From contig JAQGBZ010000239.1 of assembly GCA_034687125.1 (NCBI GenBank), forward strand, positions 34,070 through 98,069: DNA of 64,000 nt. Direction: 5' to 3'. A program made the translations under genes and the position numbers. This document shows positions 1 to 64,000 of the stretch, piece by piece; positions within the stretch are counted from its first letter, which is position 1, and the number at the start of each line of letters is the position of its first letter. The DNA comes from Neelides folsomi (Eukaryota > Arthropoda > Collembola > Neelipleona > Neelidae). The notes under the pieces were generated by a model. That model saw only the letters and a list, made by a program, of their open reading frames with translations, ran no database searches and was not told the origin of the DNA.

Positions 1-383
1 CAACATCACGAGACCAGACGCATCAATCAACCAACGTTTTTTAACCTTAATTTATTCATATTCGAGGAAATACAATTACAGGCCCATCAAAATAATCATT
101 TTGGTGTCATGAAGGCGATGAAGGTGAAGTTATAAAATATCCCATATCAAAATTAATCTCTGTTCCATAATCGTTAATCATACTTTATGATTTACTATAT
201 GATAGCTCCAGAACAACAATAAAAATATAATTTGATTTCACATGCAGTTTTAAAAATGTTTCATTTACCATTTTCATTTTCCAATCAGGCAGAATTTCAA
301 AATTTTGGTAAATTCATTTTCTTCAACAATTAGATAATTTAGTTAATTAGAATTAGACAAACCAGAGGTTTAAATTAAGCAAG
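1..383. other. AT-rich 5' flank of the ODF3-like gene
   Basis: No open frame of note and no recognisable repeat. The first ATG of the SHIPPO-repeat gene follows at 384, so the 3' part presumably holds its promoter and 5' UTR, but I see no definite core promoter motif. Confidence 0.4.
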
Positions 384-1717
384 ATGGGCGATAAAGCAGT
401 TTGCACAACCAAAATCGGTCCAGGACCTGCCGGAGTGAATCTCCCAACTCTTGTCGGCTTCAATGGACACGACTCGACCAAGATGAGACTTCCAGCCTAC
501 AGCATGAGACTCGCACTCGGTTCGTCTCTCAACTGTCAAGGAGGATGCAAAAACACACCTGGGCCCAAATACACGATTCCTTACGGTCAAAAGGCAAACG
601 GAACTTCCATCGGCGTCGCCTACACATTGAGAAGCAAACATAAGAACATAGCTTGTGGTAATAAATTAAACGTCATGAATTCATGAATTACAAAAACAGC
701 AATATTACAATGAATAAATTATTAAATAATGTTATTTATCAATTATGAAGTGAGTAATTTAATAAATTGAAATTTCCAGATCCCGGATGTATTGGACCTG
801 GACCTGGTAAATACTCTTGGGACATCAATCAAAATAGGAACAAAGCTCCTTTGTGGTCACTTCGCGCTCGACTTGAAGGCAGAGGAGCATGGTCGCTTGG
901 ACCAGGACCAAAGTACATGCTTCCATCCCTCATTGGCCCAAAAGTCCCCAACAAACTGTCTCTTCCGGAATACTCAATGTAAGCAATAGTTAAAGTCATT
1001 TGAATCCATTTGGTTAGATTTAAATTACCAATTTGGTTAGGGGGATGAGATGGAAAAATTGCTACCGGGCCATGAGCCCAAACACCACTTTGGCCCCACC
1101 ATGCGAATTCCAGTGCTAGGATTCAATGAATAATTTTAAACTCCTTTTACTTGTCACGTTTAGTCTAATTCATTTAATCAAAGATCGATTAATTCAAAAT
1201 TCACCGTATAAATTCTATAATGATTAGGCCTTCAAAATTGTTTCTAAACAAATAATCCGAATAAAATACGATTTAATCACATTAGGATTTTCTTTCTATT
1301 TTTCTCGTACTATAAGATCTTATAATAAATTATTTTTAAAGGTTATTGTGTAGATCTCGGTTAATTATATTTCAGTTAAGGATGAAGCTTTAATTAATTA
1401 AATTGTTTTGAATGGAAAGGACTGGACGCGGTAAAGGAGACGGATTCAATTCCTACCCTGGACCCAAATACGACATTGGCCGTCCAGATCTGGTGAAGAA
1501 CAAAGCTGGAGCTTACAGCATGTTGGGCCGTCCGAAATGTCTTGGCTGCGAACCTCATTGTGGTGGACCAGGACCAGCAAACTACGACATTGAGCCAGCA
1601 AAATCAAGAGTCTTCCGCCACCCGCCCAAGTACTCAATGGGAATTAAACATACAGAATGTGCTGGAATTTACAGGACAAAATACGACGAATCTGAAGCAC
1701 TTCCCCCAACTTGTTAA
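384..1717 (+). CDS. ODF3/CIMAP-type SHIPPO-repeat protein
   Basis: Three coding exons, 384-657, 780-978 and 1420-1717, join in phase (GT-AG introns) into 256 aa, close to the usual length of about 254 aa in the ODF3 family. The protein carries six Pro-Gly-Pro repeats of the form GPGPxxY (for example GPGPGKY, TPGPKY, YPGPKY, GPGPANY), each followed some residues later by a YSM-type motif (AYSM, EYSM, KYSM). That spacing defines the SHIPPO repeat. Family members decorate the microtubules or outer dense fibres of sperm tails and cilia, so a role in the sperm flagellum is inferred. The join 978/1420 is supported because it recreates YSMTGR, a family motif. The start is the first ATG of the open frame, with a stop just upstream. 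No catalytic domain is expected. Confidence 0.85.
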
Positions 1718-1798
1718 ATTCCAAATCTCTCCCTTTTTGTAAAAATGCATTTTGTTTGTTTTTAAAATGGAAATAATTCAAAATTCATTAGTCTCTCA

Positions 1799-1804
1799 AT
1801 AAAC
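1799..1804 (+). promoter_or_regulatory. Poly(A) signal AATAAA of the ODF3-like gene
   Basis: A canonical AATAAA lies 82 bases after the stop codon at 1717, in the right place for the 3' end of the SHIPPO-repeat gene. Confidence 0.5.
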
Positions 1805-2520
1805 GCTTGAAGGTACATCAATTTTTATTTACACATCAAATAGAGCATATTATAGCAGATGAAGAAATAGAGTAAATTGCATCTGCATCCACAAATTAAA
1901 AGTATTTGACAAAAATTTCCAGTAAACACTTGGTTTAAATACGTTAATAATATTATTTAATTAAGAAACCCGTAAGAAGACAGTATCTTGTAGATAAATT
2001 AAATAACAACGTGAAACTTTTTAATTATTTTAATAGTTAAATAGTCAATAATAAATTATTAGATAATTAGGTAATATATTTTAGAAAATCTTAATCGTTA
2101 AAATTGTAAAACTTTAAAAAATGATTCAAAAGTTAACTAAAAAGTATTACAATCTTTTAAAGGAATGGTCGACTTTATACTTACGATTCATCCGAAAAGA
2201 AATAGCTTCGAATATTTTAATTAAGTAATATTCTGAATCGTAATATAATTGATTAATCGTAATAAAATTGATTGTGACGTTCAATGGCTCTTAACGCTAA
2301 GCACATGTTAAAATCTAAGAATTAATTAAACACTAACATAAACTAAAATGATGTTCAAATTCACAATTAACCTAAAGATTATTTAAGTATTATAATAAAT
2401 TAATTATTGTAAATAACAGGAACTAGTGTGTAATACAAGGCATGTATTAAATTAGCACTTTAATTAATGATTATGATTAAAATCTAAAAATATAATAATA
2501 AGTTGATTTTTAAAGTCACT
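1805..2520. other. AT-rich intergenic spacer
   Basis: Lies between two converging genes, the ODF3-like gene (+) and the UBAN adaptor (-). No open frame or repeat family was recognised. The right end probably contains the 3' UTR of the UBAN adaptor gene. Confidence 0.5.
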
Positions 2521-5500
2521 TCAAGGGAAAACGAAAGGGTCGGAACGCTCAATATTGTAAAATTCTTCAAAACCAGTTCCGCAAATGGCCGCATGATTTT
2601 GCAATTTTTGGATATCTACAAATTGTTTGCCACAAATGGGGCAACTGCCAGAATACATTCCCTCCTCATCGCTCACATTTGATGAATTCTGTAGAATAGA
2701 ATGAAATAGAAATATTATCAGTTTTATCTCAAATATGTTAAATTAAAAAAATGTCTATAAGCTTTTATTGTCAATATTATCCTGTACATTTGACGCTGTA
2801 TCAGATTGTGGTGGAGCAGAATCTGTTGGGATATTCGCAGTTGCTCCCTCAGGCCTATACAAATTAAGAAAGACTATTCCTCAGTGGTATTTCAATCAAA
2901 TTCAATTTTTATGTAATTAATCGACAAGGAGGAATTTCCAAACCCCGTAAGCATGTTTACTCATACACATATTATGTTGAAAGCAAGATAATACTGGGAC
3001 AAGTTATTACAACCATATAACTAATCGTTATAACTAACAATTAACAATCAAAAGTTGACTTACTTATTGTTTCCTAACTCTTCAAATTCGCGCTTTACAT
3101 AGTTAAACAAACTGGCAAAGCCTGAGGTCAAAGTAGGCAAAGGTGTAGAAGAAGTTGAGGAAGCGGGAGCTGTCGGGTTAGTGGGACTTGAATCACTTGT
3201 ATTTGGCCTATTCAAAGAACAATCACAAATAAGTATTTTGAAAATCCAAACATCCAAATCACACAATTAAAATTTTTAGTGAAGTTCAAGAAATTCCATC
3301 TCAAAACCAAGAATAAACCCGAAGCAAAAAAACCCACATATTTCAAAAAGCAAAAATGGGAACTGAAAACTGAAGACTTGATTCCTAATGATTTTATTCT
3401 GATCTTATTTTCATCCATTAAAAAATCAACAATCCAAAAATTGTTACACATTCCCCAACATATAATTCGTTTGAAAATCCTCCTTGTTCTCAAGAAGGTG
3501 ATTAATTTACCTCTCAACGTGCTCAGTTGCAAGTTGCAAGTGTGTCCTATGGAGATTTTCGAGCTCGGTGTTCTTCTTATTCAAATCATCTTTGACGCGG
3601 ATGATTTCTTGTTGGAGTTTCTCAATTTCTTTGTTCAATTCCTCTCTGGAATTCTTCTCAGCTTCAAAGTCCGCTTTGTAAATGTCCATCTAATATTAAA
3701 AATAAAAAATCACAATAAAATAAACAAACTAACAAGTAAGTTACTTAAAATTATTCAAAAAATACTTATACTGAAATTATTAAGAAAAGCAAAGGGAACA
3801 AGAACAATTGGAATTGATGACTTTTCGATTTTATTATTTAACAAGCTTAAAATGACCACTAAAACAAAGATTTTATAATAGTAGGTATAAAGACTCATAA
3901 TAAAACATGATTGAAAATCATAGTAAGAATATGCTGAAAAATACTATTTGAAAATGTTTATAATTTAATTTGTAAAATATAAAATGTAAATTAATGAATG
4001 GCTTCATTTTTTGGCATATGGAATCCTATCAGAAGCTTTTGACAGACTCTTTTTAATTGCATTCGTAGAAGGCCAAGATGTGACGTTTGTTGGAACTGGT
4101 GGATAATAAGCAGCTTCTCTCAAGCGACCTGGATAATCCCCTACTTTGATGCTGCTATTCAACGTGTCGCCTTTGTTCAACTTAGAGATCTGTTGTCGAC
4201 ATTCTGCCAATTCAAAATTCAAATCAATCATCTCTATTGCCATATCCTTCACCTCAATCTTCAATCGTAAAAATTCACGAATACAAATGCATTCCTTGGG
4301 TGGATCAATTCTGGATGTTGAAACACCACCATTCCGATTTTTCCCAGTTTGATGAACAGAATGTGTAATTGGTAATGGCTGGCTCCCATAAGATTTATTA
4401 TTGAATTGAACAGTTGAAGGAATAAAGTAATAAGAGGGAACTGAAACACTTTTGATATTACTTGGCCTCCCAACCATAATACTCTTTTGAGACTCAAACT
4501 AATCGTTAATAAGCAAGCATCACAAAATGTGTTAAATATTAAATTACATAATTTTATTATAGAATTTTAAAAGACAGTAAGTAAATCAAAAAAGTTAACC
4601 TGTGCTTTGTAAGCATTCACGGAATTATTTTCCTCCAACAAAAGTGCAATTCGAGCTTTGTAGCTTCCATTCTCTTTTTCATAAATGCTGATGCGCTGTT
4701 TCAGATAATTGTTTTCCCTTTCCAAACCATTGACAACTTCTTCCAGACGTTCAACACTTGATCGAGCTTTTTCATAAGACTGTCGCATAAGTCGAATGTC
4801 GGCGTCTTTCTTAGCACAGCAATCAGTAGTCGGAGAGCTTTTGCTGTTGCGCTCAAGTTCGGCCAGCTTTGCCCTCAAAGCTTCATTTTCAATTCTAAAA
4901 GCCTCAAAAGAGGTTCTTTTACAATCTTCCATTTCTTGTTTGAGGCGTTCAATATCCCGATCTTTGGCCTCTCTCAATGCGATGTGATAAGTATTCCTTT
5001 GCTTCTCTTCTTCAACAATTGTCGTTTCTCTGAGGCGAAGGAGGTCATTCTCTTTCTGCACAGTTTGCAATGTCCCTTGACATTCTGAGAGCTTTGTAAA
5101 TGCAATTGAAGCTTGCTCATTTGACAAACTCAATCGTTCAACATCTGCTTTCAATTTGTTGATTTCTCGTTCTTGTTCGTCTCGAAGAGATGCACAAATC
5201 GCATATTTGGTGGCCTCTTGTTGTTGGAAGGCAATTTGTTGGAGAAGATTCGCATTCTCCTTCTTGGATTCTTCATAGAGATGATGAATTTCAGAGAGTT
5301 TCATACAAGCAGCATTTATTTCTGCATTCTTTGAATCAATCGTGCTCGTAAGATTCTGAAAATAACAAACGGTAAATATTAAAAATATATTTACATTTAA
5401 AGAAATATTTAATATAATGAAAATAATGATGTTTAGTTTTTGAATAATTCTAATTGGTAATGATAATTTACCTCAAATTGACTTTCAATTCTAACGGCCT

Positions 5501-6508
5501 CAAGCCGATCAATTCTTTCACGCTTAGTGGTTTCGAGTTCTCTGTTCAAGCGATTAACTTCGTCCTTGAGAGAAGCGACGTTGTAAGTAGTCTGTTTCAG
5601 CTCTACGTTTTCATCCTTAACCTGAAATAAATTATTATAGTTAAAATTATCTGATAAAAACTATTGACAAAGAAATCAAGTTAAATCAAACCTTTTCTAA
5701 ATTCTGAAGAGTTTCTTCAAGTTTAGTTAACTGAATGGCAAACTTTGTCTTGTATTGCTCAGCTTGTTCAAATGCACTCTTCGTATTTTGTTTAAAATTT
5801 TTCAGTATATCTGAATTTAAAAGAAATTTTAACTTTTAACGTTAAGCCAAAATAATTAAAACAACTATTTATTTTATGATTTAAACTATCGCATTGAGTC
5901 CAATGAGGTGAAATAAAAATTAAAATAATTATGTATTTTATAGGCACAAGACTCGATACCTTTAAGATCGGCATTTTCTTTTTGAATGAGCTCTAGATTT
6001 TTCTTAATTTCATCATAGTCTTGCGAAGACGAAGACGACATCGAAGCCGTTCCGAATGTATTGGTGTGCCGATTTCCGTCACTCAAGAGACTTGCCGCTA
6101 AATCTGATTCAGAGCTCAACGACATAGTTTTCACATTTCTGTACGAGCTAGAATCTGCTTCAATGGACTTCTCTTGGCCATTTCCTTCATTTTCAACTTC
6201 TTGATTGGAACTCTATAATCAATTTAAATTGTATTAAAATGACTAATGGATTTTATGAATCATAAGAATTATTGATAACAAATATTTTGATAAAATGTTT
6301 TAATTAGTCATTCAAAAAGGATTCTCACATTGCTTCCTCCGGCTTCTCCTGATGATCCAGAATTTAACAAAGTAATCGAGACGAGATCTCCTGGATTCGA
6401 ATTCGAATTGATGATGGATCCAGTGAGAGATGTTCGAAGAGGAATTGGAATCTCTTCAATTGTATCGAATTCTCCAATATTCACAAACTCGTACTCCAAA
6501 TCCTCCAT
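2521..6508 (-). CDS. Optineurin/NEMO-type ubiquitin-binding coiled-coil adaptor
   Basis: Nine coding exons on the minus strand, 6508-6329, 6212-5960, 5810-5692, 5621-5472, 5355-4600, 3689-3511, 3207-3064, 2854-2788 and 2688-2521, join in phase into 671 aa. Residues about 120-545 are almost continuous coiled coil. At about 487-507 the sequence MDIYKADFEAEKNSREE matches the UBAN motif (DFxxERxxRE) that binds linear ubiquitin in NEMO, optineurin and ABIN proteins. A Ser/Thr/Pro-rich linker follows, then a C-terminal zinc finger with C632-x2-C635, H648 and C652, as in NEMO and optineurin. Residues 8-11 (FVNI, flanked by acidic residues) look like an LC3-interacting motif. The likely role is a ubiquitin-chain receptor in innate immune (IMD/NF-kB) signalling or selective autophagy; the sequence does not decide between kenny/NEMO and optineurin. 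Confidence 0.82.
3830..3835 (-). promoter_or_regulatory. Candidate poly(A) signal for the short UBAN-less isoform
   Basis: TTTATT on the plus strand, read as AATAAA on the minus strand, about 170 bases past the stop at 4004 and upstream of the UBAN exon. It fits an alternative last exon, but such motifs are common in AT-rich DNA. Confidence 0.3.
4004..4498 (-). CDS. Alternative terminal exon of the UBAN adaptor gene
   Basis: An open frame of 162-164 codons ends with its own stop at 4004 and lies in the intron between the last long coiled-coil exon (ending 4600) and the UBAN exon (starting 3689). Two possible acceptors, before 4498 and before 4492, are both phase 0 and so in frame with the upstream exon. 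An AATAAA on the minus strand (3835-3830) lies downstream, before the UBAN exon. Splicing to this exon would give a protein of about 650 aa with the coiled coil but without UBAN or zinc finger. Its own sequence has a short coiled-coil stretch (REFLRLKIEVKDMAIEMIDL) and is otherwise unrecognised. It could instead be a nested gene starting at the ATG at 4477. Confidence 0.5.
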   Translation of the reverse strand, partial: FESQKSIMVGRPSNIKSVSVPSYYFIPSTVQFNNKSYGSQPLPITHSVHQTGKNRNGGVSTSRIDPPKECICIREFLRLKIEVKDMAIEMIDLNFELAECRQQISKLNKGDTLNSSIKVGDYPGRLREAAYYPPVPTNVTSWPSTNAIKKSLSKASDRIPYAKK

Positions 6509-7797
6509 GTTGAGAGCTACAAAAATATTAATTTTTCAATTTTACTGTTGGTAAATAATCGAATAAATTAAGTCCCTAGAATTCCATGTGCAATGTTCGA
6601 TGTATTAATAGAAATGTAGGCAAAAGGTTGTAAGTTCGACGCCTTCAATAGCCAATTTTATCCTTCGGTTTCTACCTGGAGCTTAATTTTGTCCTTATTT
6701 TACTTTTATAATCCTCGAATCAAATTCAAAAACACTTCATAAATATAAGTTTAAGCATTGTATAAATATAACAAAACTGAAAACAGAATTTAATTTTCCA
6801 ATATAACACAAATGGAGTCTTCATATTTCAAAATTTCGTAATAATTTTATAACTAACAAAAAGAATTACAAAATCCTATCTTTTTAGCAAAAAATAATAC
6901 AAATCTAATTTAACAATTAATTATTCTTACTTTCTTGTCTTGTTTATTAATGAGCTTTTTATAAGATGTTATTCAATATAAATAGAGAGTAAAAGAGAAT
7001 TAAACTGGGAGAATGGAATGGGAAACTGTAAAGTAGAGCACGATCTTTGCGAAACAATCGCTCATAAATAAACAAAAGCGCAGATACCTAAATAATATAT
7101 ATTTATTTACATCGATAACTCTGTTAAATCCAACTTACACATTGGTGATCTTCTTTTAGAGTCCTCACTTCCCCAATCTCTTATTGGAATGAAGAGATGT
7201 TAAAAATTTAAGTAGTTTTGAGGAAAACGAACGATGTTTTCCTTTGTATGGTAATGAAGGAATGAGTTGAGAGATAGAACCAGCAATGGATGAATGTGAG
7301 TCGTAGAAGAATCACATTGAGAATGAGTCATCGAGCATGAGAACTCAGGCCACCTATCAAACCAATGCTTCAGGGTTGGAAGAAAAAATACCAAATGCTG
7401 ACTGATTATGACAACCCAAACCAAACCCTATTTAACTTCGAGCATGCAAAATATAAATACACTGTTTAGCTGACTCAATATAATATAACTATATTATAGC
7501 CATATAACCATACACTTAACGTATTTTAACCCTTTATGCAACAAAAGTTCTACCTGCTTAAACTTACCCTTTGCCCTTACCTCAATTATAAACATGAAAC
7601 TACTTCTCCATATAATATGTGTATCTATTCACAATTTTGTATTTATTTTTATTTAAATATATATATTAGGCATATACCTATGGTTCGTTTTGGTCCGATG
7701 GTTGGGTCAATTGGGCCTTGGGATAATTCTTTGGGAAAGTTCACCCTAAAACGACTAAACGTTTAAGGAAAGAAGGACCTTTATTTACTCTTTAATA
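6509..7797. other. AT-rich intergenic region upstream of the UBAN adaptor gene
   Basis: Holds the presumed promoter and 5' UTR of the UBAN adaptor. Short open frames, such as one on the minus strand at 7200-7424, have no family resemblance and look like chance. Confidence 0.4.
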
Positions 7798-7915
7798 CAG
7801 GGCCTTCCAACGTACTGGCCGCGGACCGGATTCGGCCCGCGAGGTCATTTTACCGGCCCGCCGAAGTTTCTTAAAAGTTAAATTACATACGGCCCTCGGA
7901 CAGTTATTCTAGCCA
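7798..7915 (+). mobile_element. hAT-type transposon terminal fragment
   Basis: A sudden GC-rich stretch in AT-rich DNA begins with CAGGGCCTTCCAACG and continues with GGCCGCGGACCGG and CGGCCCGCGAGGTCATTTTA. This pattern (CAGGG, then CCAAC, then repeated GGCCCGCG blocks) is characteristic of the terminal inverted repeat and subterminal region of hAT-superfamily elements. No transposase frame and no matching right end were found, so this is a remnant of unknown original length. Confidence 0.5.
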
Positions 7916-9314
7916 TTAGCTAAATTCTGAATTGGAAATGAAATTACGTTTTACAGCTTAGGCTCGAGAGTGTTAAAACATTTCATATGGATACTTCTAA
8001 CATTCATGTTTTTCCAACACATCATGATTTACTCTTATAATAATAAATTCATAACAAGCTATTCCTTCATTGGCAAAAACGTGGTAATTGACTATCATAT
8101 TAGAGTTTTTGAATTTTATAATTGATCTGACTAGCGGATCCGTCGTCAGGCTCCCGTCAATCGAAAAGGTGGTTATCAAATTATTTGGTTTAACTATTAA
8201 CCCTAGCAGTATCGTTTTAAATCAAGAACCTTACATTGATATTTTGATATGCTATAACGGAACGAAAACGTCAAATACGCATTAAACCTATAGCAAATAT
8301 GTATCTTTTATCTTTAAGAATGATTGAATTCAAAAATAAAAAATAAAATTAAACGAAGAACGAACATTAACAGTGACGTAATAAGTATATATATATATAT
8401 TTATTTACAATAATCTAATTTAAATTAACCTAACCATAACTAACAACATAGCAGAAATTTAAATTTATGCATTGAAGCTTTTGAATCATATGAATCCTTA
8501 TATCTAATGATCTTTAAAATGTATAATTGGATATTCAATTAATGATATGAATTGTAAAATTAATTAAGGAAAACAAACTATGTAAAAATGAAAAAAGTTT
8601 TATTCTAAAAAAATTTACATATATTTGGATTTATTAAAATATGGCAAGTGAATATGCATTGAAATTTAAAATTGTAATAAACACTTTTGAAAGGAAACCG
8701 TTTAACCTATTAATACAATGTTTAAACTATATGAAAATGGAGATATTGTTTATTTTTATGGAAGGCTATGCAAGTTCTCCATGCATTTGAATGCAATAAT
8801 GACCCTTGCGGCTTAAATTATTTCTAGACTTTAAAGCATGTTAGCACTCTGAAAATTATGCATTGTATGCTTATGATCATTAAAAAGGATTTTATTTAAA
8901 TCGGTAAATTTTAACAAGGTTAAGTTCAGCCCATTTTTCTGCCATATCTCATTCTGTCCATAAATGCATGAATATTTATGAATTGGTCTTTTTGTTCTGT
9001 CCTTAAATTAAGTTTTATACCAGATATATTTAGTTCCAAGAAAGCCATTTAATGTTTTTATGAGATAAATAATTTGAACGAAGTTAAAATATTTTATTTC
9101 TTTAACAGTTCATTAAATACAAGTATTAAGATAGATAGCATTTAACATACAATGAAGTTAGCATTGTAACGTTCAAGCTATTTATGGATCATTTTGAAAT
9201 AAATATTTTTATTTGTAACAGAGTAATACTTATTGTTAGGTAATTGGTAGGAAGCATCAGTAAAGAAGAAAAGAAATAGGAATAATAATTGATTAGGGTC
9301 AGGTCTCATCAAAT
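7916..9314. other. AT-rich spacer and 3' flank of the CCDC141-like gene
   Basis: No convincing gene. Open frames of 60-65 codons at 7997-8285 overlap on both strands and have no recognisable family. The right end probably includes the 3' UTR of the CCDC141-like gene; a minus-strand AATAAA lies about 100 bases beyond its stop. Confidence 0.4.
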
Positions 9315-12300
9315 TTATTTCGGAGCCTGGTGAGTATGAGACATGTGAGTGACGGGTATCGGAGTCCCTTCGCTCGTCTCATCAGCATCTCCCACTTGGG
9401 GAGCAAGTAGGCCGAACTCGTAGCCAAAGTCGTACTTAAAGTACACGACGCCAGAATTCCCTCCTAAATACCAAAAATTCCATTTATTAAATTATACCAA
9501 TCTATTACGATCCCAATTACCATCTCTCGGAGGTTGTTGCGACGAATCTTTAACAAGTGGCTGAATATCTCGGACGAACGCTCGATTGCTTCGTTCTGCT
9601 CGTTCACTCATATACTCTCCCATTGCATCAACTAACATTTTGATCAATAATTAAATACGTCAAAGAATCAATAGCTATTAAAAGTAAAACATGACTAAAT
9701 ATTAATATTGATTAATTGTGTTATTAAAGTTAATTAATTGTACGGTTCATTGATAAAGAAGACTGTTGATGAGTTTGTGGTGGTTTGACTGGTCTGAATC
9801 TCTTCGTGTCATCCTCTGATTCACTTTCCATTGGGGCCCAAATTGGTCTTACGCGAAATTCCTCTGCATCTGACCCATAGTCAGATTCGCTCACTTCTCC
9901 AGGGACGAATTTGGAAGGGACGATCTTCTTCATCTCCTTGCAAGCCCAAGAAGGTCGGCCCTTCGGAGGAACAAAAACTTCCGGTTTGACAATGTCTCCG
10001 CTCCCAGGTGAAGGAATTACTATCCAAGGGCAAGTCTGCATATCCAGATAAAACATCATTTATCTAATTCCTCCATTAACTTTAGTGTTAGTTTAATAGC
10101 AAATACATAAAGCAAATTATAAAAGCAAAAGTTTCACAAAGCTCATAACTCATAATGAATGAACAACATCGTTTTAGATGATGCTCCCATTACAATCACA
10201 GAAATACATAATCTGAATAAATTAATTTTAAAGAAAGCTTAAACATTATCTATCCATTTGAATGTGTTCTGTTAAGTGTTAATTTAAAAAGCTGAATGTG
10301 CAATAAACCTAACGTTAGTTTAATTGTTAGTATTAAATGAAGCGGAAGTTTTAGTTATGATGAGTAATGAAGACTCACAGATATGTAAAGGGAAGAGTAG
10401 AAATTTTCAACAAAGAGTTTCGGCCTAAAAAGATTACACGATTTAATCACACACACACAAACAACAGATCTCAATCGGAGAAGAAGCGACTCACCTCCGT
10501 CAGCAATCAACTAATTTTTATTAAGTCGGGGAGCCATTCACCTAAGCTCCTATACAAAAACTTCTCCTTTCAGCATTATTATCCATAATGGCTAACTACA
10601 CAATCTAGCTCTGGTACAAATGAAACTTTTTCTATAAATTGCACAGCGATGGTCTTATACAAAAATTGTGATAATCACAATTAAATTCAAAATGATAAAA
10701 TTAAAACATGAATAAGCCTTCTAAAAATAATATCTCTAACAAGAGATATGAATATAATTCAAAGTATATGAAATTTCAAAAATTAGTCAATTTACACAAA
10801 ATAACATACAATAAATAAATAGCATTATTTATTATTATTATAAGTATTACAACAAAATGAGATGAAAATTAGGAAACATAAATAAAGAACTAAAAGAACT
10901 TTTATTCATAATTTTTCTATAGAATAAGGTTTTTGTATTAAATATAACGTGTGAGAGAACTATCAAGTCTAGAGTACAAGTATAATTATTATAAATAAAT
11001 ATTCAGGTCAGCGGGTCATAAGTTTAAATAATTACATATAAATTAATTCTACAACAATTTATAACTTATAACATAACAATAACCTAACTACTTTTAATAA
11101 ATGAGTAATTAGCATTTAAATAAATTATTTTTTACTCACCTCGAAATCAAAGGACGCTTCACCAGCATTCGACTTTGGTCTCGGTGAGAATCGAAATTCA
11201 GGCGGAGTCCCTGGCTTCAGAAGATCTTCCTGTTGGCGATTGTCAGATGGTAAATTAATTGGCGAAGGAGTTTTTGAAACTCCTTTAGAAGGTTTCGGCG
11301 GAACGGCGGGTTTCGGGCTCAATTTTGATGTGGAGGAAGTCCAAGGTGGCCATTTGACCCCTTCGCCTCCTCCTTCTGTGGAGGTCGTTGAGGTGAAAGT
11401 GGAGGAGGAAACTTCGGTCATTGTTCTCGTGCTTACAACTTCCATTTCTTCTCGTAAGCCCCCAGCAGCAGCATTACTCGTTGGACCCACAACGGTAGAA
11501 ACATAATATTGGACATCTTTAGATTTCCCGGGACTCTCCACATTTGAACTTGTCCTCATTGGTGACGAAGGAGTTTTGGGAGATGTGTCAGGTTTAAATG
11601 GACTTTTTGCTATTTGAACACCTTGTGAAACTTGTGACTGTGTTGGAGAAAAATCAGAGACTTTTTTCTCAGGTTTTGGCTTCATCATACAATTTGATAC
11701 CCCTTGACCTGCAACGTTTTTGAAACTTCCTTGGCTCATTTTTTCAAATGTTGAAACTCTGGCAAATGAAGACTTTTGCTGTTTGGGTGATTCAATTTTA
11801 TGTTTAGACGGAGACTCAACTTGTGGTTTAGAAGGAGACTCAAATACTTTCGTTGGCGATCCAAATGTTTGTTTAGAAGGAGAGTCAAATACTTTGGAAG
11901 GAGTCCCAAATGTTTTAGAAGGCGACCCAAATGTTTGTTTAGGAGATTCAAATGTTTTCGAAGGCGACTCAACCCCAGAATCTTCTGAAGGTGGAGGTGG
12001 CCATACATTTTTCATCTTTGTAATTTCCTTCTTCTTCTCCTCTTGAGCCCCTTCTTGGAATACAATAGGGGAAAGACGACTCAGTCCAGGTGAAACAGCC
12101 GCAGCGACCAACTTCGTTTCCTCTTTCTTGTACTCCGTCCGAGTTGAAGTTGAAGAAGATGCCTCGTAGCTTAATTCAATTTCTCTTGTCCACATTTTAG
12201 CCAAATCTTTGACCTTCATTCGTTTTTCTTCTTGTTCATCACAAACTTCCGACTTCACATTGTCGTTCGTTGATTCTTCAAAACATTCATTTTCAATAGG

Positions 12301-15300
12301 GAGAGACGAAGTTTGGAAGAGTGGACGAGGAGATGAAATTTGTGGTTCTGTGACTGATTTTGGTCTCCATTTTGGTTCAATCTTTGCATCAAAATCGCTC
12401 TCGTAGTCGGATTCCTTAAATTCCCCAGGGATGAATTTTGAGGGTTTAATTAAAGGAAGAGATTTGGGTCTTCCTCCCAATTCCTCACGAAATTCAGGTG
12501 GTGGTGGAAGAAGGGGATTTTCCTCAAAGTCAATATTATAATTTTGTTCCGGAGTTGGTGCTGGAGTTGATGTTGGCGTCTTTGGGAAAACTGGTGAAGA
12601 AGATTCGATTCTCGAAGCATTCCTTTCCATCTCGCTGGACTTCACGAATTCTGAGGCTTCAAAGCTGGAAATTTTGAAGTCTGAAGAATGTTGGAATTCT
12701 CCTTGGACATCCGAAGCTATGGGTTTAAAAGGAGGGACAGAAATTGAAACGGCTGGAGGTGACGGAGGTGGCAAAATCCGAACTCCTCCAGGAACATCTG
12801 TCACTTGAACATTTTCAAACGTTTTGGCCTTCGCTTTGACTGAAAATTTCTTTTGAGGAATTGAATCTGGTTTGGGCGTATAGCAGATAATTGGTGGAGG
12901 TTCTGGGACCAATTCTGGTTCTTGGTCCCATGAAGGGCGACGAGATTTTTCGGATGGAGTGACTGAGATTTTGGGGAATTCAGTAGATTTAGGAGTCGAG
13001 GGTCTTTCAAGTTTCGGAGAATTTCCAAACTGCTTCATTTGGTACACCACGGATACTTCTTTGGTCCCAAGCTCCTAAAAATTCAATTATAGAAATTATG
13101 ATTAAATCAAATAACAGAAATTATGAAAACGTTTTTAAATGTTTTACTTCGCTTTTTCCTAGCGTTGATTCAAAAATGACTTTGGTTGGTTGTTGAAGCG
13201 AAAATGCGAGATCGTCGTCTAAAACTGTTATATCAGCAATGCTCTGAGCATCTCCGACATCATTTGCTGCTTTCACCATATACTGACCGCTATTGATTGC
13301 TCGAGCTAATAAAATGGCAAAAAATAACAATTTATTTTATTTTCAAAAAATCTGATATTCATGATTCATGAATCTAAATTAAAATGATACAAGTAAATTA
13401 AACATAAAATTCTCGTACCGTCACTAAGAATGAATACATGTCGATTCCCTTCAGAGCGTATTTCAATTTTCCCTCCAGGTTCCACTTTTCGTCCATCTTT
13501 GAACCAAGTTATGGTTGGAGCTGGTGTTCCAGTAACTTCCACTTCCATGTAAATCCTTTTTTTCGGCGCGACAGTTTGAGTTTGAAGTCGCTTACCGAAA
13601 ACAGGAGGAAACGTCGTTTCTTTATTTAGAAAATTGTAATTAAATAAAAACATTAACTTTATTTTTTAGATCACTTTCTTCTTTATATCATTTGTATCTT
13701 GTATCCATCTAATTCTTACAGTAATGTTAGTTAACTCATATTTCAATTATTCTGTAACCAATATTTTTCATTGATCTTACTTTTAACGATGAGGTCAGCT
13801 ACGCTTGTAGCCACTCCAGCAGAGTTCTCAGCAACACAAGCGTATCTCCCACCATCTTTCACTTTCACTTTCCCAATTTGCAACGTAACTTTACCGTGAC
13901 AAAAGTTACAAGGAATCGTGTCATCAATACGGAAGTCATTTTTTGTCCAACTTAACGTAGGCTCAGGATACCCTTTATAAAAATATAATTAGTTAATTAA
14001 ATAGAATCTCTTAGATTTTATTTTTAAGTTAATGAATAATTACCATCAACTGTTCCTTCAAGAACTACAAAAGTTCCTTCGTCGACCATTAAGCTATTAA
14101 TTGGGGATATAAACCTTGGTCCAACTTTATTCCGTGTCACTTTGATAATGCTCGGAACAATAATATCTCCATCATTAGAACTCTTCCTTTCAAATAAAGC
14201 TTTTTTCTCTTCATAACTTTTAGTTCTATCTTCTTCTTCAATACTTGAAGTTTTTTCAATCTAATAAAGTTTTATCATTAAATTAAGATGAATCCAAAAT
14301 CCAGGATGTACAGGAATACTTGTATCAAGATAAATAATTGATTTCCAAACCTGTTGAATAGACGAAGAAGACTCATTATGGACAATCGTTCTTTTAGATG
14401 TCATAACAGTAACAGTCATAGATTCGCTTTCTTCTTTCTCCTTGAATAAACCTGTTTCGACCTTAACAATTAAAGAAGCAAAAGCTTTGGCTTCTCCTCC
14501 AGTATTCTTCGCTTTCACCATGTAATTGCCCCTATGATTGGGTTGAGCCACGGGAATTTTCAAAAAGTATTCATCGTCAGCACCAGTGCAAATCTAAAAT
14601 TACAATATTATTAGCAATTTATTCAGAATTTAATTAAAATAATAGCTAATGTTAATATTAAATTAATTATTGTTTAGATTTATATGAGTTACCTCATATC
14701 CATCCGAGTCTTTAATCTCTACAGCATTCTTGTACCAGGTAACAACAGGTTTTGGCCATCCTTCTGAAAGTTTACAACTCATAACAACTTCAGATCCTTG
14801 ATCCACCATTGTGTCTTCAATCAGTTTACTGAATTTTGGTCCTTCCGTCATTTTTTCTTCTAAAATAGTCATTTAAATTATTTAATAATTATTAAATTTT
14901 TAAGAAATTTAAAATTAAAATGTAAGTAGATACTACCCAGGACATTTTCGCATTTACAAGAAAATGAATAACATTGAAAAGATTTACTTTCAACAACTGA
15001 AACGCTGCAAGTTGAGGAAGCTTCACCAGCCGAATTAATTGCATTAACTCTATAATCGCCCCCGTCCTCAAGGAACGCTTCCTTTACAATTAGCCTACAT
15101 TTATCACCTTGGAATTTGAGTTGAAAATCTTTGGATTCTTTGATCGGCTCTCCATTATGATACCAAATGACCTAATAATAAAATTAAATATTGTTAAATT
15201 ATAAGCACAAAGTAATTATTTATATTTAATAGGTCATGTATTGTCTAAATGATTGCATAAAGTGGTCATTATTAATTATTAAATTTCATAAAATCATTAT

Positions 15301-18300
15301 TTGTAATAAATTTACTTCAGGTTCAGGATTTCCTACGATGATACATTCTAAAAGGAATCCATCTCCTTCTTTGACAATAGTGTTCCTCAGTGGTGATTGT
15401 ATTTTTGGCCTGCTCACTTCCAGATCCGACTTTTCAAAGTCAGAGTCAGAGGTTTCATTGGGGAGTCGACCCTATTTCATTCATATATCCAAAATTAATA
15501 ATAATGAAATGCGTGGGAGATGAAAGGCCTTCACCTTGACGGTGAGCGTTGAGAATGAGGAGACTTCTCCTGCCGCGTTCCTGGCAATGAGTCTGTAACT
15601 CCCAGCGTGCTTTGGAAACGCCTCTTTGATCGTCAACGAGGGGGCGGAGATGTTCAAAGATTTCTGAAAATAGACATTTTAAAGAAAGGTCACGGGGAGA
15701 GGCGGAAATTACTTCGACCCCTGGGGAAAACTCAATCCGACGATCATCGTGGAACCACTCGATTGAACTTGGATTTCCTCCCAATTCGCATAACAAAACG
15801 ACTTTCTCCCCCGCTCGGGCCATCACATTGCATAAGGGAACGACAACAAAGGGACGTTCCACTTCCAATACTGAAAATATACATAAAACAGTTAAACCTC
15901 AACACAGAAAAATGAAAAAAACTGAAACATGTCAAATCAGGTCAAATGGAAATATTGGGAAATGATTATTATATGTATAACCTTCAACAGTAACAGTCGA
16001 ATAGGTTTCATCAGCACCAAGTCGGTTCACAGCCCTACAGGCATAGTCACCCTTATGGGTCAAATTCACATCATCGAAATTCACAATACATTTTCCATTA
16101 TTGAAGGTAATGACGTAGTCAGGGGAGTCGTCGATGGAATATCCGTCTCGGAACCAAAAGACTGTCGGGAGTGGATTTCCACTCACAAAACACTCGAGCC
16201 GATTTCCTCTGGACGCCTCTTTGAACGTGACATTCGGCGGAAGTTTGGACTCAAAATGAGGCGGAGAGAGGTTTGACTGAGACTCAGCGACCACGAGCTT
16301 CCCGCTCGTCTCCGCCATCCCTCCTTCATTCTCAGCCCGACAAGTAAATATACTTGAGTCGGGCATAAAGGTCTCTTCGATGGTTAAAGAACAAATAGAC
16401 CCGTCGAATTCGGTCTTGTAATCAGAAATCCCCTGGATTTCCATTCCGTCCTTCAGCCATGAGATTTTTGGTTTCGGAACTCCAACAACCCTTTGAATTT
16501 TTAAATTTTGTTTATTTATGCCGAATCATGATTTTAATATTATACAAGTTTTGTTCATTTCGAAAATTATCATTTCAGTTTGTATCATTCAATACTTGAA
16601 CATTACTTTTAAATGTTGAATTACATTACAAAGAGATTTAAATGGAAATTGATGAGCTGTAAGAATTAAACACGTACTTGCATTGAAGTGAAAGTCTTTG
16701 ACCTTCCGTAATTGCCACATCATTTAATGGTGTTACAAAGGCGGGTGCGATGGTGCCATCAACGATTGTTAAAACCTCTTGGATCGTTTCTGTTGACTCT
16801 TCCGCTTGGGTGGAAGCCTCTGAACTTTTCTCCACTGTTTGAGTATTCACATCTCTGTCTATTTTGACGCTCGGCGTGACTTCAATTGCTTCAAATTGAG
16901 TTTCTTTCTCCACCAATTGACGACTTGGGCTGATGCTGGGTGTGAGGACTCGAGTTAATTTGCATTCACCAGCCAATACCTTAAATTGATTTAAAACAAA
17001 GTAAGGAATGAATGAATGATTAGTGATCGATTAAGTAAGTACAGGACTTACAAACAACTGAAATAGTAAAATTTTAATTAACATTATTTAAAGTTATTTA
17101 ATTTTTATCTATGGCTTAATATTTTATACATATAATGTATTAAAACAAATATTCTACAATTGCGATATTTTTGCAATTGATTAAATAGCGAATTTATCTT
17201 AAAGAGTGATGATAAGCTAAAGGGTTTATGGTTTTCTCATTAGCTCCAATTATTCAGATTGAAGCGAATAAAGGATAAGCTTCTAACTACGTCTAACATT
17301 CATGACTAATATGAAACAGAATGAAATAAAACGACTCTGTGTGAGATGAAAATCCCTCAAGCTCATTAAAATCCTTTTCCTGAATCCCAACACAACTTTC
17401 TTCCCATATAACGCCAAAGGAATTAATGTAGTGATAATGAATTGGGTTTACCGTAGACGGAATTCCTTCTTCCACTTTCACACGTTCTTCCATGAGAATT
17501 TCTGGTTCTCCGGTCGTAATACTCTCTGTGATTTCCAAAATTGGGAACTTGGCTTCTTCTGGTTGAGGCACGAGAAGGTTGGCCGAGACGTCTTTCAATT
17601 CCTGGATCATTCTCGAATTCTCGCCCCGAATCATCTCTTCATTCGTCTTCGACTTCTCCTCCCCTATGGCAAGACGATCAAATTTATACTCATTGAACAT
17701 ACAAATTTATGGTTGAACTGATTTATTTTAAATATGATTTAGGAATTATTAAGATGGTGTAAATGAAGATTTAAACCACAAGCATATATTTCATAATTAG
17801 ATTTTGTTCGGTTCACATCCTGAGTTGATTTGAATGTCGTAACATACCATAAAGTTGGGAAGAAATTTGGGCCACTCTTTTGATTCTCTCTATTTGCAGA
17901 TCCTCGCCTTTTGAGAGAAACTCCAAAATTTCATTTTGGAGCAGAAGGGCATTTTGACTTTTTCCTCGCTTCTTCACTTCCATTCCCTCTTTAGCCAAAC
18001 TGAGTCCTTCTTCGAGCCACCCACGGGCCTAGGAAAATATGTTTGATGTGAGAGAGGGAAAAAGAGGTAATGTAATCGCCCGTGTTTATCGGAAAGAAAT
18101 TGACTAGATGAGAAAAGGAAATTGAGGAAGCGGAGGACTCACGTCATTAGACAAAGTGAAATATGTTAGCGTGAGATCAATAACTCTTCGACGCTCCTTC
18201 GTCTGCTGTTCTAAACTGGAAAATCGCGACTCGAGTTCAAACTTTTTCTCCAGGATGTCTTCGTCTCCTTTGGCCTCTTTAGCAGCTTCAACAAACTCCT

Positions 18301-21300
18301 CGATTTTCTCTCTAACAGTCTACATAATAATCCTTGCTCAACATTTTCATTTTATTATCTTCACAAGTTTCTATTGTACGTACAAGTCTTGATAACAAAT
18401 TAGTATGTTCATAATGCCAATTAATAATGAAAATAGAAATTTAACGAAAAGTTACAAACAAACCAGAAGGTACTTATAGAGTTAAAACTATTATATAGGT
18501 AAGTAGAGTAAGTACTAAATATAAATGCAGAATATGCACAAAGTAGCTATAAAATATAACTTGTCTTTTGAATCTATTGATAATGGTTAAATAAAGAGAT
18601 TAAAACTGTAAAATAGAAATAGTTACTTATATAGATAAATGTTTTGAACTTCAAATAATAAATAAATAAAAATTATGAGATTATATTAAATTTAATTTCA
18701 TCATTTTTAAGCATTAAATATTTTTAAGATTGTCAATTTAATGTGAATTTTTAAAAACTAACTGTTTGGCTTACAATAATTGCTGTTTTAGCGTTATTAA
18801 AAAGTAATTAAAAATTTATTACCGTAAGGGTTGTTTCGAATCTTGAGAAAGCTTCTGAGATTTCCATCGATGTTCTAAAAGTCTCCCCATACTGACCTCT
18901 GGATTGGGTAAGATGGTTGAGGAGATCTTTAAGTTTGGATGAAATTTGTAGAAAGTCGTGGTTGAGGAGCGAAGCCCTCATGTCATCCAACGTTCCTTTC
19001 TGACTGCGAGAGAATTTGTCCCAACCGGCGGATCTCCCAGCCACGGATCCCAACAGACGGGATTCATCGATTGAAGCTGCCAGCGGAGGTTCCTAAATCA
19101 ATTATATTTTATAAGGCCCCATTCCACTAAACCCATTACCACCTCATTTTATTACATGAATAGAAAATCAAAAAAATCAATTTTCAAAATGGCGATCTCA
19201 CCAATCAAAAAATTCTATTTAATTAATTTAATTCGCATATTTGTTATATATTTATTTGTAGTTTACTGGAAATTTTTGACGCAATATATCAATATGCTCC
19301 TCTTACGTAAAAAATATTTTATATACAAAATTAAATAATGTCATTATGTCATAAAATAAAAAATATCCAAAATTCAAAAGTTAACTCAATAGTTCATAAA
19401 ATAAATAATAGTAATAAATTATATAGTAAAAATAGAGAGAATAGAGATGCGCTAAAAGGAAGGAAAGAGACGAAACGAAGTTTATGCAATTAAAAGATAT
19501 TTTGAGCAAATTCTTGACACTTGAGTCAATGACCAGTCAAAAGAGTGTAAATGGATTTCATAGAATTGGACAGACTCCCAATCGTCGGAGGAGGCAATAA
19601 AAAGTTCATAAATACTAACATAGAAAACTCATGGGATGAGAAGAGTGGGCAGACTCACCGTTTCTTTCATCAGCGCCACGATGTCAATGGCGTAGTCCTC
19701 AGCTGCCTTAAACTCCTGAACCGCCATTTGATGTTCTACGGTATGGGATTTCTCCGCACTGGAAATCTCTTTGAGGGTCAACTTCCCATACATGAAGCTC
19801 TCGTTGATTCTTTCTTCTAACCCACTCAGAGACTCATACAAGTGAACGAGCATCATACAAAGAGTTTCGTAATTCACAATGAAATTACTAACAATTTCAC
19901 ACTCATCTTTCAAATTCTTTCCTTCGTCGATCCCTAAAGAAAAGCATTCATTAATAAAGACAGCTTTTAAGAACTCAGCACAATTGAGCTGAGTTAATAC
20001 AATTTTCCAAAACTTTCTTCAGTAAAAATACATTGGACCAATAAAATTAAAGTAAAAGTCCAAATACTGAAATAATCCTCATCTTTATACGAGTTTCAAT
20101 TTCTCAGAAACCATTTATCTATTCTTTCCATATTAATAATATTGATACATAAGTTGATACATAATACAAGTACAGAGGGTGAAAAGAGAAAAAAACGCTT
20201 TCAAAATTTGCCTTTTAATCTAAATTGGCCGGGAATGGATGTCTTTAACATTCTCACTATGTTGTCCATTTTCTTCGACGACCTTACGGCATCGTCTTTT
20301 CCATGCTTCGAACACCCGCCATGTCCTTTGTAAATCAATCTTATTCCACTCCTGCTTCAAAACTTTCCAAACTCCCGCAATACTTTTGGCTCGTCTATTC
20401 CAAAGACGTTGCTTAATGTACCCAAAACCGAAAAAGTCAAGAGGAGAGATATCAGGCGATTTCATAGGTATTTCGTTATTTGGGATGATTGTAATTCTCA
20501 GTCGTCTCTTTAGATCTGAAGCGTAAGCTTGAGTCTTCTTCCCCGTGTGTGAAGTTGCTTTATCGTGATGGATAAACAACTTCGATAACTCGGCGGGATT
20601 GTAGAGTTTTGGAAGCTCAATTTCAAGTAAAGGCTTAAGTACATTATCGATATAAAAATCCTGGTTCACTTTAGTTTTGACAGGTACCTTAATTAAAGGG
20701 AGTATCCCTCGTCCACATATTGCCCCAACGACCATGAACTGCAACCCAAAGCTTTCTCTTATTGGACTGACTATCTCTTGGACTAACTTCTCTCTGACTA
20801 TAAAAAGATTTGTGAAAAGTCACTACCATCCCTTCCACTTTGGGATCAATTCTTTTACGCCCCATTTTGGCAAATTAATGAATAAATTTGTGTCTCTGAT
20901 AGAATTATACACAATAAACACAATCCCGCCCAAAAATTCCCGCTATGAAGATTATGCATATTAATTAACATTAAGACCACCAGCGTTTTTTTCTCTTTTC
21001 ACCCTGTACATACTTATAATGAACGAACATAAAAGCATAAAATATTTATAAACTGGTTTTGGAACTGTTAATATAATAAGGATGAGGAAAGTGATACATA
21101 AGCACAAAGATAATTAACAAGTTAAACGCATTGAAGCATAATTTTAATAAACTCTTTGAAATTCAAATTGTGAATTGGACCGTTGAAAACGCCAAGGCTT
21201 TCAAACAACTTTTTTCAATGGGGAAATATTCCACAGCCTTCATTAGAATGTGGAAAAAGAATATTTTGAAAGAGGAGAAAGGGAGTAAAGGAAATAATGA

Positions 21301-24300
21301 CCATATTTGATAAGCTAAATGATATTCATGATGTGCTCTTCTCCGCATTTACATAACATCGGCATTCGACACGACGACGGCACAACGCAAAAGAGAAATT
21401 TTTGAAAACCTTCGATTCTCGGAAGAGTCTTTTCAATATCCTTCTGGAGTTTCTTTGCCGTTTCCAAATTGTTCATTTTGGCAATTTTAACATGTGAAAC
21501 CGTCGAGGTCGCATCAGTCCCTGCAGCATTATCTGGCAAAATAGGGAAAGCTTCTTTCCGCAAATCCTTCACGCGTTTCCCCAACTAAGATAAAGAAAAG
21601 AATCAACAAGTGCTTTAAATGGGAAGGAATCGTGGTTTATGCAAGAAGGGAATGACTCCTGTGTGCAACTTGTGGAACTCGCTCCTAACCCGTTTTTTTT
21701 CTTATTTTTGGCTCAAATGAGAATTCCCTGAGGAATGAGCTTAATTAAACCCAAAGGAGGGATGATCTCTAATTCGAGTCGGAATTTGGGGAATAAGGCC
21801 AACAGAAAACACACACCAAATTCCACCTTATGAAGACAATGGTCCAAGATGAAGATTATTGACTTTCCTCTCAAATGCACATAAAATAAAAGCTAAAAAT
21901 GAACTTTTTGAACAGACGTCAGACATAAATATTTCCAACTATTACTGATACTTATAGGATTCGCCATTAAATTGGCAAGTAATTCAAGTCCAACATTAAA
22001 TTGTTTATGGAACCCTACTACTTATTTATAAATATTTCGAAATAATGATTTTAATGAAAATGGCAAAAGATGATAAAATGATAACATTTGTCATATAGAG
22101 AAAGATATAAAAGAGAAAGGTAATAGGTAGCAAAAACAGAGTTTATACTAGAGCATGTAGTGTTCATGTGCGGTATACTCAATTGTATACCGTATTTATC
22201 GTTAGATATTTATCGTTAGACATAGCTAACACACTTATAATGTTAGTATAGTTATAATGTACAATTATGTATAGTTGGAGATTTGAGATTGAAAAGGTAT
22301 TCATTTGAAATCCGGTTCTCTTCCATTCCTTTCATCCGGACGAGAAATCCCAGGAGGAAATGAAAGAAGATGAAATGAACTTACCTAATAATAATAATAA
22401 CGTGACGTGCATTAGATGAAACGACTGTAACTTATCTGTATGCTTATTATAACTATTGTAGGTATGCATTGTCACGATTTTCATCTATAGGAGCATCTAT
22501 CCTAAATACTTTACATAATAACCGTATGAGAAATATTTAATACATTTGAGGATCCAGTTAAACAAAAATGTCTCGCAATATGTGAAATCTAAAAACAATA
22601 AATAACCTACTTTCCCATTAATATAATTTAATGAAACCATAAATTGAGCCAAATTGTGCAAATATGTATCTGTATGATCTCTATTCCATGTTCACAAATA
22701 ACATATAATTTTTAAACATTATGTATGAACTCACAAGGGTTAAAAAATATCATTACCATTAATGAATTTCACTATTACGTATTTGTTTCCAGTTTCAGTG
22801 GATGGAACTATTTATATCAAATGATGTAAAGTAAATGGGTAAACCGGATGTAAGTAGAATGATTGATGATTAAAAGGGAGGAATGAAAAGTAATGGGATT
22901 CAGATAAAGATATGAGGCTTATTGAAGGAGTCGAAACTGATCGAACTTGAAGTAATGAAAGTAAAGAAGGGAAGAGAAAAATCGAAATAAGGGAACGGTC
23001 GACTTGTGTGGATCAAACTAACAATATGAGGGAAATTGGGCTAAGCGTCTTCCTTGATAGATGACAACAATAGGCGGATCCTTGGAATGGGACCAGAGCC
23101 AAGTTAGAGAAAAAGAGCTCAACGACTCCATTCATAATCCATAGTCTGATTCAGTGGATTCAAAGGAGGAAATGCCCAGTGAAATGAGAGAAAGAACGAT
23201 GATGCTTCTTCCTTCTTCGTATTACCTCGGATGCAAATGACTCGCATAAAATCACATGTATAATATCCCATCTTGCTTTGGGTTTCATTGATGATATTTA
23301 TTCAATGCTCTTATTACCTTAATTTCATATTTACCATTGTATCATATTAATTGAATAAATGAACCTTTTATTATTATTATTAAAAATCGACACTCCCATT
23401 TTTGCATTATCCAACACATTTAAAGTTACTATTTATTCAAACCATCTGTAAATGCATTCATCTTCGAATGCATTGAATAAAAATATTTATGGATTTTCCG
23501 TGTAGGTTTGATCCTTCCTTTTAAAATGTGAGTAAACATGAGATAATTTTATGAATCTATTGACTCAATTCGCAAATATCTTAGCTATATCTATTAGATT
23601 GAGAAATCATAAAATGTAAAATGGGTTAGTGAGTCACTTACAGATTGGATGGTTTCCAAAAGGGAGTCGCGGCGGGCGTTGATGGCCGCCTCTTTCTCAA
23701 CTTCAATCACTTTTTTCCCAATGTCGGCCATCATTTGTCGGAGGGCCACCTCCGCCGGGACTGTCTGAAGTCCGCCACACTGGAATAGAAAACGAGAGTA
23801 GAAATTTCCCGGGGAGTTGCAGGAGGGAGGTGGGGACCACACACATGCGCTTCTCTTCCAGCCCCCCAACCCTCCGAAATTCGGATTCATGGGAAGAAAG
23901 TCAAAGTTCACTCCATTCAATCCTATCTATGATTTCCCTTTGAAGCTTTCAAGGGTCATATCCTAACTCACTTTACGCATCACCTCAATTTCCCATCCCA
24001 ATGAGAACCTTTCACTCAACTTTATAATTACTAATTTCCTCAATTCCAATATCTGAGTTGTAAGTTTGAAAGATCCTAATTGTAAGTCTAAATGCTTTAT
24101 TCGAAGACTTAGGAGAATTTACCTTTGTACTTTACATACCTAAATAACTACAAAATATGCTGTCGTAATAAAGCAAATGCAAGTGTATTTAATTCATGTA
24201 TCGGCAGTAAGACTTTTTCTCGAAATTCTCTCAATACATAATGTACTGCGTAGATGCGTGGAATACATAAAACAAGATGGGATCATATTGAGATTTTACA

Positions 24301-27300
24301 TTGTGAAAATGCATTAGTAGTTTAAATTGTATTTAGTCGTTTCCACTGTAATTTCATTCTTCACTTTGAAGATGAGTTGTAGAAGCTTTTTGGGATTAAA
24401 GAGATTTTATTCCCATTAGAAGGGTTGGTGAAAAGAGTGGAAGGCGCGATGAAAGAAAGTCCTTCCATCACACAACCTGTAAAATTTAATTGAGTTTGAG
24501 CGAGATGTAATTGAGTTGAGAAATTCATTTCCTCCTCTTACCTCCACTTCGCTTACGCTCTCAACCCAATGAGAAGAATAGAGAAGAAATTTAATTTCCT
24601 TTCCTCTCACGAATCATTTAAAACCATATCATGTCAGTCTTTCTTTTTTTGGAATTTGGCTATTTGAGTATAAATCATAAATACAATTGTCTGAAATGGA
24701 TCCCATATACCATTAAATAAAAATCGTATTTGCAAAGTCTGGAAGTGAAAGCTGGAGTCTTTAATAAAACCTTTTCTTCCCATGCATTTGCATATTATTT
24801 TTATACAAAAAACTCTGTTAATGTTACAACGAAGTTCACTATTATATTTCTACCATTATATCATTTTACAATAAGAGAGTAGCGAGCTTGAGAGTAATAG
24901 GATATGAAAGATATGATGGATAAAATAAACTTGTATGAGGATACTCTCATATTGCTGTGCAATGATGAGGAACACAGAGGAAGCGAAGCTCAACAAGTGA
25001 CGAAAAAGAAACTTCTCGAAGCTTATTACGTCTATCGATTCCTATAGACTTCTCATGTAATTGAATGAATTTCTTTCAGACCATCTCATTTTTTATGTAA
25101 CTAAAAATAGATCATTCTGATACCCAAAAGTTAGAAATTGATATAAAAAGCAAAAATATTATTCGAGACATAAACTTACCTGTTGAGTTGAGTCAATGAA
25201 TTTCCCTGCGACATTTTCCAAAGCTTCGAGTGAAGGTGAGTTGATCCTCCGCCCAGATCTCAACGTCTCATTAATTTCTTCTGCTTTGATGAGGAAAGTG
25301 ATAAAATGCTCAATGACGACGAGACGAAGATACAAACATTCTTCGAGCTCTTTTGTTGACTTATTGAGTCCTTGGGTTTTAATGGCTAGGTCAGCTGCAG
25401 ACTCCTCGTTCAATTCATTTTTAATTTCATCCGCGAGAGAAAAGCGGCGGAGACGATTCGTTGCCGTTTTCAACCTCCCAATTGCCTCCTTTGTGGCATC
25501 TCGCAAAGATTCTGCTTCAGATCTCGTTGTTCCTAATTCAGCTTCGCAGTTTTTCCATCCTTCAATTTCCACAGTGGCGGCGAAAACCTTGAAAAATAAA
25601 AAGGAAATTGACAAGAATTTGAAATGACAAAAAATCGATATGTAACACTTTCGCGTCTTTCTGTATATAACAATTCAATCTTTCAATCTGAAAGAAAAAT
25701 TTCATTTGATAAAATGTATTTAATATGAAAAGAATTGAAAATGAGTTTGTTTATTTATAAAGAAATAAGCCCAGAGATTTTACAACAAATTGAAAATATA
25801 TGAAAGATCACAAATATATGAACATAAACTGTAGTATGGTATACATACATAGTTATATGGTAAATGTGTATCCATACTTATACCATATTTAAATACATTC
25901 TTACAATATTACATATTGCAAATACCATCTAGAAAATTTAGATATATCATACGCACTTCGCTATAACCTGTCAAAATTCTTGTTGACCTTTATACAATAC
26001 TCGCTTAGGACTGCCTAATTTAGTATTTCCTTTTCATTTCCGAATGAAAATATTAGATTGGGAAAAGTTGATAAAACTATGAAAGCTATATTGTTAAAAT
26101 ATAACTCACAATGTTGAATTCTTCTAAATACTCGCTCAGGACTGCTGTGATGTACAAATTCTCTTCGAATTTCTTCATCCCATCTCTCCTTTTGATCAAT
26201 TCATCATGAGACCTTCGAATGCCCTATTTACAACAACAGCATTAAAATCTTACAAAACTTATAATTTACAAAGTAAGAAAGTACGTTCAACCCAATTTTC
26301 CTTCTCGTTTAAATCTTTTAGTAAAAGTTTAATTAGTTCCTTTTGATAAATTCAAAGCTCACCTTCGTCCTTTCATCATCCCATCCGAATTTGTCTAGTA
26401 GAATTTCCCCTTTACTTAAAGCACCGTATGTTACTTCATTCAATTTCTTTTTGAATTTACTTAAGTCGTCTAATACTTCGGATTTGTCGAGCTCGTCCAA
26501 CTTCTTATGAGCCTTTAATCATACATTTTTTTATATTTCCTCTTCTTTAATAATTTCATACATATTGTACACTACTATGTACTCAAATATATCATACGTG
26601 CAGAAATAATAATGGTAATAAATATATTTATAACGTACAGATTGTGCTAAATCGAAAAACTGAATTGTGTAATTTAAATCTTCTTTATAATTCTCAAAAG
26701 TGTCCACGAGGGTGTTGAGAACATCGAGGTAGTGAAATGCAGAAGATTTGAGTGGGAATGTTGGCCAGTGCTTGAACCTTTTGCTCTCAATGATCCGCGT
26801 CATATGGAGCGCCGATTCTTGAAGGGTCTGAAAATGGGGAATTGTGGTTTAAATAAAAGAAAGTAATGAAATAATACCATGATGGTAATGAGAGTTGAGT
26901 CGACAGCTTTTAGCTCAACTTCCGTCTCTCCTTTATCCATTCCGAAATGTTTCCTCACGACGACGTCTCCAATTTCCTCTTTCAATTTCTCAACCTTCCT
27001 TCCCAACTCGTCAAGTTCTATTTTCTCCTCCATTTTTTCTCTTTGAGTTTTCAATCCGTCGTCGAGGATCCGTCGACGGTCGTGAAGCTTTTCGAGCCAT
27101 CCTTCCACTTGACTCTTAGCTATCCCACAAATAAACAACTTTCATAAACAAACTCATTTTCATCGAACATGGAAGTTAAAAGGACAAAATTTTAATTACC
27201 AAACTCAGCTTCGGACTTCGTCTTCAAAGGCCTTGAATCACAATCTGAGTTATTTCCTATTTCTTCGATCTTTCCTAATAGGTCTTGCCCAGCTTCAAGC

Positions 27301-30300
27301 GTCTTAACAAGGGATGAAAGCATTTGAGCTCTTTTCCCTTTCATCTTCCCTAAAGAGTCTCGTGGATTGTTGAAGTCAGTTACTTGTGGATCTTTTTCTA
27401 ATTCAAGCACCCTCCCGAAACAATCTTCATATGCCCTACAAAAATATTTTGTTTAATTTAGAAATTAAAATTTTTATTTATTAAACATTAGTTCCGTTAC
27501 TTTGAAAAAGTCAATTTATATTTTAGACTACATAGTATTATAAGTATTTGAGTAATGAATATTTCATGAAAAATACTTAAAAAATGCGAGGTTGAGATAA
27601 ATCAACGTTCTTCTTTCTTCAAGTTGGAAATTGAGATCTTTCCATGCAAGTCCGAGTGAGTCGGCCATCGCCGCGTAAACTTCTCCTCTTGGCCTTTGAG
27701 TTGCAATTAGTTGATCTGCTTGTTTCAATAATTCTTCTACAGGACTTTGCTTGCTCTTAGTTCATAGGTACGATTTTACGATTATACAATGAGTAGTTTT
27801 ACATAAAATCAATTTATCAGTATTGTTTACATGTTTATTTTTATATCTAAAGGTTTACTTGTAATTTTAACAAGACATCATCATGGTGCACAAGCATCGA
27901 CTCGGCTTCTTTAGCTGTTGAGCCAAGATAAGTTAAGAGAGGATTCATTTCCAAAATCTTCAATTCCAATTTCTCGCGGCTCTATAAAATAAATTAAATC
28001 AGTTTGGATTAAATACTTAATACAAATGCATTGGTATTTCTTGTAAAGTTGTTTGAAACTGTGTTTTGTTTTATTGAAGTGCTGAGTCAAGCCGTTCGTT
28101 GAAAATGCAAAAAGAAATAAACAAAAGTTTTCTAGCGTACAATTTAGCCTAAACGTTTCAAACTCCTGGCTTGGGTCCTAATTCTGCCTTAATTTATTTA
28201 TCTCTCTTTCATGAATGAATTCGAGTGCCCATCTGCCTTTTAATTTAAGTTAAACAACCTTGTAAATAATCATTTTAACCCCCAAACCCCAAAAGTCAAG
28301 AGTTTCATTAAAAGCCATTTAGTCGGAAAAACTCTCAAATATCCAAATACTGATTTCAGTACTTTCCAATATCAAATATCTGTCTAATTTCACAAACTTT
28401 AAATACAACTAAAATATACAGTTATTCAGATTGTACATTACAGATATAAAAGGAATTCAACATTCGAGATATTTATGCAATGTTAATGAAATACTTCAAT
28501 GCCTCATTATTCAAAGAAAAATTTCTAATCATCCTCGCCCATTTAAAATGATGGTTGAATAAAATATGAAAAGCAGGGATTGAAATTTGAATGAGTTTAG
28601 GGAGAGTTTGGAATTTCAGGAGACGAAAATAGGTGAGGATGCCATTAAAGAAGATGTATGTGAAAGTATGGATACGGGGATGTTGTGTAGCTGGTAACTT
28701 TCCTCATAAATCTCCTCCTTTGATCGGAAGGAGGGAGATGAGGAGTGAAATTGAATCTCTCTCGAGAGACCTCGTCTTCAAACATCCTCTCAACTAATTC
28801 TCACTTGATTCATTCAAAATTTTACCCAATTCATACACGTTGTCATCAAGTGGAGATTAAGGCTAAGCCAGGATATCATATTTCATATAGGGATAACTGC
28901 TTTATAGTATGGAAAGAACTGATCTACCATATAATATTAAAGATACACATGTAAGCTTCCATATTGAATTATCCGGCTCTTACAGACATGTATCACTTCC
29001 TTAGAAATTAGCACAACATCCAGGTAAACACAACCACCCTTCGATAATACCCTTGAAAGGTATAAAATAATTCTGAACTTCTAATTTCAATTAGTAAATA
29101 TTTATAATTGGATAGGAAATACAATTATGGGTATAATAGGTAATAATTCACTGAAAAAAGTTTAACAATTTTACTATGTATTAGAATTATGGAAATATTT
29201 ATAATTTCAAGTTTTAATAAAAATATACAATGGCTTTGAAATATGTAAATAATAATCAAGTCAATATTTAAAGTTAAAAGAGATGACGGAAGCAATTATT
29301 TTTGAATTCTTCCCCATAATGTATTGACAAGCATAACAAATTATTAAATGTAAGATTGCAAGCCAGAGATATAAATATGAATTTAATAGGGAGTAGGGAG
29401 CAAAGGGCTGCATAGTTCTGCATGAGATGCAATTAGAAGGGAGTGAAGAGCAGACTCGTGCTAATTGTGCAATCTTCATCATTCATCTCCTAATAGAAGT
29501 GACATAAAGATCAAGAGGTTGAGAGATAAGCTGAAATGTGATCTCATATGTTCCACATTATAAATATACAAGTTGAGATAGATGAAGATGGATTGAAAAA
29601 TAATTGAGCAAAGATAGAGATCAGAAGAAGCATTGAGATCGCCGACTACTCCTCTTATACTTTTTATTAGTAATTTTGACTTTTTTAACCTCCCTTCTGG
29701 ATAAACTAGTTAAAACTGACTCTTTAATATTTTAAATTAGTATAGTTAAATTCATAATATAGAACACATTGAGTCTAAATATAAAAATATATTGTTTATG
29801 AGATATAATAAAGAAAGTGTGAATCCTGATAGAATTATGGAATGTGCCATGAGTAATACATAAGAAGTACATGGGATTTAATAAACATCTGAGAGCGTCG
29901 TGGATGTTTCATAAGGGCGGAAAAGAGAGAATATGCAGAGATGCGCTGGCGAGTGAACATCTGTCAAACAGATCCATAGAGAGTATTTTCAGCCACGCGA
30001 AGACTAGCCATGGAATAATAAACTTGCACTCTTGAACAAACTCTCTTTAGCTCAACAGAACCCGAGAAATGAGGGCGAATGGGATAATGGGAGGGTTAAT
30101 GGAATGAAGTGAAAGAATTCAAAACAGCCGCATGACCCTCACAATCCAAGAATCCAAGATGTCCTAATCACACTCTACAAATGTAAATTGTGTAAAATGG
30201 GAATTGGAGATCACGGGAATTTAATTCAAATAATGAAACGCCTTTGTTCAACAACAACGTTCCTAACACGGGTCGTTAAAATATGCCAAAGAAGTGTAAG

Positions 30301-30613
30301 CTTAATTTAGCTTGTGTAAACATTCTAATTAAATTAATTAATAATTATATAGAAATTTCAACTCCTTGCACATGTTAATTAAATACAAACAATGTCGTTT
30401 GTAAATATTGTAAATAAAACAAAGGATTTGGCTTGCCTGGAGAAGTGCAATGACAATCCTTGTAATTCCAGATTGCATGGCGATTGTTGAAAGAGTTGTT
30501 GTAAGTGGTGGATTGGCCATTGAATTCCTCGCCGACGTCCCGTCGGACATTCGGTCCGAGATGGAAATACTCGTCAAGCTCCCGGTAGAATGAGGTCGTG
30601 AAGAAACCGACAT
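9315..30613 (-). CDS. Giant CCDC141-like protein: spectrin-like helices, seven Ig domains, Ser/Pro-rich tail
   Basis: Thirty-two coding exons, from the ATG at 30613 to the stop at 9315, join in phase into about 2,782 aa. The N-terminus (IAMQSGITRIVIALLQ and the helices after it) resembles vertebrate CCDC141. Residues 1-1080 are spectrin-like helical segments. Seven Ig/I-set domains follow at about 1160-1950, then a single 1,935-nt exon (13074-11140) coding for a Ser/Pro/Lys-rich tail, then three small exons. Exon bounds: 30613-30437, 27981-27859, 27755-27577, 27435-27200, 27119-26878, 26827-26639, 26512-26363, 26223-26110, 25587-25180, 23779-23642, 21584-21410, 19933-19659, 19092-18823, 18319-18143, 18028-17848, 17663-17452, 16979-16678, 16490-15982, 15870-15713, 15663-15535, 15471-15316, 15171-14988, 14859-14693, 14593-14351, 14260-14044, 13972-13781, 13619-13419, 13305-13148, 13074-11140, 10035-9744, 9631-9521, 9463-9315. 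The first intron uses a GC donor. The composition suggests a cytoskeletal or muscle scaffold (inference). Confidence 0.8.
11785..11975 (-). repeat. In-frame minisatellite coding for SPSK-x-F repeats
   Basis: Within the long exon of the CCDC141-like gene, about eight imperfect units of 21-27 bases encode the pattern S/T-P-S/T-K-x-F-x-S (SPSKTFGTPSKVFDSPSK and variants). The units differ by substitutions and length but keep the frame. Each has a Ser/Thr-Pro-x-Lys/Arg-like core, which could be a target of proline-directed kinases (inference). Confidence 0.75.
13148..16979 (-). other. Seven-Ig-domain block of the CCDC141-like protein
   Basis: Each domain shows the I-set pattern: a B-strand Cys (for example SLQCK, LECFVSG, VLLCELG, LLECIIVG, VMSCKLS), a core Trp (ISWLKDG, VFWFRDG, IEWFHDD, VIWYHNG, VTWYKNA, LSWTKND, ITWFKDG) and an F-strand Y/F-x-C or degenerate form (FTCRAEN, YACRAVN, YRLIARN, YRVNAIN, YMVKAKN, YACVAEN, YMVKAAN). 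Domains 3, 4, 5 and 7 lack the F-strand Cys, and domains 6 and 7 lack the B-strand one, as is frequent in intracellular muscle Ig domains. Most domains are split by one intron. Confidence 0.82.
20171..21008 (-). mobile_element. Internally deleted mariner/Tc1-like transposon in an intron of the CCDC141-like gene
   Basis: The 838-bp element is bounded by TA dinucleotides (20171-20172 and 21007-21008) and by matching terminal inverted repeats: CAGAGGGTGAAAAGAG at the left and its complement at the right, with a 2-base indel, running about 26 bases to AACGCT. It lies in the intron between the exons at 21584-21410 and 19933-19659. On the minus strand a start at 20865 encodes MGRKRIDPKVEG and YSQREV, the beginning of a mariner-type helix-turn-helix. 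The frame then breaks and the catalytic half follows in another frame (20744-20220). Confidence 0.82.
20220..20865 (-). pseudogene. Broken mariner-type transposase
   Basis: N-terminal fragment from 20865 (about 40 codons), then a 174-codon frame from 20744 to the stop at 20220. The second frame keeps HHDKATSH and SPDISPLDFF, the second and third catalytic-Asp regions of Tc1/mariner transposases, with 36 residues between the two Asp. The rest of the DNA-binding region and the first catalytic Asp are missing, and the two parts are out of frame. The copy cannot make an active enzyme, although its ends look complete. The family resemblance is to elements I associate with parasitic copepods, without certainty. 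Confidence 0.8.
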
Positions 30614-31509
30614 CTTGATCTTTTCCGGTTTAGAACAATTGGAAGGTGTCCATGAGGGCGAGTCGGAAACGATTGAACGTTTGTGTTCTTATTTGACCCG
30701 CCATTTGGACGAGGTGAAGAGGTGACTGCCGACACAGCGGCCGGAGACCCGACTGATTCAGTTGGAGGAATCGAGGGTGGAATCGCCTTCCTAAGAATAA
30801 ATAGACGTAAGGGGGTTTGGGACGCTGCCAATGTCACCCACACTCTATTATGTAAAGAATCACTCGCCCATTTCACACTCATCTCATACAAACAATCTCA
30901 CCCAGAAATGACTTTTACCCAAACCCACACACAAACTAATTTATTTTAATTGGATATTATTTAATTTCAATTAAACATACATTTAAGATAAATTACATAG
31001 CATTCACTCAACACAGTCATTTGATTTTTGAAACTAGGCGCTATGTAGTATGAATATTAATTATATAACCGTTACTTATTCACAATGTTAAGTTTGTTTA
31101 TATTATGTATTTATATTAAATGCAATATTTATAGCGAATACTTCATGCCTATTTTAACTTTTATTTATTCTTCGAGTGCGAAGTGCGAGTGTACCAAATG
31201 TATTTATAATATTGACGAATTCTTATTCAATACATAACACACTTACATAATTAAGTACTCGTGCATAAATACTTTTACCGATATTCTTATCTCACATAAA
31301 AGTGCACGAGTAATGAGCACATGCCAAAAACGAGAGCAATTTTCTCAATTTTCCCAGAACACAGAAGGTAGTCGTTAAACATTGAGTACAGTTTCATTCC
31401 AATTTCGAAATCTCTGCCTCCCATATAATAAATATAAAATATAATGTTAAATATTGTCCTTTAAATAAATGATATCTAAATAAAATTGACACATTAAAAT
31501 AATTGAGAA
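30614..31509. promoter_or_regulatory. Head-to-head intergenic region between the CCDC141-like and TGFBRAP1 genes
   Basis: The two genes diverge from here, with start codons 896 bases apart. The first 180 bases are GC-richer and have an in-frame stop upstream of the ATG at 30613. A possible splice acceptor near 30795 on the minus strand suggests a non-coding 5' exon. The rest is AT-rich. Shared regulation is only an inference from position. Confidence 0.35.
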
Positions 31510-34500
31510 ATGGATAGTGTAAAAATATACGAGCCTGTTCTTGTCATCGAAAAAGCTGAAACTGCCGGTCTTGTTTCAAAGGTTCGCTACAATTTACAAT
31601 TAATTGATTCCAAATTCCAAATGTCAGTTTGTTTAAATTTAATAATTTTGTATTAATATTAAATTCTTAATGGTTTATTAAAACTTTTTCTTTAAAAACT
31701 TTAGATTTCGTGTGTTGAATGTTGCGGACGTCGAATGTTCATTGGAACACACGAAGGGTAAACTCCTCACCAATTCACCATCAATTTGACATTTGACGTT
31801 GTTTTAATTTAACGTTGATTTGTTTTATTTTACTTGCAGGGTCTTGAAGGAATATGTAATGCTGGATGACAATTCAGATTTAAAATTTGGACTCGTCCGT
31901 CAAATCAATTTACAAAATAAACCGGCAAAGCAGGCATAATCTAAACATATTTCATTTCACGATCAATATTTAAGTTATTAATGATAAATGAGTAATTTTA
32001 CTTTACTGTCTTTTCTAATATGAACTAAATGTAAACCTAGTTTTATTAATTATGTAAAATGTTTATTAATTTCAGCTACAAAGCATCACATTCATTCGGG
32101 CAGCATCAGCTCTTGGTTTACTTCTTGTTGTCCAAGGAGGAATTTTATGCCTTTATGATCTTTCTACATTCGAGAAGCGTCCCGGAACACTCAATGGAAT
32201 TTCATTAATCGCCGTGGACGAAAGTGTTCCTGATCCATTCGCTCTTCATATGTCCATTATCAAAAAAGGATCTGTAGTCCTCATAAGCGTAGGAGAAAAA
32301 GGCGTGACCACTATTAGAGATTTCAGCGTTGAATCTCCACCGTTAGCTCTTTCCGTAGACGGAGGCCGTCTTTGCCTTGCTCTATCAAATGGAAAATATA
32401 TTATGGTTGACTACAGAGGAAAATCAATTATCAAACAAGAATTGTGCACTTTTGATCCAAAATTGGTTTCTCCTGCCGTGGCACATTTCGCTAAGGTACA
32501 ATCCTTGGAATTCGTAAAAAATTTATTTAATATTATTTAATAAAAATATTTAATAGTTTATATTACAGTTTTTTGTAATTCAATATTCTATAGGATGAAT
32601 TTGTCGTTCTGGGTCCCGTTGGTCTTGGTGTATTTGTTACATCACAAGGAACGAGCGAAAGACCCCCGATCAATTGGCCAGAAAAAGTTTCTTCTCTTGC
32701 TGTTGATGGAATTAACGTCGTTGGTGTTGGGGAAGACTTCATATTCACTCATAGGCAATTATCTAAAATTTAAAAAAAATTATATACCCTGTAATGTAAA
32801 TAAATCTAATCTAATGTATTCAATTATTAATTTTAAAATATGATTTTCTTTTTAACAGTGTCGTCGATGTTGTAAAGTGTAACATAATCAAATTTTCTGG
32901 AGTTAAATTTGCTAGCGTTTGCGAAGGAAAATTATTTGTTAGCACAAATTCCAACCTTTACAAATTCAAGTCAGTGTCTATTCATCAACAAGTTCAGGTA
33001 AAGCTGTAATTATAAAAAATAATTAAATAAATTGAAAAATGACATTCAAATAATCAAAAACAATCCAAATTTCTTACTTTTACATAAGTTATTTTGAATT
33101 TTAATTAGGGCCTGTTGGAAGGCGAAGAAATAGAAAAGGCTTTCGATCTTCTCAAATTTGCTCCACTGAAGGAAGAAGGGAAAGTTGGATTAAGAAAACA
33201 AATTCACATTTCCGCAGTGTTCAAGTTCATTTCAACACTAGATTTTGAATTAGCGAGAGAGTCTTTAACTGAATCAGAAATGGATACAAGAGAAGTAGTT
33301 TAATAAAATAATAATAAATTTTTGTATTAAAAATAAAATATTAAAATACAATATTTTTAATATAATTTTTTATTCAGATATTAAGACTTTTCCCAAAACT
33401 TCTTCCTAGTCGATCCACCTTTAGGCCTTCACACAATTTACCATTTCCCGATGTTCGATACGTGCGTGAGATCTCAATTCCAATTCAACAGCATTTTTTA
33501 AAACTTTATGGGAAATATATCTACTCAACCAAATTTTTAAACATTTAAATAATAATTATTTATATAGATGTACAACGACGATGAAGATAAAGTACTGAAA
33601 CTTGCATATTTTGTCATCGATGTTCTGATGGATAATCCCAATTCAACTTTTGCGTCAAAGGTTCCTTTAATAAAGGATTCCTTAACATTTAAAATATAAT
33701 ACGCATTACTAATATTCATAAAGAAGTTAATCATTTTACGTTTTGATGGATAGGATTTAAGCACTTGTTTGGTTAAACTTTGCTCTATGGTTGAATTCGA
33801 CCGATATCTTGAAATACTGCGCCGGCTTCGTGTAATGGACGTCGATAGTGAAGATTTGATCGAATGGCTTCAAAAAAGCGGGTTGCAAAATCATTTGGCT
33901 CATTTTTACGCCACAGATGGATATTTGAAAAAAGCCATTGACATTTGGATGTCTCTCATTCCGTCTCAACCAGATGTCTTTGATTCAATTGTCAACAAAC
34001 TTAAAGAGTAAATTCATCATTTAAACTTAAACTAGTATTTGTTATTTACCTTTTGTTATTAAAATAAGGTAAAAACATAATTAAGACTCATACTAATTTT
34101 AATTAACCATTATATTTAATATCATTTAATTAATCTCAAATTTGTTATTTTAGATGCAAAGATCCCGAGTTAGTTCGAAGCTATTTCAAAGATCTCGTCA
34201 AGTTAGATCCATCAGCAGCTATTGAAATTTACAAAGGTCATCGAGCAACTGAAGGATTCGAACCGCTTTCTATTGCCGAAAGTCTTCATCCCTTTCCATC
34301 CCTTGCTATTGAATATTTGGAACATTGCATAGAAGTGAAAAATTTAAAAGATTCAGACATTCACACATACCTTGCTGCCATTTACATTGATCAAATCCTA
34401 AAAGGCGAAGAGAGATTGAGAGATAAACTCAAAAGATTCATCATTACGTCCAATTCATTAAGAGTCAATTTTCTCATCGGGAAAGTTCAGGGAACAAAAC

Positions 34501-35378
34501 TTCGACACGAACTAGCGCTTCTACATGGAAAGGTTTATTAGTTTAATTAATTCAATTAATTAGTTACATTAAAAACACCCCAATTATATCAATTCTTAAA
34601 GTTTTTTGAAAATTTAATCAATAATTTTATATTTAATGAAGGCTGGAGATCATTTGCCAGCTTTAGAAGTCTTAACCAAAGAAATTAACGATCATAATTT
34701 AGCTAAAGAATACTGCGCTGGAATTTCTAATCTTGAAGAAAGAAAGAAAGCTTATATTCTTCTTATTAAAATTTATGTAGAGTAAGTTATCAATGATTTA
34801 ATTGTCGAATTAAATAATTAAGAATTACATTTTACACAATTTAACTTTTTTTTACTAATCACAGAAGTAGTGAAGGAAGAAAAGGTGAAGCAGAATGTTT
34901 GAGTGTTTTACAAGATTACAGCAAAGAATTTGACTTGAGCGAAATCCTCGCTCTTTTACCTGACACTTGGTCCCTTCAAACATTTAAACCGCTTTTCACA
35001 ACAGCTCTTCGTGCTTCCATACACAAAGTAAAAAATATAATTTGATTAAAAATAATATATGATGAAATACTTTAATTATAAAACCGAATCGAATTTATTT
35101 TTATAATCCAATTAATTTTTATTTACTGAATTACAAAAAAGATTATTAATTATTTTTGCTCTTCAAATTTATTTTTGCTTTAGAAGCGAACCGCTCAAAT
35201 GAAAAAGAATCTCGGATTAAGACTCAACGTTAATTTAAAATTAGAAGAATATGCTTTAAATCAAGGATACGAGTTTGAAGCTGAATTAGACTGCGATTCT
35301 TGTAAAAACCCAATTGACTCTGAAGACGGATTCGTGCTCAAGAATGAAAAGCATTGTTATCACAATCAGTGTGCATAA
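31510..35378 (+). CDS. TGFBRAP1: TGFBRAP1/Vps3-like CORVET subunit
   Basis: Fourteen exons (31510-31581, 31705-31757, 31840-31933, 32076-32495, 32594-32754, 32859-32997, 33109-33297, 33378-33461, 33568-33660, 33754-34007, 34154-34532, 34642-34781, 34865-35027, 35184-35378) join in phase into 811 aa; the human protein is about 860. The N-terminal third is a CNH-type beta-propeller, recognisable from CVECCGRRMFIGT, IRAASALG and LALSVDGGRLCLAL. The middle and C-terminal part is the Vps39-type helical solenoid (LLPSRSTF, YLEHCIE, LALLHGKAGDHLPAL, ALLPDTWSLQ). The end has a zinc-binding-like CDSC and CYHNQC pair. In yeast and animals this protein is a subunit of CORVET, which tethers early endosomes through Rab5. 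The introns after 31933 and 32754 begin with GC instead of GT. Clustered AATAAA motifs lie near 35512-35535. Confidence 0.9.
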
Positions 35379-35962
35379 TTATTTATCCAATACCTGTGTT
35401 ACTTTAAATATTTATATTTGTACCAGTCATTACAAATTATAATTTTTTCTTTAATAATTTGACTTCGCTACATTCTTTTACTAATATTATGTTCTTTAAT
35501 AATGTATTCATAAATAAATAAATAAAAATAAATACAATGAGGCATATTCCAAGATTCTTTCTGTGAATTCTCTACCATGTAAAATAAAAATTATATGGTT
35601 ATATCATATCAAATAGAAAATATTTATTACCTCCATTAATTTTTATTAACTATGAACTATACCTAGTAATCTTATAAGTATGCCGCATGCCTTTAGCTCT
35701 AATTTATTACAAATAATTTAAAAAAAATCACTTAATAGGTATGTTCACAATGATATTTGGTAAATGAAATCTCACTTTCACCCTTTCGCATCCAGAATCC
35801 TATGATGCGCCTCATTCCTTTCTTTTTATAAGCCATTCATATTAACCAGCATGTGAGAGTACCTGCCAATAAACCACTCGAGTTTATAAGCTTTAATTTA
35901 ACTAATTATTTTTTATCATTCCATTTTTTGTTATATTTTGAAAAATCTTAATATTAATTATA
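35379..35962. other. Spacer between the TGFBRAP1 and CHK-kinase genes
   Basis: AT-rich, with several overlapping AATAAA motifs near 35512-35535 that can serve the TGFBRAP1 3' end. The remainder is the presumed promoter and 5' UTR of the kinase gene. No other feature was seen. Confidence 0.45.
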
Positions 35963-37205
35963 ATGTCAACCAGTGAAGTAGGAGAAGCAAGAATCAGTAG
36001 AGAATGGCTCCGACAAGTTCTAAAGCTCTCTGAAGACTTACCAATTGAAATCGAAGAGGACAGTGAACACGGCTTTGGGTTTCTCAGTAACATGGTGAGG
36101 GTCAAGATCGGGAGCGAAGACAATGAAAGACGTCTCGTTGTTAAACTTCTCCCTCAAGATGATAAAATGAGAGAGCTCACCATTAAAGCAAAATTCCACG
36201 ATATTGAAAATGCATTCTACGAAAGATTCCTTCCTCTCCTTATCAAAAATGTTCCTTCCATTGAACAATTTTTTCCGAAAATTCTTTATGCTAAAATCCA
36301 GGTAAAAATCATAAAAAATTAATCTCATTTAACAGAATAAAAAATGAATCATCGATTATCTTGAAAATCTTAAAATTATGTATTTAATAAAAAATTGACA
36401 GGAAGAGAACAGCTTAGGACCTGCTTTAATAATGGAGGATTTAAAGGTGCTCGGCTATGTCACAACTCCATTCTCATCTCACTTGTCATCCAAAGAGCTC
36501 CAAATTGTCATTACATTCATGGGCGAATTCCACATTGGAAGTTTGTTAGTTGAAGAAAATGAAGGACCGCTTTTGAAGAAATTCCCATTCCTACAAGAAT
36601 GGCTGGGCCCATTTGAAGAATTATCATACAATTGGTTCGAATCTGCATTTTCACTCCTTGACACTTACTTCAATGAGCAAGGATTAGAAGACATCGTGGT
36701 CCAATTGGCCTCGGCATCTTCTCACAGCAGAAAAATCTTCGAAACTGTTATGGTGTCAGGGAAGGAATTTGGTTGTGCAATCCACGGAGATATTTGGTCG
36801 AATAATCTGATGTTTAATGCGAAAGCAAGATCGGTGAAAGTGATTGATTGGCAGTGTTTCGGTTACATTGACCCTTCTTACGATTTAGCCGTTTTCCTCT
36901 TAACGTCACTCTCCATCCATCAGATATCTGAAGAAGGAATCAAAGGATACGTGAAGAATTATTATCAAAATTCTACTCAAATCAGGCAAAAAACAGGGTT
37001 TAAAGTAAAAGAAAGAAGTTGGGAAGAGTTTTATGAATTTTTCAATTCTTATGCTCTTGCCTATGCCTTCATTTGGTTCACACTCTCAGCAGATTCGATT
37101 ATGAGCAGAAGTGAGAATTTAGAAAAGTTTAATCATGTTTACCGGTATATGATCCAAGAAAAAAATATTTGCCAATTTTTACTTAAAATGACTCAAAATA
37201 AATGA
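35963..37205 (+). CDS. EcKinase/CHK-domain small-molecule kinase
   Basis: Two exons, 35963-36301 and 36402-37205, join in phase into 380 aa, slightly short of the 400-430 aa usual in the family. The fold is the aminoglycoside-phosphotransferase type. LVVKLLP near residue 55 holds the likely ATP-site Lys. MEDL at about 124 is typical of CHK proteins. The catalytic loop HGDIWSNNLMF starts at His241 (catalytic Asp243), and KVIDWQ contains the Mg-binding Asp262. Insect relatives (EcKinase family, CHKov, DUF227) phosphorylate ecdysteroids or other small hydroxylated compounds; the substrate here cannot be told. It lies 0.6 kb downstream of TGFBRAP1 on the same strand, with no functional link apparent. 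AATAAA motifs occur directly after the stop. Confidence 0.88.
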
Positions 37206-38152
37206 ATAAATAAGAAAAAAAGAATAAAACAAATAAATGTTCAGTCCTAATGCATTTTTCATATATTATGCAATAAGTAAGGAGCATTTCAATGAACAAA
37301 TATTTATTAGATTCATATTTGATTGGAATATGAGCTTGAGTTTAAGATACTTAAAAATCACGCAGTTGACCGCACCTTTCCTATATGTACATAAAAACTT
37401 TTCACACCAACTATTCAATTTACCATCAACTTGCATACTTTTATGTGCGCAATAATTGTCGAAAATTACATTTCCAAGTTCTTTAGCATGAAATTACATA
37501 CAACATAAATACACAGATTGCATGAAGACTTCATTTCGCTTTGTCGTACAATTTTTAATATAGTTAAGCGAGTTGTTTTTTTAATATAAACTCGTAAATC
37601 ATACACGTTTGGTTTGACAAAAGTGTATGTTGTAAGTACATATATTTTTCCCTTAATAGTAAGTTAATTATCAAATTAATATTCCTAATAATGAGAGTGA
37701 CTCTCCACTACATAAAATCTCGTAAAATGGATCACACTATTTTATCCTTATTTAACAATTATTTGTTTGTAAAAATTTTATATTTTTCAAACACACATTT
37801 GAACAACAAGGGTCATCCATTTAATATCATTAAATATTGTAGTATGTTTGTGAATGCGAGAACGAGTTTTCATGTTTGTCAACTCTATTCTAAATAATTG
37901 TCCTTATACCATACAAGTTTCCTTATTTAATAATTTTTTGATTCCTTCTTTTTTAAATCGTTTCCCTTAATATTTAAAGCTCTCGACCATTTTTTTCCGC
38001 TCTTTTCATATTAAGGGTTTTGTTCGAGTTCAGGTGTCAAAATTTTCAAAAGTCTCATTTTTAAAGAAAATAAAAATTTAAAATGTTTTGTGTTGAGTTA
38101 GCTAATAAAGAGCACATTCATTGAATAGAGGAATTGAAATAGTTCATATTTC

Positions 38153-38187
<35 letters not shown>

Positions 38188-39823
38188 TGAAGCCCGTTGA
38201 GTATTGAAGGACTACATCAAAAAAAAGTTTTGAAAGTTGTGAGAGAAGTCGACATCTGAACCCGAACGGAAAATTCATTAGTAAAAATGTTTAGGAAGTG
38301 GAAAGTCTACCAATGGCAGCCAGCTGCCATTCAATCTAATGGAAAGTTCTTTGAAGGGATTTCTCATTTCGTCTTATTCAATAGAGCACATTATTTAATA
38401 TCCTCCTCCTTGCAATAACTACACAAATTATAAATTTTCACCTATATAATAATCAATATCTTATATTTTAATACTTAACGTTTGGTATCTTATATTAATT
38501 TAGAGTATTATATAATTTACTAATATATCAAACGAAGCACCATATTTCTTCTAACATTAACCCTAAAACAGTAACCTGTTATTCACTTTAATTAAAATAA
38601 TTAATATTAGATATTCACCTATTATTCTATTATATTGTAAATATAATTATTACCTATATTAAGTGTGTTTGTATAATACAATAAAGATTAGATTATGTGT
38701 TTAATTACATATTACATTTATACAAATTCATTTCAACTTGAATCTATATTTAATACGTGTACATAGTATTGTTCAAATATTGTGAATTGAACATCAGTTT
38801 GAAATTCAATTCCAATTAGTTATCCTGATAATATGAATGTTCTGTAGCACCTCTATATCCCTAATTAATATGATAATCCGTACCAATTACGAGAACCCTG
38901 AGGCTTAGCAGCTTTAACAAATCTCTAGGCTCAGAACAAACAAGACGTTCCATCCAACAAACGTCGTTTCGTTTCAAGACTGGAGACAGGAGTTTAATAA
39001 CAATAGCTTAACACTTCCTCTATTAATTACAATTTTCTATCAGTATTAAATACATGGTAAAATCGTAATTGGAAAGGTAGTTGAATTTACACAAATTGTA
39101 GGTACTCGTTCTATGTAACATTTCTCTGATATTTATAAGCATATACCTATTGTACATATGAATGAAAATTTAAATCCCAATTAAAGAATCTTAAAATTCG
39201 GAAAAAAGAGTTGAAGCCACCCATTTGTAGTTTGAATACTTATTCTTTTTGTTCTCTTTACCTCATTAAATCTTGAAAGAATTCTTCCTCGGAATGAAAA
39301 GAAAACTCGTTATAAATGAATAGTTTATGCATCCTTTGAAATATTCAAAAGAATTCTTTTTTCCAATTAAGTCCCTTCTCGAGTTAATGCAAAGAAAAAC
39401 CTCATCTCAAGTTTTGAAGGCTCTCATCCCATATGTTAGCATTACAAGTTATTCCAATGTAATATATCTATTATTTGTAATTAAAATATCAAAAAACCCA
39501 TTCCATATATGCCGAAATTCTAAATGACTAAAATTGTGAATTACATAATGTTACAATTGTAAACATTATATAGTCATCTGTCACAACTTTACATTAAAGT
39601 GGAAGTGCCTTGAAAATACAAAAGTTTTAAATCTTTATTAAGTATATTAGTAAATTACTGTTGTAACAATTGATGAAAATTTAATGTCGTCTCATATTAT
39701 CAATTGTTCTAATGTAGCCAAAAGATTAGTAAGTAACTCTTAATATTTGTAAATCATAATTCGTGGTTCTTGAACTCATTGTCTCTTATTATTATGTAAG
39801 TAGTTGAAAATGTAATTTATATA
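37206..39823. other. AT-rich intergenic region
   Basis: No supported gene. Plus-strand frames of 66-72 codons at 37237, 37691 and 39327 are low-complexity and have no family resemblance. A TA microsatellite lies near 38157-38184. Confidence 0.45.
38157..38184. repeat. (AT)n microsatellite
   Basis: About 13-14 uninterrupted AT units. Confidence 0.9.
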
Positions 39824-40102
39824 ATGAGCAAAAATTTTCCTTTGGCCTCAGTCCCCGGTTTGAAAATATCGTTGAATAGAGTTAAACGACGTATTAAGTT
39901 AAAAAGTCACACTTACGGCAAAAAGTATTCCAAATTCGTGTACTTGAGAATGAGTAGGAGGAGGAGGAAAGCGTGGAAAAGTGAAAGAAAGGGGCAAAAG
40001 GTTGCGCTTAAACTCTCATTCTCCGCTAACCGGAACTCGGGAGAAAAAGAACTTGGAAGGGTCTTGATTGAAAGTGAAACTGGAGTAAACTGGAATGTTT
40101 AA
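39824..40102 (+). CDS. Orphan basic 92-aa open frame (doubtful)
   Basis: A plus-strand frame coding for a very basic protein, with over a quarter Lys and Arg and clusters such as RMSRRRRKAWKSERKGQK. It has slightly higher GC than its surroundings, and an AATAAA overlaps the stop region. I do not recognise it. It could be a chance frame, or a small nuclear or ribosome-associated protein if real. Confidence 0.15.
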   Translation: MSKNFPLASVPGLKISLNRVKRRIKLKSHTYGKKYSKFVYLRMSRRRRKAWKSERKGQKVALKLSFSANRNSGEKELGRVLIESETGVNWNV

Positions 40103-43100
40103 TAAATATTATTATTATATATTCTCCTTGTCTTGTATGTAATGGAATCTTTATACTAATATTACGTTATCTATGCCATGAATTAAAATAATGGTAGTGA
40201 AATTGGAGCTTATTAATATAGGTATGTGTAAGATAATTATAATGCGTGAGAATTTCCTTACAAGCTATAAGTGTCAATTTTTCCCCAAAACAAATTCTGT
40301 GGTCTATCATATACATAAACATCTGTAATACAGCGAGATATTATCTACTTTAAATATTAAAATTGTAATAATAGACAATAATAACAATATTAATAGTACA
40401 TAACATGTAAATATACTATAGAAAAGGTCACACATATTTACATAAGTAAGTAGAGTACGTAATATGAGTATATAATAATTTCGCGCTACACACGGGTATG
40501 GATTTCGGCTTGAAGGTTGAATTTATCGGCACTTATTGTTATAAATAGTTAGAGGTAAGAATTTGTAGTTATATTGCGCATCTTAAATATACGTATTAAA
40601 TATTAAAAATTATTTGACTAGGATAAATCTCAGGCGACTTGTGCTCCATCCTTAAAAATAAGGAATAATGAGAAAATCCGAAGAATTCTAAAAGCCTTAC
40701 CAAGTTCACCAATTAACCCTTAATGGATTCAAATCAGAATCTTGACAATAATTTATCTAATTCAATTTCGTATTCCAGAGTCATAAAAAGGGGAAGTCCG
40801 TCGTTGAGCCTTAGACTGGAACTTGGTAAGGAACTTGGTAAGGAGAAAGAATGAGGGTCAATTAGGCTGGTTCATATAAATAATTAGGCTAAGAAATTGG
40901 GAGTGTGTGGGACCTGGTCGTTCCTCTTGAATAGCGAGAGGAATGAAGACATATGATCAGTATTAGTAGTTTTTTTATACACACACTCACACACATGGAG
41001 AACATTAATTTACCCCGATGATTTATCAAGAATAAAAGTGACCTCTCTCCACCACTCGCCACTCAACTCGTGGTGAAGACCTCCGCCTTTTTTACAATTA
41101 TTTTTCTTCGATAGGAGAATTGAGCGTTTCTGGTGAAATATGTGGGTTGACCCTGGTGTTCCCTCAATGAATTGCTGAATTTTCTTTTCCAGCAGCATGT
41201 CGACCGAGATGACGCTTCCGAAGAATCATCCCACGACCCTCCCCCTGAAACACAAAATTCCATTAATTGGACATCTTCTAACGATACACCTGGGATCTCC
41301 AAGTGCTTCCCTTGGCTCTCATCTCCATTTCCATATATGCTGCTCAAATTTACATTTCTCTCTTCCCCTTTCACTTCACTTCATAAATGATCATTAGGAG
41401 AATGAGAGATACCGCAATAAAACATCTACACTGCTTAAATTCTAATTACTAAAAACTCAAAATACGAATAATTACTAATAATTCCCTAATTGGAAATTGA
41501 AAAATTTAAGGTAGAATCATGAAGAATAATAGTTACACAAATAACTCTACCATTATATAACTCTCTACTTTCTATACAACTTTCTCTATATAACTAATAT
41601 TCTTCTCTACTACTATGCATATAAAACTTTTTCAATTCATAATCATTTAAAATGATGGATTGAATAAAAGCTTATGAAGTATTGTCAAATAACTATCATA
41701 AGCTATCGCGAACATTAATCAATATATAAATTGATATTAGCCATATAAAAGTCGGAAAGAATGTTTGGATAAAATTCCGCTAGCGTGAGAAATATAAGGA
41801 AATTAGAAAGAGCGAATACAGCGATCGGAAGCGAGTCGTAATCCTCAAGTATATAGATTTAGGAATTTGGCCCAAGCCTACTAATGAAAAGGACCATCAA
41901 AATGTAAGTATATATACGCATGTTGATGACACAAATGTTGTATATGCATTTAATAGGGAGGATGGGTTGCGAAGGCGTTGAGATCTTCGAGTGACTTCGA
42001 GGATCGATCGGGGAAAGGAAGGGGAAAATAAATACTCGACTCCCCCATATTTATGATTACAGTGCCAATAAACTTGCAATCCATATTTCTTTCACATCTT
42101 ACTCAAATTTCGTGGCTCCTTTGAGGCCACCCTTTTCATCTTACTTCAATTCGGACCACACGATTCACCCAATTTCAATCTCTTCACTTGTCAAATCCTC
42201 CAAGGAAGGAAATTCTTCACAAAATTCCCAAAAATGTCATTTATACTTTCTACAAAGATACGACGAGCAAAAACATCTCCACGTGTCGGAGCCATGAAAG
42301 ATCTCATAATTTGATACGCGATGAAACATTCCTTTGATTTATTGCTAAATAAAAAGTTAATTATTTTCTTTATCAAGATCCCAATATCAAATACCTTTGT
42401 GTTTTATTATTGCTTTCCTCACTACTCATTTCATCTCCTACTCTTTTCCTAGGATTATTTTCTCATAATAAAGATATCAAGTGTTTTATTATTCTTTCAT
42501 TTTAGGAATGAGATTAAAATATTAAAAGCCTCCTCTTTTTGTCTCTATTGATCGGACAGAGTTTTCTCAAATCCTGTCATCGTCCTCGTCGCGTCGTCTT
42601 CTTCACAACTTTTCTCCGGAGCGAATCCTAACCGGATGATCTTTTATAAGTAGGAGATAAGAAAGTTATACAGATATCTTATCATTCTCGTGTCCCCATT
42701 GGTATACTTCCTACACCCTCCCTTCATACACTCCGAATCATCGCTTATGGATCATTTTATAAGTATTTGTATTACGTTGGATTCATACATATCACTTCTG
42801 ACTCACAATCACTATCTAGCATTAGTATAATAATATCGCATGATATTTTAGGTCAAATATTTTATACCATGCATCAGGTATAACATACAACTATTTTATT
42901 ACACCAGGGGGATCCTTCCTAGTACATAAATCCTTACCATATAACCACCCAGGTTTTATAAATTCTCATACATAAGGTATTTCCTTTTTCATCTTTCACA
43001 CGACCCAAAACTTTGATCAAGGAACCGATGATGGAAACATTTTTTCAAACTTTGATAACAGGGACGAACTATGTAAACTTATTGTATTAGTGAGAGCTCG

Positions 43101-44680
43101 TCGGAAAAAAGAGATTTGGATAATAACACCGAGGATTTCCGTTCTAATTAGCTCCAAGATAGATGATGGAAGTTGAGAGAAGTGAAAGTGAACTTCCAGC
43201 CCATCAACCCTCCAATGTATCGGGCCACGAGCGAATGGAAATTTCAACTGCTTGGAAGAAATGCCTTCGAAACCCATCAAGTGGACATATGGAACATTCC
43301 CTCACAACTTCTCTCATTCTCTCCCTTTAACAACTTCACTCCAAAGACTCGAAACAGAGCTACTCACACTTAAATTGAAATATTGAATTGTACATAGAGA
43401 ACCCATTCAATATTCTCCTTTATCTACGCAATTCCCTTCTCGGTTATCTATACACACCTTAAGGGTTAATTTATCCATTTCCCTTTCTCGATCTTTCATA
43501 CATACTGATACACTAGAAAAAGAGTAAGCATACTGTTGTGGGCGTAGCGATTTTTCTTCTCAGTCAACCAATATGTTTTAAGAGCTATAAAGTTTCCTGG
43601 TTCATAAACTTTTATTAGTTATGTATGTTGGGACGTATGGAGTTTGGAAAAATGCAAATCTTTGTCGTATGATACAAAAAAACCAGTCGTAAAAGTCCTC
43701 AATGGGTATCGGGAGGAAAATGAAAGTCAAAGTCATTTGGGAAGAAATGGGAAAGGTTGAAGTTGAACCAAACTCTCAGTTATGAAATATCATACAAGTT
43801 ATATTTTGTAAATGGAAAGAGTATCATTCTTTTGTGTGGGAACGTGTGGCAGAGGTTTCCGATCCTCAAAGCCTCCTTCTTTCTCAATGATCGATGATGA
43901 GTGGCGAGGATGGAAAATATTATCTATTTTCAGGGAGCAGAGGCGGACTTTGACTCAACGCGATTCTGCAGAGTGAACCCATTTCACAGGGAAAATAACG
44001 AGGGCAATTATTCTGCCTTGTAATGTGAGGGAATTGAATCGAGTGAATGGCTCTTGTCCTCCCTACAAAGGCCATTTCCCTAATGAGCCTATATGAATCC
44101 TCATAGAAAATATAATGCCAATTTCGTCAAGACTCAAACATAATTAGCTTCAGCCTCTTCCGTCCCACAGAAGATCTCCAATTATGGGAAAAGCATTATT
44201 TCCCTTCCCTAATTCTCTTCCAACCCCACAACATGATGGGGCCAATAGGGCAGAAATAATAATTACTTGTGCTCAAACATAAGAACATAAGCTTCTTTCC
44301 TTTGCCCTACTCTTTTACAAAGCACCATACATATTAGTAATTAGAAATATTAGTATACGCAATGTATATTTAAAACAAATGATCTCTTCCAAAATGTGTA
44401 TCATAAAGGAGAGAAATTCATATTGTAAATGCCATGAAGGCAACTATGATGAAATTTATGAAAGAATATCGAAAGGGCAATTCACTTTATACTCAATTCG
44501 AGCTTGTTAGAAAATACATAGGAGCAACATACAGAGTAATCTGAATGAGTTAGAGAATTAATGTAAAGTAATAGATATGCTTTCAAATTACAACTCCTTT
44601 CCGATCAAAAAGCATTGTTGGTTTTAAGCGTAAAAGCACGGTAAGATTGTGAAGGAATTAAAAAGGGGAACCTTAAACAA
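40103..44680. other. Intergenic region downstream of the nicotinic receptor gene
   Basis: Contains no convincing coding exon. Some stretches (41030-41390, 42540-42660, 43140-43370) are GC-richer with overlapping open frames on both strands and no family resemblance. The part nearest 44680 probably includes the 3' UTR of the receptor gene. Confidence 0.4.
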
Positions 44681-47600
44681 TTACTGGACAATGATGTGAG
44701 GGGCGGAGAGGAGCACCGCCACTGTAGCAATGATCGTGAATGATGTGAAAACGAAGAGGCAAATTCGGTCAACGACCATGGCAGCAAATTTCCAATCTCC
44801 CACGACCTCCTGATCCTCCTCGGCTTTCCGCATCCGAGTGGTGATGAAGCGGAGTTCACGGAGAATGGATTGAAGGTCCCGTTGAGCCATGGCACAGGGC
44901 GAAGACACGTCCGCGTCCATCCGCAGATAGGAAGTAGACATCCTCACGTCGTCGTCCATGTCCAGGACATTGGCAAGGAGGGACTTTGAGGAACGGTTGC
45001 GAATATTCGCCATTGCCTTCGCCTCCTGGTCTCTTCGCAAACTTTTCCGGGTTATCTTCTTACCCGGGCGGTTCATGCGAAGAATCCACGGAAGCCACCG
45101 AAGAAACAATGTCTTCACCTTTATCCAAATACTTTTCAATTAATTCCATAAATATTAAATTATTCTTCACTTCCTTATTACAACTTATTTAAAGATAAAA
45201 TTATAATCCTTAGTTAGCACATTGATAAAGACGTAGTTTTGATGTAAATATTTTCCTTTAAAAGTTTTAGATTGATAAATGAAAATTTTAAAATTAAATT
45301 CATTATTTGAATTAGGTATGTAAATAATGATAAGGTATCGGTAAACCAATATTAAACTTTCAAGAAATTGTCTGTTGCTTTTCACAATGATAAAATAAAG
45401 TTAAATGATCAACAATCTAATGGTTTCTTTTCTTTTGGATCTATTGAGTTGGATTGGAAAATGGCGGATTTAATTGGAAGCGGATCTCGAATGAACTTAA
45501 TTTAGAAAGATAAGTAATTTGTGGGAGAGGATTTTAATGAATAAGACTTTCATCATTACAAATCGATCCAACTGAGGAGGAGAGGCATTAATTATGAAGA
45601 ACACAATTTACATAGTAGAGTTCCACTCAAGTTGAATCCGAAGAAGTGAATTGCCTGGTCTTTGTTCTCAGCCTAGGAGGGGAATGTTAACCCAGTGGCC
45701 TCAAATGTGAATCTCAATGACCAGGAAGGCTCTTTCAGGCTCCTGTGACGGATAGATTCCTCTCCACCACACGAACACATTTTTCGCAACGTGGGCTCAT
45801 TTGAATAATGGGATTCCCCAAGTGAACTCTTCCTAATGGACTCACATGTAAATAGAGTCGAGGAGAAAACCTTCTCCGATTGCATTACATTCACTTCCAG
45901 ACCCAATTTCCCCTACTTGAAAGTAATATTAGCCATTAGAATAGGAAACGTGCTCTCACGAGAACTCCACACACTTTTCAAATGAAACTCAATACCCCTC
46001 CAAATCTCATTTACATCCTTTAATTTCTCAAGAGCTCCTTCTCCCTCATAAAAGACATTTTATATTTCTCCTCAAATATTAATTAAACATATTTCCCTCT
46101 CTCTGATCTGAGAAATTGAAGGTGAGTTTGTTGGGGAGAGAGAAAGTCTTCCCATTAACTCTCCTCATATTTATGGAGAGAAATGTCTTTAAACGACGAG
46201 TTTCATCTCCACGGTGGTTTCTCATAAATGAAGCATGAGGAAAATTTAGTCCTTTTATCTCCAACTTCCCAACTTTGCAATTAATTCTCATATCAAATGA
46301 ACGATTGGGATTTACTACCACTCAAATCCCCCGTATAAAAGACGTTGAGGAGGAGATAGGTAATTGAACTCCCATTCTTACTTTATAACTCTCCGCACGA
46401 AAGTCCTCAACGAGTCCATAAAGGAACTTTGAACGCATTGACATCCCCCACCAATGGCCATAGCCTATAAAAGTGTCAATATGCAATGATTACCCATGGC
46501 GGCATTTCGTGCATGTTGGCAGTCCTATGATGATAATTGAGTACGACGACGGTGAGGACGACAGAAGAGGCGACCATGAACATGATACAGTTGAAGTACG
46601 TTCCTAATCATAATAAAATCAATTAACAAAAGGCCCTTCCCCACCCTTCATCAAAACATTCCACAGGAAGCAAAGAGAGAGACAACAACAAGGAAGAGCA
46701 AGTCAACCCAACATTAAGATACATATAATTAATGTATTTAGAAACAGGCAGAAGGAAGAGACAGAAATTCCATGCTGTTGTATTTACAGTAATAAAAAAT
46801 GTATTAAAGCGGAATTCATTTGGCTGTTCACAAAAGAAGCGATGATGCGAGTTGGAAAATTATCAATCTCATTATTATTCCGTTCAGAGGACCGTTTTTT
46901 AATTACTCACAACTGGGGCTGAGGGAAAAAAAGAAAGGAGGATGATAAAAGGAAAGTGGAGAAAAAAGTTTGGCTCGTATTTTTGTTTAAATAATACGTA
47001 TCCTCTCCACTTCACTTCTCCACTTTTCAAAATGTTTAATTAAAAGGAGAAAAGTTACGTGTGTCTATACATAGTAATGTGAATGTCCTGAGATTTCATA
47101 TTGGGCCTACAATGAATGTACACTACGAGGTTTTACATGGCTTAATTCCACTTTTTCCACTTTGAAGAGGAAAAAGTTTAAATCAACTCTATGTTAAGTT
47201 ATCTCATATGCAGATAAGTGATATATTAAAGAGTCTTCTACTACAAGTTAGTACATAAGATACGTTATTAACGTAATGCCCACACACACTAGTTGAAAAG
47301 CGATTCCCAATTATTCAAAGAAAACTTTTCAAAACTAAGGGGAAACTTTGTTGAAAACACTCGAGGAAAAAACGGAGTGCAAAAAGCTGGAAAAACAGTG
47401 CGTGGTGAAATTTCACGCAAAGGGAAATTTTGCAAAATTCAAAAAGCCGCGTCGACGGAAATTCAAAATCTAAAATGGGGGCCAGACAGGACAAAGACGG
47501 AAGTTCTCTGCAACCGTTTGTTGGGTCGGATGGGTGAGCAAAATGCAATTAATGTCTTTTGGACACTAGGAAGTTTACAAAAGTACGTGAGTTCTACGTG

Positions 47601-50600
47601 GCTCACAAAACAATCAAAATACAATCGATTAATCTTATGGACAAAAACACGTCTGTGAGTGCGAAACACTAAAATCACTCCGACGAGTTGGTCTGTCGTC
47701 TTAAAAATTGGTAAAATTGGAAAAACAATGAAGAAATCAAAAAATTCTTCATTTGAGTCATAAAAGAAGAAAAGTTCATGTTCGCTTACGGAAATCCGCC
47801 ATGGTTTAAAAACACGCTCACTCACCATTCAAAACTCTGTTGGATCTCCCAAAAACTCAAAGGTTCAATTATTGGTCAATGTAAACAAATATGTTCCTCT
47901 ATTGTATTCATTTGTATTATCCTTAATTACCTAATTAATTAATATGTATAGGTATGTAATCTATGTAGTCGATAAGTAAATACATCATGTAATTATTTAC
48001 AGCATTTCTACAAAATTGTTTGTACAAATAATGTATGTACATACACTTTGATTCGGATAAATTTATTAAAAGTGCTCTTAAAGTAATTAAAATGAATTCA
48101 TTATATTAAATGCAGGTGTATTTACATTATAATAATAAAAGTGATATAATATTAATTAGGCAAGTATAATTAATTAAGGTATAGTAAAAACCTTTTCAGC
48201 TATCATTCGGGATAATTAGTCATAAATAATATTTACATTTAAGACATGTTAATTACATATTATATTAGGTCAAATGGCGATTGTCAAATCGTAAAATTGA
48301 AAAATGTTTTTAGAGAAAAGTCGCGAAAGCCTCAAAAAAGAGGACGAAGATGAAAATTCAAAATAGCAAAATGCTATATCATTTGTAAATATTAAAAAAT
48401 TGATTTGAGAAAGTGTTAGTCATTTAATAAAGCTTACTCAATTTACACGCGAGAACCTCAATGAAATAGAATTAAAATTGATCGACAATAAATTGAAAAC
48501 GAAGACGAGTTGAAGTACCTAAGAGGGGAATTGCATCTGAGGTTTTGGGAAGCAAATCAGCGACCAACATCGAAAATACAGTTAAAGATAGCAATATCGT
48601 TACACCTGGAAATCATATATGAAAATCATTTTGTAAAACTTTTCCTTGAATGTTGACATTTTCCCTCCTTGACTCCTTCCCTGGGCATAAGGAGCCAAGG
48701 AGTTTGGAATTCAAATCCCGCCTAGTTATACCATGTCATAAAGTAATTAGTTGAAACAAGACTTACATAATAAATTTCATTACATCGTGTTTCAAGTTGC
48801 GAGAGATCTTTCATGAGGTCATTTCACCAGGAGATTTGGCAAATCTCTTCCAAGGAACCATTAAACTTCCTCCCCAACGAACTTAAATTTCCATCTTTCT
48901 CCAACTTTATAATTCATTATAGATAATAATTTCGCAGGTCTGTGCAAAGTTAACTTTCTCTCTCAACTTCCCCATTTGTCATCATAAGAGGAAAATTTCC
49001 ATCCAGTGCCCTTTTCATCTCGTAGCCCTCATTACGAATGAGAAGTTTTCTCGCGACTAATAACACTTTATTTTTAAACTAACTTACTTAACATGTATCA
49101 ATAGTCCTTGTGAGTTGTTGGTCTTAACTTTTTTTTAAAATTATATTAATAGCCATAAGATCTTGTTATTCCAAATGAACGGAGATAAGTTAATTGTGTA
49201 GTTAGTAGAGAAAGTACATTTAAAGACTCACATAGAAGGCTGTAAAGAAAGGATAGAGGGAAACAGCTGAGCCAATGAGCAAAGGCACGCCCACAGTTCA
49301 AATCAAAATCAGAATGTCGATTGGGAGGAGAAAAGAAGAGACAGAGAAGAAGATACATTTAAAATGTATTGATGAAAGAGGAGGTAATAGAATTAAACTA
49401 TGCGGAAAAGGGCTCTGAGCGTAATACCTAACAGCGGAATGGCGTCAGAGACTTGAGGAAGTGTTTCCGCAACCAAATTGAGAAATACCGTTAATGACAG
49501 CAGTATCGTAACTCCTAAAGAGAAATGATCGGATCTCAAATAAATTATTAAGATAAGACTTATTCTTTTTTCATTCACTCTCTTCACAATCCCGCAATGA
49601 CGAATCCCTTTTTTGATCATTTTTGACCAAGACCATCTCCCATGACTCTTCCGGGGAGTAATGGGACAAATAATTAAGAGTCGAGACCAACGGGCAAGGC
49701 TTGCTAAGCCCTTTCGGATGCTGTTTGACTCTCAAGTCTTTTACCGATAAGTGGGACAGCGTCGGACGTGGAAGGCATTTTTTCGGCGACTATGTTGAGA
49801 AAGACGGTAAGCGAGAGCAATATGGTTACCCCTAAGAAAATCTCATGTTAATTTCCCCCAATCCCCGACCTTCTCCTTCCCATCAAATAACGTTGAGTGA
49901 GAAGTAAACACTTCGACCGGATGGCCTTACCGAGAGTCAGTTTTTCTCCAGAGTCGGGTGGCAGAGTGAATCCCAGGAGGGCCATCGAAGAGATGAGGAC
50001 GCAAGGGACGATGAGGTTGAAAAAGTAATACAGTGTCCGTCTCCGGATGTGAATCGTGTAAGTGACATCGATGAACGGTTCAGGACAGCAGGCGTAAGTG
50101 ATCACGTGTCGTTCCCCCGGCATTCCTTCAAGATTGAAACTCAATTACAAAATCTGGATCTTTTTAACCTCAATATAAGTCAATAACTCACTCATATGTC
50201 GTAGATAATGAAAAAATGATGTGATTTAAAATTTGTATTGTAATAATATATAGAGAAAATGTAATTACTCTCTATATTATTTAATATTTAATATGTTGAA
50301 TCATATCGTTATAAGGTTGAACGTTCACATAAATAATCAGCCTTTTCTAAATCGCTCCCTAATTCACATCAACCAGTTAAGAAAAATGTCGCGTATTATA
50401 GCCATTTAATAAATTTTTAACTCCTACTAAATTCTTAAATAAGTATGACCAAGTGATGGATCATAGAAGATTAACGAAAGCATTAAAGTGATCTATGAGG
50501 AAAGTTGAAGACATTCACCAATAAGCTCCCATTCTCCATTGGTAATGAAACTGGACAAGTCCCCGCCAAGATCATCCTTCATGGCTAGGTCGAGCTGAGA

Positions 50601-53600
50601 GAGAAAATGAATTACGATCTGATTTACAGTCGATTGATATCTGATATCCAACCTGGAATCCATCGTAGGTCCAACTCCCAAACTTCATATCACACTTTTG
50701 ATCGTCGAAGGGGAACCAAGTGATGTCGATCTTGCACGTGCTCTTGAAGATCCCAGGGGGAATGTACGTGCAGCTCCCGTTGTTCCTCAACACGATGTTC
50801 GTGTGAAACGTTCCATCGAACAGCTCGTCCGCACTGAAATGCAGAAATAAGAGGAAATATTACAAACACCTGTCACAGAGAAAAGGGAAATTCATTCAAG
50901 ATATTCAAGAGACATTCAGACATTTCCATACAATACATTACATTTTTTTACATTACCCTTCCGCTCTTTCAATATTTAAAGAGCAAGCAAAGAGAAAGGG
51001 TTTGTTCAAATCCTGTTGGTAAATTCCCTCATTGTGTATTCAATATGTGTGGATTGAGAAGTCGAAATTGTAATGAAGTTATTCATAACTTTAAATCATG
51101 TGCTTTACATTCCTAATATTCTAATCCTTTTGACTTTCCTCTGAGGTGAACGGGAATAATTAAACCTGACAAGGGCCGCATGTGAAATTCGAACGTAATT
51201 AATCAAAAGGCCCATTCCACCTAATTCCCATACTGATGTTTCATTAGTACATGAGTAATTGATTGTCCAATAGATCAGTGTCAATCTGTCATCAAAATGT
51301 TTGACTACAAATCCCACATCGAATTACACACCTAACGACTATACCTAAGGTTCTAAAACGATAATAAGAAATAGTTTGTGAAGGCATAAATTCTTCATCT
51401 GCCTCATCGATTCCTCGAAGGAGTGGAGAGGGGCAAAGGAAGGTGAAAGTGTAAAAGGAGATTTTTGTTAATTTTCTCCACCTCATAATTTATGGTTGGT
51501 CGGAGGAGGATTTATTGTCAGCCTCATTTACCTTCCTCATAAATGTGGAAGGTTTTGAGGAGGCGGAAGGGACGTAAATCATGAGTAATTTTTACGACCT
51601 CCTCCTCTTCCTGTTGCTCGACAAAGACATTTTCTGAAGGGCGTGAAAGTAAAGCCAAGGGAGACCCGGGGGATTCTCCGAATCCCAAATTCAGAGGAAA
51701 AACACTTTTTTGGAGATCCGCCAGCTAAAGGGACACTACCACATCATGGCCTTTTAATTTATGGTCAACACGTACACCACCGACCTGTAGAGGAAATTCA
51801 CCAATAATAAAATAGCAATATTGGGGAGCTTAATACGGAAATCTCATCGGATCTCTCCTCCTATTACACAACAGCTTTTCCCTCCTTCATATTGCCTTTT
51901 TTAATGTTCCGACTTGCCTTCCGCCCTTTTCCGCCTCAACTTTTCATCCCCAGATGTTTATGCGTAAAGTTCGTTCACCTCTAAAGCGGTTAAATTATAA
52001 ATACTGGTCTAACCTTTGAATGCCAAACTTTTACTCTTATTATTCATTTAGATACTTTTGACATTTTTACGAACTTATTAGAATCCGACGTTTTCAGGTT
52101 GATTAATTTTACGCTTTTGCTCATTCCAAGACGTTTGAAGTGTAGATGTAAAAGTATACTTCAAACATGATTCGAACTACTATTGTAAGTATAAATACGA
52201 TATTATGTATTATTCAAAATATTGTGAATTCATCATAATGGCATATTTTTGAAAAGAATCTATTTGTAAAAAGTCCTTAGGACTATTGTATGTATGAAGA
52301 TAGTAAGATTTAATAATATTTTTGACATTGTTAGATGTGCGGAAGGGGGAAAGTTTTCAAAAGAAAAGAAAGGAAAAGAATAAAATACATACACGGTAGC
52401 TCAAATTTCCAAACTTATCGATCACATTCTGAGCATGAGATTTGTCCCATTACCTATTGTACATGAGGACGTCGGGTCTCCAGAGTTTATTTGGCTGGAT
52501 TCGGACATTATTGACGTTTCCATATGACGATGTGTTCCAAACCAAATTGTAGTCACTCCATTCCTGAAAATAATTAAAATTTTGATATTGAATAAAATCT
52601 TTCACTGACCGAATGTTTAAATTTCATAAATTATATTATAATTAACCGACTTAAATAAATAAAATTAAAGAAACTTACCAAATTGAGCCAAAGGTTAGTT
52701 GTGAGAATTTGGTTCTTTTCATCCTGAAAATATATACAAAAACAATAAGTGAATGGTACAATATTATCACTAATTCAAATACAGAATAGTTTTGAATAAT
52801 CAACACACAATTACTTTTTACTTATAAAACAATTCATTTCACTCTCCAAAGGTCAAAGTATCATAGTAAAATCAATTATTTTACAGTATAGTATCAGTAT
52901 ATGGTAGTGCAAGAAAACGAAATAAATAAAATATATTCGTTTTAAATCTCTTCAAACTCTAATGGCACGAGGTCGAATCGTTCTTTTGTTGAAAGAAACG
53001 AAATACGAGAACAACTTAAGAAAAGAGTGAAAATGAAAGATTAGGAGTTGGAATTCCAAAAAGGCAATCCTTTCCTTTAAATCTCATAAAGTTCAATCAA
53101 CCTGAGCGTTCCTCAATCTCCTTTACGCTCAACATGATGACAGACATGATGATGAGTCAAAGCTCAAAGCTACATTATTTCTTCATCTTCGTTATAATTT
53201 ATTAACGGTTTTAGTTAAATGTCTCATAATTTTCATACCACATTGATGATCTGCATGAGCGTGAGTCCAAATGAGACCTGCAGCGTCTCGTTCTCGTTCG
53301 CGACGGGTCTTTCAAGGACGTTGTAGTCGGCGAAGAGATGGTCGAGGAGCTTTCTCTCGTTCGTTCCGCCCTCCACGCCTACAAAAGTAATTGAAATGTG
53401 AGATTTCAAACCTCGGGTGACAACTCGTCTCATTGAACAAAACAATAAAGCTACACAAGATGAGAAAGGGACTTATAATGAAAAATGTAATTCGAAATGG
53501 TTTTCAAAGAAAACGTGGAAATGGTCCTCCCATACGACTCAACCTTATAAACTTTCAAGGTATTTACCACAGAGTTCATAATGAAAAGTTTGGCAATAAT

Positions 53601-56600
53601 ACTAAATCCTTTTTTATGTTTTTATCCCTAAGAAATATGCTGTTGAAATCAACTTTCATGATTACCAATTTGCCAACAATCCGAAGACCCGCGGAGTTCC
53701 TCCAGGGTCGAAATGATAGGAAATGACAATTAACCCAAATAAGGGCTTTTTTACGCCGATCAACACAGTTGTGTTTGACGAGGAGTGATTGAGTTTTCTC
53801 TTTGTTGCATCATATTATTGTTCTTATACAATACGTGGACCGTAACACATGTGTCTGTCGTTGGAGTCAACAGACCGTCACGTTTGATTTCTTCTGTCTG
53901 TTCGGGTCATAATATTTCCTCTTGATTTCAGAGGAGGAAATTGGAAGAAGAAAGAGATGTGCCAAACACAGTTGGTAAAACAGACAAAGGAAAGAAAGTC
54001 CCGAGGCAGTTAGCCAACAACTCAAAAAGAACCATTAGCTCCTAAAGGGGGAGATTCCCCAATCAACCACACGCATAGACTCAATGGCCAAGAATGAAAT
54101 ATGATCCTCTTTTAACGCATGACCTTTTTAAATTTTTTATTTCATTAATCATCAAGACGCACTTTCATGAAGTCTCCACTTGACCAATTTAATAGACTTT
54201 ACTAAAGATCTACGCAACTTCCAATTTTCTCTTTTACCTCACAATATTGATTCTAAATATCCCACTATCTTAAGAAATAACATAGACTTGTTAGTTATTG
54301 TATAAGTTATATGTATCATATAAATACTACTTGGTATTAGTGCGTATGAGTTAAGATTGCCTATTACTTAGAAGGGGATAGAGAAATCGGATTACATGAA
54401 AGCTTTCCAAACATATTCTGAGGTAACTATATTACTTATAATCCAATGATGTGCGAATGAACATTCTTAAGAGTATTCTTAGCAATAAGATCGTGATGGG
54501 GAGTTCAAAGTTATTTTACCTTTTCCTCGAGATAAATGGAGAGATGTTAAGCGCAAATGGAGGGATGAAGAATTAGTTTTACTTCCCCCGTATTCCTCGC
54601 TAATTGAATGTTCTGCGGGCGGGAGTGAATGATGGATATTCGGGGTCTGGAGTGTTTGAAGGCGATAAAGCGCGGGTTGTGCGGGAGGAAGGCGGAATCA
54701 CTTTTACGACTCTTCCTCAACTCCTTTCCTTCCCGATGGGTATTAAGCCCTTTTTTACACTCATACTTAACAAATGTCTCTCCCCCCGCTTGGCCGTAAT
54801 GCACCCATCAAACCTCCCCGCCTCGGTCCAAATTAAAAACTTCATCTATCAAAATCCGCCTCGTAAAGTCCAACCCCGCCCGTTCTGATTCTTCTAATTT
54901 ACTAATAAAATGCATTAATGCCCTCATTTGGATGAATCTTGAACAATTCCCCCATTGCCCATTTGCTTATTATTACTCCTATTAAAAGTTAAAAGTTGGT
55001 TCTTTGAATGGGACAGAATCTGTGAGTGAGGATGGAGGACTCCAGAGCTTATGTAAATGAAAAGGAGAGTTTAAATATTTTATACATCTAAGGGCCATAA
55101 AGGGTGATCGGGCCTGGATTCGGGTGAGATTTTGTCCCCTCAGCATTTTTTCTCCTTTTGATTCCTCCAGAGTGGAAAATGAGGGCTATGAGGAATGTGA
55201 ATTGAAATAACGGGGATCCTCATAAAAATTTTATATATTTTTTCCTCTTCTTTTACGGGTGGCCGTAAAAGGAGAGAATTGGATTAAACGGCGATTGAAG
55301 GCGGCGACCTCAGAGCCACTCAATCATCCCTTAACGAACTCAACCATACGAACATTGAAGGAATACATGTTACATATTACTCCTCATAGATACTACATCT
55401 CCTTTTAGGATCCATTTTATATCTTTTTACACTACAATACTCCCACCCTCAAATCCATTTCTCTCATTTTTATAATAAAAAAGTGTTTCGAATTGAACAC
55501 ATCTCCGGCTTTTTATTAGTGAAACAAGAACTGAATTTCTGAATTAACATGTTCGGAAACTCACTTAAATGCATTAAATGGATTAAATACATTAAAAGAA
55601 AGTGAGTAAAAATTATTTATGAGCCCATACTTTCTCATTTAATGCCATACTTTTTGTGAAAGTAAAAAGGTAAAATATTATGTAAGTAAAAGGTAAGGTA
55701 AGTAAATGAGCAAGGCAAGTGGAAATGGGTTTGGATGCTCATCCAAGATGCATTTCTCTTTACATTAAGTAATTAGTCTGAGGAGGAATTAGTTTGAGTG
55801 GAGGAATCTTCCAAAGGAGGTTTCAAGGGTCCTCAACGACGCACATTAATAATAAGAAGTAGAAACAAAGATTTTAATCCTCTTTTCCTCATCTCTGCCT
55901 CGGAAGACCATGAGGGTCGGGCGCTTGGAAGTTAATTCCTCTAATTGACTCATTCCGACGAGGTTTCTCAGCCGGAAATGATGAAGGAACTCCCTCAATT
56001 ATTCAATACAAGACATTACTCACTGACCTTATTTTCCCTCGCTTAGCAAAGACGAAAAACACATTACTAAACAATGCTAAATTTACCCAATTTCTCATCC
56101 AGTAAATTCATGTAACGTAAATTAATTAAAAGACACTTTATGGCCTTTAACACACCACTAAAGTCCTTTTAATACGGTTAAGTCTATAATATTATAATTT
56201 GTTGAATTAACAAATCTAATTTAATTTAATCTAAAATGCCTTTAAAATCATTAGTAATCCCACAATGCTAGATATAATATAGTTAAAGGGTAAAAGTAAA
56301 GGATGGATTTACATTGTTTATCATATATTTTTGAAGGATATGATGACATGACCACATTGTTCCTTGCTCGAATGAATCTCCCTGTTCTGGCACAAGACCT
56401 GACATTGTGAGATGAGAAAAGTCGTCATTTCTCTATTACATCCCTTTACAATGTTTTCCTAGTGCAGGTGTGCAGGTGGCACAGACAAGCCTATTATGTA
56501 AACTCCCTTCCATAAATCCTCCCTTTATTTAAACAGATCTCTTGGAAGGAAAATCAATGGCCAAGTAAGGGAAGATAGGGAACATATGGGAATATTAAGA

Positions 56601-58233
56601 CTCCTTTTTTAAACCCTCAAATTGAGATCCCTTATTCCCAATTTTTCCGTTCATTAAAGGCGGCCATAGAGAATAAGGTGGCGTGGAAGAGCAAAAGTGC
56701 ACATGAACCCGTCGACCCAAAACTTGCCTTTAGTTTGAAATTGAAATTGTAATTTGAGAAATGAACCGTGGGTATGTTTCTCCATTTTGAACCTCAAGTG
56801 TTCCATTTCATGGGTGGTGGCATGGGAGGAGTGGAGAGGATCCTTTTCCCACCCTTAATTTCCCCTCATTAAACATCGGGTGGGAAGATGAGGAGAAAGA
56901 ACACCAACTTCCTACCCGGGTCTTTAATTTTACAGCCCGAAACGAACAGAACACTTTAAAATACTCAAATCACACAGCTTTGTTCACAGACAAACGAACA
57001 TTATTTTTTACCTCTCAATGTAAGTAGAACTGGATAAAATATAAATTCCTGACTCGAATACGTAAAATGTTAATAAAATATATCATGAAACTACATTTGC
57101 CAATTTGTTATAAATATCATTAATATTTATATATTATATAAGAATAGAATCCGAAGTGAATGTTTGTTTCGGGCTTTTGCAAATTACAGAAAAGTTTTAT
57201 TTCGTATGCATCCTCAAAATTATTTATTATTTCGGTGACATCATTTTGACATTTCTCATTAATTCTTAAATGAAAGGGAAGTCGGAGAACGGTCGATAAA
57301 TTGGATTCCTCTCGTTAATGTGAAGGCCCTTGCAGGAATAAAATATTTAAAATGATTGGCTCCTCTAACCATCTTCGGCATAGGTGGACTGTGGGAACCC
57401 GCCAAAGATTCTCCCAACTGTTGTTGACTCAACTTGTTTACACGGCGGGGAGCTCCGCCTTCAAAATGACTCCCTCTGAGAATCTCTCTCATCCTCCTCC
57501 ATCTTCCAACAACTTCAAAGTATTTTCCACTGAAGATGAATACAGAAGAAAAAATCGCTGTTAACAAATAGTCCCACCCAACATATTCAATGCTTCTTAT
57601 TTTCCTCCTTCCAAGTTTTTTAATGTATTCATTCTGTATTAGGTATATCTTAATAATAATATAGATATCCCTTCTTCAAACTTTTTAAACCCGAGATTCC
57701 TTTCATCATCTGTGAAATTGTGATGAAACAAATGCAAATGAATAGCGCGACAACGTTATGAAGACATTTCATACATTGACAATAAGCCTAATTAGGTCAT
57801 TTACAATTCATACCATTTCTCGTTCCACACACTCCACACTCATCCAAGATCTTATAATCTAGTTATCTTTGCGTACATCAAACCCCGAGTTGGTTCAAAA
57901 TAGGAAGAATAAATTCAAATATCCACAATTCCATAGACCAAAACTCATCTGTATGAGATGATGAAGTGGTCGGCGCCGATCCATGGGCTAATGGTAGATA
58001 AGGGCGATAAAGTCATTCCTATGTGGATTAAGGATGGTGATGGGATTGAAGGAGGCTCAAGAATGATTTATCACAATGGGCCCACCTTTGTAGGTCCCTG
58101 GGTAAGTGGATGCATATAAGAGATGAGGACGAGGGTCGTCTTCACTTCCGGAATCGGAGCCAATGGTCCAAGAAGCCGTTCCACAGCCCCCAACGGCCCC
58201 ACAAAACACGGGGAAAACTATCCCAAACCTCAT
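44681..58233 (-). CDS. Nicotinic acetylcholine receptor alpha subunit, alpha6/alpha7 type
   Basis: Minus-strand exons 58233-58086 (proposed first), 53378-53239, 52723-52679 (the classic 45-nt exon), 52563-52454, 50833-50653, 50594-50519, 50125-49931, one of three exon 8 copies, 46603-46494 and 45118-44681 join in phase into 509 aa. All landmarks of a Cys-loop cation channel are present: loop A (WRPDVLMYN), Cys-loop C181-x13-C195 (WFPFDDQKC), the vicinal Cys pair C246-C247 that defines alpha subunits (YACCPEPF), TM1 ([15 protein letters not shown]), TM2 entry (GEKLTLGVTILL), TM3 ([19 protein letters not shown]), WLPWILRM at the cytoplasmic loop start, [12 protein letters not shown] in the loop, and TM4 ending in [10 protein letters not shown]. 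It is a postsynaptic acetylcholine-gated channel. The insect alpha6 orthologue is the spinosyn target. The intron between exons 1 and 2 is 4.7 kb. Confidence 0.88.
47293..47830. other. GC-balanced block with long open frames on both strands inside an nAChR intron
   Basis: Between exon 8c and exon 9. Plus-strand frame 47293-47658 (121 codons) and minus-strand frame 47828-47463 (121 codons) overlap; neither resembles a known family. On the minus strand, ATGGCGGATTTCC at 47802 is followed at once by GTAAGC, which could be a short first coding exon of an unidentified nested gene. It could also be a repeat fragment. Confidence 0.2.
48519..48605 (-). CDS. nAChR exon 8 copy c (TM2 and TM2-TM3 loop)
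   Basis: 87 nt with the same phases. It codes [16 protein letters not shown], then [12 protein letters not shown], so it differs from copies a and b at two adjacent TM2 positions (SM for LN) and ends in an acidic Asp instead of Glu. It lies about 820 bases after copy b and 1.9 kb before exon 9. Confidence 0.87.
49428..49514 (-). CDS. nAChR exon 8 copy b (TM2 and TM2-TM3 loop)
   Basis: 87 nt with the same phases as copy a. It codes [16 protein letters not shown], then [12 protein letters not shown], which matches the common form of insect alpha6 as I remember it. It lies 230 bases downstream of copy a. Confidence 0.88.
49745..49831 (-). CDS. nAChR exon 8 copy a (TM2 and TM2-TM3 loop)
   Basis: 87 nt, entering and leaving in phase 1. 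It codes [16 protein letters not shown], then [12 protein letters not shown]. It is the copy nearest to exon 7, separated from it by a 99-base intron. It has acceptor TTAG and donor ATCG/GTAAAAG. Confidence 0.88.
53379..58085. other. Large first intron of the nicotinic receptor gene
   Basis: No convincing exon was found within it. GC-richer patches (54550-54890, 57260-57570) hold overlapping open frames on both strands without family resemblance. If the proposed first exon is wrong, this region would be partly intergenic. Confidence 0.4.
58086..58233 (-). CDS. Proposed signal-peptide exon of the nicotinic receptor
   Basis: From the ATG at 58233, the frame codes for [18 protein letters not shown] and about 30 more residues before a possible donor (AAAG/GTGGGC) at 58086. 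It ends in phase 1, exactly what the first certain receptor exon (starting 53378, needing two bases) requires, and creates a Gly at the join. The hydrophobic start fits a signal peptide, which every receptor subunit must have. The donor is not a strong one, and no closer candidate was found. Confidence 0.5.
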
Positions 58234-61200
58234 CTCTTCTAGTGGAATAATGGGAAGAGGACGACGCGTATCCTTCCTTATTTATTTCCTCTCGTCGAGG
58301 AATACATTCACCGGATTCCCGCAGGCAGAGGAAAGTAATGAAATGGATAACTTTACTCTCTTCCTTAATTCGGAGATGAAAGCCCGGAGGGACTTCGCTC
58401 AACCATTCAACAACAGCCAGCAATCCATTCCACTCCTCAACGACTAATATTTGACTTGCTGAGCAAATTAGCTTCGGACGAATATTTTTATCCTTACAAA
58501 TTCAACATGCTCCTTCGGCTCCATAATAAACTATGCCCAAAATTGTGCCTACTTCAAATGAGCCAAATGCTGGGTATTACTAGTACATACAGTACATAAG
58601 TACCTACAAATATGTATATGTACAGTACATAAGTAAGTATACATATACATATTTGTAGGTACTTATGTACATAACATACTTAAATATACATAACTGTACA
58701 TGCATACATAACATGTTACATATGATGTCTATCGTACCATGATCATTTTATAAATACATAATACTACATACTTATAATGGTACCTACCTACCTACTTACT
58801 TTTGGATATATAGAGATACATGTCTGTACCAATCCACTCAACCGTGTTCAGTCAATTGTGAGAAAATCGAATTAATTCCGAATAGCGAGAAAAAGTATTC
58901 ACTTGTGTAAGGAACATAATCCGACTTCATAAATAGGAAAATCGAAAGAATCTTTTCAAATCCCGTACTTTTAGGAAAAAAGGATTTGAAGGATTTTACA
59001 ACCGAATATAAACATTCAATCCTTCGTCCTTCTATTCAACTTTTGATCTCTGAGATTAGGAATAACTAATGTAAGCATTTTATAGTGATAGGAAGCATAA
59101 GAATAAGGATCTTTTCAATCCACTACACTCCCAAGCGAAGGATGTATGTATGTAGTAGTAAAACTAATGTTAGAGATCTACTATGCATGTAAAGAACTCT
59201 CCCTATATGTGTATTTAATATGAAACCTATGTTTCATCCATTTCAGATAACGTCGAGAACTTGGCATTGTAGTCGTAAAGCATTGGAGAAAGTCGACTCT
59301 TTTGTAGACACACAAAAACTTGACTTGTAGATATTATGAAAATTTTAATATAAATATGAGATATCGAGGGCTGAATAAAATATTCCTTATTTTTCAACAA
59401 CTCGAAAGGGAAGAAATGAAAATATTTGAATTGGCTTATTCGCTCAAAAATGAGTTTGAAATTGTATCGATTAGATCTCCACTCGAGCTCGGGGAATGAA
59501 TAGTGAGGGAAATGAAAATTGTGGTTCCTGATAAACGGATCTCTACCCAGAATCTCGTTCCGACTACCAATTCCCAATTTGACTAATAGGGAGAGGAACG
59601 TATAAATCACACTGCGATATTTCCGAGGTGGCATAAATCCACAAAGTTCGGGAACTTCATAAATTCAGCGAGGAAACCCAAGTTTTGTCAAATGCCCAAA
59701 ACTCCCTCACCGGTGAACCGTTACAAATACTCCTCTACTTTTACATAACATACATCCTGCTAATACATGCAATCCTCTTCTTTATAACTAGTGATCCAAC
59801 ATTAACAACCTCATATCTCCACCTTATTATCACTACTACCCTGATCATTTTGGAAATTAATGATAGTCCTCTTTGAGTATTATTAATCACAATGTTCACT
59901 CAAAACTCACGCGGCCTCTTCAGCTCCCACTCTCGTTGAACATGAATTTAATTAGCATATCATATCAAAAACAAACAAATGAACATTATTCTCATGAAGC
60001 CTTCAAAGTTAAATTAACAAGATGAGGGCTAATAAGTATTACATTACATAATGATCTGCTGTGTTGTATTAGCCATTCAACTGATAAATGAATAGTGAAA
60101 AAACTTTTTGATAGGAAATTTGTAATAACACTGAGCGATAATAACTTCTAAAGTTTCACACGGAGCTCAAATGACAAAAAAGTCAACACTCGCGGTTTAA
60201 AACTTTTTTATAATTTGAGCCATTATAACTTCAATCGATGAAATTAATTCAATCCGCTACGCACGTTCTTAAAACTTTGTGACGCGTTGTGAATAATGAT
60301 TATTCACACAAATGTTTTTGATACAATTTAAAATACATCTAAAGTTTATACTGCGTATTTGGAGCTTTTAAATTAGTAAATGAAGGGAAGTGAAAGCTTA
60401 AAACTGGTCAGAAACTTGTTGAGTTTGTTTTCAAGAAATTCCTTTCGTTGAGTGATCCATGTGTGTAGTGAAACAGTTTGAAAAACAACAACAAAGGGAA
60501 ACCAAAACAATCTCTTCTGTCATTCCGACCAATGTTATACCAAATCATCATTAAGAAACTTCACTATCTCAACTCAATTTAATTAAGAAGAAGCCATAAT
60601 GGTATACTATTCTATATAATGAACCCCGCGGTTATTTACTTATCGTTAGAAAATGATAACAAAACGAAGAATTTGAGTAAATAAACAAACGTGAGAATAA
60701 ATAAAACATTCTACATTTTCGCACAAAAAACAATAAAGGTATTTCGTAAGAAAATCTTGCTGTCTAAATATTTATTAATATCAACTTATGTGTTTACTAT
60801 ATAAGTAATAAGCAATAAACAAAAGTGTTTACTAAATCCTCGTGCGAAAGTGTAATCCGATTTCACTATTAAATATACTATACTACTGTATGTATAGTAC
60901 CTACATAAATACATATTATATGCCTAAAGTTTACGATTGCTTTCGAAAGTACACTATACAATTTTTGAACACGTATTTAGATTATTTTATAATTACAATT
61001 TACAATACGATTTTATAGTTCAATAATCGGAGACGATATTATAACAATATTATACATTATTATACTTCTGATTAGTTTAATAGAAGTTTAATCAAGCCAC
61101 CTGGCATACAATACTTAAAATGAGCCTTGTCACTGAAATTTTCCCATAGAAATGAAAGGAGTTTTGAAGTTAAAATGTATTAAAAAGTATATTCCATGCG

Positions 61201-63793
61201 AAGGTTCCCTCAAACGGCGTTTTGCTCCTGTTTGTAAAAGGGATATTGATGTGACAGGTCAAAAGAAAGCAAGGAAATGGGTAAGGGTGGAGGCGATGGT
61301 TTCTAATAGCTTTTACAACTTCCCCGTCCCCTTAAGCATTTAATAATATTTTGACAAATCTGGTATTATCGGCTTGGATGAATTGTGAAGGTGAGTTTGG
61401 GTGAGTTTAAAGGCGATTTTTTAAAAATGCGAGGGAGGAATGACCGCTTAATTAAAAACCCGGTTTGAGGAATGGTCTCGGAGTGATATATGGCATGGCA
61501 TTAAGGTCAATAAAGATGTTTGAAATGATCGGAGCAAAAGACGGAAGTGGGGGATATTACTAATATTGCTGATATTGCACTCGTCGATCACGTTCAGCTG
61601 GACACTCCGATTCTGTATGAATGGATAGGAAAGAAAGGAGACGTCGTCGTTGTCATCGTGTCATTGTAATTTCCTAAGGGAAACTCCCGCGGGAAATCTC
61701 TCCGGTTTATCTCTTCCTTAAAGTAGGAGAGGAGAATTATGAGGGCCAGGGCGATCGAAGGAGGAGAAATGAACCCACTCATCACTCTCATTTCATCCTC
61801 TAATCACCTCTCCTTATCTAACAAAAACACCCGGTCTGAATCTTCCCTCACTAATTCCCAATATCTGTTAGCGATTATTTCCCTACTTAAACGGTCTGAA
61901 CCAAGCTAATTCCTAATACATGTCATACAATTCCACTACATGGCTCAATTTTACCATCATTTTTCAACAATTAAAATTCTCATGTCATTTTTGATGTATC
62001 TTCATATTATTTGAATATTGACAAATTAAAAAAAGTTCTGCTCGGGTGGAACTGCGTAGGGGGATGAAAGAAAGTAAAGTGGTGGGAATCCATATTAAGC
62101 AGATTAAAAACGATTCCGCTCTTTCTTTTGGTTTCTCCGGGGAAAGATATTACTTTCTAGTTCCTTGTTCTCATAAGACGGCCGTATAAATTAGCCACAT
62201 GTGGCTCGGCCGCTCCTTGTGTGTATATTCCCTTTTGTTTACTCTCCTCCGCTCCCTCCCACAAGCCAGAATTTCTTTTGGATCGATGGGAATAATAATT
62301 CTATTTGTTTCTGCCACTTCGATTCTCCTCCCTTCCCAAGTCTGTAAATTAATTCCCACATTGAGGGTTCCTCGAGGAATAGAGCATTTAAACCCGACGC
62401 AATCTCTCTTGCAGCTAACTCGGATGAGACACTCTCACTCCACTTTCTCTTAATCTCACATTCAGCGTCTCTCGAGAGGGCTCAGGAATGAAGTACAATG
62501 GAACTCTTTGACTTTCCCCCATTCATAATCATCTCCTTCGCTGCCTCAATCTCCGATTGTATGCACACCAAATCCAATTTACTCAATCGCCCAACATTCA
62601 CAATCTTTATTTATCAACTTCTAGTATAGTTAATACACATTTTAAACCACGTACTTATTCAAAATTGAAATTGGCATTTTACTGAAAGAGTGTAAAGTGA
62701 AACTATAATATTGACCATTTTTAAAATTCATTCAAATAAACTCGACTCCTGGACATGAAGTTAAAACAAATGGAAATTGAACTATGAAAAGTCCTTTAAA
62801 TGAAAAGTTTCATTTATCATGTCTGGTGGGTGAATGAGAAACAGTCGAGAGTTTGAATAATCAATGACGGAAGAAAAGCAAAGGAAGTAATTAAAAACAT
62901 TTCAATCATATTTTCAAACAAGTTTCATAATCAGACAGATGGAAATTATCTTCCACTTTCTCATTCAATTCCAAATCTAATTTCGTTAAAGCAATGATTT
63001 GAGAAATGAAAGGAAACTTTTATGAATGAGAATGAACCAATGTCTTCATTATAATAATTATAGAGTAGAGGAACAGACGTTTGGAAATTCAGCTTAATAA
63101 AGGCACCCACGTACTTATCATCATGTTACATGGTATGTAAATAGCATGCGCTTATTTGCTTGTATTTATACTTAATTAAACATTATTGTTCGATTTCAAA
63201 AGTTAATTTTTAATTCATATTAGTATTATATGGTACTACTCTATACTTGCACTATCATTTTTGATTTTTTACATAACACTAACATTCTATAAATGATTTG
63301 CCTATTCATTTTTAACAACTATAGCAAGATATCTGTATTTGCAAAAAAATATAAAAACAAGTAAAAGTTGTCAGGCTCGTTTTAATAAGACGTTAAAATG
63401 AATATTTGCCTTTACCTAATAACAATTCTGGCTTTGGATGAAAAAATTCTTCAATTTTTCTTCTTAGACATTCCTGGTTTAGAGAATGAATTTTTTGTTT
63501 GAAGCGAATCGATTTTTCTTTCTAAGTTTAATAAGAAGTGAAGGTTTGAGGAGGAAAAATTCAAATATCTCCGCTTCTTAAGGGGTTGATTGACAAGGGA
63601 AGAGAGAGAAAGAGGAAGTGATCAAAGGTCAAAGAAAGAGAATAAAGAACCTTTTTTCTATCATTCTTCCAGAGACTTAAGGAGGAAAAAGTCAAGAAGG
63701 AGACAGGAGAAGAAAATTACAATCCACCTTCTCACATCCATATAAGAATTCCCTTTAAACTTTCTGCTTTCTACAACCTATAGTATGCATACA
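58234..63793. other. Intergenic region upstream of the nicotinic receptor gene
   Basis: AT-rich, with no supported gene. Plus-strand frames at 59685, 61152 and 62199 are short and unrecognised. It presumably contains promoter elements of the receptor gene. The long perfect palindrome at 58592-58670 lies here. Confidence 0.4.
58592..58670. repeat. Perfect 31-bp inverted repeat with 17-bp spacer
   Basis: The arm at 58592-58622 (GTACATAAGTACCTACAAAT and 11 more bases) is the exact reverse complement of 58640-58670. It sits about 360 bases upstream of the proposed receptor start codon, in a stretch rich in TACATA-type words. It could fold into a long hairpin or cruciform. Confidence 0.9.
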
Positions 63794-63877
63794 TACTCCC
63801 CTATTGCAACAGGGTTGGCGCGCTTGTCATTGTTGTCAAACCACGGAGCGCGCCAACTCTGTTGCAATAAGGGAGTA
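63794..63877. mobile_element. 84-bp MITE-like element with 28-30-bp terminal inverted repeats
   Basis: The left end, TACTCCCCTATTGCAACAGG continuing GTTGGCGCGC, matches the complement of the right end with two mismatches. Both ends sit at a TA dinucleotide (63794-63795 and 63876-63877), as expected of a Tc1/mariner-type target site. Only about 24 unpaired bases lie between the arms. The GC content of the arms is far above that of the neighbourhood. Confidence 0.7.
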
Positions 63878-64000
63878 CACAGATTACATACAGGGACGGT
63901 GCTTTTTATTTACACCACCTTTACTGTAACATTTTCTCTTCAATAACATCTCTCTCATTTCACTTATATTTCTAGTTTTTTTTATATAAATGAAATGCTA

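Follow-up and report, generated by a model that had tools for sequence, protein, structure and literature searches.

A putative mutually exclusive exon-8 cluster in an alpha7-like nicotinic acetylcholine receptor gene, and its likeness to the exon-8 copies of an alpha6-type paralogue in a pancrustacean genome

The window, a stretch of 64,000 nucleotides on contig C239 of a genome searched across 75.1 Mb in 840 contigs, carries on its (−) strand a gene for a nicotinic acetylcholine receptor (nAChR) subunit, the exons of which were located by tblastn and joined in a gene model. Exon 2 (53239..53378), whose acceptor was read from the sequence, encodes the start of the ligand-binding domain and is followed by exon 3 (52679..52723, 45 nt), exon 4 (52454..52563, 110 nt, acceptor also read), exon 5 with the Cys-loop (50653..50833), exon 6 (50519..50594), exon 7 (49931..50125), three copies of exon 8, exon 9 with TM3 (46494..46603, 110 nt), and a last exon, exon 10 (44681..45118), which encodes the TM3-TM4 loop, TM4, and the stop and has a weak acceptor and a tentative 5′ end. 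Exon 7 encodes loop C with its vicinal cysteines, TM1, the GEK filter, and the start of TM2; exons 3 and 7 were each found in a single copy, and exon 1, with the signal peptide, was not located. Exons 2 to 10, with the model starting in exon 2 at 53358, give a partial protein of 453 residues in which Pfam recognised the ligand-binding domain (Neur_chan_LBD) at full length and positions 1-232 of the 233 of the membrane domain (Neur_chan_memb). Human alpha7 chains, which have the same two domains, are its best solved-structure relatives (7koo, E 1.3e-149), and no named arthropod nAChR was recognised among the 60 solved-structure matches listed. The sequence is YACCPEP in loop C and GEK at the filter, a combination that we take, as established knowledge, to denote a cation-channel alpha subunit. 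Judged by these traits (both domains, the vicinal cysteines of loop C, GEK before TM2, and human alpha7 as the nearest relative), the window gene is an alpha7-like nAChR subunit gene and probably one of the alpha5/alpha7 type; its exons 9-10 presumably resemble those of insect alpha7.

Between exons 7 and 9 lie three consecutive exons of 87 nt on the (−) strand, namely 8a (49745..49831), 8b (49428..49514), and 8c (48519..48605), each in phase 1 at both ends and each with AG directly before and GT directly after it; an earlier note had placed three phase-1 exons of this length here, and its placement proved exact to the base. The frame is set by one G from exon 7, and in it all three copies are open, with 8a open in one additional frame and the remaining frames of the trio holding one to three stops. 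Each copy encodes 29 residues, an alternative form of the outer part of TM2 and of the TM2-TM3 loop. The copies match one another at E 3e-13 to 9e-11 in tblastn searches of the 64-kb window, in which no fourth copy was found and the next best place scored E 0.11, a gap that makes a chance origin of the trio untenable. Nucleotide identity between the pairs of copies is 63, 59, and 70%, with third codon positions holding most of the differences (21, 24, and 17 of 29 per pair). Synonymous differences per site amount to 0.66-0.84 (Nei-Gojobori) against a dN of 0.18-0.31; therefore, the copies are old and have been kept by purifying selection, and an assembly artefact is not the cause.

Being tandem, homologous, equal in length, in the same phase, and furnished with their own splice sites, the three exons have the anatomy of a mutually exclusive cluster, and such a cluster is the best reading of the locus, with the use of one copy per transcript predicted from gene anatomy. 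Three models with one exon-8 copy each all read through to the same stop. Models with 8a and 8b together or without exon 8 also stay in frame with no internal stop, which bears out the earlier remark that two copies would remain in frame. Alternatively, one copy might be constitutive and the rest dead or rarely used, as might be expected from the accessible part of a comparative study in which 8b alone turned up in silkworm cDNA and three other insects used 8c least (PMC1919356), but all three copies have open frames and splice sites and are under strong purifying selection, which weighs against this, and we consider it very unlikely. Under the preferred reading of exclusive use, a means of enforcing it would be needed, and short introns, U12 sites, nonsense-mediated decay (NMD), and competing RNA structures are the mechanisms named in the part of PMC6071210 available to us. 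Steric hindrance was rejected, the introns between the copies measuring 230 and 822 nt versus 58 nt for the intron between exons 5 and 6 of the same gene model; so was U2/U12 incompatibility, with no donor of the window gene fitting [AG]TATCC, and so was NMD as the enforcer, given the in-frame length of 87 nt and the open double-copy and exon-8-skipping models.

For exclusivity, competition between intron pairings is a candidate explanation with weak support. A pairing search on the (−) strand returned a pyrimidine-rich candidate docking site 60-83 nt upstream of exon 9, within the preceding intron (46663..46686), and two purine-rich candidate selectors, one between 8a and 8b (49574..49596) and one between 8b and 8c (48651..48678). 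In a first pass, docking before exon 9 (−24.0) was reached by 0/15 shuffles and docking after exon 7 by 31/100. The second pass covered five layouts in the window gene, and for each of them the docking intron and the selectors were shuffled 40 times apiece. A docking site before exon 9 gave −23.3 kcal/mol when the selectors lay upstream of 8b and 8c (0/40, 0/40 shuffles), a nearly equal −22.4 when they lay downstream of 8a and 8b (0/40, 3/40), and −17.8 when they lay upstream of all three copies (5/40, 1/40); a docking site after exon 7 gave −17.7 with selectors upstream of 8b and 8c (4/40, 3/40) and −16.4 with selectors downstream of all three (1/40, 15/40). The value of −23.3 was reached by 0/160 random pairs of window stretches, by a small margin over the best random pair at −23.1, and random stretches paired as well with the docking stretch in 15/1000 cases for the 8b site, 7/1000 for the 8c site, and 42/1000 for the 8a site. 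Three docking layouts in the paralogue on contig C21, described below, were unremarkable (15/40 and 21/40, 9/40 and 18/40, and 4/40 and 10/40 shuffles). Pairing of the docking site with the 8a/8b selector would loop out 8b and 8c, and pairing with the 8b/8c selector would loop out 8c alone. Docking and selector splicing is described for Dscam exons 4, 6, 9, and 17 and for 14-3-3zeta, Mhc, and MRP1 in the accessible portion of PMC6071210, and the downstream-intron site here could likewise pair with either selector; unlike Dscam-type docking, the present candidate comes from one genome and carries weak statistics.

In pore numbering, for which we assume that L247 of human alpha7 is 9′, the three copies agree throughout 4′-14′, including T6′, L9′, and V13′, and vary at 15′, 16′, 17′, 20′, 21′, 22′, 24′, 25′, 29′, and 32′, which agrees with the earlier assignment of the variable positions to the channel mouth and the gating loop. 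To our knowledge, human alpha7 has no alternative exon for the TM2/TM2-TM3 segment. The 20′ ring is acidic in every copy (E, E, D), which should preserve selectivity for cations; charge is altered at 21′ (K/T/L) and 24′ (S/Q/K), in the extracellular mouth and the coupling loop. The choice of one exon-8 copy per transcript would hold the inner and middle pore constant and vary the extracellular mouth and the TM2-TM3 coupling loop, and through these it might tune conductance, gating, desensitisation, and drug response.

A TM2-TM3 query found twelve matches in the genome, among them a second gene, on contig C21, whose exons 9-10 presumably resemble those of insect alpha6. This gene has two 45-nt copies of exon 3 (DEKNQILITNTWLNL and DEKNQLLITTIWLKM), two 87-nt copies of exon 8, and two 195-nt copies of exon 7 (locus L039, 8536-8342 and 8090-7896, (−) strand, tblastn) that encode loop C, TM1, and the start of TM2 and are 65% identical in protein, the second reading LPHECGEKLTLG; in the window gene, by contrast, tblastn found exons 3 and 7 once each. 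We know of no report of an exon-7 duplication in insect alpha6. The portion of PMC8505678 available to us tabulates alpha6 alternative splicing for exons 3 and 8 only. The accessible parts of two papers (PMC5111602, PMC1919356) describe a choice between 45-bp exons 3a and 3b in insect alpha6; according to one of them, the pair occurs in most insect alpha6 genes studied and the honeybee alpha6 is without it (PMC1919356). The window gene has the tandem exon 8 of insect-type alpha6 and lacks the 45-nt 3a/3b pair, an absence that is by itself weak evidence against alpha6 because the honeybee gene shares it. The 3a/3b pair in the C21 gene carries the argument: by it, the alpha6-type gene is probably the one on contig C21, and the window gene is probably another member of the group and not the counterpart of insect alpha6. 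The alpha6/alpha7-type label that the earlier note had given the window gene thus stands in its alpha7-like half, with 7koo nearest, and is doubtful in its alpha6 half, given the single exon 3 here and the 3a/3b pair on C21. A second exon-8-like stretch was seen in no other subunit locus among those inspected (30 of 58 membrane-domain matches, about 3 kb each). A third nAChR-like gene lies on the same contig (C21:339195-339605), on the strand of the alpha6-type gene and about 25 kb away from it, and its TM2 segment, LLVSKILPPTS, has K at 20′ where E is usual.

Residue matches between the two genes cut across the gene boundary. Exon 8b shares 26/29 residues with the second C21 copy (dN 0.085) and 24/29 with the first, to which it is closer than to 8a or 8c; 8a shares 25/29 with the first (dN 0.165) and 20/29 with the second, and 8c 21/29 with either. 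Matches within genes are 22, 20, and 23 of 29 for the window and 22 of 29 for C21. A run of 13 residues is common to 8b and the second C21 copy and absent from human alpha7. The exon-8 tree rests on 30 columns with no branch starred, and 8b joins the second C21 copy with a branch support of 80/76 (12 rows) and 68/75 (6 rows) on amino acids, 71/78 on codon positions 1+2, and 46/25 on all nucleotide positions. Exon 8a joins the first C21 copy in the nucleotide trees (68/74 and 87/88); this pair was not recovered in the amino-acid trees and was not rejected there (AU p 0.45, 0.19), and its likeness may reflect that both copies simply keep a human-alpha7-like form.

The a and b copy types thus appear, from these comparisons, to be common to the window gene and its alpha6-type paralogue. 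AU tests, with uncorrected p values throughout, covered six clades in the 12-row amino-acid set and five in the 6-row set. Amino acids rejected both the clade of 8a, 8b, and 8c (p 0.0005, 12 rows; 0.0025, 6 rows) and the clade of the two C21 copies (p 0.0064 and 0.004, respectively); codon positions 1+2 gave p 0.036 for the window clade, the 8b+8c clade was borderline (p 0.054 and 0.061), and the 8a+8b clade was not rejected (p 0.103, 12 rows). These rejections, for both genes, together with the 13-residue run, argue against the two genes having duplicated the exon in tandem independently and converged at a few variable sites, an alternative that we consider unlikely though still the foremost rival: it would accommodate the window clade on all nucleotide positions, where a within-gene origin was not rejected (p 0.176), and it has a precedent in Bombyx alpha8, whose alternative exon 7, in the TM2/TM3 region, is a gain of its own (PMC2045683, in the part available). 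That case also concerns alternatives in the same region and differs in its subunit, its two copies, their identity of 86%, and a duplication that the authors call recent in the same portion of the paper (PMC2045683). The cross-gene pairing would likewise result if the paralogues, once separated, had exchanged the exon by an ancient gene conversion or transfer, but two types would have had to be exchanged, and the cross-gene pairs are saturated at synonymous sites (pS 0.85 and 0.94), so no recent event took place; we regard conversion as quite improbable. Asked whether the arrangement is older or convergent, as the earlier note had put it, we favour the older origin on the amino-acid tests, with the all-nucleotide test leaving the within-gene origin standing. 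Whether the one gene whose duplication gave rise to the alpha6-type and alpha7-type genes already had the a/b switch is, once sampling is taken into account, evenly balanced in our judgement. The composite reading of an alpha7-like gene that uses one exon-8 copy per transcript, varies its channel mouth by that choice, and probably owes its a and b copies to a single duplication before the gene split seems to us very probable.

Insect alpha6 genes likewise have three alternative exons, 8a, 8b, and 8c, for TM2 and the TM2-TM3 loop (PMC1919356; PMC8505678 citing Grauso 2002; both in their accessible parts), unlike which the present trio sits in a gene without the 3a/3b pair. As far as the available text of PMC1919356 goes, fly, flour beetle, and honeybee all make alternative use of the alpha6 exon-8 copies, with the ranking 8b > 8a > 8c, and the duplication behind these copies is placed no more precisely than ahead of the insect orders' radiation some 300 million years ago (Jin 2007). 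The arrangement is of this known insect alpha6 kind, here in what is probably a sister gene, and the evidence that it predates the gene split is moderate. For Drosophila alpha7, the accessible part of PMC8505678 tabulates alternative splicing as 'Not Reported' and mentions in its text that such processing changes occur in alpha7 too. In the open literature, outside which most subscription papers lie, we found no report of exon-8 copies in an alpha7-type arthropod gene and no match to the exon-8 peptide strings. If the a and b types predate the gene split, the channel-mouth switch is older than the gene duplication and no speciality of alpha6; insects would have kept it in alpha6 only and this pancrustacean in both genes, with an exon-7 switch (loop C, TM1) additional in the alpha6-type gene, and the two genes would offer 3 + 8 possible isoforms. 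Insect alpha6 is the spinosad target according to the portion of PMC5111602 at hand. That a second subunit also has alternative channel-mouth segments matters for receptor diversity and for which subunits are comparable between arthropods.

Several further features of the genome and window were recorded. Contig C742 (15,157 bp) is mitochondrial and has tRNA-Leu(UAA) between COX1 and COX2, which is the pancrustacean order, and five consecutive TTAGG units occur 28 times in the genome versus 0 in the control; TTAGG repeats argue against a fly. A six-frame exon search, which is insensitive, gave three weak matches to the odorant-receptor family, the best of which scores higher as a gustatory receptor (57.6 vs 36.4 bits), so these matches give no sign of the odorant receptor set of a winged insect; the odorant-binding family gave two weak matches. 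The mitochondrial gene order and the TTAGG repeats point to a pancrustacean other than a fly, and the host may be a springtail or a branchiopod. Elsewhere in the window, an open stretch at 20223-20819 (−) has no Pfam match and resembles, we presume, a remnant of a Tc1/mariner-type transposase. Pfam recognised tandem I-set immunoglobulin domains at 15935-16525 (−), and more Ig-like open frames were seen by eye on the same strand at about 13.1-17 kb, which suggests a large multi-Ig protein. Pfam also matched an ecdysteroid-kinase-like (EcKL) stretch at 36399-37202 (+) with 78.5 bits and a sperm-tail PG-rich (SHIPPO) repeat at 1412-1714 (+) with 36.1 bits.
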